Shown: positions 1-64,000 of the stretch, piece by piece | How the letters are laid out: each line of letters begins with the position of its first letter | Numbering within the stretch: position 1 is the first letter of the stretch | DNA from: Apostichopus japonicus | Taxonomy: Eukaryota; Echinodermata; Holothuroidea; Aspidochirotida; Stichopodidae | Assembly: GCF_037975245.1 (NCBI RefSeq) | Contig: NC_092579.1 | Location: 5,073,501-5,137,500, forward strand | Direction: 5' to 3' | Length of the DNA: 64,000 nucleotides | The notes under the pieces: model-generated | Seen by the model: only the letters and a program-made list of their open reading frames with translations | Database searches by the model: none | Told to the model about the DNA's origin: nothing | Position numbers and translations under genes: made by a program

Positions 1-3000
1 GGTACCGATACAAAAAGTACATTCAGAACGACGCAGCACAGTTTTCAGTTACTCTGCACCCCGCAGTGTCTTTTATTACATTTCTCTATGAAAATGGTGT
101 CATGCAGTATTGTAAACATATAGCAGCTCCACACGACACATGCAGGGATTTTGTTTTGATTAGTTGGGTCGTTAACAAACAATATAAATATACTTGCCAT
201 TGTTCCAGGATCCATTGTCAGAATGGAAGTGAAAGTATTCTTCTGTTGACTATGATGCAACAAGCTTGTAAAACTGCAGGGAGAGAGAGAGTTATTTCTC
301 TGAGGTGAAGGCCTTTGCTGAGTATGTGGTACAGCTCTACTGTACAAGAGGAAGCATTTTGTACATGTACATGTATGTGAGATATCAGGTACGCTGGGGG
401 AAAACAAAAAAAATTACCTGAATGAAACAAATGAACAATACCAAAGGTAGCCATCTATTTCCTGGAAGATGACTATAATAATACAGATTTAGCACTTACA
501 GTAGTGCAGTACTCTTTATATCTCTTGAAAGGGAAAGGTTTCACATTATAGCCACTTGTTTTAAGTACATAACACTGATGCCTTGTTTAAGTAAATAAAA
601 AAAGTCACTCGCTTACAGTAGTACTCTCGAGAAATCTCTTGAAAGAGAAAGGTTTCACTAAATTCACACTATAGCCACTTCTTTAGTACACAACACTGAT
701 TGTTTCTATAAATAAATATTAAAAAAGTCACTCGCTAATTTATTACTTTTATGGAAAGAAAAAGTGGGTATGTTTTTATGTAACATGTCACAGATGTTAA
801 AGTTTGTTGTTAGTATCCCCTATCAGCTGCGCAACTACAGTAGTACTGTGTCCATGAGCAGGTTTATCTCAGTATGTACAGTATCTAGCTACAGTATATA
901 CAATAATTAGAATTTTATATTTCAAGTATATATACTATATACATGTGTATTTTACATTACTGTACTCAGTAACTAAAAGGAATGTGAAATGCTGGTGGAA
1001 AAAGTCATAACGGTTTTAGTATTATCCTGACTGAAGCAGTAGCTCATTATATTGAACTTATTACACCAAGATGGTAGACTGAAATGTATACATGTTACTG
1101 TATATATGTAGCATTGTGTCACCTCACATACATGTATCTTAGACCACCATGATGAATTCCTTGGCATACAAATGTAATGTATTTTGTCAGAAGAGTAACC
1201 TGCGTGAGGTTAGGTGGCTCTGTGATCCAGTCTGGTTCCCTGGTTGCACCTGTCATCATTCTCAGTCTTATGTTATACACACAACTCACACACACTTGTT
1301 AATTCTATCATTCTATGCATGGTGTAATGTAAGTGTTGCTCACTTGGCATAAATTCTTGCCAATGTTTTTTCACTGCTTTTGTCATTTTTTTCAGTATTT
1401 CACTGCCTCATAGTGTCCCCGGGGTAGATTAAGTTTCCCATCATATTTTCATTATTGATGAAGGTTGCAGTCTCAGTGTTCAGTACAGTATGTGTTTTTT
1501 TGGTGTGTTTTTTGTTTTGTAAACCAGAGATTCAAGTACTAGTTGTCCAGTGAGAATAGTATACTACATGCATACAATAGTGACTGCTAGGACCAAATTG
1601 GTCATGTACAGATCTATACCGTGCAAGTACAGTACCACGGACTCTAAGTATATATATGGTATAATAAGGTACTCATCACTAGTGTTACATAAGTTTCTCA
1701 GTTCTTGAGTATAATCATCACAAGAAATTGTGAGTTTTCTACAGTACCATCTATCATCTTGCATTATACTGTATCTTGTAATGTACAATGACAACCTTTT
1801 AGGAGTAGTAATTACTTCTTTATTCTACTCTTAAAACCTATTTGCATTGATTCTGAATTAGGAAGCACTGCAACAGAAACCAAAGAATAATTAAAAAAAA
1901 ATAAATAAATAAGAGAAACAGTTCCCCCAAGTTGACAAAGAGTCTATTTTTTTCTGTTGAGTTATTTATAAGGGTTTTCCCATTCCAGTTTCTATTGTCA
2001 GTAATATTACAATACATATATGCTCTGATTGACCGACCTACTGTAACATTGTAATTTCAACAGTTCCCATGGCCTGTGGTATTTTCAGCTGTATACTTTA
2101 AGCCAGGTGTTTCAATAGGAAGTAGTTCATCATTGCAGACAACCCACACACATAATTAAGATGACGGTGGTAATTCTGTGAACCGTGATGTGTTTTGCTG
2201 CATCTATAAATAGTATGTTTTAGTAAATGGAAATAACAAGGGTGTGGCAGTTAATAACAACATGAGTCAAACTTGAAGGGATTCCTTTGAGCAATATACA
2301 ATTTATTTTAATATTAAACAAATATTATTTTAATACCTTGGGAGTTTTAAGGTGTTGTCTACATTTGAAAACAACTTTATCCATGAGTACCACAATATTA
2401 TACCCTGCCATTTCATGCTATATAAAGTCTTTTAATAGACCTATACAGGTCTGTAGTAGGAAGTGATACTACTACCAAACAGTTGATCCGGATTTTTCTA
2501 TTCAGATCTTCAAGGTCGATTTGTACTCTGCATTTATAAAGTTTGTAAGATTTCTTTACAAAATAAGTTTTTGTTTGAGATGGTGAAGATAAATAAATAG
2601 AGGGGTGGGTGGGGAAAGAAAGATCTATGTAAAAAGACAGTCTTTGTACTGTTATAGGCTGAAAGTAAAATCAATGATATGAGACATTTCAGGTGATTAT
2701 CACAATTATAGTTGGGTAGATTTTTGTGCAGATATTGAGAAAATGTATGTTTTATTTTAAATTATGTACATTTTTTTATTTTGGGAAGTTCCTCATTAAT
2801 GATTACTGTAACAGTGTTTTTTTTTTGTCAGTGCTCTTTTTTGTATTTGATTTTTTCCCCTTTTTCCCTTTCCTAAATTTGAACCAACACAGTGCAGTTA
2901 TGCATAATGTTTTGCATCGTCAACTTTTATCAGATACCCTGTAGGAGGTGTGTACCCAATAAAAAGCTGCCCAATCACGCTGGGCTTCTATAGCTTCAAT

Positions 3001-4225
3001 ACAGTACTCTAGAGATACTAAACTAATAACTGAGAGAAAATGCACATTGGCACAAAGCACATTCAGTGCATCATTTTCCGGGCTGTTTTATCAGCTGACT
3101 AGAAGTTCCCTAGAAAATTTTGTTATAATTTAGTCCTACCAATATATAACAGTTGATGCGGTGTAGACTACACAACCAACCACCCTCAGGACAAAGTTTG
3201 CATCTGACTACACCATATGCATGAATTTCAATGGATTTGAAAAAAGGTTTTTTTTCCAGAACAAATTACTCCCAGATAAGAGTAGTTGTTTTGACTTGAC
3301 ATCACCCTATATATGGAGAACCCCCCCCCCCCCATTCCCTCCAGGAATCTCTGCCGCTTTGTTAAACTGGACAAATAAAGAGAGACTTACAATATGTATC
3401 TTTGGGGATTGATTCATTCATCTATGAATTGCATGTAGTTGATATTTGAGAACAAAAGTCTCTAGATATCCTCCCTACACTCCCAAGACTTGATGCATGC
3501 TGTGTTTCCCTATTCTAGACATGTGCGTGAGGGCTGTTGCTCATGAGGTCGGATGTTTTAACCATCTGGAGAAACTGTTATAATGATGACTTTTACATTC
3601 TACTGTATGTAGACAGCAGAGTTCTGATATATGTGTGGCTTTGCAATTATATGAAGGAGCATTAGTTACCGTATTTCGTTCTCTTTGCTTATAGAACTAC
3701 AGTATTTTTGGGTCCGAGCAAACGGTGTAACTTATTGAATTGTTTCCAAGGCAAAAGGTGACTTTTCCCCCTCCATCAGTGGAAGAAATATATTTATTAT
3801 ACTGTATAATGACTTGACCTCTCCCAAAGTTCATCTGATCTACTGTCAGCAACTTTAAAAGTGGAGAAAATGGTCACCTGAAACCGAATTGGAACTTGAC
3901 GGTTTTTGGTTCTCTTCAGCGTTGCCAAGCGGTAGTCGCGGTGGACCTTGTGAAAACGGATTCGTGGACTATATCTCATCGAATATATTGAGAGATATAT
4001 CCATCAGGAAAACTCTCTACTATACAGACAAAAAGATCAAGAGCGTGCAAATCGAACATACATTAATCTTCAAATATTTAAATATCTCACGACCAAGGTG
4101 ATATTTGGCCATTCGTTTGGTCAGTTTTTACTTTCTATAAATAAACGGTATTTTCTCTAAAATGTTGTGGAAACTGTGGAACCATGTTCACTGGATGTTT
4201 GTTGGTGTTTATCTTCATCTCTCAG
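1..4225. other. Region before the first recognised cytohesin exon
   Basis: No exon could be supported. It is probably cytohesin intron 1 or 5' flank. It holds the 494-733 duplication, palindromic ACATGTACATGT words and a C run near 3330. I searched by eye for a short first exon ending in phase 1 and found none convincing. Confidence 0.5.
494..733. repeat. 118-bp tandem duplication
   Basis: Two diverged copies start at 494 and 612 (both CTTACAGTAG) and end in AAAAAAGTCACTCGCT. They share the TCTCTTGAAAG, AGGTTTCAC, TATAGCCACTT and ACACTGAT blocks. Confidence 0.85.
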
Positions 4226-4299
4226 ATCTGACCCAAGAGGAGCTGAAATTGCTGAATGATATACGGAAAGCCAAGCAGCAGCTGCTGCTGGAGATCAAG
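4226..4299 (+). CDS. CYTH: Cytohesin exon: start of the coiled coil
   Basis: Follows a CTCAG acceptor and ends at GTAAGC. It reads (D)[18 protein letters not shown] and on, matching the start of the cytohesin coiled coil. It begins in phase 1, so the preceding exon must end with the first base of the Asp codon. The same frame is also open upstream to an ATG at 4162. Confidence 0.85.
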
Positions 4300-7200
4300 G
4301 TAAGCCATCTCTTATTTATAATAAGAATCTAATCATGTACCTCTGCTCCTCCCCCTGCCCTGCCCCCCTCCCCGACTCACCCTACTACTACCCTCCCCCA
4401 TCCACTTCCTCATCATTGGATGAAGACTCAGGAAGATATGTGAGAGTTTAATAGTTTTATATTGATAATACCAAAAAGAAGTTTTCTGTTGTCAAAGAGG
4501 CATCGCAATTTAAAGTGAACCATTGTTGCCCCCCTTAATATGCTAGAAAGATCCCAAAAATGGTCGGTACTGTAAGTATAAAAGCAAGCTTGCTTTTGTA
4601 CCACTCTTCCTAAATGTTTATTCTCAATTAGATGTACTTCACCCCTTCAACCTCCCTCCCTCCCTTTCTTCCCCATTCCTTCTCAGCCAGCTGGTAGAGG
4701 ATTCGATGGTTACTATAATTTCCCAAAAAATATTACATTCAGAACTGAGAAGTCCTGTCAATACTATAATAACATAACATGCCATTTTAGTATTCGATGG
4801 CTGCATGAACAGATCGTCACGTAACATGGTCTTGTGTCATGTCATTGTACCGCATGTATGTACCATGTGGTATTCGATGTCGTTACGGTTATTGCACTGC
4901 AGTATGTGGCCCAAGCTGCATACATTGATCAAGTTTGTTGGAGCTTATAAAATGATAGGCTCACACATGTCAGTGCAATATATATTGCGAAAGTTGATGT
5001 CCTTGGAATTCCCTTCAACATAATTATGAGTATGAGTTAAATTGCATATTCAGACATGTACGTGTACTGAATATAGTGAAAATATAAGATGAGTTTCTTG
5101 GTCCAATGGATTCATAAAAAACTGCAGAAAAAGGACGTCGAACTAAACAACTTTATTAAAGGGCTGTTGTATAGATCCCATCTATAGCACGCTATCATGG
5201 GAAAGGTTCTTGAGATTAAGTGATCGACCTGCCTTGGTCGTTAAATGACCTCTTTTTACCAATTAGTCTGCCACGCATGCCACATATTTTTTCTAAGGTG
5301 TTTGTGTGAATGCTGTATGATTAACTAAACTGAAGATTTGAACATATTTCCACACAGTGTTAACACAAAGAGCCTAATGGTGTCAAGAATCTATGCAGGC
5401 TAATTTTAGAGCCTGAGGTCGATTTATTACCATAGCAGGTCGATTATGTAATCACAAACATTTTCTAGCTATAGTGTGCTATGATTGGAGCAAATAAAGC
5501 AGATCTTTAAACTCATATGGGACAGTTTGCCCCTAGTGTTTTTTGGTATTGACCTAGATTCATCCACCATTATAACATTTAACTGTTTAAGTTCACTTCC
5601 AAATTTTGAAACTATTAAATATTAATTAAATATTGTGAAAGACTGTTCCTACGGGCTGGAGTAGTCGATTTGGATGTACATGAATGCGTGTAACTTTGTG
5701 AACATAACATGGTTGTTATTAGCAAGTAATATGTGATGAACTGCTTCACAAATGACCTTTGACTTCACAGCATTTACTAGTATGTGTAAAGCCTGAGTTT
5801 GTTTCTATTGAAGTGAATTTCTTTGGTTTCGTTTGGATCTATTTTTATCTACCTAGAACCTACCTATACTTTGGTTTGTGTTTCACTCTCAAGCTTTTCT
5901 CAAAATATTCAGCCATAACAATTTTAGACCTTGAATCATCAACTAGTAGTACCGGAATTGCTGAGTACAGTATATTATTCTAGGTAGCTCAAAAAGTAAA
6001 AATAAAAAAACATCTTTCGAAATATATCATTAAAGTGTTTAATCACAGTAATTTCATATGCTGCCAACTACTTTCTGTTCTTAATTCTTCTTTGTTTACC
6101 ATTGAATGAAGACTCTTCATCAAATCCCATAATCCATTCAGACATTGAAATTCCTAGGGAAGTTATCTTTCTTTCCTTTTCCATGACCGCCTCCTCCCTC
6201 GAGAGATGACTGATGATGGCTTCACCGCTAAATCTAATCCTGTACAGGGACCCTTGGCTTTTCACTTAGATATATATGTAAGACAATGAAGTCGTGTCGG
6301 AATTAGGGAGGTGATAGTTCCAAAATACACCCCTAGGGGTGAAATTACCTGGGTTCATACCATTTAAGGGGAATATAACATATTGAAATTGTATTCGGTG
6401 ACCATCGGTACGCACAGACCGAAGAAGAAAGTACTGCATTGAAGACAAAGGGAGTCTGAAGGTCTTGCAGATTTTATTGTTTTTCAAGAAACCTAGACGT
6501 TTGGGGAAAATAAGGGGTACAGAAGGCCTATATGTGTTAGTGATGAGTCAGCGAAGATATCGGTATTAAAACACAAAAGCAAAAAAGTTGATGGATCGGT
6601 GTAGCGATCTCGGAAGACTGCACTGGCAGGCATAATTATCAACCGTTAGTCGAATGCATTTGACAAGTTCATGGCTTTGTCTTCGGCATCGATATGAGTC
6701 GCTGATTGACGCTTTTAGTGGGCGGATGATTCTGCCGTAGAGTAAAAGGTTTGAAAGAGTAGCATATATATACAGTAGCAGTATGTAAATAGAGAGGAAG
6801 GTATATAAAAACATAAAATCTGACACATTTAGGTGTAAACCAAAGAGAAGCGTGCATTGTCATAGGATCACTTTAATGACCAGTGCATAAGGGATGACTA
6901 ACGAAGCTTTGTTTATAAGATACCGTCTGTTCAGCATTCGTGTCGATCATAGTCATATATATATCGCCCAGGGGGACACACACCGTTATATATGGGACAA
7001 TTTATGCCATGACTAACAGGCTTTAACTAATTAGTGTAAATATACTACAGTACTGTTGACCTTTGTTAATCTGAGCATAAAAGCTACTGTACTGTGGTTA
7101 ATGACAGAATAGTACAGTATCCATGGGACTAGTGGCCAGTGTGTGGTAGTGTAGGGGAAGATTTCATTATTAAACCGATCCTTGCTTAATCAGGGTCTTA

Positions 7201-10200
7201 TCTGTTCCACATCCTCAAACAAGCTGTGTCGTAATCTAGACGTAAAACTCGTTGACTCACTGCAATTTCGTGGTCCATAAATTTAGACGAGAGATGTGAT
7301 TTAATCCAGATACTTTGATGTTTAAAATTTTAGCCATTATTCTGGGTTAAAATGTACAAGACTCGTTAAAGTGTATGACACTATTTGTAAAATATCCCTC
7401 ATGATCTTCATCTCAGAAAACAGAACAGAGTCTTTTAGCAAAGTAAACTTACAGATTAAGAAAGGATGGAAATGTTGAGAAATTATCAATAATTCATTCA
7501 AAGGTCTGGTTTCTTCCACTGATACTTTGTAAAGAACCAAATATCATAAAATCAAAAGTATATATTGATGTTCCAAAAGCATAATTCAGTCTGTACCCAT
7601 TTTGCATTTTATTACATCCTGTCCCAACAAATTTTGCAACATTTGGTAATTTATTGATCAGAACAGATATGTACATAATTTAAGTAACTTTGAGGCTTTT
7701 TTTGTTAAATTTATGTAACTGATAAGTCTGATATGCAGTGATTACATCACGTTAGCATTTATTTCCATGCAATCAGCACTGGTACAACATTGATATGGAT
7801 AAATGATATGTACTGTAAGAAGTTGGAACACATACTAGACAGTCGATGTAATGTAGACGTAACGTAAGGTTAACAGCAAATTCAAGTGCCAAATCTTGTT
7901 TTCGAAGGTTTCATGAATTTTTTTTTTTTTCATTGGTTCAAATGGACAATTTTGGTGATCTATTTTTTTGTCTTTTTAATTTTTCCAAAAGAATAATTTA
8001 CTAATTTTGTGAAAAAGACTCATCCATATGCATCTATGTAAACTTGTCGATCTGTCTGTGCTGCTCCATATGGTGTATATAATTACCCGAGCAGTATATT
8101 CAATCATCCAAACATGAAACGGAATCGTCTATCCGCGGTGTAACATCCGCAGTATGCTACTGTATGTAAAATGCTGCTGTACTGTATGTAAAATAGGCAA
8201 ATTGAATAATATGCAAAGATGTATCTCCAGCAGTTTGTTTGTTTTTGTTTGTTTCTACACAGGAATCATAATATTTTTGTCCAAGAGACAGAATTCAGAC
8301 ACTTGAAAACACTACTACACAAAATTCGAACACTTATTTGTTCTCTGTGGATTGGCCACACCTTTTGATAAGAGTCATTAGCTCTCACTTATTTGCATAA
8401 ATACTACAGTGTGTGTGCATGGATTAGGCAATGCACTGCATGTACAGTTAACGATGTGTATGCAGTAGTAGTCAATAGCTATAGACATTGTACATCACAC
8501 ATTGCAGTACTACTACTGTAGGTTTATGTAGCTCATGTACCAGCATACTGTGCATTCATTCGCTACAGTAACTCCCTTCTCCACAGTATCTCTCTTTGTT
8601 GATACATGATAAGTTGTTCTGTAACCTTCCCAACTCAGATTCTGTGTTTGTACGTAATCTATCTAACATTCGTATACAGTAGAGTACATGCGCTTAGTGG
8701 CCGTGGATGTTACAAACTGCCTAAAGTCATGTCCTTTGTCATGAATGTGGATTGTACGTGACATATAGTAATTTACCGACAGGGCTGGAACTTGAGAAAA
8801 TTTGTTTTTGCGCTTAGCATTAAAAAAATAACAATACCTATAAAAAAAATATATCTATAAAAAGAAGTTTGTGAAATCTGTGTGTGGGATTGCCTACCAA
8901 TTCCATGTACTGTTTGTGCAAGAAGATATATATTTTTTGGGGCAGGAAATAATAAGAATAATAATATTGGTTATAACATTGCCCCAAATATAGATACAAA
9001 TTATACAAAAGATACCTAAGTTTATAAACCAAAGAATGATAGGAATTTCAAACAAAGTAGACCTACAGTTCATTAAAAATGTGAAAAAATATGAGATTTC
9101 ACTAAAATTTATGCCTGAACAATGTTTTCATTGAAGAAGTGTCCCTTTGGCCACCTTTAAAAGTCAGCTTCACTAATAATAAAACATTCACTTGTCAAGT
9201 TCTCCCTTCCAGAGTTCTGCGGTCCATCATCATCATTGTCAATGTCTCCCTAATTGATATTTATATAATTTTTTATTTTTATTTAAAGGCGGGGAAATCT
9301 TCTAGAAAGGGACCATTTGGTGCTGAAAAACCACAAGTTTTGTGGTCAAATTTCATGAACTACCAATGCTCTGGCACATGTATATACCAATTAGATATTT
9401 ATACTGTGGTTTAAAATATTTCTACATCATTCAACCATCTTTAGAGGGGCTTATTAGCCACCCAAGTGTCACATTGTTGGAGGCATGAACAGCAACAGTC
9501 TCTTTTCATTTTTTTTTTTACATTTTTTCCTTTTGATGAATTTACTGAAAATATGTGGTCGAAGGAAAAGTGGTAGATGTGGTTGTTGAGATTATCCAGG
9601 AGCATTTTCGAAATCTTGTTTGTTCAATTTGAGTATGACTTCCTATGAAAGGAAGGGGAGGAAGAAATGCCATCATGCTTTTGTGACCTCACAAAGCTAA
9701 AAGCTGGGATAGTCAGATTTGACCCCCAGGGGTCATCCAAGTGGGGATCGGAGACAATGCAGTGTCCCCAAAGAATGTTTCCTTAGCTATTTTGAGTGAT
9801 TTTTAAGTGTGACCGTATATTAATGTATGAAAGTTCTCTGAGAATGTAGCAAGCAGTATCCTAATTCTTTTTATGGTACAGTACAAGGTTCAGAAGCTCT
9901 GTGATTAATGGTTTGGAAATTAGTTCTAAGCATAATTACATTTGATATGTACATTCAACTATGATTGGTTCTTTTAATACAGTTGTACCTGTTTGAACAA
10001 TTTTAGGTCAAATATACTGTATACTTCAGAAATGAAATCAGTGTCAAATAGGGAGACTCAAAATCTAACCCTGTAAGACTTTTCCTTTACACTTGACTTA
10101 ACCTTTACACTTACTAAAGAATTTGTTCACTGGTTTTATCCCAGTCATTGGTTTCTGTTCTGTTAACTCTTATATGGAGACCTGTCCGCATAAGATTATG

Positions 10201-13200
10201 GCATAACTGTTGGTACAGTAAAGAGGAAAATCGCCACCACCGTAGTCTAGCCGTTTACGTAACCTCTGAGCATGACTGCAGCTACAGTATGTTGCAAGCC
10301 TTAGATATTGTCAAGGTATGGTCCTATAGTCTGTGTGCATTTGCCAGCATGTGAAATAGCAGCACATGTACAGTATGCTTTCACCCCCCCCCCCCTCCCC
10401 TCCCCTTTAGTTGACCTTTCCTCACACTTCTTGCTTCAATTCTTGGATCATTTTTCTTGTTTTTTTCAGGACTTGGAAGATGCAATGGCCAATGTCAATG
10501 CTGACTTGGAAGCAATGGACTATGACGAAAAGTAAGTATTGACAGAGATATTGGGAGGGGAGGGGGAGAGGAGGGGAGAGGGGTATGTGCATGAGGAGCT
10601 CTGAGGGAGCAGAAAAATAAGAGTGGCGGAAACAGCAAATCTGTCATGAGATACCTTAGATGCAAGATAGAGAGGTACGGGGGGGGGGGCCTATACATAG
10701 AGGTACAGGGGGCCTATACATAGAGGGCCACTTGAAAATAGAAGGCCTGTAGGCCCTTGGACTTTGATATACATGTGTCTTTATGTCCTGAGAAACAAAA
10801 ATGTTATAGGTGGATTTGAAAAGAATGGGAAATTACAGAGAAGTACAGTAGGAATCCATGAAGTGTCATAAATAAATAAAAAATGGTATTAGGTAGATTA
10901 GATGGATGATCAAATAACACCCATAATTAGATACTGCGACCCCTACAAATGCCGCATCTGGTGAAGTTTTAGCCTTAATTTTAACCTTGTGTACAGTTGT
11001 AGGAGTTGCTTATCTGTAGTATTGCATATGTATACTGTAATCAGTATAGGCATGTGTCTGTGGGAGGGGCGGGAAAGAGGGGGATAGGACATGGGTAGTT
11101 TTGAAAGGTTCTTTTGATTAGAAATAATATTTGTCAGTATTATTATAGCAAGAAGGAACAAAATCAAGAAAAGAATGGGATGAAAAGCCTTGTTTGAGTG
11201 TATACATTTTAACAATAATGAAAACTGTTTTTTTTGTATCCAGTGAAGAGAATAACAAGTATTGTTTTAATGGTTAATGAAGTGACTTTGCTATCATAAA
11301 CTTTAACAGATGGCTCTATTTGTCCTGTTTCTCCAGATGGTCAAATATTGCCATTTTTTGTGACAAGAATGTAAAAATGATTATGTATTTCTCTTGCTAT
11401 TTCACAGGACCGATTCCAAGATGAAGCAATTGAATACCGGACGCAATAAGTTTAACATGGACCCCAAGAAGGTTAGTTTACGATTCATTTCACTGTCCAT
11501 AATCTGCACTTTAAAGGCTGTTGAGCTAACGCTTGGTGTTTTGCTTTGAAGGAACACACATCAATGGAAAGTAAATGTCACATATTGAACTGTTGCAACA
11601 TTTTATTCCCAGATGTTATGACTTACATTAATGTTAATTGACAAAACAAAAAAAATCTTTTGTGGCTTTTAGTTTCAGTCTCTTGTTTAGGGCGTCTAAT
11701 GCCCATCATTGTTTTGTCACACCCATCATCGTTATGTTACACCCATCATTATTATTTGAGATGGTCCCACCAAAGTGAATGGTCTTTGTTGACAAACACA
11801 ATAGCCTTACTTTCAAGATTTAACAAAGAATTCAGTATTCCACTTTGACAAAAAAAATAAAATAAAAGAATGAAACAATCATGTTTTTTTTTAGGAGTTA
11901 TATTGATTGAACACAACTGTTAAAGGAATCTCTGATTGGCTCCATATTTATGACTGTGAGGCTTGTTAGATGTTAACCACATGTTACATTTCAACATAGG
12001 AAATCTTACAGGAGGAAAAAACAGGAAAGCTCATTTTGGAGCTTGTTAATGGACAATTTTGATCTTTGAGGGGGTCTGAAGGAAACAAACACAGGTGGGG
12101 GATATGTAGTACCATTGAGTGGATTCACAATGTTGTTGATCAAAACTAAAATCTGTTTGTGATGAAAAAGATGTCCCTAACAAGGACATTTTAGTGTCAT
12201 GTACTCAATTGATTCAAAGAGGAAAGATGAGGAGGAGATTAGAATCAGATGATCGAGACTAAGGACATAATTTTGTCTCTATTTCTGTCCGAGGCCAGGA
12301 TGCTTTAATTTAGAGCCAGTTTACGAACTGACCAGGTCATTTCCTCAATTCTGTATGATATTTCAAGGTATTACACACGATGAGAGTCGTTAATATGAGA
12401 TTAAAACGAAGCCAGGAAAAGAAAAGTTTGTTATTAAACATTGTCAGTCTTAACGAGGTTATGTATATCCTTCTCATTGTTTTCAACAATACAACCCTCA
12501 TAGACACACCTATCAATGAACAACACAAAACAGTTTGTGTTTGACAACTTTGAACTCCATACTCTCAACTTTCTAATTTTCTAAATTTGAGCAAGAAGTT
12601 AATCATTTTAAAAAACAAAAAAGAAATCCAATGTGAAATGTTAATATTCATGAAAATTAATTTCTTTGTATTTTGTTAAAATTAGTTTTAATGTTCATTT
12701 TGAATAATTTCAATCTTACTTAGAGAAATAAGTGGTAGGTTTTGTAAGCTTAATTTTTTTTTTCTTCAATATTTTTAATTTATAATTGTTTTAATTTTAT
12801 CAAAACAAGGATAGCTGTTCTGCAGTTCCAGATGAATAATTAATGTAAGAGTTAAACAGCCTAATATCTTCTTTGCACTACCTTTGGTGTTGCATTTAGT
12901 TGCAATTTTCTCTCAAATTTTTTCGCTTAAATATTGTCAGTATTGGCCCCAAATATGCGATAAACATAAAGTCACGTAATGGTCGTACATGCACCAACCT
13001 CTTCAGGTACATAGCATTTTAATATGGCCCTCCGAAGTATGTTTCCTCACTGAGATATTTTATTATCTCTATGTCTGAAGTATTTGATTGTCTCTATACA
13101 GTATTTGCAACTGCTCAATATTTGGAAATACTTTGGAAATTTAGAACCACCAGCAAAATACTTTTCAAACCTTCAAGCGATTTTTAACATGCTAACAATT

Positions 13201-16200
13201 TTGGGCCACTAAGTGGACCTCAAAGTAAATCAATGTGTTATAGTTTGATGCCTGTGTCTGATTCTTAAGGGCTTCATCAAAGCAGAATTCCTGGTATTAC
13301 AGTATGCTAGAAGTGGAAAAGCAACTTCAGATTTCCTTTTTATCTTGACGGTTTATCTCTATTCCTCTCTAGTACTTTGCTACCTTAATACTTACGGTAA
13401 ACATAGCGTCAAGCAACTTTGCATCCTATTAAGGTATTAGTCGTTACGTTAAAAAATTCAACAAAAGCCTTAAAGAAACTGTGTTTGTTATTGACTGATG
13501 CTGTTCAATGGAGTCAATAGAGTACATCACACATGTTTCTGCTGTGTAACTTTTGCTGCACACAGCCCTTCCGGCAATGGCCTTTTACTCTAGTTATGCA
13601 CAGTAGTTTTCTCTCAGATGTACCTTTCCATGTTTCTTACATTGGTGTGAAATAACAATCAATTAGAGACACTTTATAGAAATATGAAAGGATTGTGGCC
13701 ACTCGATTTGGTCATGTGACCTTCTCTGTAGTCTTGTTCACATCAGGTGGTCTCTATTCAGGTCGAGTGGACCCCGCGGCTGGCGACTTGGGGATTAGAA
13801 GAATTGCATATTTGAGTTAAAGGCTAATCTGGGAGGATTTAAAAGGGCAAAGGGCCTGCAAAAAAATGTGATGAGGTCGCAGAAAGCCCAGTTTGTGCTG
13901 ATTTTGAATGCAAATTGATTTTAATGGCAGTTTAATATCAAAGTTCAATATTTTCTTTGACTGTTATTATCAGTCAATTAAAATTTTTCCCTGGAGACTG
14001 TGAGTTTGAAATGTGTGTAGCTGGGAGAGAATTAAAATTGATGGACCTTTAAAGGTGTCCATCATTCTTAGTGATGGGGAGGCGGAGTTGGAGGAGGTTG
14101 GTAAAGTACCTTGAAAATATTGTATGCACAGAAAATAACCCAAGTCAGAGCTACCACAGTGGGTTGTAAGGCATAAAATAATAATGTTGTATCCCTAATA
14201 AAAGAAAATGTGATTTTTCTCTCTTCCTCAAGGGTATCGAGTATTTGATTGAAAATGGCCTCCTGGTGGAGAAACCAGAAGAGGTTGCAGCATTCCTCTT
14301 CAAGGGAGAAGGTTTAAACAAGACAGCCATTGGGGACTACCTGGGAATAGGGTAATTCAATTCATTTAAATTTCGTGAATGTTATCAGTAAGCTTTGATG
14401 TCTGCAACAGGAGAGCATGAAGTGCACAGTCAACGACATTAGAGAGGGGTTGGGAGGTGGGGGAGGGGGTGTTGGGGGGGCTGTTGGTACTTGGTAATTC
14501 TTTGAAGTTTTCTTATATATAGACATGAAGCGATTGATTCACAGAGTTGGAGGAGTTTGAAGACAATATTTAAGTCTTTGTTAATATCATCTTGAAGATG
14601 GAAACAAGTTTACGACGCCAGCAAAGTGAAAATTATTTACCTCGTTATTCAATGACGGTCATAGAATTTAAATATTCATATTATGGATGGGGTTTATTGC
14701 GATCCTAACGGAAAATGTCTTTGAGCAAAACAATGTTCGAAGTTAGATTTGAATAGATAAGCTAGTTTATGTATGTCGTTATGTCATCATGGGGTCAATG
14801 AGATTAAGAAAATCATAGAAAAGGACAAAAAAAACTGCTTTAAGGGAAACAGCATTGGTCCAGAAATGTTTGCAGGCTCAAAATTGCCAAAAGGTGCCTC
14901 TGATCAGAAAAGACACAATTAGATGTCTCCTCGTGGATAAAATGCAGTTCAAAGTGCATATTTGGGTGATAATACTGAAGACCTTACAGATATATATTTT
15001 TCCTGTCGGCCTTAGGTACAGTAGTCAAAAAGATTACTATATTAGTCAAACACACCACTTGAGCTACAGAGGTGTTCTTGTATAGCTATGTCAAGCTTAA
15101 CCTAACTCCTTTGAGGAGTTCCTTTCCTTTCCTTTTCATATATAGAAAGGATTTCATTGTTTTAGAAGTCTCTCCCTGTCTCAGAATTTTTGACAGGTTG
15201 AATCCAGCAGCTCTCTTGAAGTTTATTTCTTATTTTTAAAGTGGATGGTTGAATCTCTCATATTTCCTGTTTGACATTGTTAGAGCAGATGATAGATGGC
15301 TTCCATGACTTGTTTTCACTATCATTGAACTTCAACAATCAGACTATAGTGTATGTTTAGAAATTGACTTTATCTTTTCTTTTAAAAAAAAAAAAGATTT
15401 GGTGTCAGACATTTATGATGTGAAGAGAAATGGATTCAAAGGACTTTGAATTTGTCTTGTTTTTATGTTGTAAGGCAAGAAGTCTGTTTGTGGATATTGT
15501 CTTCCCAAGAGGGTTAGGTGTTTTGAGGGAAGAACTGTTTCCAAGGGTTGAAAAATTCTTTTTTCTTTACAAACTTTTCATACAAATTTTGAGGATTTAA
15601 TAGATGTCACAGAGAAAGCTTTCTTGTCGAAAGGGCTGGGGTCGAACTCTATCAGATGTGTGCTTAAAAAGATCGTATTGCGATTTTCAATTGATATGAA
15701 CTCTCATAGAACTGAGTGAAGATGTCATGCCATATCAGCGGTTATACAACACCTAATTATATTCGGGCCATGTGATTGGTCAATTGCTCGTCGATTGCAT
15801 GCAAAATCCGCTCTATTGCACGCTATGATGATAGAACCATGCGTTATACTCTTTTGATAGCACTTTTTTCAATGGTAAGAGATCAAGAGAAACCTGTCTG
15901 TTCAATACAATCTGTAGTATGGGTGCATTTTACATCCAATAATATCCAAATTTGAAGGTGTTGTATAATACAAATAATGCATGGTTTCCATTCGTGCAAT
16001 AGTGCAAATATTTCATTCGTTGAAAGATGTAATTTGTTCCATGGCAACTCGGCTGTGCCTCGTTGAATGGAACATTCCATCTTTCAACTCATGAAATATT
16101 TGCACTATTGCACCCAAAACCATTCATTATTTGTATACTCTCAGGCGAAAAACATGATTTGAATATGTCACGCATACCCTGGAAAAGATTTTGCAATTTG

Positions 16201-19200
16201 TTTCAGTTACATGGTCAGGCTCACAGTGTTTCCTAAAATTTTCTTTTAACCATCTCTTCCAGCGCCCCACCCGCCCCCTCACCCCCTCACCCCCACCCTG
16301 TAAATCACTTCCATATGTGTGCAAAATCCAATGCCCTAAAATAAATGAAGAAAAAATCTTCTCTCAGACACAGATTTCACATCACTCTTGATTATCTTTA
16401 AATGTTATAGTTTACAAGTGTGATTACTTTAGATTCTTTCAGACAATTTATCTCCGACCGGTACATGTATCACTGTGGCTAATTGAAAGCAATTTAGCGT
16501 ATCATTAGCTGAAGACAATATTTGTTAGAGTAAATTGAAAGCAATCAAGGAGGGGTAGTGGTTATATCCGTTCATCATGGATTAGTTTAGTACAAGGGAT
16601 AGACATAAGGGTAATTCCACAAGGCTTTGTACAAGTGTCTATGTACTGTGTTGAATGTGTCATGTCAGCACAGGAGAGAGCAGATCTATGGAAACTGATT
16701 CTATTGAGGTATTCATGCTGACGCAGCTGGGTCAGCATCATGTGGAAAAAATGGGATCATGTGTTACAATGAACTTTTACTCTCCATGTCTAACCACAAA
16801 AATACTGTTATACTGCAAGCTAACATCAACAAAGATTACCACATAAGGGCAAGTGTAACAGGAATGTTTTGTCTAAAGGGGGATGTTTCTTTTAAATAGT
16901 TCATAGTTTGCTTTTAACTGTACATAACAGAAAGTAGTCATTTGAGCTCTTACATTTATAAATATAAACTTCTCGGGGCCAAATGGGACAGTAACCTCAG
17001 ATTGTTGTACTAATGGTCACACAACTTCTACCACAAACTTTGATAAAATCTGTTTGAAAATTTGAAGAAAACAAAATATATGAAAACTTTTCAGTAGAGG
17101 TTAGGGTTTTATTATTATTTTTTTTTTTGGGGGGGGGTTTAGTAGTTTTTGTTCTTTGTATGTTTCAATTGGTCAACTTTTTCAGGGGGAGAGAAAGGGG
17201 GGGTGGAGGCAGGGAGGGGGTAGGAGATATGTTTGGAGGTGCTTGTAGCATTTTGCAGGATGACAATGTTGATAATAAATTCTTTTAGAATACATTTTCA
17301 GTGTATTTCAGTATCATCCAAGAGTTACAAGTACTGTATTCTGATTCATAGCTCATTCAACATAGCGTTCTGAAAAATGTATCATATTGTCAGTTTCCTG
17401 TTTTGTTGTAGAAAAAATGCAGATTATAGCATTTGACGAGTAATATTGTTTGATTTTTTTTTTTTTTTTTGTCAAAAGAATTCTTGGCAAACTTGAATCC
17501 TGGGCGTTGTATTTATCTGAGCTGTTATCCAACTCTATTCGTTTGTGAAAAGTAAATATTTTATGTTTACCTTTCATTACTTTGTTTGTTACTTTCTGTT
17601 TGTTTTGCAGGAAAGAATTCAATAACAAAGTCATGGATGCATTTGTTGCTTTGCATGAATTCAAAAACATGATTTTGGTCCAAGCTTTAAGGTATGTATA
17701 ATTAATATCCATTCTAACTTTTTGTTTAATAGATAAGATAACCTTTTCTGTCCGTCCCTGCTATACCCTCGTTCTTTATCACAATCCCATCCCATCCTCC
17801 TTGCCTACCTTCCCATTCCTGCTCCCTCCCCGTTCCTGCCCCCTCTCCATTCCTACCCCCTCCAATCCTTCCCCCTCCCATCCCCCCATCCCTGTCCCCT
17901 CAAATCCCTACCACCTCCCATTCCTACCCCCTCCCATTCCTTCCCCTTCCCCATCCCTTCCTGCTTCCTATCCCTCTCCCCTACCATCCCTGCCCCTCCC
18001 ACTCCTCCCCTCCCTATCCCATCCCTTCCCCACCCATCCCTTCCCCATCCCTTCCTGCTTCCTATCCCTCTCCCCTACCATCCCTGCCCCTCCCACTCCT
18101 CCCCTCCCTATCCCTTCCCCACCCATTCCTTCCTCGTCCACATCCCTTCCCCATTCCTTCCCTCCAGCTTCCATTACACACCCGGTAAGATCTTGATACG
18201 GTTCAATTAATTGGAATAACAAATGCACTAGCTTTATGTAACTTTGGTTGTGCACTCATGTTTGGATGTTACTTTAAAACCAGCTGTCAGTATCAAAACA
18301 GACTGGTTTGGGTTGATTTTGATCAAGTTTTGAGCAAGTATTTAGAACTGAAATCCCACAATGTCAGTTATTAGCTTGGTTGGGGCAGACTCATTAGGTT
18401 AACTACTAAAACTACTGCCCAAACCAAACTTTTATGGTAGTTTTGTGCTAGTTATCTTTGCTTTGTTTTGATATCATGGATTGATTAACTGCTGCTAAGC
18501 AGAATGGCTCTGTTTGAAATTCCAACCCAGCCATTCAGAAATGAAAAACTGTGACACATGACCAACTGATTATTTTTTGGGCACTTAAAAAAGAAAATAC
18601 AGTCAACAACTGGAGTGTTTATCTTCAAAAATGATCGAGCTTGTATGGAATTGTCCTGAGGACATTCCTTTGATACTCAATGGTTTTGCTAGATCTGTAA
18701 ACTTCATGAATATTCATAGAGTGCTTGTAAAACACATTAATATGTACATGGTTACCTTGTCTTAAGAAACAAATTTCAAGATTTTGCCAATTGAGCCTGA
18801 AAAGAAAGGCTCATAACACTTAGTTGTTGTTTTAAGCTGAACTTGATGTTTAGAGGAATAGATTTAACAGTGTAAGATTCACACAAGCTTTTCATAAGAT
18901 GACAAATAAATCCTGTGGGCCTCGTCGGTATTTATAATTCTGGATGTGAATGATTGAGCATTTGTACCTTACCCAGCCTCAAAACCTGTTGTAACCGATG
19001 AAGAACTTTTTCTCGTTTTAGCGGAGAGTGTCGTTGACAAGTGTTGAGGGCTGAGGTCATTTACATATTGTTTACTTCAAACGTAACAATTCATTTCCTG
19101 TTTCAGACAATTTTTATGGAGCTTTCGTCTTCCGGGAGAGGCCCAGAAGATTGATAGGATGATGGAATGCTTTGCCAAACGCTACTGTGAATCTAACACA

Positions 19201-22200
19201 GGAGTTTTTGAGTCTACAGGTGGGTAGCTTTGACATCAGTTAGCAGCTTATAGGAGTATGAGGAAGGGAAGGTACTCATAAGGACATTTTGTCAAGAGAA
19301 AGGCTATGAGGGTTAAATCATGTATCCCTCTTCGTAGATCCAGTTTACCCTCAGGTTCTTTAGCCTATTGATATGCTCGAAAGTTTATTTTAATGCTAAG
19401 TCACTTGACCACCCCTGTGCAATTGCCCCCCCCCCACACCAACCCCTCTCCCCTCAAGGGAATTGGAACAGTATTGGACTATAATAACTACTGTACTTCC
19501 TGGTAACCTTGTCACAGCTTGCTACAGCTTCAGAAAAATTCTAGATGAGTGCTGTTATTATCCGACAAGGCTAAGAAGCTTTTCTGGCCCTCTGAAGAGA
19601 CATCAACCAAATATTACAATTTAAAACTTAATCTTTAAAGCATTGTTCAATGTGCAAGATTTAAAAGTATCGTCATGGCTACTTGCCCTACCATCCAATC
19701 TGCTGTCTGTTAAAACACAAACATGCAATGATCTCTGTGTGTGTTCATCTCAGAGAATGTGCAGTGATGACAAAACAGAATGCATGATACACAGTCTCCT
19801 TCAATGTGTGGTTCCTTAAGACTCTTTCCATACACAACCTACAGTACTCATCAATAAATGTCTCTGCAGCCCAGTGAGAAAAAAGACCACAATATGCACG
19901 TCACAAAAACACTAGGAAATTAGTAACATATTGAGACAGGTTTCCCCTACTGGCTACAGTACTGTAACTTATTAGTTACAATCCAGGCCTGTTTATTGAC
20001 TAAAACAGATATCCTGGGCTTTCTAGAGTGACAGATCAAACATTTCTACCCACGGTCTGCTAGGTTTTTTGAAAGGAATAATCAATTCGTTTTTAAGAAA
20101 TTTTTCCTTGGTTGCTAGGGTGATGGGAGTATTTTCTTTTTGATGTGTTTTATATTACGTTTCTTGTCTTCATGGGTAATTACATTAAGTTGTCTGTCTG
20201 CTTGCGCACATAGGGGACCTCTAGGCTTTGTATTGTACAAATACTGTATGTGTTATTTGAGGGTATTTGCATGTCATTAATGGTATGGAGAGTATAAAAT
20301 GTCCGATCCATTTCGTTTTCTAATAGAGAGAAATTTGCTTCCGAGGAGGCGAGTAATGGGAGAAAATTGATGTTGTCGGTTCGTCTCAGCATCCTCAGGG
20401 CAGTTGTCAGTTTCAGTTTGTGTTGAATGCAATGTTGGGAATCTCTGAGACGGGGGAATATTACGATCAAAATGAGTAATGAATGAGAAAGAGGGGGTTA
20501 GGAGGGGAGGGGAATCGGGAGGGGAATCGGGAGGGGGGAGGAATTTCAACAATTTGAAGGAAGTGGGGAGTATAACAGGGAATGGTACTTTTCCTGCAAA
20601 GTTTGCAAGAAGTTATATCTCTACAGTACCTCCACTACATTTTGCTTTTAATACACATCTTCTCCCTGGACGGTACATTCTGATCTAATAGTGAGTGACA
20701 GCTAAACACCACGCAACTGCTCTTATCATCCCACCTATATTTGCATGGAAGACGTTAAATTCCAGAATAATGAAGAAATATTGTTTTTAGTGTGAAAATT
20801 TGTTCATAATATTACAAAACTAAGAAAAAGCAAAGTGAAATGTCTTGTTTTGTGTGAATTATTCAGACATAAAATTTATTTATTTCTTTTTTTTCTTTTT
20901 CTAGATACCTGTTATGTGCTGTCCTTCTCTGTCATCATGCTGAACACCAGCCTCCACAACCCAAACGTGAGAGAAAAGCCAGACCTGGAGAGATTTGTGA
21001 TCATGAATAAGGGCATCAACGAGGGGGGCGACCTACCCAGAGATCTCTTGAAGGTAGAAGCCATGACCCACCCCTCCATACTTCATAATCTGTTACGGCA
21101 TCTCTTACCTAAATATAAATCAATTTAAGCCTAAGGAAGAACATCTTACTGACTTGACTAAAGTAGCATTTGCATCAATACCCTGCAAAGAGATATGTGA
21201 CTCCGTATAGTAAGCAGAGGTGATTCCCCCCCCCCCACCCAACCCCCCCATCCTCCTATGCATTTCTACCACGTTTTTTTCCTTCTCCCCATCCAAACAT
21301 GTACACACCATTAGTTAGTTATCATCACAACTGTTCCTGAAGCACAAAATTCTTTGTGTGGAATGATTTTAAGAACAAACACTTAGTTAAGTTATGCTCT
21401 GTGTATCCTCTTATACAATTCACATATATGTTTCGTTAGTGCGGTACTTTAACTGAGGCTGTTTCTAAAATTGAAACATCATCTCATAATGGAGACAGTT
21501 TGTCTCAGTGGACTGGGTATATTTTTTGGTCAGCCCAAAGCATATGGTTTCTCTGAGGATTTGTAACCTTTAACATGTGTCTGAACTTTTTTTTAATGTG
21601 AAGTGAATGCACTTTTTAACTGTCCTTGATATTGTTAGCCTTATCTGCCTTGGCATATGGTATGGAATCTTCATTGATATTTACTTTATAGAATATCCAA
21701 GCCATTGTATGTAGGGACTCACCTAAAGCACATGTAGCTTTGTATGCCAGTTAGGAGAAATTTGTCCTGTTAGCCAAGAAATCAAGTAAAGTTCTAGACA
21801 AATGCTTCCAACCAATTCCATTTGGGGAACGCATTGGCCAGGTGTAATAGCTACAGAGAACAATGAATCATTTCAGAAAAGAAAAAAATCCATGATGTTT
21901 TACAATTCTCTACTGTTAGAATTATCATTCGCTTGAGAAACTAACTAAAATATGTCAAGTGGAACTCTGTTTTGTGTATGTGCGTGTGTGCGTGTGTGTG
22001 TGTGTGTGTAAGGGTTACATGGAATGAGTAATAAAGTAATTTCATTATATCTCCAGCTGCTCATTCATGACAATGATCTTTTCTTTCATGGGTCTGTTCC
22101 AATTATGTTGCCCGTAACTTCACGAGTGTCTTTTTAATATTGTTCCGTGTTGCGTGTAGAGCCTGTACGATAGCATCAAGAGCGAACCGTTCAAGATTCC

Positions 22201-25200
22201 CGAGGACGACGGCAATGATTTGACGCACACCTTCTTCAATCCAGACAAGGAAGGCTGGCTGTGGAAGCAAGGTATGTTGTTTGCGTATCTGATTCAATGT
22301 GGCTGCATGCAGTCTTGTTTTGTCCCGCTTTTGCTCGTGGAAAGACTGGAAAGTGTTGCAGAATGATGGAGAGCTGAGGTCAGGCAAGGGAAGCAGTAAT
22401 CAGGAAATAGATCTTACTTACATATCAGAGGCCAAAACACTTTATTTAAGTCCTCCTGGTAAAAGATGGACACTCGTGATGATGTGAAAAATTATGAGAA
22501 AGATGTGGAGGGTCCATTCTCATTATATGAACAATGGTGTTCATGAAATTGTGGCTAGTGAATGATTGTCCTCTATGCTAAGCGTGTAGATGCAGCCTAT
22601 CCCAAAAAATCTGATTTCAAGCCCCTCCCATTGCCCACTCCATCACACCTCATCTTAAAAGCCCCCTCCCCCCTCCTTTTTTCTTTTTTGCATTTTCACC
22701 AGTTCTCTCTTTTTTTTGTGTCTCTTTTTCTTTCTTTCTTTTGTGGAAATCATGAGCCAGTGGCTTCAGATTTAATTACTGCGAAGATATTTCTTCTCAG
22801 CATATGACATATCAGCAATTTACTCAGGTATTCTAAGAATTACTGAAGTGTCACAGTGTTACCCTTAAGCTTTCTGGCATTCTCTTTGTGTAAAACTAAA
22901 AAGTAAAGCCTACTGTCTTACCAACTTGCATTTGAAATCATCAAACCAAACCAAAGCATTACAAGTTAAATACATTAATCTTGACAAAGAGAGGATTTAC
23001 ACTTCATTCCCCCCAAGTTTTTCCTCAGAATGTTGAGTCATTTATCAGATTCACCGTTGGTCTAACTTCCTTCCATGTTATTTTGGTGTTACGGAAGTTT
23101 GCGGTGAATCATTCTGAACTGCAGGGGTTGTGTAAACCTTTTTAACTTAATAAATTATCAATTGCAGGAAGTCAACTTTCTCTTTTAATAATGACATCCC
23201 ATCATAAAGAAACAGAGAACCATATAGAAAAGTAAAAGTGTTCACATCCTGATCTCTGATAGTAGATTATATCAAAGTGGGCTTCGTATTCTTTAATATC
23301 TGTCAACCCCCCCCCCCACTTCTTTTTCACTGGATTTGAAAATTCTATCAATCTAGCATGTGCAAAGTGTATCATGTTCCTCTTTCATGCACTTTTATAA
23401 AGCCTGTAGCTTGATTTATATTTCAAAATATTTTGACCGCATCTGATGGCTTTGGTCATGGTTGTGATATCTTTGTAAATTTTTTCAAACTTAGACAAAC
23501 ACAGTTCTGGTTCTGTCTTGGGTGGGGAAGGGCAGAGGGGGGGTGGGTTAGAAAGGAGGGAATGGATTACCACTAATGGATTATTTAGTTGGAATGAAAT
23601 GCCAAAAATCTTGATTCAATCTATTGATTTTGGCCAAATACCTTGAATGATTTGTGGTCACATCTAAACTCAAACATTAATAATAGACTGAATGGAATCA
23701 AACTGATTATAAAAAAATGCACATTTCTGCTAGAATTAATTTGTTTAGAACTAATTTTTTCAAAAAATTTATTTGACTTATTTTATGAATAAAATGAGAG
23801 AAGACAAGTGTCAAGAAACTTGTGTCAATGAAAGATCTTACAAAATAATAAAACCGGGGTTGGGGACCAATTTAAAAAAGAAGTTCATCAAAATACCAAA
23901 TAGGATCAGTGTATTATCACTTGCTGATAGGCTGTGCAACTTTGTAAACATTTAAAAAAAGTTCAAACATCTTGTTCAGATTGTTTAAATTCGACAGATT
24001 TCTGTGGTCGTTCCGTTCTGGATAGATCCAAGAATGAAAATGATTCTTCTGCATTCCGATAATGTTCATTTCAAACTAGTTGCACAAAATTTTGATGGAA
24101 ATATGGAGTAATTTGAAAAGCTATAATGAGTTATGAGAATGTGTATTATGAGGTATTTATCAGGATGCGTATTATAAGAACGTGTGTTATGAGGGTGTGT
24201 ATTATGAGGTGTGTATAATAAGGATGTGATATGAGGACGTATATTATGAGGATGTGTATTATAAGGACGTGTGTTATGAGGGTGTGTATTGGTGTGTATT
24301 ATAAGAACGTGTGTTATGAGGATGTGTATTATGAGGTGTGTATTACAAGGATATGATATGAGGATGTGTATCATGAGGGTGTGTATTATGAGGATGTGTG
24401 TTATGAGGGTGTGTATTGGTGTGTATTATAAGAACGTGTGTTATGAGGGTGTATATTATGAGGTGTGTATTACAAGGATGTGATATGAGGATGTGTATCA
24501 TGAGGGTGTGTATTATGAGGACGTGTGTTATGAGGGTATGTAGTATGAGGTGTGTATTATAAGGATGTGATATGAGGACGTATATTATGAGGATGTGTAT
24601 TTTGAGGACATGTGTTATGAGGGTGTGTATTGGTGTGTATTATAAGAACGTGTGTTATGAGGGTGTGTATTATGAGGTGTGTATTATAAGGATGTGATAT
24701 GAGGACGTATATTATGAGGATGTGTATTATGAGGACATGTGTTATGAGGGTGTGTATTGGTGTGTATTATAAGAAAGTGTGTTATGAGGATGTGTATTAT
24801 GAGGTGTGTATTATAAGGATGTGATATGAGGATGTATATTATGAGGATGTGTATTATGAGGGTGTGTATTGGTGTGTATTATAAGAACGTGTGTTACGAG
24901 GGTGTACATTATGAGGTGTGTATTATAAGGACGTGATATTAGGATGTGTATCATGAGGGTGTGTATTATGAGGACATGTGTTATGAGGGTGTGTATTATG
25001 AGGTGTGTATTATAAGGATGTGATATGAGGACATATATTATGAGGGTGTGTATTATGAAGATGTGTATTATGAGGACGTGTGTTATGAGGGTGTGTGTTA
25101 TGAGGACATGTGTTAAAAGGGTTTGTTGTTATGCAGCCATAATATCTATGAAAAGGGAGAAGAAGTGAAAGTTTGGTAGCAAAGTTGTAGTAGTCTAGCA

Positions 25201-28200
25201 AAAAGATAAAATCAATTTGTCATTTCTAAATTTCAGGGATTTTTTTCTTTTTTTCCCCTCTTTGGCATTTCACCTACAAACTGTGTCATAATACCAAGAG
25301 GTGAACACTCATGCTTTACCATTTCCTGTTTCACCAGCCATGTCCGGCTAGAAGAATATTGTTTTAACCAAGAAGGCATCCTCTTGGTCCTGATAGGAAG
25401 AAAAGATTCTTATCCAAAAACCAAAAAAAAAAAAGCCTGTGAACAAAAAAGTAAATTTCCCTGCCAGATCGAACTTCTTTTAGCTGAAAAAATGTTATTA
25501 ATAATAAATAATAAAATAATTTAGAAAATCTATAACTTTGTCAGTGTCCAATGATCTACTTAGCAAAAAGTCCTTTCTAAATTTACTGTTTATTTAGATT
25601 TTCTTATGGTTTTTACTTGCTTTCTGTTTTGTATGTTTTGTTTTGTTTTATTCTTTAATTCCCATTTGATTTCAAAGTCTAAAATATATGAATATTTAAA
25701 AAAGTTTGATGCATTTACACTTTAATATTTATTTTTCACTTTTATATTCACTGCACCAGAAGAATGATGTTTTTTGTGTTCGTGCCTATTATTTACAATT
25801 CAGAAATGTTTTTTATTTTTATTTGAGGGAGGAGGAAAGCATTGAATCCCCATCCCCTTCCCCCCCCCCTCACAGCTCTAGATCAGTAGTATCTGTATAC
25901 TAATTCTGAACAACTCTTGTCAAATTTCTAGTTGCAGTAGATAAGTTGAAAAAGTCAGGCAAACTGGCACATTTTGGAAAATGAGCTCACATTCATGAAA
26001 ATTATGCTGTATTCTTTTTTTAGTTTAATGAAAAGGAAGTTTTCAATCTCATGTAGATATGAAATAATCTGGCATTTGAGACATGCACTGAAAACTGATT
26101 TTTATGAAGTTTTGAAACATTTCCATAGAAATAACAAATTAATGATGACATTTATTTAGCCCCCCTTCCCCTCCCCCCCCCACACTCACACTCAAGAAGT
26201 AGCATCTTGATGTGTATCATTACGAACAAACATTAAAAAATTTCTAAAAAATTATTTTCTTCCAGTAATCTTCACTATTGTGATTGTTGTATGTAGGATG
26301 CGATGCCACATAGATTAATATATGTCATATTGCATGTTTTATGTTAAGTCTGACAATCAGGGTGTCCATTCGTACCTCTGCTATTCGATTTTATCTGGAT
26401 TATGTAATCGTCTACATTTGTCAGATAAAAATCAATTGAAAAAAAAACTTGAATATATCCTGACTATGTTCAATGTAACCAATTCTGTTTTCTTTTCTCT
26501 GCCATTTTGATGTATGTGATGGTTTGGTTTCCACCTTATAGGAGGTTAGTTTACAAGCCTAGCACCTTTCAGTTTTGCATTTTGGTTCTGCATGGGTTCA
26601 CTGACTGACCTTATGCTTTTTTTATTGACCTTTTGATGACCTCTGACCCTAATTTTGAATCAGTGTCTTCTGACTACACTTGTCTCCTTTTCATATCTTC
26701 CCTCTTTTTTTTCTCTTTTCGAGTGCATCTTGAAATGTTTGTCAGTTTTCTTTTTTGATATGCTCCTGCTGTTCTTTGTCCTAACTCTCTCAAGCATTTT
26801 GTCATAAAAAAGGAAAACAAACGTAGAAAGCTATTGACTTCAAAACAAACTTTTTTTTTGCTTTCATTGGATGCTTGTAACACATCAGCTACAAATAAAC
26901 AAGAGGCTGCAACCTTTATCGACCTTACCGTTTGTCTCAGGATGTTTTTTTAGTCCTTCATTTACCAGTCTTCTCGTTAATCTACTTTATAGAACGAAAA
27001 ATCTTTTGGTATGCTATTGAGATAATTCATTACTTCTGTCGCTCTTGCAGTCTAATTCCATTCAAAATGTTCTCCAGTTCCAAACTAATAAAGAGAACTC
27101 AAGAAACTTTAATTCCAGTGAATGATGGTTTGTTTTCTGTTTGCTTTTGCCAATCAGAGGCAAACTTTTTATTCACTTAAAAAAAAGAAGGAGAATATTG
27201 CCAACCATGTCCTACGTTCCTTTTATTTCAGGTGTTTTGAAAGATCAAGATTTTAGCAGTTCTGTTAGTGATTTAAGTAAGCTTACAAAGTTACAGAAAC
27301 CTGTCAGCTTTAGCAAACATAGCCATAGATTTTGTAACCATCTTATGGTAAATTATTCACAATCGTTTCAAGTGATTTTGGCGAATATGTCGGAGTGTGA
27401 AATCGATCACTTAAGACATCTCTTTCAATCAAACTTCCCTAGAACTTTTTACCTTTAAACAAGTCTTTAAGATTGTTTTGAATTGGATAATCGGATATTA
27501 CCAGTCGGGAGAATTAGATGTCTTGATGGGATTTTCTTTGCTGGTATCTTTTTGACTGACATTTGCAAAATAACACTTCCTCTTAAAGTAATGTGAGAAA
27601 GCAGTTTTCTTCTTAATGTTTCATCAACTTGCACCCTTTTAACCGTCTTAAAAATGAGGACCGGGAAAGTTTTCGTGAATTGGTTTTTAATGTCGTTCGC
27701 TAAATCGTGTAATTTATTCGTCAAAGCTGAAATCTTGTGAAAACGTTTGTTTGGTGTGAAAGTCAATTTTTCGTTATGTCAGTCAGTAATAAGTTCAACT
27801 CGTTGCTACTAATTAAATTAAAAGAACGTGGACTAATACAATTAAATTATCTTGAACTATAATTAAGAATAGCTTACTAACTAATAGTCTAGAGACATTT
27901 GCAATTTGGACACATTAAAATAGGAAATGAAATGGTTCTTTGATGGTTGATTTAATTTATTCATCTTTGCAAGAGTTAGCTGACAGGATTTCCCAATTGC
28001 AGCACTTTACGATGACATACATCGCCAGTTGTGTTACCATTGTGCCTATAGGGTTTCTGTCATTAGGTGCAGATCCCTTGTGAAGAACTCAAGACACTTG
28101 TTAGCAAATCGCTTCAGATTGGTTCCCCAGTTGAGTCCAAGCCAAGCGTCAAACTAATTTTATCCTACTGTAAGCTATTTTATCCTAAGCTATTATGTCC

Positions 28201-31200
28201 AGGCCTAGCTTTATAGGATACTGTAGCAGTGTTTCCATTGAGTTTAGGTCCTCTATCTCTGTATGTTGCTGCTGGCTTAAACAATAATAGCAAACTGCAG
28301 CTACGTACTTATTAGTTTTATGTTTAAGTTTTAAAGTTTAAGTTTTGCTATTAAGTTTAAGCTTCCTGTTATGCTACTGACTGTGTTTGTAACTGTCAGT
28401 AGCCATGCCCTGTTGAATCCATTTATGTGTTTGCAGGATATTAGCTTCATCAATGGTACCAAGTCTAGTTTCATGGGATACTAGTATCATATATGTCTGT
28501 ATTTAGTGAGTAGAAACCTAGTTTGATATGGAACTGGCTTCATCAATGGCTAGCAAAAGCCATGTCCTGTGGAGTACCAAGTCTAATTTCATGGGATACT
28601 AGTATCATATATGTCTGTATTTAGTGAGTAGAAACCTAGTTTGATATGGAACTGGCTTCATCAATGGCTAGCAAAAGCCATGTCCTGTGGAGTACCAAGT
28701 CTAGTTTCATGGGATACTAGTATCATATATGTCTGTATTTAGTGAGTAGATACCTAGTTTGATATGGAACTGGCTTCATCAATGGCTAGCAAAAGCCATG
28801 TCCTGTTGAGTACCAAGTCTTGTTTCATGGGTTACTGGTATCATTACTGTCTGTACTTAGTGATTAGAAACCTAATTTGATACGGTACTTGCTTTATCAA
28901 TAGCTTCCAATAGCCATGTCCTGTTGAGTACCAAGTCTAGTTTCATGGGATACTGGTATCATTACTGTCTGTACTTAGTGATTAGAAACTTAGTTTGATA
29001 TGGTACTTGCTTTATCAATAGCTGTTAACATATCCATGTCATTCTAAAAGTTCATGTCAAACCTTTGATGTTCAGTTACATTACACTTATTGTCATCATC
29101 GTCATCATCATCGCCATTGTTTCAGTGAAGCAGAGCATGAATTACAGATAAAGAACATTTTAAGCGATAGCAACTAATTTTTGCATGACTCAAGTCATAT
29201 TTGCCTTGACATCACATTAAAAGACTGGTTAGTTTTGAAGTTAAAATTAGGTACCATCTATCAATGAAAGTAATCAAAAGTTATTTCTGAGATTTCCGAC
29301 TTCACAGGACGATTGATTTCATGTCTCTCTTCTCTGTGTACCTGTGTGTGTTCTTTGTATACATGAGATACTTCATATTATTATCACAGTGACTAGTAGA
29401 CAGGGAGTTTGGAGAAATAAAAATCGTTATTAAATTAAAGATCGGAGAGAGTCGACCAGCTTCATTTAAATGTACTTTAAATGTACAGAGCAATGGATAG
29501 GCTTATTTTGCATATCAAATGAAGTATCACAAGTCTGGTTTATATAAACTTGTTTTGAATAATTTAATTTGACTTCCAATGAACATAGGCCAAAGGGGGG
29601 AGGGTTTTGTTTTTAATGGGGGGGGTTGGAGTTTCTGTTCTTTAATTATACTTTTAACCACATGTCTTACATGGGTGACTACAGTTCATAGTAACTCTTT
29701 TGACTGATAGTATTTATGTTTGTTAGCTTGTGTCTCTTCCAATGTCCTGCTTTTGTGTTTGTGATTTGTGAAAGGAAAAACTCAGGCAATTTGCAGCTTG
29801 TCAAAGTTGAAGTAACTATCTGTTATCCTTAGTCTGCTAGAAAGACCAAACCTGGTCACATAGTTCAAATATATTAATATTGCTGTTGTCGCTGTCTGAT
29901 GTTTGGTGTTCATTTTTGGGAAATCCATGTTCTGGTCATTCCTTGTCTCCGGGTAAAGATCACCACCACTGGTTCGGGTAAAACCTAACCAGTGTGCTGG
30001 TGTGTGCATTCTCGAGATGTGTCATTTCTTCACGATGGTCGAATAGGTTTGTAATGGAAGTTTACCGAACTGTAACCCTTGTGAGACGCATCGGCGATGT
30101 TCTTCGTCATTGATTTGAAAATCTCGACACAACTTTGCTCTCCACTCGGTCGATTCTTCATCCGTCGTTGGTTTATCAATTGGATGCAGCCATCTGCCTC
30201 TTTAGGCTAACCCCATCCTCATTCATATTTTCTGATCTGTTCCTAATCAGTGCACATTTGAACTATTGCCAATCACTGATTGGCTAATTTTAATTGTTAT
30301 GCTCCGGTTCATTACCATAACTTCATACCGCCCTTCCTCACAACAAATTTTGCTATCCATTGTATCGTATCGTTTTATTCTACAACATTGTGTTTATAAT
30401 CTGGTGTGACTTTGATTTTAATGTCGGTTTGCTTAATACTTTTATGCCGGGCTTGGGAGGTGAACTGACTACCCTTCTGCTATAATTCCTTCCCCCCCCC
30501 TCCACTGTCTTGTAAAACTAACGACGGACCCACCCACTACCATTGTTTATTCTTTACACATCTTGACCCAATATTTATTCAGGGTAGTAAACAGGACTAG
30601 TGAACAACATTTTCCAAAGTATATTTGGGAGAAAATCCATTTGAGTGTGAAATTGTACTTTAATTTATGTATATTTGCCTTTTTTGGTCTCATACATCTA
30701 CATGAAGAAATGTCCAAATTGACAGTATTTTCGAAAATTTCACAAACGTGCCTTTATAGGCTCCTGGTCAATAGTGGTAGTATTTAGTTAGCTCGTAATT
30801 GAATTTGCGACTGAAGATTTTGATCCTGAAGAGTTGATTAAATTAATGTTTCTGAAAATAATATTTCACCACTTTGTGCACCATCAGTTCATATATTAAA
30901 ACTTTTGACATTAAGTACTAACTCTTTTGGATTTTAATGTACATCTTTTATTGCTGTACAGCTTGTCGTACTGTACGGCTTGTATAAAAGTCACTGCGTC
31001 TTCAACTGACAAAGTTAGGACAGTTGTTTGATCTCTGAAAGACATCTGTTACCTTGTGCATGGTTTGGTCACATGACTAATTAGGCATGTATCTTTCAGT
31101 TGCTATTTTTGCCCTTTTCGTTAGCACTAAATCACTTTTCGAAAAAGATTGCTCAGCAACAAAGTAGGAAGATTTTGTGGAAAATGCACTGTGAATTGTT

Positions 31201-34200
31201 CAGGTTAAAAAAGAGGTAAACATCCAACAAATTTGAACAAGTAGGTTTATTGCCCCACCACAAGTCTGACAGACTTTGCCAGCAAGATTTCTTTGTGAAG
31301 TAATTTTCCTTTAATTTTTGTTTTTCCTTTTACCAAGCCAGAATCTCACTTGTAGTTAAAAAAAAAAAAGCCAGCTTACAGGAAGGAACCGATGAATTAG
31401 AAAAAAAATTGATATATTAAGCAGAACATGCATTTGTTTAAATGCTGTTACAATGAGATTGAACTATTAAACCTAACTTATGTAAATATCGAATTGGATA
31501 TTCATAAACAGATGCGCTTATTAATTCAGCCCCCCATATCTTCTCATTTTCACAGGAGGTCGTATCAAGAGTTGGAAGAGAAGATGGTTTATTTTGACCG
31601 ACAACTGCCTCTACTACTTTGAGTTTACTCAGGTTTGATAAATTTTCCAAAATGTTTCTATCATGAGGGAAATATAATCTTTATGTTAAAAGAATGAGTG
31701 ACCATAGTAGGATGTGTTGTCTAGTGGAAGAAGATTCTGCTAACATAGAAACATCAGCTCCTCTAAATTTTCTTTATTGACCTACTCTACCGCTTTTGCG
31801 GTAGAAAAGCAGTCTGTTAAAAAAGCTTTGTTTTTGTCTCTTTAAATATCATCATCTTTGATAGAATAAGGTCAGTTGCATATAATAATTCGGTTATGTC
31901 AAATCTTGTCTTCTATTAACAAGAATGTTGTTATGGTTACAGGAATAGCTATTCTCTTACCATTAGTGTGTAGGAAGTATTAAGTTTGTACATATTCCCA
32001 ATGTTCATACCTATACTTGTGTATATTAGCTACATCACCTTATCATCTCAATGTTCTACGTTTTTCTCAAAATTTGTATGAAAAGACATTTTATTTTATT
32101 TTATTTGTTTATTTATTTATTTGTTATATATTTGTTATATATATTTTTCAATTTTTTATTTAAGATTATTTTTTTTCTTTTCTTTCTTTCTTTGTCATTA
32201 TGTGAGTGTGAAGTTTGTAAATATACAACACCTTCCACCCAACCAGTCACAGGGAGCGTCCAGGTTTATCAAATTCTTCTAATCCATTTTGTCTCACTTT
32301 GCTAACAGTTTCTCATGAATTTCAAATTTCCATCTTTCAGGACAGAGAACCTCGAGGCATCATTCCACTAGAAAACCTTCAGCTCAGGAATGTTGAAGAC
32401 AACAGGAAAGATGTGAGTATGATCGAGATGTGTCTATCCTCCAACTGTAAATAAATAACACTTCATGAACACCATAACTACGATTCAAAGAACATGTCTG
32501 CTACCCCCAAGATGCCAAAAACACCACAAAAAATGGATCAGCTCATTATGTTACCCTTTATAAAAGACAAATTACTCTTCTCCCTTCAAAGTTTATACTC
32601 TCTGGGATCCGAGACCTCAGGAAAGATAGTGTCGGTAAAATCTCTAGCAGTTTTTAGCATAATGTTGAAGAAGAGGAAAGACGATGTTCTTTAGAATGGC
32701 CCCTGTGCTCTACCAAGTGAGCTAGCTATCTAGCCCTTTTGTTGGTGGCAATACCTATATGTCCATGTCTTTACTGGGCAGAGGGAGGGACAGCTGTGGG
32801 GAGGGGGTGGGGGCAGCCTGATGCCGCAACATCTTGTTTACCTTGTAATCAAGGCTCACCACCTGATTTCTGTTGATGCAAACCAGAAAGCAACTGGGAA
32901 GGGATTTCAATATACATCTAACATTTTTCCATTCTTCATTTAGGGATATATGTATACATGTTTATAAGTTTTTAAGCAAAGGTAACATTGAATACTTTAC
33001 TTATAGACATGAATCTCTTGTTACGGTAAATCCTGGTTGCTTAGATTACGCTATAGCCTATATCAATCTTCATAAGTCTCACTATCTCAAACACATAATA
33101 TCAATGTTATTGCAAGTAACATAACACATTGGAAGGGATTTAATTCAATCTCTTTAATTTGTCGCGTTTCAGAAATGATGCGCATGCCACAGGAAATAGT
33201 TGTTTATTTTGTCAGTTTGCTTGGACGTCATTGTGTAAAGTTTGGAAATTTGTTGTGATCAAATTTGGAAATGAATCATACCTTATGAAATGAATCATAC
33301 CTTATATCCTGTCACTTTCGTTTCACATTTCATGAATGTCATTTAGTAATCATAAACAGATCGCCGTTATATCGGGATTTTAATAGACAGCATCCAATGT
33401 GAAAATGGATTCACATGAGACAAAATCCAAAACCCTGTCATGTTTGAAGCTTATACTGCGGTTGCAAATAAAAGAGAAACTTATATTGAAGAGAAATATA
33501 TTCCACACTGCTAGTTAAAAACTCTTATCTCAATATCATGTCCCTAACTTAAGATTATGGTCGATTTAATGTCAGCTATTTTGACTGGCTAAACCTTCAA
33601 CTACTCCAGGATTTTTGGATCACAGTAGGGGGGTCTGTGATGTCATCTGGGCAAATAATCTTCAAAAACATTACTCTGGCTATTATAACCTTCTTGTTAA
33701 TTCATTCTTGAAACCAGATGCATTTTGGAATGTTTCTAACTGTAGTGTCAATGCTCTCCGTATTCACACATTCATCAAAATGCATCTTGTTTGTGGAACT
33801 ATTCTTTTCCTCTGCGTTTAAGTTTCCTAACGACATTATTTATTCTGCCTTTGCCAGTTGCATTTATAAAATATCACAAAAAAATCCTTTTAGATAACAA
33901 ATTCTTTTTGAGGACTTTTTTCCTGCCTAAAGATGGAGAAAAGTTTTCAGCAATTTTTGTCAAAGTATAAATTTCATCCACCAGAAAATCCTTTTAATGC
34001 TGACTGCCAGAAGGATTATAACAGAGTAAAACCGTGGTAGCATTCATTTTCTTTTTGCTCCCACAAGTTTTAGTTTCTTCTTCCCGATGGCTATGAAGAT
34101 CGTGTGACATAAAGTTATCTTGCCTTTAGAAATGATAGAGATTCTACACTCGACTGAGCTGTTAACTCTCTTATGTTTCATGGTCTGGCTATGATGAGTC

Positions 34201-37200
34201 TTGAAAATTGATCCATATTTGAGGCTGGATCCAAACTAAATCACTCCAATCAAACACAGAATGACAGAGTAAAGATAGACCAACTCTCACAAAGACAGAG
34301 TAAAAGACAGACACATCACTCTCAAAGACAGATAAGATATGATAAGATGTTACAAAAGTCATTGAAACATTAATAACTATGATAGGAAGGAAGAAATATT
34401 GATTTCATAGTAGGTACGTTCAGCGATGTCTTCATTGTTGCATGTAGTGGTATGTATGTAGTAGGATATGTATGAGTTATTTCCCCGCAGTTGTTTTCTT
34501 GTCATCAGCTTTTTTCGCTATCAGTTTGATGCCCTGCTGCAGTTAATAATGTTTGGGAAGGAGAATTTAAATTGTTTCAGGGGTTTGATTTCAAATGTAA
34601 AACAACATGACAGTATAAATTCTGCATCGGTCAGGAAGATTTAATGTAGAAACAGCAGTAGTGAAATCATTTTATCACAGAGGTGTTTGTTTATGGTAAG
34701 ACAATATGAGGGTTATTCAAATTTAAAACCAATAGACTTAATTAACAATTGGAATAAAAACATGCTTCCTCCTCGAAGGCAACTGGTCATGACTTTTTTT
34801 TTTGATTTTTCCTTCCTTCTTTTTTTGTCTGTTTTGCGTTTGAAGTCTATCTCTTTACAGTGCAAAGTGTCAGCTACAGACACCGATATGTTGCCACAGA
34901 CATTAATAGTGGTTGAATCTGTTAATTACCACTGTAATTATAACATTGTCTTCCCCCTTTTTGAGACTTGATGGTGTTTATCTGCCTCAATGCCCGTTGT
35001 CAGTTGATAGGAGGATAAGGATTGTCAACATCTACCGTTGGAGACCGTTTGACTCAATTCCCATGTTTTAATCTAGCTAGCTCCGTCCTTGATTGTTAAC
35101 AATATTAATGATTACTCTATTTATATACTAAATATTCTGTCTTTCTTGACTTCCATTTATGATGAAATCTTTTCTTCTTTATCTTGTTTTTATCAGCATT
35201 GCTTTGAGCTGTACACCACAGATAACCGGGAGGTGATCAAAGCAGCCAAGATGGACGCCGACGGCCGAGTGGTGGAAGGAAGACATCTGACCTACAGGAT
35301 GTCCGCAGGCTCAGCAGAGGAGAAGGAGGAATGGATGAAAGCCATAAGGTGGGTGTCATCTTAGAGAAAAATATTACACTTTATTCTTTTCACTAATATC
35401 TCACAATCTTTTATCGTTATCTTTTATCAGAAATATCCGTGATTTTTTTTTCTACCTCGGGGACAAATCTATTATCCTAACACACTGTAGCATATGCAAA
35501 CTGGAGCCTATACTGCAATTTTTGCAAAATTCTGTGATTTTTTATCACCCCAGGCTCATACCTGGTTATTAAACTTTGACTCAGTGAAAAGTAATTGGAA
35601 AGGCCCTTGTGGTAGTGGTGGTGAGGGGGGTGGGGAGGAGAGGGAGGGGGTGTCAAGACCGTTGGAATTTTGTCAAATGGATATTAAAGACTCTGAATTC
35701 TCCATGCTCTGTACGGTGATAGCGAGTATTTGCTTCTATAGAACAATCACCCTCTAGGTACTTCTCAGATGTCAACATTTTGTTGTCTATGAATACATAT
35801 GGCTACATGGTAAGTCAACTGCCTAAAATTTTATAAAATATATTTGAAAAAAAAAGGCTAGTACCTGTGCTTGACACAACCCTGCCTCTACCTTCCAAAA
35901 GATGATTAAATGGTTGTAAATATAACAGAAGATCTGAATTAATAACAATGTTTATGGAAGGTTCTGATATGTAACATCCAGGCACTAGGATGACTTGTCA
36001 CAGAGAAAAGGGTTGTTGTCATGAAGTTGAATATGTATTCTCCAGAAAACATCCATATTTCCTGTAGCACTTGGATTAAACTTTAGAGAATGCCATAGAA
36101 GAACCGGGAAGTACTTGTCGCGTAAATGTCAAACTTGCAATTGAATTGATTAGTTTCTTCTAGCTGGTCATCCTTGTCTTGAAAGTCTGTAGTGATTACC
36201 ACAATTATGCAAGCACCAAAAAAAAAAAAAAAGTAGGTTAATTTTGGCTGGTTTCACAGTTTCTTTTGAACAAGTTCAATAGTTTGGATAATGGGTTGGT
36301 TTTACCTGGTATGCCACAGTAAGCCCTTAAGGTGTGTGAAGAACATTTTAGAGAAAGTGTCCCTAGAACCACAGATTGTATCTTCTATTCTTTTATACCT
36401 GCCTTGCAAAGTCAAACAATTACTGGAATTATGAATTACCCAGAATGCTGCTCTGCCTGTTCATTTTGCATTCATATTTATCTTTTTCATTTGATGTTTT
36501 TATTTTATTTTTATTTTTTCTCATGATTCCACTGCTTTACTACTTACCCTGTATACATCCTTTACTTTTGTTGCCAAGTTGAATGATGTCGTTGTTAAAC
36601 CTTTTATGATTATACACCGTGCTGACTTTTATGATTTTCTCCTGCTTTATTAAACAATACCTCAGTGAAGGGCTGCTTTCATGTGGAAGGTAAGACTGTA
36701 TATATGAAAAGTTCAGCGTTTCTTTGGTGGCTGGTGTTTTCTTGAACTGCGCTGTTCCCGAATAATCTTCAGCTTGGAGGGGTTTGCCTGTGTTCTCTAT
36801 GTAAAACAACATAAATTAGTATCTTCTGTATTCACCCATTTAGTCGTAAAAACACCAAAACTGATGCACATCACAAAATGAATCGTCCACAGTGGATGTT
36901 TAAGAATGATGTGTGTGGGATCTCAGTGTAAACCTATTTTAACAAATGACATCGGATAAAATTATTAGAAGGTATGTTGCTGCACAACCGTGATATCGCA
37001 TCTTTCCAATATGACCATGTTGCTATGGCGATATCTGATGATGAGGTGGATCTGAATGCAGCCTTTACTGTATGCAATCCTAGTAATATATCTTCAAGCT
37101 TTTCCATCCATGCATCCAAACATTCCTGTCGCTCTGCCTCTCCTTCTCCCAAGATAAATTAAATCTCAACTGTGGTCAAGAAAAGTCAACAGAATCCCAT

Positions 37201-39698
37201 CTTTATGTATTTTCTTTTATTCTGTTTCCTTCTTTATTGTTATTGTTCTTTTCCTTTTTTTGCATGTTAGCTTTAAAGTGCCCTTTGTTCTACCCCCATA
37301 CCCCTCACCCCTGCCATTACTATTGTTCTTGTATCTTTTGTTGCTATTGTAACATAGGACCCGTCTGGGCACCTTGACTGTAATTGGACCTTATTTGGCC
37401 CTACTTGACACCTAAATGAAAGTGTCTTAGTGTTAACTGACTGCTAACTACTACAGAGGACGGATTAAATTTTTTTTTTTTTTTTTACATATTCACGGAA
37501 AGAGATAACTTGTGTTTGTTTAAATACCATACTTACATACAACAGTAACACAAGTCAAGTTTTAACTGGTCCATGGCGCCGATACGAACACACACAGAGT
37601 ATCTCTTCAGGAACAGAAAGGCTCCTTTTGCATAAATTTGTGGTGACAAAGAGAGAAATGCTCATCTAGTATCTTACATCTAAATAAGGCCGGACTGGTA
37701 TATAACATGTCATTGTCAAAATTAATACTTGATACTTTGTTTATGGAACAAAGAACTCTCTCCCCCCCCCCCCCCACACACACACACATACAACCATCTC
37801 TAGTGACACTATTGCACTGCAAACTATTTATGTAGCTCCAGTATTTTGTGTAGCACGTGTGCTATGTTAGACATCACATCAGAAGTCGCTTTTTCTAGAC
37901 ACAACCAGACTTCTTTGAGGTTTCATTACATGATCCATGTATCACTATTACAGGTTTCCCTCAGGACCCTTCAGTTCCAAATGTTCTCACATCCAGGTGA
38001 ATTTGGTTTTTGCAGGAGGAGTTTCATTTTAACCATATGCACAGCCTTTGTGTATATTATGATTGATTCCATCTCTCAGATCTAAACAATTTCCATTTTG
38101 AAAACAAAGTTGTGATTTAAGAGCTACAGGTTCTTCACATCTTTAAGGTCCAATAGTGTTTGCAGTGTTTGTGTTGTAAATTTGGAGAGAGCGCAGAAAT
38201 TTTGTAACCAGGGATCACATTCGGGTCTGATCCCTGTAACCAGGGATCACATTGGGGTCTGATCCCTGTAACCAGGATCACATTGGGGTCTGATCCCTGT
38301 AACCATGGATCACATTGGGGTGTGATCCCTGTAAGCAGGGATCACATTGGGGTCTGATCCCTATGGAAGATGAAGATGCTGAATTGTGGTGTTATCTCAT
38401 GGAAGTTATTACAAGTTTATTCCTCTTTTGCTTGTCATCCAACTTCTCTTTACAAACTGGGGATTTTGATATTTGTGCATGACTACGGAGGGTCTGCTTT
38501 CATTCACATTGGTTTCCATGGTTACAATGTACAGTATGTTCTTAGATTGCATGAAATATTGATGAATCTTAACATCTTAACTAATATATATCAAACGACT
38601 CGGTGGAAGAAAACAGAACAAGTTTAGCGCAAGGAAAAGGTGTAATTAACGGAAAAAACCTTGTATGCATAGTTTTTTTTTTTTTCCTGCTTCCTACATG
38701 GTTGCCATTCTGTTTTAAAATGTTTGTCCATGAAAATGTAGTAGTAAGAAGATGTATTCAGATTGGCTGGAATCTTTCTTGTCTAGCTTCGTAGCTGCTC
38801 GCATAAAATGTCTGTCTGTTGCGAAGTGACACTAATCTGTGTGACTCTATGAGTCCATTTGTGACACACGAATAATTATATTGGCCAAACTATCAAGGTG
38901 AAATTTGGTCTCGGGTGGGTTCCTACGAATAATATAGGTAAAAGAGACGTCAAAAAGGATGCAAGATGAATGATAGCTTTCTTGATGCTCTCTGGAGCTG
39001 AACGCTTTATCGGTCATAATCCTGCATAATCCCACAAGTCTGTCACTGCTGTGCATTTCTGCTTTTATATTCAAAGGTTAATGTCATTTACAAGGCCTGG
39101 TTGATGTATTGTTCCAATGTTTATTGAACTGTGTAATGAATAGTTCATACATATTCAGTTCAAAGTGAGTTTTTGATAAACAGGGATGCTTCACATACCA
39201 AGTCACGGGTTGATTCACCGTCATGCTAATGGTATTTACAATGTTTTGGGGAAGGAACCAGTAACATCAATGGAGGAAATTCTTCAAAGAAATCTTACTT
39301 TATGAACAACTTATTAATTGTAATGTGAAGTCTGCTATTAATGTATGTAACCATGACAACTGTGGCAAGATAGCAAGGAGAATATGTAAGGGAATTATGC
39401 CCTCCCATTATGTCATTCCATTAGGAGCCTACATGAAGGGAAGCACAAAGGACCATTATCAAATGATATATATCCTTTGGTTTCCTGGAACGATTGTTAT
39501 CTTGTGTCTTTGCACCCAGCAACATCACTTATAAGGATAGTAGAATATTATAGTAACTAATAATTCATTTGGCTAAACTCTAATTTTTTCGTTTTTTCTT
39601 CTTCTTTTGATCTCCTCAGAGCTAGTATTAGTCGGGATCCATTTTATGAAATGCTGGCCACCCGGAAGAAGAAAGCTACCATGCCGAGTGCCGAGTGA
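4226..39698 (+). CDS. CYTH: Cytohesin (ARF guanine-nucleotide exchange factor), 12 exons, 5' end incomplete
   Basis: Cytohesins load GTP onto ARF GTPases at the plasma membrane and endosomes and are recruited by phosphoinositides. Exons: 4226-4299, 10470-10531, 11408-11471, 14233-14351, 17611-17691, 19107-19219, 20905-21053, 22160-22271, 31556-31632, 32341-32412, 35197-35348, 39620-39698. All have GT-AG borders and matching phases, and give 384 residues ending in TGA. In order: N-terminal coiled coil (about 1-55), Sec7 domain (about 60-245), PH domain (about 250-365), polybasic tail (RKKK). The Sec7 catalytic motif [12 protein letters not shown] (140-151) keeps the glutamate finger (E145 here), and the second motif with [11 protein letters not shown] (183-193) is intact, so the enzyme should be active. 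The family is about 400 residues; only some 10 N-terminal residues are missing, on a first exon not found here. Invertebrates usually have one cytohesin gene, so no vertebrate paralogue number is assigned. The tail is short, ending MPSAE. Confidence 0.95.
4300..10469. other. CYTH: Cytohesin intron
   Basis: AT-rich, without recognisable exons. It includes a perfect 14-base palindrome CACCCCTAGGGGTG at 6328-6341. Open frames here are short and unlike any family I know. Confidence 0.6.
10470..10531 (+). CDS. CYTH: Cytohesin exon: coiled coil
   Basis: Acceptor TTTTTTCAG and donor GTAAGT. It encodes [20 protein letters not shown] plus two bases of a Lys codon. This continues the N-terminal heptad region that mediates dimerisation and partner binding in the family. 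Confidence 0.85.
10532..14232. other. CYTH: Two cytohesin introns flanking exon 11408-11471
   Basis: A G-rich stretch follows the donor near 10550-10590 and a G run lies near 10680. Nothing else is recognised. Confidence 0.6.
11408..11471 (+). CDS. CYTH: Cytohesin exon: end of the coiled coil, start of Sec7
   Basis: Acceptor TTTCACAG and donor GTTAGT. It reads [21 protein letters not shown]; the KFNMDPKK motif is a cytohesin signature just before the Sec7 fold. Confidence 0.93.
14233..14351 (+). CDS. CYTH: Cytohesin exon: Sec7 part 1
   Basis: Acceptor CCTCAAG and donor GTAATT. It contains [26 protein letters not shown], the first Sec7 helices. The last base pair of the Gly codon is completed by the next exon. 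Confidence 0.95.
15968..16136. mobile_element. Foldback (MITE-like) inverted repeat
   Basis: The left arm (15968-16041) and right arm (16068-16136) are imperfect reverse complements over about 70 bases, with termini ATACAAATAATG and CATTATTTGTAT, around a 26-base centre. No coding capacity. TA at both edges could be the target duplication. It lies in a cytohesin Sec7 intron. Confidence 0.7.
17611..17691 (+). CDS. CYTH: Cytohesin exon: Sec7 part 2
   Basis: Acceptor GTTTTGCAG and donor GTATGT. It encodes [17 protein letters not shown] and ends LVQALR, matching the Sec7 segment before the catalytic loop. Confidence 0.95.
17760..18183. repeat. Pyrimidine-rich low-complexity tract
   Basis: About 400 bases are almost pure C and T on the + strand (CCCATCCCTTCC style). 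Inside, a block of about 70 bases is repeated 94 bases later (17957 and 18051). Open frames here on both strands are composition artefacts. It lies in a cytohesin intron. Confidence 0.9.
19107..19219 (+). CDS. CYTH: Cytohesin exon: Sec7 catalytic loop
   Basis: Acceptor CTGTTTCAG and donor GTGGGT. It contains [19 protein letters not shown], with the glutamate finger that expels Mg-GDP from ARF. It ends in phase 1 with the first base of Asp. Confidence 0.96.
20498..20541 (+). repeat. G-rich tract with quadruplex potential
   Basis: Runs of three to six G are separated by short spacers, including a repeated GAATCGGGAGGGG. It lies in the cytohesin intron before the Sec7 motif 2 exon. Confidence 0.6.
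20905..21053 (+). CDS. CYTH: Cytohesin exon: Sec7 motif 2
   Basis: Acceptor TTTTTCTAG and donor GTAGAA. It contains [20 protein letters not shown], the hydrophobic ARF-binding groove, then [14 protein letters not shown]. Confidence 0.97.
21973..22009. repeat. TG dinucleotide microsatellite
   Basis: An imperfect (TG)n run about 150 bases before the exon at 22160. Confidence 0.8.
22160..22271 (+). CDS. CYTH: Cytohesin exon: Sec7-PH linker
   Basis: Acceptor TGCGTGTAG and donor GTATGT. It encodes [20 protein letters not shown] and ends EGWLWKQ plus the first base of Gly, the start of the PH domain. In vertebrates the glycine-number splice switch lies exactly at this junction. Confidence 0.97.
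24121..25130. repeat. 1-kb minisatellite with higher-order structure
   Basis: Basic units of about 13 bases such as GTGTATTATGAGG, GTGTGTTATGAGG and GTGTATTATAAGG repeat across 1 kb. A marker phrase ATTGGTGTGTATTATAAG recurs near 24289, 24414, 24627, 24755 and 24867, showing higher-order units of about 112-128 bases, one of double length. It lies within the largest cytohesin intron. Confidence 0.92.
26542..26544 (+). CDS. CYTH: Candidate 3-nt microexon (GAG) in the cytohesin PH intron
   Basis: The sequence reads CACCTTATAG, then GAG, then GTTAGTTTAC. The donor is identical over ten bases to the proven donor after 11471. Inserted between the phase-1 exons ending at 22271 and starting at 31556, GAG adds exactly one glycine, giving GGG instead of GG. 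Vertebrate cytohesins have such a GAG microexon at this junction. A pyrimidine-rich stretch lies about 40 bases upstream, and TGCATG, the Rbfox motif, lies at 26589-26594. No transcript was available to me. Confidence 0.5.
28458..29040. repeat. 118-bp tandem array, five copies
   Basis: ACCAAGTCTA or a close variant begins at 28458, 28576, 28694, 28812 and 28930, exactly 118 bases apart. Copies 1-3 are nearly identical; 4 and 5 share other changes (TCATTACTGTCTGTACTTAG). It lies in a cytohesin intron. Confidence 0.92.
31556..31632 (+). CDS. CYTH: Cytohesin exon: PH phosphoinositide-binding loop
   Basis: Acceptor TTTTCACAG. It encodes [20 protein letters not shown] and on, the basic beta1-beta2 loop and strand that grip the inositol phosphates. 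Joined directly to the previous exon it gives the diglycine form. The donor GTTTGA is weak. Confidence 0.96.
32341..32412 (+). CDS. CYTH: Cytohesin exon: PH middle
   Basis: Acceptor CATCTTTCAG and donor GTGAGT, both phase 0. It reads [20 protein letters not shown] and on, matching the conserved [11 protein letters not shown] stretch. Confidence 0.96.
32690..32800 (-). mobile_element. tRNA-like SINE fragment
   Basis: The - strand contains TAGCTAGCTCACTTGGTAGAG (about 32710-32730), which fits a tRNA A box and D arm. No convincing B box follows, so this is a fragment of a tRNA-derived repeat rather than a gene. It lies in a cytohesin intron. Confidence 0.45.
35197..35348 (+). CDS. CYTH: Cytohesin exon: PH C-terminal half
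   Basis: Acceptor TTTTATCAG and donor GTGGGT. It encodes [18 protein letters not shown], then DGRVVEGRH and the terminal PH helix [11 protein letters not shown]. Family members I recall have Asn before the His in EGNH; here it is Arg. Confidence 0.96.
36934..37165 (-). pseudogene. Possible LTR-retroelement integrase fragment
   Basis: A - strand open frame reads [20 protein letters not shown], then LGLHTVK, reminiscent of the GxVERQ...W...L...L...T region at the C-terminal side of Ty3/gypsy-type integrase cores. It is short and apparently has a deletion. The family call is tentative. Confidence 0.3.
38204..38363. repeat. 32-bp tandem array, five copies
   Basis: Units of GTAACCAGGGATCACATTGG followed by GGTCTGATCCCT start at 38204, 38236, 38268, 38299 and 38331. 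Each unit holds AGGGATCA and TGATCCCT, an eight-base inverted repeat. It lies in the last cytohesin intron. Confidence 0.92.
39620..39698 (+). CDS. CYTH: Cytohesin last coding exon: basic tail and stop
   Basis: Acceptor ATCTCCTCAG. It encodes [18 protein letters not shown], seven further residues and TGA. The polybasic stretch supports membrane binding and autoinhibition in the family. Confidence 0.95.
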
Positions 39699-40105
39699 AT
39701 TGAATCGGAACAGACTTGTGTTATAAACATTTGATATCGGTGCATAAACCATCTCTGTGATGAAGGTTTACCGGGATGTTGGGTCCGGAGAAAAAGTACA
39801 CCACTAACAAGCCAACAAATTTGAAATGGCAAGGCCAAAGGTCGTATTTTAAGACGATGAATATAAATGAAGAGACGAATATTAACGATGAAATTGTTTG
39901 CTATGTTGCGGTGTGAACTTGATAACATGAATATTTATGAAGAGATCTCACAGTTACCACTATCTAATGGTGGATCAATGGCAGATGGCTACATCATCTG
40001 TTGGGAGTATTCTTATCAAAATTTCTTACAACCAAAATGATACTTTATTTTATTTTTTTGTAAATTTATGCTTGCCATATTAATAAAGAAATGTACGTAG
40101 AATTC
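39699..40105 (+). other. CYTH: Cytohesin 3' untranslated region
   Basis: This is the sequence from the stop codon to just past the first AATAAA, about 0.4 kb. No other coding signal is seen in it. The exact cleavage site is inferred. Confidence 0.55.
40082..40087 (+). terminator. Polyadenylation signal AATAAA for cytohesin
   Basis: First canonical AATAAA after the cytohesin stop codon, 384 bases downstream. Further copies exist later (for example near 41497), so longer 3' ends are possible. Confidence 0.6.
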
Positions 40106-43100
40106 TTATCAGATTTGAAAAGAGCAGGAAATGATTTGTTGTGACATTATCTTAACATTTTAGAAGAAATTTCACAACAGAACCAATCACAACAGTAAAC
40201 ATCATATTTACATGTGTGTAATGTTGGGTTTATGTAATGTTTTTGTTTGCTCTTTCTGTTTTTCAAGTTTTCCCTTCTTTGAAGCATTCACATTTTTTAC
40301 AGGGTAATGGGCAAACCAAATTCTGATAGTGGGATAGGGAAAGTCTTAGTTAGGTATAACCAGTGTCACAACAAAGTGTAATCGTATCTGAAAACTGCAG
40401 AGTTCATCTGGTCACTGATGTTAACCTATGCAATGCATACATGGGACCGAGTTGTTGCACCAAGATAGGTGTGTGTTAAGGTTATGTCAAAATATATATC
40501 TATGCGTGATTATTCGGCCGCAGTTTTGTCTCAATCTTTGACAAAGAGTCTTTTCGAGAAAACAAATTTGTTTACTGGAGGTCAATCAATGAACTGATTT
40601 GCATATGAAAAGAGACGTAAAACATCATTTTGATATAACTTTACTGACTGGATACCAGCGCTTTCAAATTAGTTTAAGATTCAAAATCATCAATAGTAAT
40701 TATTCATATATACAATGCATGTTCATTAATAATGCAGGAAGGTCTGTTTTAAAACTGTTCTAAAATAAGATGTTGACACAAGGCCAAATTTAATGAAAAC
40801 TTCAGACTGGCTGTACTGTACCTAAGCCTCGCCTATTTAGCATGTAAGAATTTGGGCAGAAGTGTAATCGTCCTTAGCAACCACGGGTAAACTAATTGCA
40901 AGCTCAGTGGGCAAGACGATATACACTACAGAAAACCGTTCACTCTGTATTTACTCAGGTGAGCATTGTGGTTTATCTAACTTGCTTCTGTTATATAATT
41001 TTCATGTGGAACTTTATGGCACCAACTGCTTTTAATTGCCTGAAATTATAATTCGGTATAACTGTGCAGCCAAGATAAAAGCTTTGTTACAATGTCTCTC
41101 TAATCTGTGAATCGCTTTGTATTCAAACAAGGTGTTTGATTCCAGCCATTATCAAGCCTCCCTGACTGTGGTCATGTGACTGTGATGAAGGTGACATATA
41201 GCCTTTTTACATGGCCAATCGAGACAGGTCCACTGCATATAATGTAAATGCAAACTCCCATTTGCTATTAAACTTAGTTGTTTTTTTTCTGTCAGAAATT
41301 TCACAAACATGGAGAACAAGCATTTCTGGAATGTTCGCTAAGACATCTTATTTGCTGTCGCATAAATGAATATTCATTGCTCTCAAGTCATGTATTCTAT
41401 GGTTGAACGAAAGAAGGGAAATCCATTAAGTTTACCTCAGTCACAAAAAAATATGTGCACCATCAGTAAACACTGCAGAATGCAAGCTGTAACTAATAAA
41501 GTAAATCATTTCACAAGTTTGGTTTGAGCCGCACCAATCTCAGAAGTGTACATGAAAGTGTGTTTGGGAAAATCTGTTACTTTCTGGCATCGGACAGATC
41601 TTACATAAAGATGTTTAAGCAAAAGGAATACATGTTTCCTATTTATTAAAATAGATAAACATATTAACATATTTATAAGTCATAACCATCCACTTTGGGG
41701 TTTCTCGTCTCCCAGCCGGGGTCTGTCACAAGAGGTTTATTAAAAAAATGAAATTAATCTCGACTCAGAGATTATATAATGTGATACTTTACAATATCTA
41801 CGTTGTTCCTTTTTGTATAGCAGAGTTATATTCTGTACAGTGTATTTGCTTTTCGTTTTTTCTTTCTTATCCTATCTTGGAATGAGGGAGGGTGGGGTGA
41901 GGGGAAGGTTGACATAGAGGGGGTTATATATCTGTTCTTATTTTATGGTTGGTACCATCTTATAAATACTTTATATTTGTATAGTTTTGAAGTTTTCATA
42001 TTAATCTCCAGTGTTATTGTTTTACAGCTTGGAGTGGTACTTGTGTGGGTTGTTGCCATAACCATGTTGATTATGTATCTAGAAAAGAATGTGTTGCGAG
42101 TGAATTGTACCAACTGGTGGTGCAAAAGACAATATCAGTTGAGAAATGCCATAAACCAGTTGCCAGCAAACCTTGGAATCTTCTAGAAAATGAGGAAAGT
42201 GTAAAACACTGCAATATGGATTAGATCTCAGATTAATTGAACTAAAAAAAAATCTCTACTTTGATTTTTTCAAACAGTTAAAAAGTGGAAAGAAGGGATA
42301 CTTTGATCACAGATGAATTCTCATTACTTTCGAACATCTTTGGCAAAGTTGCTTTTCATAATAAATGTTCAAGTCGAGGTCATCTCAGAACAGGTATCAA
42401 GAATAAGGGTGTCCAAATTTTTGTTGCTGAATATGCTAAAAAGACCAAGACATCTTGTGGTGTCAACCTAAGATGACGATGGTTTTTCTCCTTCCACGGG
42501 AGATTTGAGAGGTGCGTGCCCCCAACTTTAGTTGGAATGCTGGGGTGTCCTGATTTGGTGGGGTGTTCCTAAAGATTGAATTCTTTCTCAGTTTAGAAAA
42601 AGGGGAGTGCTCCCTCACTGTAGAAAACCCTAGGGAGAGGACAAAATGTCTGGTTCTTTCTAAAAAATTAGATGCTATGTCATAATTTCCTCTCTTCATA
42701 ATTAGATATGATTTTCTCTAACTCCATCAAGTTGAAGACTTTATCTTTTGTGTTTTCAGTAATTGACGTATTTATATTCTGTTATATCTTGGATGTGTTC
42801 CTTTACAAGAATCTATGTTAAACTAAGTTAGTTGATTCTTACTATGCATTCAGTATATAAGCGTTCGTTTATCCTTTTGTCAAAAACAGGATCAATTCTA
42901 TCGTACAAGGACAGAAAATATTGAAACGACTAAAACCATATTCCGCTTCATAACTTGACCATTTCGGTTTTATCTTCAAGTTCAGTTGTATTTCAATTAT
43001 CTGAAAAGGAAACTTGTTATGCAAAGTGTTACCACCCTTTGAGAATGTGTTAGTTTCCTAAGGTTCGACAATTTCCAAACAAACTATGATAGATTATACG

Positions 43101-44547
43101 ACAGTCTCTGCATTAAGGAACCAAGTGTATTCATTTTGCAAAATACATTAAAAGTTATCATTGAAAAACATGAATATTCATGAAGCATTTTTAACTATTT
43201 AGCATTGTGTCACTTAATATCCTACTGACCTGATGTAATATCCACACAATATAGTGGGTCGTTCAGATCAGTAAATCGCCATTATTTAAAAAAAAGTTGC
43301 ACTCCTCCTTTGTTCTTAGCAGAGGCTAAAATGCTACGCATAATTAATTGATTTTTTTTTAATTGATAAAGCAGATTAGTATATTTTCTCTCTCTCTATT
43401 TGATTCCAATTACTTGTGTAAGTATTAACTGTGTAAAGTATCAAGTTTTCATTTGCTTGATGACTTATTTTAAATCAATGTTTTTTTTTAATTAAAAACA
43501 AGCAAAATAAACAGAAAATTGTCACATATATTAAACAGACTTTTATGAGACTATGTTTATTGTAGTTGTTAGATAACATATCAGTAGTAGATACGTTTAT
43601 AGGAAATGATTCATTTGAAGAAGTTCACTCCAAGCCCCCTCCCTCCCTGCACAACTGACCTGTGCACAACTACATATTATAACTTTTACTTTTACCATTA
43701 ACAAGCATAAAACCATCTTACACAGGGTTGAGAAAGTTCCCAAAGAAAGCCTTTTGCAAAAGTCTGCATGTAATGGCTCTACTAGGGTTACATCGAAGGA
43801 AGGGCAAGACAAGCCACTTCCTCCAGACCCCACCCCCCCTCGCCCCCTCCTACATTGCCATCCCTGTCCTTTGGTATTCAAATGATGCACACACCTCTTC
43901 AAGGCAGGAAGGGCCATTCCATTCAGTGTCTCTGATCAATGTAGACTCTCTTGTCATCGAACACTCTCATTGAACAGAAAACTAATTAATCAATTGATTG
44001 CATGAGCTACTGTCAAATGATTTGAACCATCATGGCAGCGTAAGCCATAACTAATACAACTGACCATGCCTGAATTTTGCTTCTGTATCAAAAAGAGGGA
44101 TCCAGGAGTTCAAGGTTCAGGTGATATGACCTTCTAGGAACGATCCCCAGGTTTTTATGTACCGCCCCCAGACCCACTGAAGCGTGACGGAACCATGACC
44201 GGTTTTGTACTAAAATTTTACACTTCGCCTGTTTGGTAGCTAGAACATAATCCATCATTGCTTAATACATCAAACATAATAATTCAAACTCACAGGCAGG
44301 GTATCAGCGACCTAGAGGGTATTTAGTGACATACTTTTGTGCCAACTTGACTGAATAGGTTGCTTGCTGGCCTATGGCCTCTGCTTAATAACAGAGATAT
44401 GCACAATCATCGATAACTGCATCGCCTTAAACCATCTTCTTATCATATATCTAATGGATATCTGTTATTGGCTCAAACGGTCAGCTCCCTCCACTTCTTA
44501 CGAGAGTTTTTGGTCTTGCACTCATCAAAATATCTTCAGTATAAAGT
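40106..44547. other. Intergenic region between convergent cytohesin and COQ7
   Basis: No gene or clear mobile element seen. The frame at 41977-42186 has a hydrophobic stretch but no recognisable family or splice context. The distal part probably holds the COQ7 3' untranslated region. Confidence 0.5.
43556..43561 (-). terminator. Candidate COQ7 polyadenylation signal
   Basis: AATAAA read on the - strand about 1 kb past the COQ7 stop codon. I saw no nearer canonical hexamer. Position and role are inferred. Confidence 0.25.
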
Positions 44548-44625
44548 TTAAATTCTCTCAGAAAGCCAGATGGCTGTCCGGCAGCCTGCCTTGATAATTC
44601 CGCTCATCGTATCGTAGAGAGGAGC
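44548..44625 (-). CDS. COQ7: COQ7 exon 5: C terminus and stop
   Basis: Acceptor CTCTCAG, then APLYDTMSGIIKAGCRTAIW, LSERI and TAA. This is the family's closing membrane-associated helix. Confidence 0.95.
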   Translation of the reverse strand, partial: APLYDTMSGIIKAGCRTAIWLSERI

Positions 44626-47600
44626 CTGAGAGGAGAATGAGAGGTACAAACAGATAACAGATAGAGAACTATCGACACGTATGATCTCATTGTCATAGCA
44701 ACATCGGTTAAGGAGATGAAACGAGTGTGTAAAGTTTTCTTGCCTTGAGCAAAACAAAAACTTGTAAGAAAACATTTTGAAGGCAGGACAAATTTCTCAT
44801 TTTGCAACTTCACTTCAACCTAACATGGTGAAACATACTTCAAAGCTGAATGAGAAAGCTAGTGAGCTTGAGTGTTTTCTTTACCAACAGAACAGGCTTA
44901 GTGATTCATTGCACTTGTCTGAATGAGAACATTTAGTATAACACTGCACGCAACGTTTCAACATTGTTACCATTACTGGTAATCGCGAGCTTGGTGCGCC
45001 AAAGTGGAGCTATATCTCAAAAATGACGTTCAACCAAGCTTAACTTTTGAGTTAATATGTTAATAACATTTCATACTTGTACCTGTGTGAACCTCAAATG
45101 ACCTTTGACCTCCACTAACACAATAGTGTGAAGTTCAACAACCACGAGTTACGATGTTTGATAGCCAAGGTAACAAGCATACACACAAACACACATAGAT
45201 AAACTTCTGAGTTGAAAACGGAATTTAATTTTACACAGAGCATCATTGCCAGGTGATGGCTCTGTTATCAGGTGACCTACCTTCAAGGCATCGTTTTCTA
45301 AACCAGTATCTAGATGGTGAAGTTCGTCGTCACGGAATTTCTTTAGAATTTCTAGGAGGTCTTTGTGCTTTTCAGGATCTTTCTCTATTAATTGCCTTAT
45401 TTGGCTGAAATGAAATAAAGGGAAATGAAAAGTTTCATGCAGTTCACAGATTCAATCTAGCAGTTCACAGATGTGGTCATTATTGTAAATTTAATCGTGT
45501 TCTGTTCAACATCTCCATGGAAACATCATGACTTTAACAACTCTTACTGTTTATTAATGTCACAAAACTTTAATTTGACACCTTCACCAAAGGCAAAAGA
45601 GGTAGAAATGCTAGCTATTTTCCAATGAATAATGCACCACTATGAGAAAGAAATGGGACAGCCAAAACAATGGCATCTAAAAATGAGGTCACTCTGTGCT
45701 ACACGCAGACACCCAGTTTACTTTGTGAAAGAAAATGCAAACAAAAGGCTCATAACATCTTCATAGCACTATTACCAAGGTCAAACCTGATTTACATAAG
45801 TATACCCTACTGCATCAGGCAGAATATCCTATTGCTACCAGTTCATATGACTTATTTCATATCAACCAATTTTTTTTATGAGGAAAGATGGAAACAGTTC
45901 AAATCATTCATCACCTGACAGTTCTCTAAAGCAAATTTTTTTTTATGAAATTGGTCTTGTATTTAAAGACTGTATTTCATTGGTAAATAAATCACTGATT
46001 CATTGTAGGTTCCGCAATGAAATAACTCACACACTACTGTCCATTTGATTACCAATTGTGCATTGTGAAGCGAGGCAAAGTGTATTAGCCACCTCCCTTC
46101 TACCTCACGAACATTTGTTAAGCTAGGTTTAAATCAAAGCAAGTACTTAACAATTCATTTGACTCCTGAAAATTTTGTGCCAAATCACACTGTCAAATTG
46201 TACTATTGGGGTTCACTGGACTGGTACTAGTAGCAGTAAATACTGTTTGGTAATACATAGCAGTAAATGCATTCATTGTCTCTGATCCACTAAATTGTTT
46301 GTTGAAAACAGGTTTGACCTACTATTAATATTTACATTTATGTATGATTGACAGTTTATGGATTTGGTCTTTTTCATTAGCGAGTATTTTCAAATCTTCA
46401 ATGTTTCGGTAGCAGTATCACAGTAATAATGTCAATGTCAAACCAGGGAGTTGTTATGGAACAACTCCCTGGTCAAACATAGCATTGTCCCTGTTCCACT
46501 AAATTGTCTGTCGACATCAGGTTTGACCTACTATTAATATTTACATGCATGTAAGATTGACAGTTTTATGGATGTAGTCTCTTTCATTCACGAGCATTTA
46601 AACTTTGTGTTATTCACACTTTTTTCTGTAGCAGTAATTTAACATTTTGGGAAAAGAAGGTTCTGACTTACTCATAGCAGGTGGATACTAAGTGGGGTTC
46701 TGTGGTCAGATTTGACAGGTGGGTGGTCAAAAATAATTTGAAATGCTTTTATTCACCTAGCTGGTTTCCTGTGTTTTAGAGACGGACCATCCTCTTTTCG
46801 CGACACTCACACAGAATAATTTATAGCATTGCAAAATGCTATGCAAACTTGACAAAGTGGTATACATGTGCAAATATGTATGGCAGTTTAATGTACATAG
46901 GAGCCATAGTATATTACAGAGAAAGTTCAGAGCCTTCGAAACTGCTACTGAAACTTTGAACACTAGATCTTTCCCTGCCTAACCATTGGTCGACACAGCA
47001 AGAATCATCTGCATACGACAAGGAGACGTATATCTCCGCAGAAGCATTTGCGTTCTGGTTGAGACTATACCTACTCGTTATAGTGTTCTCCTATGGCTTC
47101 TTCTACCGCAACTGTACACGCCATTGCAGCCTCTTTGCCAAAAATTGCACTTCCTGCTCCTGAAAGATCAACAGAAAACAGCAATTCATTTTAGACTATG
47201 AGTAGAACAGGAAGTATTAGACATTTCACTCAAACACTGCACCAAACCTGAAACCTCGTTAGTGAATGGATTAAACTTCACTAGACTCACTCTCAATTGT
47301 TCACCACTATAACAGGCTAGCAGTATTCAGTATGAGCCCCATCTCTCTCCCCTCACTGCAACACCCCCCCCCCCCGCCCTCTCCCCTCTTTAAACAGCTG
47401 TACACTGATTGTTGCATATCAAACTTATTGACTGCCCTTGCTTGCCACCATCAATACTTTTGAACTATAAACTATAAAAAAAAACTTTCCTAAATTATAC
47501 TAGAATTTCCAGTAATAGACTTTGAGCTGCAGATGACTATTATTAAACACAGCTTGATGCATTTGTCAGAACATCCTGGCACTCAAATACACAAGCACAA

Positions 47601-49223
47601 AACATATCATTAGTAAGATGCAATAGTATAACAACATTCTTTCATTCATTTATATATTTACTTGTACATTTATTCCAGGGCAAATCGGTAAGCCACAGCC
47701 CTTGTTTACAAATATGGAATAAAGATTTGCATGTTTATATATCATATATAAATATCTTTATATATTTGCATGTTTATAAGGAAAAACTGTTTTACTGGCA
47801 ATAGAATATTGTTGTAACCATGTCTCTAACCATTGTGATGGAGTTGCTATTGCATCACACAATAATTAGCTATTAACCAGCAGAGTAGCAGACTTCACTT
47901 TTTTAGGTTGACAAGGTATTGTAACAGTATGCACCTATATAATATTAATAATATTGAGGATTTATAAAGCGCAAACGCATCCACTGATAACGGTGTTCAA
48001 GACGCATCACAATATTACCCTGGTCAACAGTAAACCTGTCAAATATAGAGACTATCCCTCCACATGGCAGCAGCTAAACAGCGCCCAACTGACAGTTTAT
48101 CTCACAGGTCCCCATTTATACACCTGCAGGGTGAAGAGAGGTAATGGAGATAAAGTGCCTTGCCCAAGGACACAACGTAATGATCTGGCCAGGAATCGAA
48201 CTTGCAAACCTTTGATCACATGTCCACTGCTGTAACCACTTGACCACAACGCACTATGCACTGATTAGTTGAGAAGACAAGTTGGTAGGCCGATGTTAAA
48301 CTGGCTATTAGTTTCATTTTTCTTTGGAAGAGATAATGGAAGCTTTCCATACATCTAACAACAAGATGCAATAATAGTGACGCTGACATTTGTTTTTTCA
48401 AGCATCAGTTTATCATGACATTTTGTGGTTATGAACAAACAGCAGGTCATCTTAAGACAGCCATACCCAGAGTAAAACCAGCAATATTCCACAGGGGAAG
48501 TAAGGCAGTGGGTCTGGCTCGATGCTGTGGGATCAACTTCTCAAATGTTTCTCGGTGTTCTTTTTCTTCATCCCACATTTCCTGAGAAAATGTAAAAAAA
48601 AAAAATCCAATTTACAATCCGTAAAACTGTTTAGAACAATTTCTGATTATACTATTGTTATTAGTTAATAATTAGTAAGCTGTTAATGCAGCAGCAGGTT
48701 TGTATTCCAGTACTGAATTAATAAAGTTGATCATGCAGTTTCTACCAGCTTCATTGATCATATGAATTAGAAAGCTAATGAAAGTGTTTGCTTACTAGCT
48801 GAATGTAAGGTATGACCAGTAACCACTGTTTATGCAGACTGTACACTGATGACTATAATCTACCAGGAATGAAACTACCTTGTAGTCATAGCAGGGACTA
48901 TCAATACTGAATGAGGATGACATTCTTCATCCCCCTTCCCTCCCCCTCTACCCTCTCCCCTTGACCATTCCAATTATCACCTGTATCAATGGACCGACAG
49001 AAGTATTTCGTAACACGGCAAGCTGTCCCTCGTAAATCTTGTCCGCTCCAACTTCACCTGCATGGTCTACCCTGAGGATCCTATCGATCAATTTGTCAGA
49101 AGTCATTCCATCGGAGGAACTGGCCGATCTGTAGCTAGATATTGCGAGTAATCTCGGATGACGTTGGCAGATCCCACGTATTGATGTCCGACTCAGTCCT
49201 TTCGCGAGTAGCGACGGATGCAT
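44548..49223 (-). CDS. COQ7: COQ7, 5-demethoxyubiquinone hydroxylase, mitochondrial (5 exons)
   Basis: COQ7 is the di-iron monooxygenase that hydroxylates demethoxyubiquinone, the penultimate step of ubiquinone synthesis, on the matrix face of the inner membrane in a complex with COQ9. Exons in transcript order: 48981-49223, 48467-48581, 47075-47159, 45281-45404, 44548-44625. All junctions are GT-AG with consistent phases; the product is 214 residues, against 217 in human. Residues 1-35 are rich in Arg and Ser with no acidic residues, as in a mitochondrial presequence. The six ferritin-like iron ligands are present: E57 (in RVDHAGE), E87 and H90 (EKEH), E139 (VAVEE), E175 and H178 (ELHH). Each is offset by three from the human positions. 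The end, AGCRTAIWLSERI, matches the family C terminus. The start is supported by an in-frame stop at 49248-49250. It is convergent with cytohesin. Confidence 0.96.
45100..45112. promoter_or_regulatory. DR1-type nuclear-receptor half-site pair
   Basis: TGACCTTTGACCT is a perfect direct repeat with one-base spacing, the type bound by RXR or HNF4. Similar words near 5751 and 26600 suggest it may come from a dispersed repeat. Confidence 0.25.
45281..45404 (-). CDS. COQ7: COQ7 exon 4: fourth helix, ligands E175 and H178
   Basis: Acceptor CATTTCAG and donor GTAGGT. It reads (D)QIRQLIEKDPEKHKDLLEIL, then KKFRDDELHHLDTGLENDALK, matching the conserved DEELEHHD region of COQ7. Confidence 0.95.
46278..46610. 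repeat. 209-bp-spaced direct duplication with a hairpin between the copies
   Basis: Two copies of about 100 bases (starting near 46270 and 46479) share TTTGACCTACTATTAATATT and flanking words. Between them 46442-46455 and 46460-46473 form a perfect 14-bp hairpin with loop ATGG. It lies in the COQ7 intron between exons 4 and 3. Confidence 0.8.
47075..47159 (-). CDS. COQ7: COQ7 exon 3: third helix, ligand E139
   Basis: Acceptor GATCTTTCAG and donor GTAGGT. It encodes AGSAIFGKEAAMACTVAVEE and ends EHYN plus two bases. If the donor is skipped, the frame meets TAG two bases on, so the junction is well fixed. Confidence 0.93.
47941..48256 (-). mobile_element. tRNA-derived SINE in a COQ7 intron
   Basis: On the - strand, an A box TGGTCAAGTGG (48246-48236) and a B box AGTTCGATTCC (48202-48192) lie 44 bases apart, as in a tRNA promoter. 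They are followed by GTGTCCTTGGGCAAGGCACT (about 48174-48155), a body segment I associate with SINEs widespread in marine invertebrates. The far end, near 47951, has TTTATAAAGCGC and AATAAT-type repeats. The end points are approximate. Confidence 0.7.
48467..48581 (-). CDS. COQ7: COQ7 exon 2: second helix, ligands E87 and H90
   Basis: Acceptor TTTTCTCAG and donor GTATGG. It reads EMWDEEKEHRETFEKLIPQH and then ALLPLWNIAGFTLG, matching the family DQEKDH and PLWN segments. Confidence 0.95.
48981..49223 (-). CDS. COQ7: COQ7 exon 1: presequence and first iron ligand
   Basis: It starts at ATG 49223-49221 and encodes 81 residues, with the presequence followed by DRILRVDHAGEVGADKIYEG and ending VGPLIQ. 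The donor GTGATA is weaker than the others; reading past it gives a short non-family tail and a stop. Confidence 0.95.
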
Positions 49224-49394
49224 GATGGAAATTTGCTTCCAAACGTATTAAACCCAATACATGCAACTGGTCTGTTTTGACAGAAGAAAACATTAATATT
49301 AGAAAAGTATTGTAAGCTGGATCTGTAGTCATAAATCTAGATCTACAGTATGCAAAAGCAGCAGTGAAAAGAGACTGAAAGTCTAATGTATACA

Positions 49395-49490
49395 TGTATG
49401 TATGTATGTATGTATGTATGTATGTATGTATGTATGTATGTATGTATGTATGTATGTATGTATGTATGTATGTGTGTATGTATGTATGTA

Positions 49491-49521
<31 letters not shown>

Positions 49522-49627
49522 ATGTGTGTGTGTATGTGTGTGTGTATGTATGTATGTATGTATGTATGTATGTATGTATGTATGTATGTATGTATGTATG
49601 TATGTATGTATGTATGTATGTATGTAT
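49395..49627. repeat. TATG tetranucleotide microsatellite
   Basis: About 230 bases of (TATG)n with a few TGTG interruptions, beginning some 170 bases upstream of the COQ7 start codon. Overlapping open frames in it are artefacts. Confidence 0.97.
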
Positions 49628-49785
49628 TTTAGATCCTCCTGCAAGCAGGAATTATGAAGAAGCCTCATTGGCTTATCAAAGCCCCAAGCTGACCGAAGTC
49701 AGTCTTTTAGATTCATATTTAACGTCCATGAGTATGAATTGTCAATTGTCAACAACTTTGTAACTGGACGACATACATTAATCTT

Positions 49786-49860
49786 GGAGTGACTCGAACT
49801 CGGGACCTTATAATAAACAGGATGTGGGCATATTTCCCTCGTCAAGCACAGAAGGTGATA
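49786..49860 (-). mobile_element. Possible tRNA-like SINE fragment
   Basis: On the - strand, GGTCCCGAGTTCGAGTCAC resembles a tRNA T arm and B box, with a weak A-box-like TGCTTGACGAGGG about 48 bases before it. Degenerate and uncertain. Confidence 0.3.
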
Positions 49861-51523
49861 TCGTCAATACTAATAGTATTAGTGTCTGTAATGAAACCCT
49901 GAATGGTTTGATGTATGTACAATAGAATAACATCACACATTCTGTGGTATGTAAAGCTTTTGATATATTTATTGTAACCTGCTATTTAGTCCTCTTGTCA
50001 ATGTCTCAGGGTGTACACTGCTAAATATATCACTTTATCTGGCAGAAAAATTGTAGACAGGGATTAAAGTATTGTACACAGTAAATATTTTAATTCCATT
50101 ACAACTGTACAACACATGGCAAGACAAAATTTCTGTTAGGCCCTGCAACATGCATTAACTAAGGCTTACAACTTGCCTTTTACTTTTTCTATGTGATTTA
50201 AGCCTCTTTGAGAGAGTTGCAATGAATGAAAAATGAATGAAACTAGGATTTACATGGCCATACCTAGTCTTGACCAAGATGTTTGTACTACCACTGTACA
50301 GTAATGTACAGTACGTTGTGGCCAGATACTGCAGTTCTGCAATTTGCTATCGAGAACGTACTATTAAAGTCTCAATGTGTGTTTGCCAAATTTGAACTTC
50401 AACCTTTCCAGCTTATACTGCCCTAAAAGCTCAGTGAAAATAACACTGTTCTACACAATTTTCATATTAATACTCATTATTTTTATTCAGTTATCTGTCG
50501 TTAAACATTTTGAGCTGAATAAAATTTGCCAGATTTTTAACAAGTCCGTAGATTCTACAAACTTCAATCAAAATTTGCAAGCACCGCCCAGCAGATCATG
50601 CGCCAATCAAATCTCTGTTTTGTTTATGACCGTTAGGCTAGGCTTACTTTCACTTTCGTGGTTAGCCTATGTTAGGTCAATTCTCTGGAATAGTTTCTTT
50701 CTTTCAGTCTTACCGATGTAGCTTGCAAAATTGTGTCATTTCCTTCCATTGCAAGGAATAAATAGGTGTTTTCAGAAGTTTCCTCTGTGAAATTGGGTAA
50801 TAAAAGTGGATGATACAAGTATATATAGGTTACATTTGTGTAATGAACATGGTGATACGGGCGGTCCCAGTGAGTTTACAGTAAATCGTTTGCACCATAA
50901 GGGCAACAGAAAATAAATTTCTTTCTTTTGATTGCGACAGCTTTTCTCCATTAAACCCACCTGGTCAGAGTGTATTTAGAATAAGAAAAATTGAATCTGC
51001 TTTTAAGTTTCTTTTGCAAAATTCATCAGCAAACACGTATTGTGACTTCAATCTAGAGGATTTCCTCTTTACACAGGATTAAACATCTTGTAATAGGTGA
51101 TATCAGGGCACACCCTATTAGACCAGAGACGCACAGTAGGTTTACTGGCTTCTTGAAAAGCCTAGGTGGTACCATGAATCCATCACAATTCAATTATTTA
51201 TTTCCCATTTCTTGAATACTGTTACAGTCAGGGGTATCAAGAAGCAGGCCAGGGACTGAATGGCCACCATACATTTCCAAATTGTCAACTAAAAAATTGT
51301 ATGCCATAGGCCACTGTTTAGTAGCACACAGCCAATCAACCACTTAATGATGCTACTGTGACATGATCAGCATTTCAAGGGTGGGGGAGGGTGAAACTCC
51401 AAATTTTCCCCAGACTGATTACCAGGTATGAACCTTTGTCACCTTCAAAGTGATATAGAACTTGCATACAGTATGTCAATCTGTTGAAATATAGCTGTAG
51501 CTAATTAATTAATTGTTGTCAAG

Positions 51524-51550
51524 GAGCCACTTTCTGTGTGAAAGTGGCTC
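51524..51550. repeat. Short perfect hairpin
   Basis: GAGCCACTTTC and GAAAGTGGCTC pair over 11 bases around a TGTGT loop. A T run of eleven follows at about 51560. Intergenic, function unknown. Confidence 0.6.
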
Positions 51551-52321
51551 TTAGGAAATGTTTTTTTTTTTTGTATCTAATATCTGGGTGAGGGCTGGTA
51601 AGTTTGGTGCCTGGAGAATGCTTATTTTCATCCCTGCCTGTAGCCTTCTATCACATGTGGCCCCTTGAACTAAACCTCTAGCCTAGGCTTATACAATCTC
51701 TCTAAAGTAGGCGAAGTATTTCATATCTATCCTTGACATAAGGGTTCACACACTCACCGGATTCTAGAAACCTCGTGGGCCACAAATATTTACCCGAGGG
51801 GTGCGCTTTGTCTTATCTGTGGCCTGTTTTTACTACTGTACTAGGTGCACATGCAGCCAAAATTGTGCCTTTTCTAATTGTGTACTAATAGAACTAGACT
51901 ATTGCCAAGGCCTAAAATAAAATGAAAATCTTGGTGTTTAGGCCTAAACATCACTATGGAACACTGAGTTCCTAAATTAAACTGTTACAACTTTCAAGGC
52001 AACGAACCTTGTTTTCATAAGCGTTTCGTGAAACTGGTGCTAAGGAATGCAATCTATGCTAGGCTAGTAGTAGTGGGACCGTAACTGTTACTAGTGTTAG
52101 GCCTACTGTATGTGAATGGACTTTAGAAATGGAAAACTGATGTGCCGAAATGATTGATTAGGCCTAGTCTAAATTCTTTTAGGTAATATAGTTGGATCAA
52201 CCTTGTCTGTAGCTCTCTACCGAAACTAGGTCTAGATATCCGAGCTAGTAACAACAGTACAGTTTAGTATAGTCGTTCGCGTTTGGTTTCGGACTCCTTC
52301 CACCTTTATAGAATCGAGGTG

Positions 52322-52377
52322 ATTATTCGCAGGGCAGCCCGGCGAATAACGTACACAGACACCTTATTCGCAGGGCT
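52322..52377. repeat. Inverted partial copy of the palindromic minisatellite
   Basis: It holds ATTCGCAGGGCAGCCCGGCG and a second TTATTCGCAGGGC 42 bases on. The linker matches the 53.5-kb array only when read on the - strand, so the two lie in opposite orientation 1.1 kb apart. Confidence 0.8.
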
Positions 52378-52402
52378 CTTACGATTTTGGAAATAGGTTT
52401 AT

Positions 52403-52455
52403 TATTGGCTTTCGATGACATCATTTTTGATGTGACGTCATTCATTTGACCTCGG
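52403..52455. promoter_or_regulatory. Promoter-like cluster: inverted CCAAT box and CRE
   Basis: ATTGGCT (inverted CCAAT) is followed within 30 bases by TGACGTCA (52433-52440), a perfect cAMP-response element, and then by CpG-rich CGGCGCGC. No gene start is recognised next to it. It could be a distal or bidirectional promoter, or chance. Confidence 0.3.
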
Positions 52456-53480
52456 CGCGCAAACCCGAAGTTCTTTCATGTCTTTCAGTTTCAAGCTTAC
52501 AAAATCAGATTCTACATTTAACATGTTACAGATGCTACATTTTAAATGTCATGAATTATTAGAAAAATATGGTATTTGAAACGACTGACATAAGAAGAAC
52601 TTAATTGCATCGCACATTAAATTTACGATTCAGCCCTAGGGGCCTAGGCCCCAGACCTAAGTCTGTACGTAAGTTCTAACGTAGGTAGGCTATATATAGC
52701 CTAAAATACATGTCATAAGCGTTACTGTTAGGCTAGGCTGAATGGACTGACCAACGGTTAGCCACTGCCTAGTCTTGCTAACGTTAGGTGTAGGCAGTGA
52801 TTAAGGATATGAAAGGATAGAACAGTTGGCCCAAATCATGAGACTGAATCTTTTGCAAGTTCCCAGATTTATGAGATGCAAAAAGGGCTTCTGAAAAGTC
52901 AATTTTGGAGTCCTATAATTATGCCAATCTTTATGGCCCAATGACGTAAAATAGAGGTAGCTACTTAATCCTTATTTGAGGGGCTTGGAAGGCCGGTTTT
53001 TCTATTGATACCAGTCAGTTTAGGGGCCTTGAAAAAGCCAACCCTTTGGGCCCAAATAGTCTTAGCCACTTCATATGCTAATTTTTGGAACCCCAGCAGT
53101 TCAATTTTAAAAGCTTATTTTAATGGAGCTTATCTTGGGATTCCCCAAAAGCCGACATTGCCTGAAAGCCGATATGGTCAAAGGTGTACGTGACACCCCC
53201 CCCCCCCCCCTTTACATGCAAATGAGCAGTCACTCTGCAAAAACAAAGGTGAAATGAGTGATGAAATTTTTTTCTGTTGGCGGTACTAATGTTAGACTGG
53301 TTCAATCTTAAGGCCCTAGGCTCCCAAAACCAATCCTAACAGCATTAAGATAGGAATCCCAAAGGCCAATAAATTCCCCAAAAATAGGACCTCCCAATTA
53401 AGACTCTCAAAAAGCCAGCTGGTGCTCAAAAGCAAACTCGAATAGCCCCAAAGTTACTGAGCCCATTAACCCAGTCTAAG

Positions 53481-53710
53481 GCTGCCCTGTGGATTAGGTG
53501 TATATGTTTCTGGCTATTCACAGGGCAGCCCTGCAAATAATGTGTCTGTGTCCGGCTGTTCGCTGGCAGGGCTGCCCTGCGAATAAGATGTTTTGTGTCC
53601 CAGCTATTCGCAGGGCTGCCCTGCGAATAAGGTGTATGTGTCTGGCTATTCGCAGGGCTGCCCTGCGAATAAGGTTTATGTGTCTGGCTATTCGCAGGGC
53701 TGCCCTGGGA
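53481..53710. repeat. Palindromic 42-46 bp minisatellite, six copies
   Basis: Cores start at 53481, 53525, 53571, 53615, 53657 and 53699. In the best copies TATTCGCAGGGC and GCCCTGCGAATA pair perfectly around one base (53605-53629). The linker reads AGGTGTATGTGTCTGGC. Confidence 0.92.
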
Positions 53711-55478
53711 AACCTCAGTCACAAGGGATATACGTTCGTGATGTATTCACCTTTTACATCGTTTCAACTGCAAACTATCGAAATTTACATGGCAGTTACC
53801 ATTCAAGCATTCCTGGTGCCTAGTTTGTTCACCAGGGTCAAAATAGTATACTTAGTTCATAACCTTATTTCTTTAATCAACTCGTGACATGACATAGAAC
53901 CCCAGAAATTCAAGGTTTTTATGTGAACTTGCAGCTTGATGCATAGCAATCAGTCCTCTGCTATCTAATCATTGACTAAACTAGCGCACGTGACGTGCCT
54001 ATCGCTCCGCGACTTTTCATCAATATTACGTATACATTCCCTCCGCCGAATCATGGACTCTTGATACAGTCAACAGTTATATATTGGCCCCAATATTTAT
54101 CACGCTGAAAATATCATTCTACCAGTTTTGAAAGATATACGTTACTGAACGTTCTGTTTCTTCTACTCTTTGACAGACATAAACGCGTGTTGTACTTTTC
54201 TTTTCATGAAGAAGTTTAGACTACATATTATATACTGACTGTCCTCTGAATTGTCAAACACAATCCTTTCAGCTATAGGCCTAAAATTAAGCAATCAGTT
54301 CACAAAAGAGTTTGCACGGGCATTTGCTACTTGTTTTTTTCTTTCCTTGTTTTAAATAACAAAGGAACTTGTGGCCTGTATTCTCTAAGTTCGTTTTTGT
54401 TTTCAGTCATTCTTCTTTCGCCTCAAGGGTGCTAAATTGAATGGTAGATATTGTGCCCTATTTTTTGACCTCGATAGGTGAGATTTTCTTAAAATTTGAT
54501 TGTCCAATTTGGAGGTCTTTATATCAAGTTGTCACTTTTGGACACGATCTTAATTAGCACGAAGGATGTCAAAAACCACTATCGGGTTTGCCCTTAATGG
54601 ACACCCTCACCAAATTAACGCCAATTTTACTTCTTCTACTGGAAAGTTCAGCTGCAGTTCATCCAAAATCTATATTAACAATCAAGACATTATAATGTGG
54701 TCAATGTGTTAATTCGAAACATGTCATTAAATTTTGCAGTTTTTATTGAGAACTCGTAATTTTAGATTCTTATTTGTCTAAGTCAAAATTTTACACCATC
54801 TATAAATGAGCGTAATTACAGATTTCAAATGCAGTATAACGGTTGCATTGTTTGAAGAGAGATTTTTCATGCAAATTTGGGTTGAAGCCTTGGGAGACTT
54901 TTCACACCTATGAGCACGAACCTCGCATGAACGTGTATGTTGCATGAACAGTTTAATGGGATCAGAATTGATCAGTTGAATGAACTTCTCAGATTCACCC
55001 TTTAACCAAACAAAAGCTTCCATCAAAACCACACAATGTCTAAAACAAGCAATGTTTCGACATGAACTGTCGAAATTTCGTGGACCTTGCTCCTCAAAAT
55101 TATGACTTTTGATATATAGTATCTATCGAAGCAAACGTTCACAAAAGAAGGTCGAAAGTTTGACTGAATAGTCGGCAAAAGTTTGAGATGAAAGAGTCGA
55201 GAGAATAAAACAAACAAACGTGGTATTCGAAGATTGCATTGCAAAACTATACCAGAATAGAGTAGCCGGTACTTTGGTTTTGACACCCATGACCGGACAA
55301 TCTGAAAGACAACTTAAACTTCGCCACGTCCATTACAAGCTGTGTGGCTACTTCAGGGAAAGCAAATACCTTAGATGGTGCCATTTCAGTTTAATAAATT
55401 GTCGATAGAAAGCATGAGCTTTAAATATTCATAAGAAGATATAATTGATATGATATTTTGTTGTGTAAAAAGAACAAA

Positions 55479-55767
55479 ATGCATCGTGATTTTTTTAAAA
55501 AGCTCCCAGGACAATGGACAAGGTTAGGCGCTAAGGTGAAACTGTCCAGTTTGTTCCTCTCTGCCTTAAAGTCATTTCTCATGTGCCTTGGGTTTTATCA
55601 CCTCATAACGATTGGGTTGATCGCAACTAATTCTTGGACAGATTTTCACCGTCAATCACCGTTTATTACTGACAGAAAACGATCCGAACTCGGCCTCTTG
55701 ACATTACCACCTGAGGACAACGTTATCCGGACATACGTGCAATCGAAATCTAACGACCAAATCAATG
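55479..55767 (+). CDS. Fusion gene exon 1: cytoplasmic tail, signal anchor, stem
   Basis: It starts MHRDFFKKLPGQWTRL and contains the anchor KSFLMCLGFYHLITIGLIAT. It ends with Asn96 and the first base of Val97. The upstream frame has no other ATG. The paralogous exon at 63861 supports both the start and the anchor. Confidence 0.85.
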
Positions 55768-58566
55768 GTAATTATCGAAGTATTTTATATTTCAGTTTTC
55801 CGTTCTATTTCTATATGTGACATAAACTTTAGTTGAGAGTATATATCGTGCCTAGTCCATGCATCATTAAGCTTATTATCATTATCTCTGCATGTCTCCA
55901 CCTATCTGGTTTTTTTTTTCATTTTTGATTTACTATGTAGGCGACAGGCGAGCCGATTTGTACTTTTCATATTTCATAGAAAACAAACTTTGGAAATTCC
56001 ATGTTAACGATGATACAAAGAAGTCGTAATAAGTTTCAAACTCGATAAAGCGTTTCTGAGATGTACGGTATAGTTAATACCCTATTCCACATTATGATAA
56101 TTCATGTTCTGTTTTCGATAGCAGTCTTTTTGCGTTCGGCCGCCAAACCACCCGACGTATTTTCACACACAAAAAGTTGGAATTGATCACAATTAAACCC
56201 CTGTAGATGTTTTCACCAGATGAAGTGTAATTAGTATAAACGCTTAATGATTTAGCCGATTCGAAACATTTCGTCAATCAAATCCATTCTTATATAGTAT
56301 TACCAAAAATTTATTAAAAACTTATAGGTTCTACAACTTTCGACTCTTTAATAATGGACAAGAAACTAATATAAACAATGCCGTCATGCGGTCTTGTTTC
56401 GAACACCTATCGAAAAAATCAATTAAATCTGCTAATTTTGTGGAAAATATGTATAAAAATTTGGGTAGTATATAATGTATTATATAAATATTACATTATA
56501 TCATATGTAATAGATATATAACCAATGAAATATAATTCAGTATACTTAAATGATGACTCACCTTTAACTGTGCGTTAAGTTATTAAATTATTGTGATATT
56601 TAAATATCTAATGTTCTTGACACTGGCCGATTCAGATACAAGGTTGGTATTTCTGAATATCAGAATAATAACATATTACGATATTTAGAACCAAAATCAT
56701 TTATTTAAATAATATATTCACTAACATTTTTTATATTTTTTTATTTGTTTTTCAGTTTTGGAAGGACAAGAAGAGCCTGTTATATTTTCAGATTCGCTAA
56801 TGGAATCATGCCCGCTCGGTTGGGTTTTAGAGATTTCCAAATTTAGCGAAGAAGGAAAGCCACTTTCTCAAGTTTGTCGCAGAAAGATCGGAGGTGATTG
56901 GAAATGCGCACAAGGATGGCACAAACTAGCTGAACATCCATTTTGCAAACGAAGATTTGAGCGACCAATGTCTGTTATCGTGTCAAACAAGCTTCGTCTG
57001 ATTTTCGCACACATACCTCATACTGGTTCTCACGATATAGAGAAATATTTAGCCTGGAACGATAAAACAATTAATGATAACACAACTTACATGAACGAAG
57101 ACGAATATTTCCTTCAACAGATAAAACAAATGTCATTTTCAACATTTCAATCTTTCAAAAATTATCACAAAGCAACAATGGTACACCATCCTTGTTCAAG
57201 ACTTTATTCTGCATGGATCTTTCTGTCGCGGATGAAAACAGAAGGAGCGAAAAAGTGGGCAGAAAAACATCTTGACGAACAAACATTGAACTCGTTTGAA
57301 ACATTCGTTGAAAAAATTCTTCAACCAGAAGGGTCTCGTTCTGTCAAGAATGACTATCATTTGCAAAGCCAGGTTGATTTACTTTTTGGGTTGAAAGATG
57401 AAATAAAACTGGACGAAATACTTTACTTTGAGAGATGGGAAGAAAGTATGAATGTCTTACGAAACATAACTACGTCAGATGCCTTTACCGAATTTCAACC
57501 GCTGATGAATATAGACTTCGATTGCCAGAAAGTATATACTCTGTCAACTTGGTCCAGAATGAAAAGTTTTTACGAAATGGACTTTTGTGTTTTTGGATAT
57601 AATATTAAAATCGACAAAAGTCGAGAATCGCCGTCGATGAGATTAACAAGTGAAACAGTGAACTCTCGATTCAAAACATGTCAACAACAAACTAAAGTAG
57701 AACACGTGGCAGAAGAACAACAAAAGTATCAGGTTGAACCAATCATATTTAATAAAGATGAAAATTTCACAACCGGTGGTTGTACAGTGTATACATACTT
57801 CCAAAATTTAGAAAGCACTAAAGCCACTGATGTAGTAATGCACAACATAACCCTTGATATATGGCAGGCAGCTTGGAAAGCAGCAGGATGGAAAACTCGT
57901 ACTCTAACAGAAGCAGATGCCCTCTCCCATCCCGAATACGAGTTACTTCGAAAGAAATTTGAGACTTTTCCAAGTGTGAATGAAGGCGATTATGAAATTT
58001 CTTGTTTTATGCGTTATATAGCTATGGCGAATATCGGTGGTGGGTGGATGACTGATTTTGACGTCATACCAATTCGTTTCCCGGCATGCACCGAGGAACT
58101 ATATCATGGGAGTTTTACTATCTACCAGAAACATGTTCCATGTATGGTGTCAGCGAGCCCCAGTGAGTACATGCGAATCGTTCGTCTCATGGCAGACATT
58201 CAATGGCAAGGAGACGATCACTTTACCTTCAATGGGAGGCCGCACGTTTCTGACATGCACTGTTTGTTGAAATTTATCAATCAGGGTTTAGTCAACACAC
58301 TGAATGTGATCGTTCCAGCTCACAAATTCTTTACCAAAGAAGATTTTTGTAATGCGACATACGACTCGTTTGTTGGTCAGATACCTCCTAAGATGTCAAC
58401 CCGTCCTTGGGCTGTTCACTTTTCTCACCATTCTGCTAAAATGTTGAAAGCTTACATTAATGTATTGCCAGAGGATGTAGTTAGAAAGTTAGAGTTTCAT
58501 GACAGGGGAACCCTCATGAGGAGTGCTTCTATATTGTTAAACGAGACATGTCGTTTTTATGATTGA
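55479..58566 (+). CDS. Two-domain sulfotransferase-like / glycosyltransferase-like type II membrane protein
   Basis: Exons 55479-55767 and 56756-58566 are joined by a 988-base intron (donor GTAATT; acceptor TTTGTTTTTCAG; the split codon gives Val97). The product is 699 residues. A short basic tail is followed by a hydrophobic segment (about 22-50, best 32-50), a type II signal anchor as in Golgi enzymes. Residues about 170-385 look like a carbohydrate sulfotransferase: IFAHIPHTGSHDIEKYL (about 179-195) sits where the 5' PAPS loop should be, and MVHHPCSRLYSAW (238-250) where the 3'-phosphate loop should be. Residues about 435-665 look like a GT32 or capsule-type glycosyltransferase, with GGGWMTDFDV and its DXD-type DFD at 530-532. 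Six N-glycosylation sequons and many cysteines fit a luminal protein. The catalytic Lys and Arg of both PAPS loops are His here, so sulfotransferase activity is uncertain. The start is the only in-frame ATG and is matched by the second copy at 63861. No precise family name is claimed. Confidence 0.85.
56756..58566 (+). CDS. Fusion gene exon 2: both catalytic-type domains
   Basis: One 1811-base exon carries residues 97-699 and ends TGA. It follows a long T-rich acceptor tract. The TTG at 56758 is an internal Leu codon, not a start. Encoding two domains without introns may point to a retrocopied or transferred origin of the body, with the anchor exon added later; that is inference. Confidence 0.88.
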
Positions 58567-59249
58567 GCTGTATGTACATATTTTTAGACATTAGACATTA
58601 ATTCATTTATACCGTCATGAATATTCAATGTCAAGTAATATGTTCCACCCAGTTGGGACCATTTTTTATATATTGTACTGTCATGTCATGCTTCATAGCA
58701 CTCATATTGTCAGTACGAGCAGTATGAATATCATGTTTCTATCATATCGAGGCCGTTAGGAACTGTTTGTACTGTCAATACCAGTGCTTTGAAGCATGAT
58801 ATTAGAGAATAGTTTAGAGAGGTATTACCATTAGGAAATTGTCCCAACTGGCTATATGTTCATGTATGTGGATCTTTTCGTCATTGGAATCAGCAGTTCC
58901 CTCTTTGTACTATTCATATTATATTCTTAAGGCAAATTGACAAATTTCTATTAGCTTTCATATAATATTGAACCATAGTCACACACAGGCTATCTATATA
59001 CTAGCAGTGTTCACATATGATATGATGATGGTCTCGTCATCGAGTGATAAAATCAAATACCGCATCTATAAAGATGTGTTTGTTTAGAAACTGTATACAT
59101 TTCGGCAGTAGCCAATTTGAACATGTTAGTTAGGTCACGTTTTATTTTCTTGCATTCCTTTCTTTATTTCTACTGCATTTAAACAACTGAGACATACATA
59201 TTTGAACATAAGTACAACATAAGTAATATGATCAGAAAAACAGAAATCA

Positions 59250-61700
59250 TTCATGTATGGATAAGATGAAGAATCAAAACTTTATAAATACAGTGAACGA
59301 GATCTGACAGAAGCAAAAGCTGATCCAGATCAGGCCACCTTGAAAAAAACCTAAATAAAGATATAATAAAGTAACATATAATTCCTGCGGTACTCCACCT
59401 TATCCCAATAGACTGGGCTGTTTTGAAGGAAAGAAGGCTAGCTGACAAGCGAATTGGAACATCTAAATTATTTATAAAAGTACCATTTAAGCTGACAGTT
59501 TGTTGACTTGTAGAGGACTTAACAATGTTACGGTAGAATTTCCCTTTGTTTCGTGTGTCGTATACATGAACGTCAGTTTATCATTGTGAAGTAAGTAGAA
59601 ATATTGGGAGGAATTAAGTTCCTATTGAAGTTGCATATCACAATTCCTATTTGATGTTTAAAAATGTCACAAATACCAAGTATATTACGAAGTACTAAAG
59701 AAAAAGAGTTGATGTGTGGTGACGGTAATCTGCATTCACAATCAACCTTGCAGCTCGCTTTTGAATAATAAAAAGGCGATTAACGATAGAAGGATAAGTG
59801 CTACCCCAAACAATAGCAAAGTAATTTAAATGAGGCAAGACCAACGTATTATATAAAGATAGAAGAGTGGGTCAAGGGGAAAGAGATTTTAGTCTATGAT
59901 AATGCCTATGATTCTTGATATTGTACTAGCTACCTTTTGAACATGATAATTCCAGCTAAGGTTATTACCAATTAGAACAGTACCTAGAAATTTGTTTTCT
60001 CGAACGGAAGAGATCCTCTTATAGGCCTATGTCGACAAATAATTCAATATTGGGAGAAATCTTATAGTGGGGATGAAATACGATAAGGTTAGTTTACTTG
60101 TGTTTAAGGAGACTTTATTTGCTTCTTACTATGTCGAAATATTTCTGAAATTCATTGTTGATTATTGGTCTAGCCTAAGCGGGATCAGAATGTTTAAAAA
60201 AAACCGATAATTGGACGTAGCATTATTTATAGGAATGATTATTACAAGGGGCTCTAGTATAGAACCCTTGGGAGCACCACATGAAATATCTAAGTTATCT
60301 GAGTGAGTGGAATTTAATCAAACGTATTGTTGTCTATTTGAGAGATAAGAGGAGAACAAATTAAGCGCATTACCCTAACACCATAATTATTTCATTTACA
60401 AAGTAATAGTGCAAGGTTAACGGTATCGAAGGCCTTTGAGAGGTCTCGAAAAATGCCAATACCGTACTCTTCCCTGTCAAATGCCCTTGCAATATTATCA
60501 ACCAGATCTATAACAGAGCTGCACTTTTTACCCAAAATGGAATTTTAGAACCCTTGATATATTCATATGAAGTATATTAATAATCAATATTGATATATTT
60601 AGTATACTTTAATGTTTGCAAACATGACCTCTCACGAATCAATGTAATTATATGTTTCCTTCATGTACTGCTTATCCTAATTATAAATGTATATTTATAC
60701 TGGAATAAAAACAATAAAAAAAATGTATGTAGAATACTTAGAACGACACGAAATTGGCCCGAAAATTATTTTTTGGTTAGTAAGAAAGTTAACCAATCAA
60801 TTAAAAACAAGACGTCCAATTACCTTAGCAGACACAGCTAAGATAGAAACAGGCCTATAGTTTTTAACAGACAATGGGCGGCCTGACTAAAAATTGGTAT
60901 AACTTTTGCGATCTTGAAGTTATCTGGTATAATACCTGTACTGAGGCTAAAGATATAAATTGAAAATATAATTGTCAATGGTTCAAGTAAACCATCAATT
61001 ACTTAGTGACAAACAATTTACATTTACATCATCAAAGCCTGGACTTTTGTTACTTATAAGTTTACTAACAATATCTAATATTTCCACTTCATCAGTGGGG
61101 AACACGGAAAGACTATACATTGGTGAACTAGAAACTCATGAAAACTAACATCAGTATGTGGAATTTGATACGCAGGGTCATTTCCAACGTTTACAAAGAA
61201 ACTATTAAATATCCCAACAATTTCATTCACATTCGAAATAATTTTGTTGTTGTGTTCAATTTCTCATGGTTGATGGTGAGTTATGTGTTTTTTATTAACG
61301 ACTTGATCCCTCAATGTATTTTCATGTGTCCTTTAATACTTACAAACCTTTTATCAAATTATTTTCTTTGGCCGCACGAATAACATTAGTAAGCCTATTC
61401 TTGTAATTGACATAGTAAATTTAGCATTATCGGTTTTCACTCGAAGATACTTCTGGTAGAAAGGATTTTTCTTATGGATTGATTGAGTATCATGACATTT
61501 GTCATCCTTGGTGTAGGATTTTCTCTTTGAATTTCACCTTTTTGTATGGGCAGTGGAAACAAACAAATTTCGATAAACAGTAAGAAAACTGTTATATGTC
61601 CCATTTACATCATTGTAAGTATTTGATAGTGCTGCAATCATAGTTTGATCAACAATGTCGAAAATTATCCAAAATTTTGGGAGAAGTATCATATCATTCA
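59250..61700 (-). pseudogene. Decayed non-LTR retrotransposon (CR1/jockey-type reverse transcriptase)
   Basis: Read on the - strand, several frames give ordered pieces of a LINE ORF2: KNPFYQKYLRVK (near 61450), NKSPGFDDVN (61020-61048), IIPDNFKIAKVIPIF (near 60900), YRPVSI, FRDLSKAFDTVN (near 60440, the RT motif), CGAPKGSILEPL (near 60270, for GxPQGSILGPL), FLGTVLIGNNLSWNYHV (near 59980) and TLVLPHLNYFAIVWGSTY (near 59840). The C-terminal part continues to about 59250. Frameshifts and stops separate the pieces, so it is dead. No intact endonuclease is seen, and the clade assignment is approximate. Confidence 0.85.
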
Positions 61701-61867
61701 ATTCTTATTTACGGCTTGGCTTGCCTATAAAGAGTGGTTATTCTGTGTAAATTGTCAGATTCAAAGCTCCAGGGGTGCACCGTCTGTACTCAAAACACTT
61801 GGGTAATACGCCCTTAATGACAGATATTCAAAGCCAATTTATACGCTTTAACACACCAGTGGAATCA

Positions 61868-61960
61868 CTGTGGTCGAGTGGTACGAACTTCGGTTCGTGA
61901 CACAAAGATCCGTGGTTCGATTCCTACCTTCGCCTGATCGTCCCAAACGGACGAAACGGG
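61868..61960 (+). mobile_element. tRNA-derived SINE head
   Basis: An A box TGGTCGAGTGG (61871-61881) and a perfect B box GGTTCGATTCC (61914-61924) are 43 bases apart. Between them ACGAAC-TTCG-GTTCGT can form a six-base stem, and after the B box TCGTCC and GGACGA form another. The cloverleaf is poor, so a SINE is more likely than a tRNA gene. Confidence 0.55.
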
Positions 61961-62002
61961 TCGTGAATTGGAAATTTTCTGTTGTGTTATTCTTTATTGA
62001 TT

Positions 62003-62016
62003 AATATATATATATA

Positions 62017-62064
<48 letters not shown>
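62003..62064. repeat. TA dinucleotide microsatellite
   Basis: (TA)n with a few TTTA interruptions, next to the SINE head at 61868. Confidence 0.9.
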
Positions 62065-62198
62065 GTTGTACAATTTTGGGGGATTCATTGTCAACATGGT
62101 TGGGTAAACGCTTTATCCTTTATATATTTACATATTTAATTTAGTTGTACAATTTTGGGGCATTCATTGTCAACATGGTTGGGTAAACGCTTTATCCA
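62064..62198. repeat. 79-bp direct duplication
   Basis: AGTTGTACAATTTTGGGG and about 40 following bases, ending GGGTAAACGCTTTATCC, occur at 62064 and 62143 with one mismatch. Probably a slippage duplication at the edge of the TA repeat. Confidence 0.85.
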
Positions 62199-63159
62199 AC
62201 AGTTGGCCGTGTTAACTGTAGGTCTTAACCTTTTGACAGGAATTTGTTTTCTCTATAGCGCATTTAAGGAGCCCTTTGATATGCACCTATAGTAAACAGC
62301 AGTTCGCAGATATTCAATCATTGTAAAGTTTTAATTGTTAAATAGGTGATTGTTTACCCAAATACCACTCCAACGCTAAATAGTTTCTTTAGTTAATTTG
62401 ACGCTATTGACTTAACCACATATATGCAAAGAAATCGACTAGCTGCGGCTAAGCCACATAATGAATGATGACTTGATCGTTTTAACGTTAGGCTCAAATG
62501 ACTCACCATGACGGCTGATACACAAAAGAGTTTTGAAATCATTACCAGCTATACAGAGTACTCCCTTACCAAAATACGTTCAGATTATCTCCAGAATTTC
62601 TTTTCCTCAATTAGCGATCAGTTTTGACTGTGTTGCAGTCATTCGTTTCTTAAAATATTAGTGAAATTACAAGTCTCTCGTATATATACTTTTCCTGGTG
62701 TAAACGTTAATATGTATAGATTGTACTTGATATACAACGTTATTAAACAAGGTTTAACTCTATACCAAACGCATGGATTTCGTGAATTAGGAAAAGTACC
62801 CAAATGTGTGAGGAAGTGTAATATTAGCCTTACCATTCAGATTCTCTCATTAGTTGGGCTATAGGCGTATATGAACACGTTATAGGCAGAGGGGGCAGTA
62901 CCCGCTTCTCCCACTTTTCAAAAAGGTGGCAGGAATATGTTTTAATCATAATAATATAATAAAAATCAGCAGTTATTTTAAAGACGACGCTTAATGAACC
63001 AAAATTGGGGGAAAAGCTCGCAAGGGCTTATGGATTACAACTTACACGTCGGGGGGCTTTCAATTCAAAATTTTCACTCAAAGTTGGAATCTTTTCAATT
63101 ACGAAAGTCAATTCAGATTGGTAAACCGTAGATTGGATAAAAAAAACCACTTTGCTATG

Positions 63160-63246
63160 ACCCGGCCGTTATCGAACCCGGAACCTACCGATTGCTAGGC
63201 CTCATTGCTTCAATTGACACCGCCTTTATCCACTCGGCCACAGCAC
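63160..63246 (-). pseudogene. tRNA-Ser-like pseudogene or SINE head
   Basis: The - strand has a perfect A box TGGCCGAGTGG (63240-63230) and a B-box-like GGTTCGATAAC (63178-63168), 62 bases apart. That spacing fits the long variable arm of Ser/Leu tRNAs. The seven-base anticodon loop would carry TGA (Ser). Stem pairing is poor, and a T run follows, as in a Pol III terminator. It is probably not functional. Confidence 0.45.
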
Positions 63247-63860
63247 CGGTTTCCTCTATGCCCCTCCCCAGGCTTTCTTACCAGTAATACACTCCTCTGG
63301 ATTGGTGCATTGGCAACAAAAGTATACCAGTCCAGCAATGACCCTCATTTCGCTTCATATAGATCATCATTTTTCCAATCTTGTTTTCAGTTTTTAAATT
63401 TCAGTTTGGTTACAAAGCGTGCTAACTTCAAATTGAATTATCTAGTAAGGGGTGTATGAATTGAATGCCAAGTACGCTTAGAGATTCTTATATACACCTG
63501 AAATAGCCTATAGTCGATTGCCGCTGGCATAACAATAACATCATAAGCAAACTTAACAGCACAATACACCATAATAGAAAAAATAATTAAAACTTTAGAA
63601 CAAGGATTCTGCATTGAGAAGTACAGTAACGGTGCTTGGTTTAACACCCTTGACTAATCAATAAAAATAACTAATCGTGTGGTTCATTGCAACTTGTCTG
63701 TGTACCTCCCGCTGGCGTGTTTTTAATTTTCATTTGGAAAGCAAAGCTTTAGATTGTGCCATTGAACGTATTGGAGTTATGATGGATATTACGAGATATG
63801 AATTTACATAATTCGCAAATATATCAATGAATTGAAATTTTGGTATATAAAAGGAACATA

Positions 63861-64000
63861 ATGTATCGTGAGACTCTATTAAAGGGTCCAGGGCAATGGA
63901 CAAGGCTTAACATCAGATGTAAACTGCCTAATTTGTTTGTCTTTGCCTTAAAGTCATTTCTCATGTGCCTCGGATTTTATCATCTGATAACGATTGGTTC
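63861..64000 (+). CDS. Second family member, exon 1 (partial, cut by window end)
   Basis: It reads MYRETLLKGPGQWTRL and then ALKSFLMCLGFYHLITIG, with 32 of 46 residues identical to the start of the gene at 55479; the anchor stretch is fully identical. The upstream bases are also alike (AAAAGGAACATAATG against AAAAGAACAAAATG). The two starts are 8382 bases apart in the same orientation, so this is a tandem duplicate. The rest of the gene lies beyond the window, so whether it is intact cannot be judged. Confidence 0.8.
   Translation, partial: MYRETLLKGPGQWTRLNIRCKLPNLFVFALKSFLMCLGFYHLITIG

Follow-up and report, generated by a model that had tools for sequence, protein, structure and literature searches.

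The DNA analysed here, referred to below as the window, is a stretch of 64,000 nucleotides (positions 5073501-5137500 of contig C19) in a home genome of 671.6 Mb and 35 contigs. Apart from the gene that is the subject of this work, the window contains two exons of a COQ7 gene on the minus strand (45152-49247; PF03232), an exon with a Sec7 match (20796-21125; PF01369) that is presumably cytohesin-like, and minisatellite and (ATGT)n arrays at 24131-25126, 28456-29023 and 49386-49627. Contamination was considered as a source of this gene and rejected, given that the contig around the window is 32 Mb long, that the Sec7 and COQ7 exons are nearby, and that the home genome yields 48 nuclear-receptor zinc-finger matches compared to 0 in 14 control genomes; we take these zinc fingers to mark the genome as that of an animal.

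The gene in question consists of two exons, 55479-55767 and 56756-58566, which together encode 699 amino acids (2100 bases; ORF analysis of the window). Its product combines a sulfotransferase (ST) half with a glycosyltransferase-like (GT-like) half. The features of the locus, with the evidence for each, are the following.

55479..55767, plus strand: exon 1, encoding a basic N-terminus and a signal-anchor segment (aa 1-96, plus base 1 of codon 97); open frame, hydropathy, and a second copy with dN<dS.
55551..55628, plus strand: putative transmembrane anchor, aa 25-50; Kyte-Doolittle profile.
55768..56755, plus strand: intron predicted from the sequence, GT..AG with a pyrimidine-rich acceptor; the frame is kept across it.
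56756..58566, plus strand: exon 2, encoding the linker, the ST half, the GT-like half and the stop; single open frame, with both halves in frame in 12 readable unbroken genes genome-wide.
56779..56961, plus strand: linker with cysteines, aa 105-165; phmmer segments and Cys positions, similar in paralogues including the ST-less L350.
56977..57606, plus strand: ST half, aa 171-380, PF03567; Pfam match, and profile against shuffles.
57019..57021, plus strand: codon 185, His at the expected position of the PAPS-loop Lys (IPHTG); alignments.
57181..57210, plus strand: 3'-phosphate loop VHHPCSRLYS, aa 239-248, with His240 for Arg and PxxRxxS intact; alignments, and the consensus given in passages of PMC11625862.
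57358..57360, plus strand: His298 in HLQSQ, candidate catalytic base; alignment.
57784..58446, plus strand: GT-like half, aa 440-660; phmmer matches among viral and phage ORFs, the best at 2e-30, and hhalign of animal against viral/bacterial rows.
58012..58062, plus strand: putative nucleotide-sugar/metal site, Arg516 ... GGGW 524-527 ... D530-x-D532; the family alignments show no variation at R, GGG and D-x-D.
58243..58254, plus strand: HVSD, aa 593-596; all 14 aligned animal copies share H593 and D596, and the closest relatives have H-x-S-D.
58417..58419, plus strand: His651, a conserved C-terminal His; alignments.
63861..63998, plus strand: first exon of a probable tandem copy; tblastn E 1.5e-7 and codon comparison and, farther down this contig, a match to the GT-like half.

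Exon 2, 1811 bp in length, is open throughout, and both enzyme halves lie inside it, so that the two are joined whether or not the predicted splice is correct. When profiles were built without the row of the window, the ST half scored 70.7 bits and the GT-like half 122.9 bits, whereas the best scores among 2000 shuffles of the window protein were 10.3 and 6.0, respectively; the ST profile used in this comparison consisted of eight viral sulfotransferases, the window being left out. The claim of the initial annotation that a single 699-residue frame joins both halves is therefore upheld, with the exons as originally placed and both halves scoring far above the shuffles.

One hydrophobic segment (aa 25-50) follows the basic N-terminus and has the highest Kyte-Doolittle value in the protein (1.74), the next peak outside aa 1-60 being 1.13. 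A single-pass anchor followed by a luminal carbohydrate enzyme is the usual layout of such enzymes in the Golgi, and the window protein is probably of this kind, namely, a type II single-pass Golgi protein. Exon 1 appears to be coding, and a tandem duplicate of the gene is indicated, because a similar exon is found at 63861-63998, with 69.6% amino acid identity, dN of 0.23 and dS of 0.67 (46 codons only). The tandem copy is partly unreadable and is 83% identical where matched; a very long open frame at this copy was discarded as an artefact of the unreadable bases.

Searching the home genome with the exon-2 protein yielded at least 25 matching stretches, which include, according to ORF analysis, at least 12 readable, unbroken fusion genes (that of the window among them) with both halves in one frame. 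The remaining copies are a frame-broken one (L342, two ORFs), the partly unreadable tandem copy and one that lacks the ST half (L350), and six stand-alone sulfotransferases (L344-L349) were found as well. When the GT-like half alone was used, there were 15 genome matches, namely, the 12 fusions, L342, the tandem copy and L350, so all GT-like matches reside in fusion-type or derived loci, and none is at the six stand-alone ST loci. Counting that of the window, the home genome thus has this architecture in 12 genes that are readable and unbroken, and the presence of at least 12 such genes in one genome implies that the fusion is a real, expanded family. The L350 locus, on contig C18, comprises the Cys-containing linker and the GT-like half with no ST match, which suggests that the ST half is dispensable; a Pfam scan of L350 detected no family, and in six other fusions it detected no GT model. 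On the same contig, in L340 and L341, an NPHS-type repeat, the length of which varies between paralogues, is present in the linker before the ST half.

The ST half of the window protein matches PF03567 with E 2.2e-9 and 38.2 bits when the exon-2 protein is scanned, and with E 8.9e-11 and 42.8 bits when the half is scanned alone, above the curated cut-off of 22 bits; it is also matched by PHROG 3347, galactose-3-O-sulfotransferase (E 1.1e-4). Five of the six other fusions scanned are above the PF03567 cut-off and one, L331, is below it (17.2 bits); L334, which keeps the PAPS-loop Lys, scores 24.1 bits, lower than the window copy. When viral contigs were searched with nothing but the ST half, no relative could be confirmed, the matches of this half among PDB sequences were all at chance level (best E 0.45, a carbonic anhydrase), and profiles A2, A3 and A4 found no credible relative. 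A mixed alignment of ST-only rows, GT-only rows and the full protein was dropped when the ST rows fell under the GT half.

Despite this overall similarity, the residues expected to bind the sulfate donor are partially replaced in the window copy. According to passages of PMC11625862, the PAPS loop has a catalytic Lys (or Arg) that is highly conserved, and the 3'-phosphate motif reads PxxRxxS. The window protein contains the latter in complete form (P242-C-S-R245-L-Y-S248) and has His185 in place of the former; the initial annotation, which named two sulfotransferase-like loop motifs, is to be corrected in that the first loop lacks its Lys. Among the 12 unbroken fusions, this site is occupied by Lys in eight, His in one (the window), Leu in two (L331 and L332, which are near-identical) and Gln in one (L343); five of the eight Lys-keeping genes form one near-identical cluster in which Ser replaces the preceding Pro. 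The Lys is present in all six stand-alone sulfotransferases and in all eight aligned viral sulfotransferases, and the broken copy L342 has His at this site, as in the window. Position 240, two before the Pro of PxxRxxS, is Arg in 11 of the 12 fusions and in each of the six stand-alones, with His in the window copy only; two of the six stand-alones have Lys instead of the Arg of PxxRxxS. His298 is common to the 12 fusions, the six stand-alones and the broken copy, all of which can be aligned there, and may be the catalytic base. Altogether, eight of the 12 fusions keep the PAPS-loop Lys, both loop Arg residues, Ser248 and His298, along with the DxD site of the GT-like half.

The GT-like half of the window protein has no Pfam match at E<=10, no credible NCBIfam match and no PHROG match at E<=1, and the C-terminal half, used directly as a query, gave no match in viral contigs, plasmids or PDB sequences and three chance-level ones (E 3-5) in phages. 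Relatives surfaced only through a motif pattern scan (GGGW..D[FY]DV) of viral contigs, which gave at least 120 stretches; when the 120 listed, with redundant contigs kept, were searched with the window protein, 113 ORFs matched at E<1e-5, the best at 2.2e-30. In bacterial and archaeal genomes, two short peptide patterns recovered at least one relative, in a Chthoniobacterales (Verrucomicrobial) MAG. An alignment of 31 family members shows three Trp, one Arg and the GGGW-D-D residues to be invariant, and R516, D530, D532, H593, D596 and H651, presumably catalytic, are identical in all 14 aligned GT-like halves of the home genome (the tandem copy left out). Scans of the 31 members against Pfam and NCBIfam brought up nothing credible, the best E values being 0.012 and 0.039, respectively; one member matches a PHROG family without function (E 0.002). 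The animal rows align to the viral/bacterial rows in hhalign with E 3e-42. By this comparison of sequences, the GT-like half belongs to an uncurated GGGW-DxD family of viral and phage genes.

In the viral contigs, the genes next to these relatives look by eye like other glycan genes. In two related viral contigs, PF03567 genes (L125:5238-5789 and L126:6042-6605) lie less than 1.5 kb from close relatives of the GT-like gene. An ST neighbour at E<1e-3 was seen in only two of the 195 non-window GT-like loci, counting redundant contigs, and both of these were in related contigs and in the profile used; weaker ST-like neighbours, picked out by eye before being scanned, are found in L068 (E 0.17, below the cut-off) and in L121, where an NKWYS match is above the cut-off. 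Taken together, the gene neighbourhoods lend weak support to a pairing of ST and GT-like functions. In the Chthoniobacterales MAG (L121:3260-5433), the GT-like relative is interrupted by a stop, the remainder continuing in the same frame and being followed by the NKWYS (PF10364) gene; the end of the ORF before the stop resembles the first part of the GT-like half.

The specific label of GT32 that had been attached to the second half finds no support in a family profile, and amounts to a weak profile-profile resemblance. The GT32 model PF04488 matches none of the 31 family members at E<=1 and none of seven further GT-bearing paralogues at E<=0.1; the same model matches all eight scanned proteins of a GT32 set found by pattern. 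This set comprised at least 120 ORFs, and 50 of 120 were used in hhalign. An 18-row family alignment aligned with it at R-Y..GG..D-x-D with E 0.0014 but a probability of only 17.5%, an enlarged 27-row set with E 0.0019 and a probability of only 14.1%, and the animal rows alone with E 0.029 and a probability of only 1.7%; controls gave E 0.34, 0.47 and 0.5. The window protein does contain the DxD after R(Y)..GG (R516, GGG524-526, D530-x-D532), at a spacing one residue off that of GT32, so a GT32-like enzyme of the GT-A type is a weak lead and not a claim of membership. Separate profile searches of the two halves, as initially proposed, accordingly place the first in Sulfotransfer_2 and leave the second with no match to a GT32 or capsule family. 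The description of the second half as a putative glycosyltransferase draws on the motif pattern rather than on profile matches or characterised relatives.

Identities were compared for seven of the 12 fusions, that is, the window and six representatives of the other groups. The ST halves of the other groups are 49-52% identical to each other and the window is 32-41% identical to them; for the GT-like halves, the corresponding values are 47-50% and 41-46%. The lower values for the window indicate that this copy changed faster than its relatives, the ST half more so than the GT-like half. The ten animal rows of the GT tree group together (100/100), and their clade joins the bacterial and five viral rows at 94/93; in the 18-row family tree, the window row belongs to a nine-row clade with 100/100 support. 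Its branch in the GT tree is rather long (0.98), so the divergence of the window copy is not confined to the ST half. In the ST tree, 18 animal rows group together (99/98), and the fused and stand-alone forms are not separated with support; the window row has a long branch there (1.5), which makes its placement unsure. For recent paralogue pairs, dN/dS is noisy, ranging from 0.18 to 0.82 where defined above zero, and was set aside as evidence on the two halves.

The explanation we put forward, and consider to have an even chance of being correct, is that the window gene would encode an anchored glycosyltransferase with a degenerate, non-sulfating ST domain, in a lineage-expanded fusion family. 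The chain would be a single-pass, probably Golgi type II protein, with a PF03567 domain in front of a GT-like domain of the uncurated DxD family. The latter probably is the working enzyme of the window copy and transfers a sugar; the ST half, having lost the PAPS-loop Lys and the nearby Arg, most likely no longer transfers sulfate and would, instead, bind or position the acceptor, that is, serve as a scaffold. Paralogues that keep the Lys may perform both sugar transfer and sulfation. The retention of PxxRxxS, of His298 and of a PF03567 score above the cut-off makes a weakened or altered sulfotransferase conceivable in the window copy too. Another reading, which we regard as unlikely, is that of a truly bifunctional protein, in which one chain adds and sulfates the sugar in the window copy and in the paralogues alike, with His185 replacing the Lys; and His185 might, indeed, stand in for it. 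Eight of the 12 fusions with both sites complete, the PF03567 gene within 1.5 kb of the GT-like gene in two related viral contigs and the NKWYS gene beside the GT-like gene in the bacterial relative are all consistent with bifunctionality. Nevertheless, the Lys and one Arg are missing from the window copy, where divergence is also faster in the ST half than in the GT-like half, and an ST neighbour occurs in just two of 195 non-window GT-like loci, with both included in the profile. One-step addition and sulfation of a sugar, as suggested in the initial annotation, is thus possible for the eight Lys-keeping paralogues and, judging from His185 and His240, unlikely for the window copy.

The same two replacements could signify a decaying duplicate, that is, a copy on its way to becoming a pseudogene with no present function, and the frame-broken L342 and the ST-less L350 show that copies of this family do decay. 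We deem this improbable for the window copy, where exon 2 is open over its 1811 bp, the key residues of the GT-like half are retained, and exon 1 has dN of 0.23 against dS of 0.67 relative to the tandem copy, albeit over 46 codons only. There is, finally, little likelihood that the second half is a binding domain of another fold and not a glycosyltransferase. Such a domain would agree with the lack of credible Pfam and NCBIfam matches in the 31 scanned members, with the sole PHROG match being to a function-less family, and with the lack of a credible match among PDB sequences; however, R-Y..GG..D-x-D aligns to GT32 at the corresponding place with E 0.0014, compared to 0.34-0.5 for the controls, even if with a probability of only 14-17%, and the viral relatives sit among what we take, by eye, to be glycan genes. 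Beyond the window gene with its degenerate ST domain, we tentatively propose, at somewhat less than an even chance, that the fusions represent a new animal enzyme family combining glycosyl transfer and carbohydrate sulfation in one chain, in which the copies with two intact sites would make sulfated glycan units in one step, and others, including that of the window, would have turned the ST domain into a non-catalytic acceptor guide, several times over.

The usual account of sulfated glycans has separate Golgi enzymes acting one after another. The N-deacetylase/N-sulfotransferases provide a precedent for a Golgi protein of animals in which a sulfotransferase is joined to another catalytic domain; these, however, differ from the fusions described here in that the partner is a deacetylase, not a glycosyltransferase, and the ST domain is of another family. 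That ST domain is among those named in passages of PMC11625862. A fusion of ST and GT is not described in the listed titles and abstract beginnings of open-licence PMC papers, nor in the passages of PMC11625862, PMC6418280, PMC11468063, PMC13390465 and PMC4483657. In a non-animal maker of sulfated glycans, an ST gene is reportedly also fused to another enzyme, and this partner differs from the GT-like half. The family is an animal set within a GT-like family that is unnamed in Pfam, NCBIfam and PHROGs, and as an ST-GT-like family with the sulfate-donor residue kept in some copies and lost in others, it would allow a direct test of the coupling of the two steps. With respect to its second half, the likeness to GT32/Gly_transf_sug (PF04488) and Caps_synth (PF05704) consists in the W-rich segment, R(Y), GG and D-x-D, in the same order; it differs in that neither model was found in the 31 family members, in the GGGW and the extra residue before D-x-D, and in the weakness of the hhalign match. 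With respect to its first half, the likeness to the Sulfotransfer_2 carbohydrate sulfotransferases extends to the profile over aa 171-380, to PxxRxxS and to the conserved His in HLxxQ, whereas the window copy is distinguished from these enzymes by the His in place of the PAPS-loop Lys and by the fused GT-like domain.
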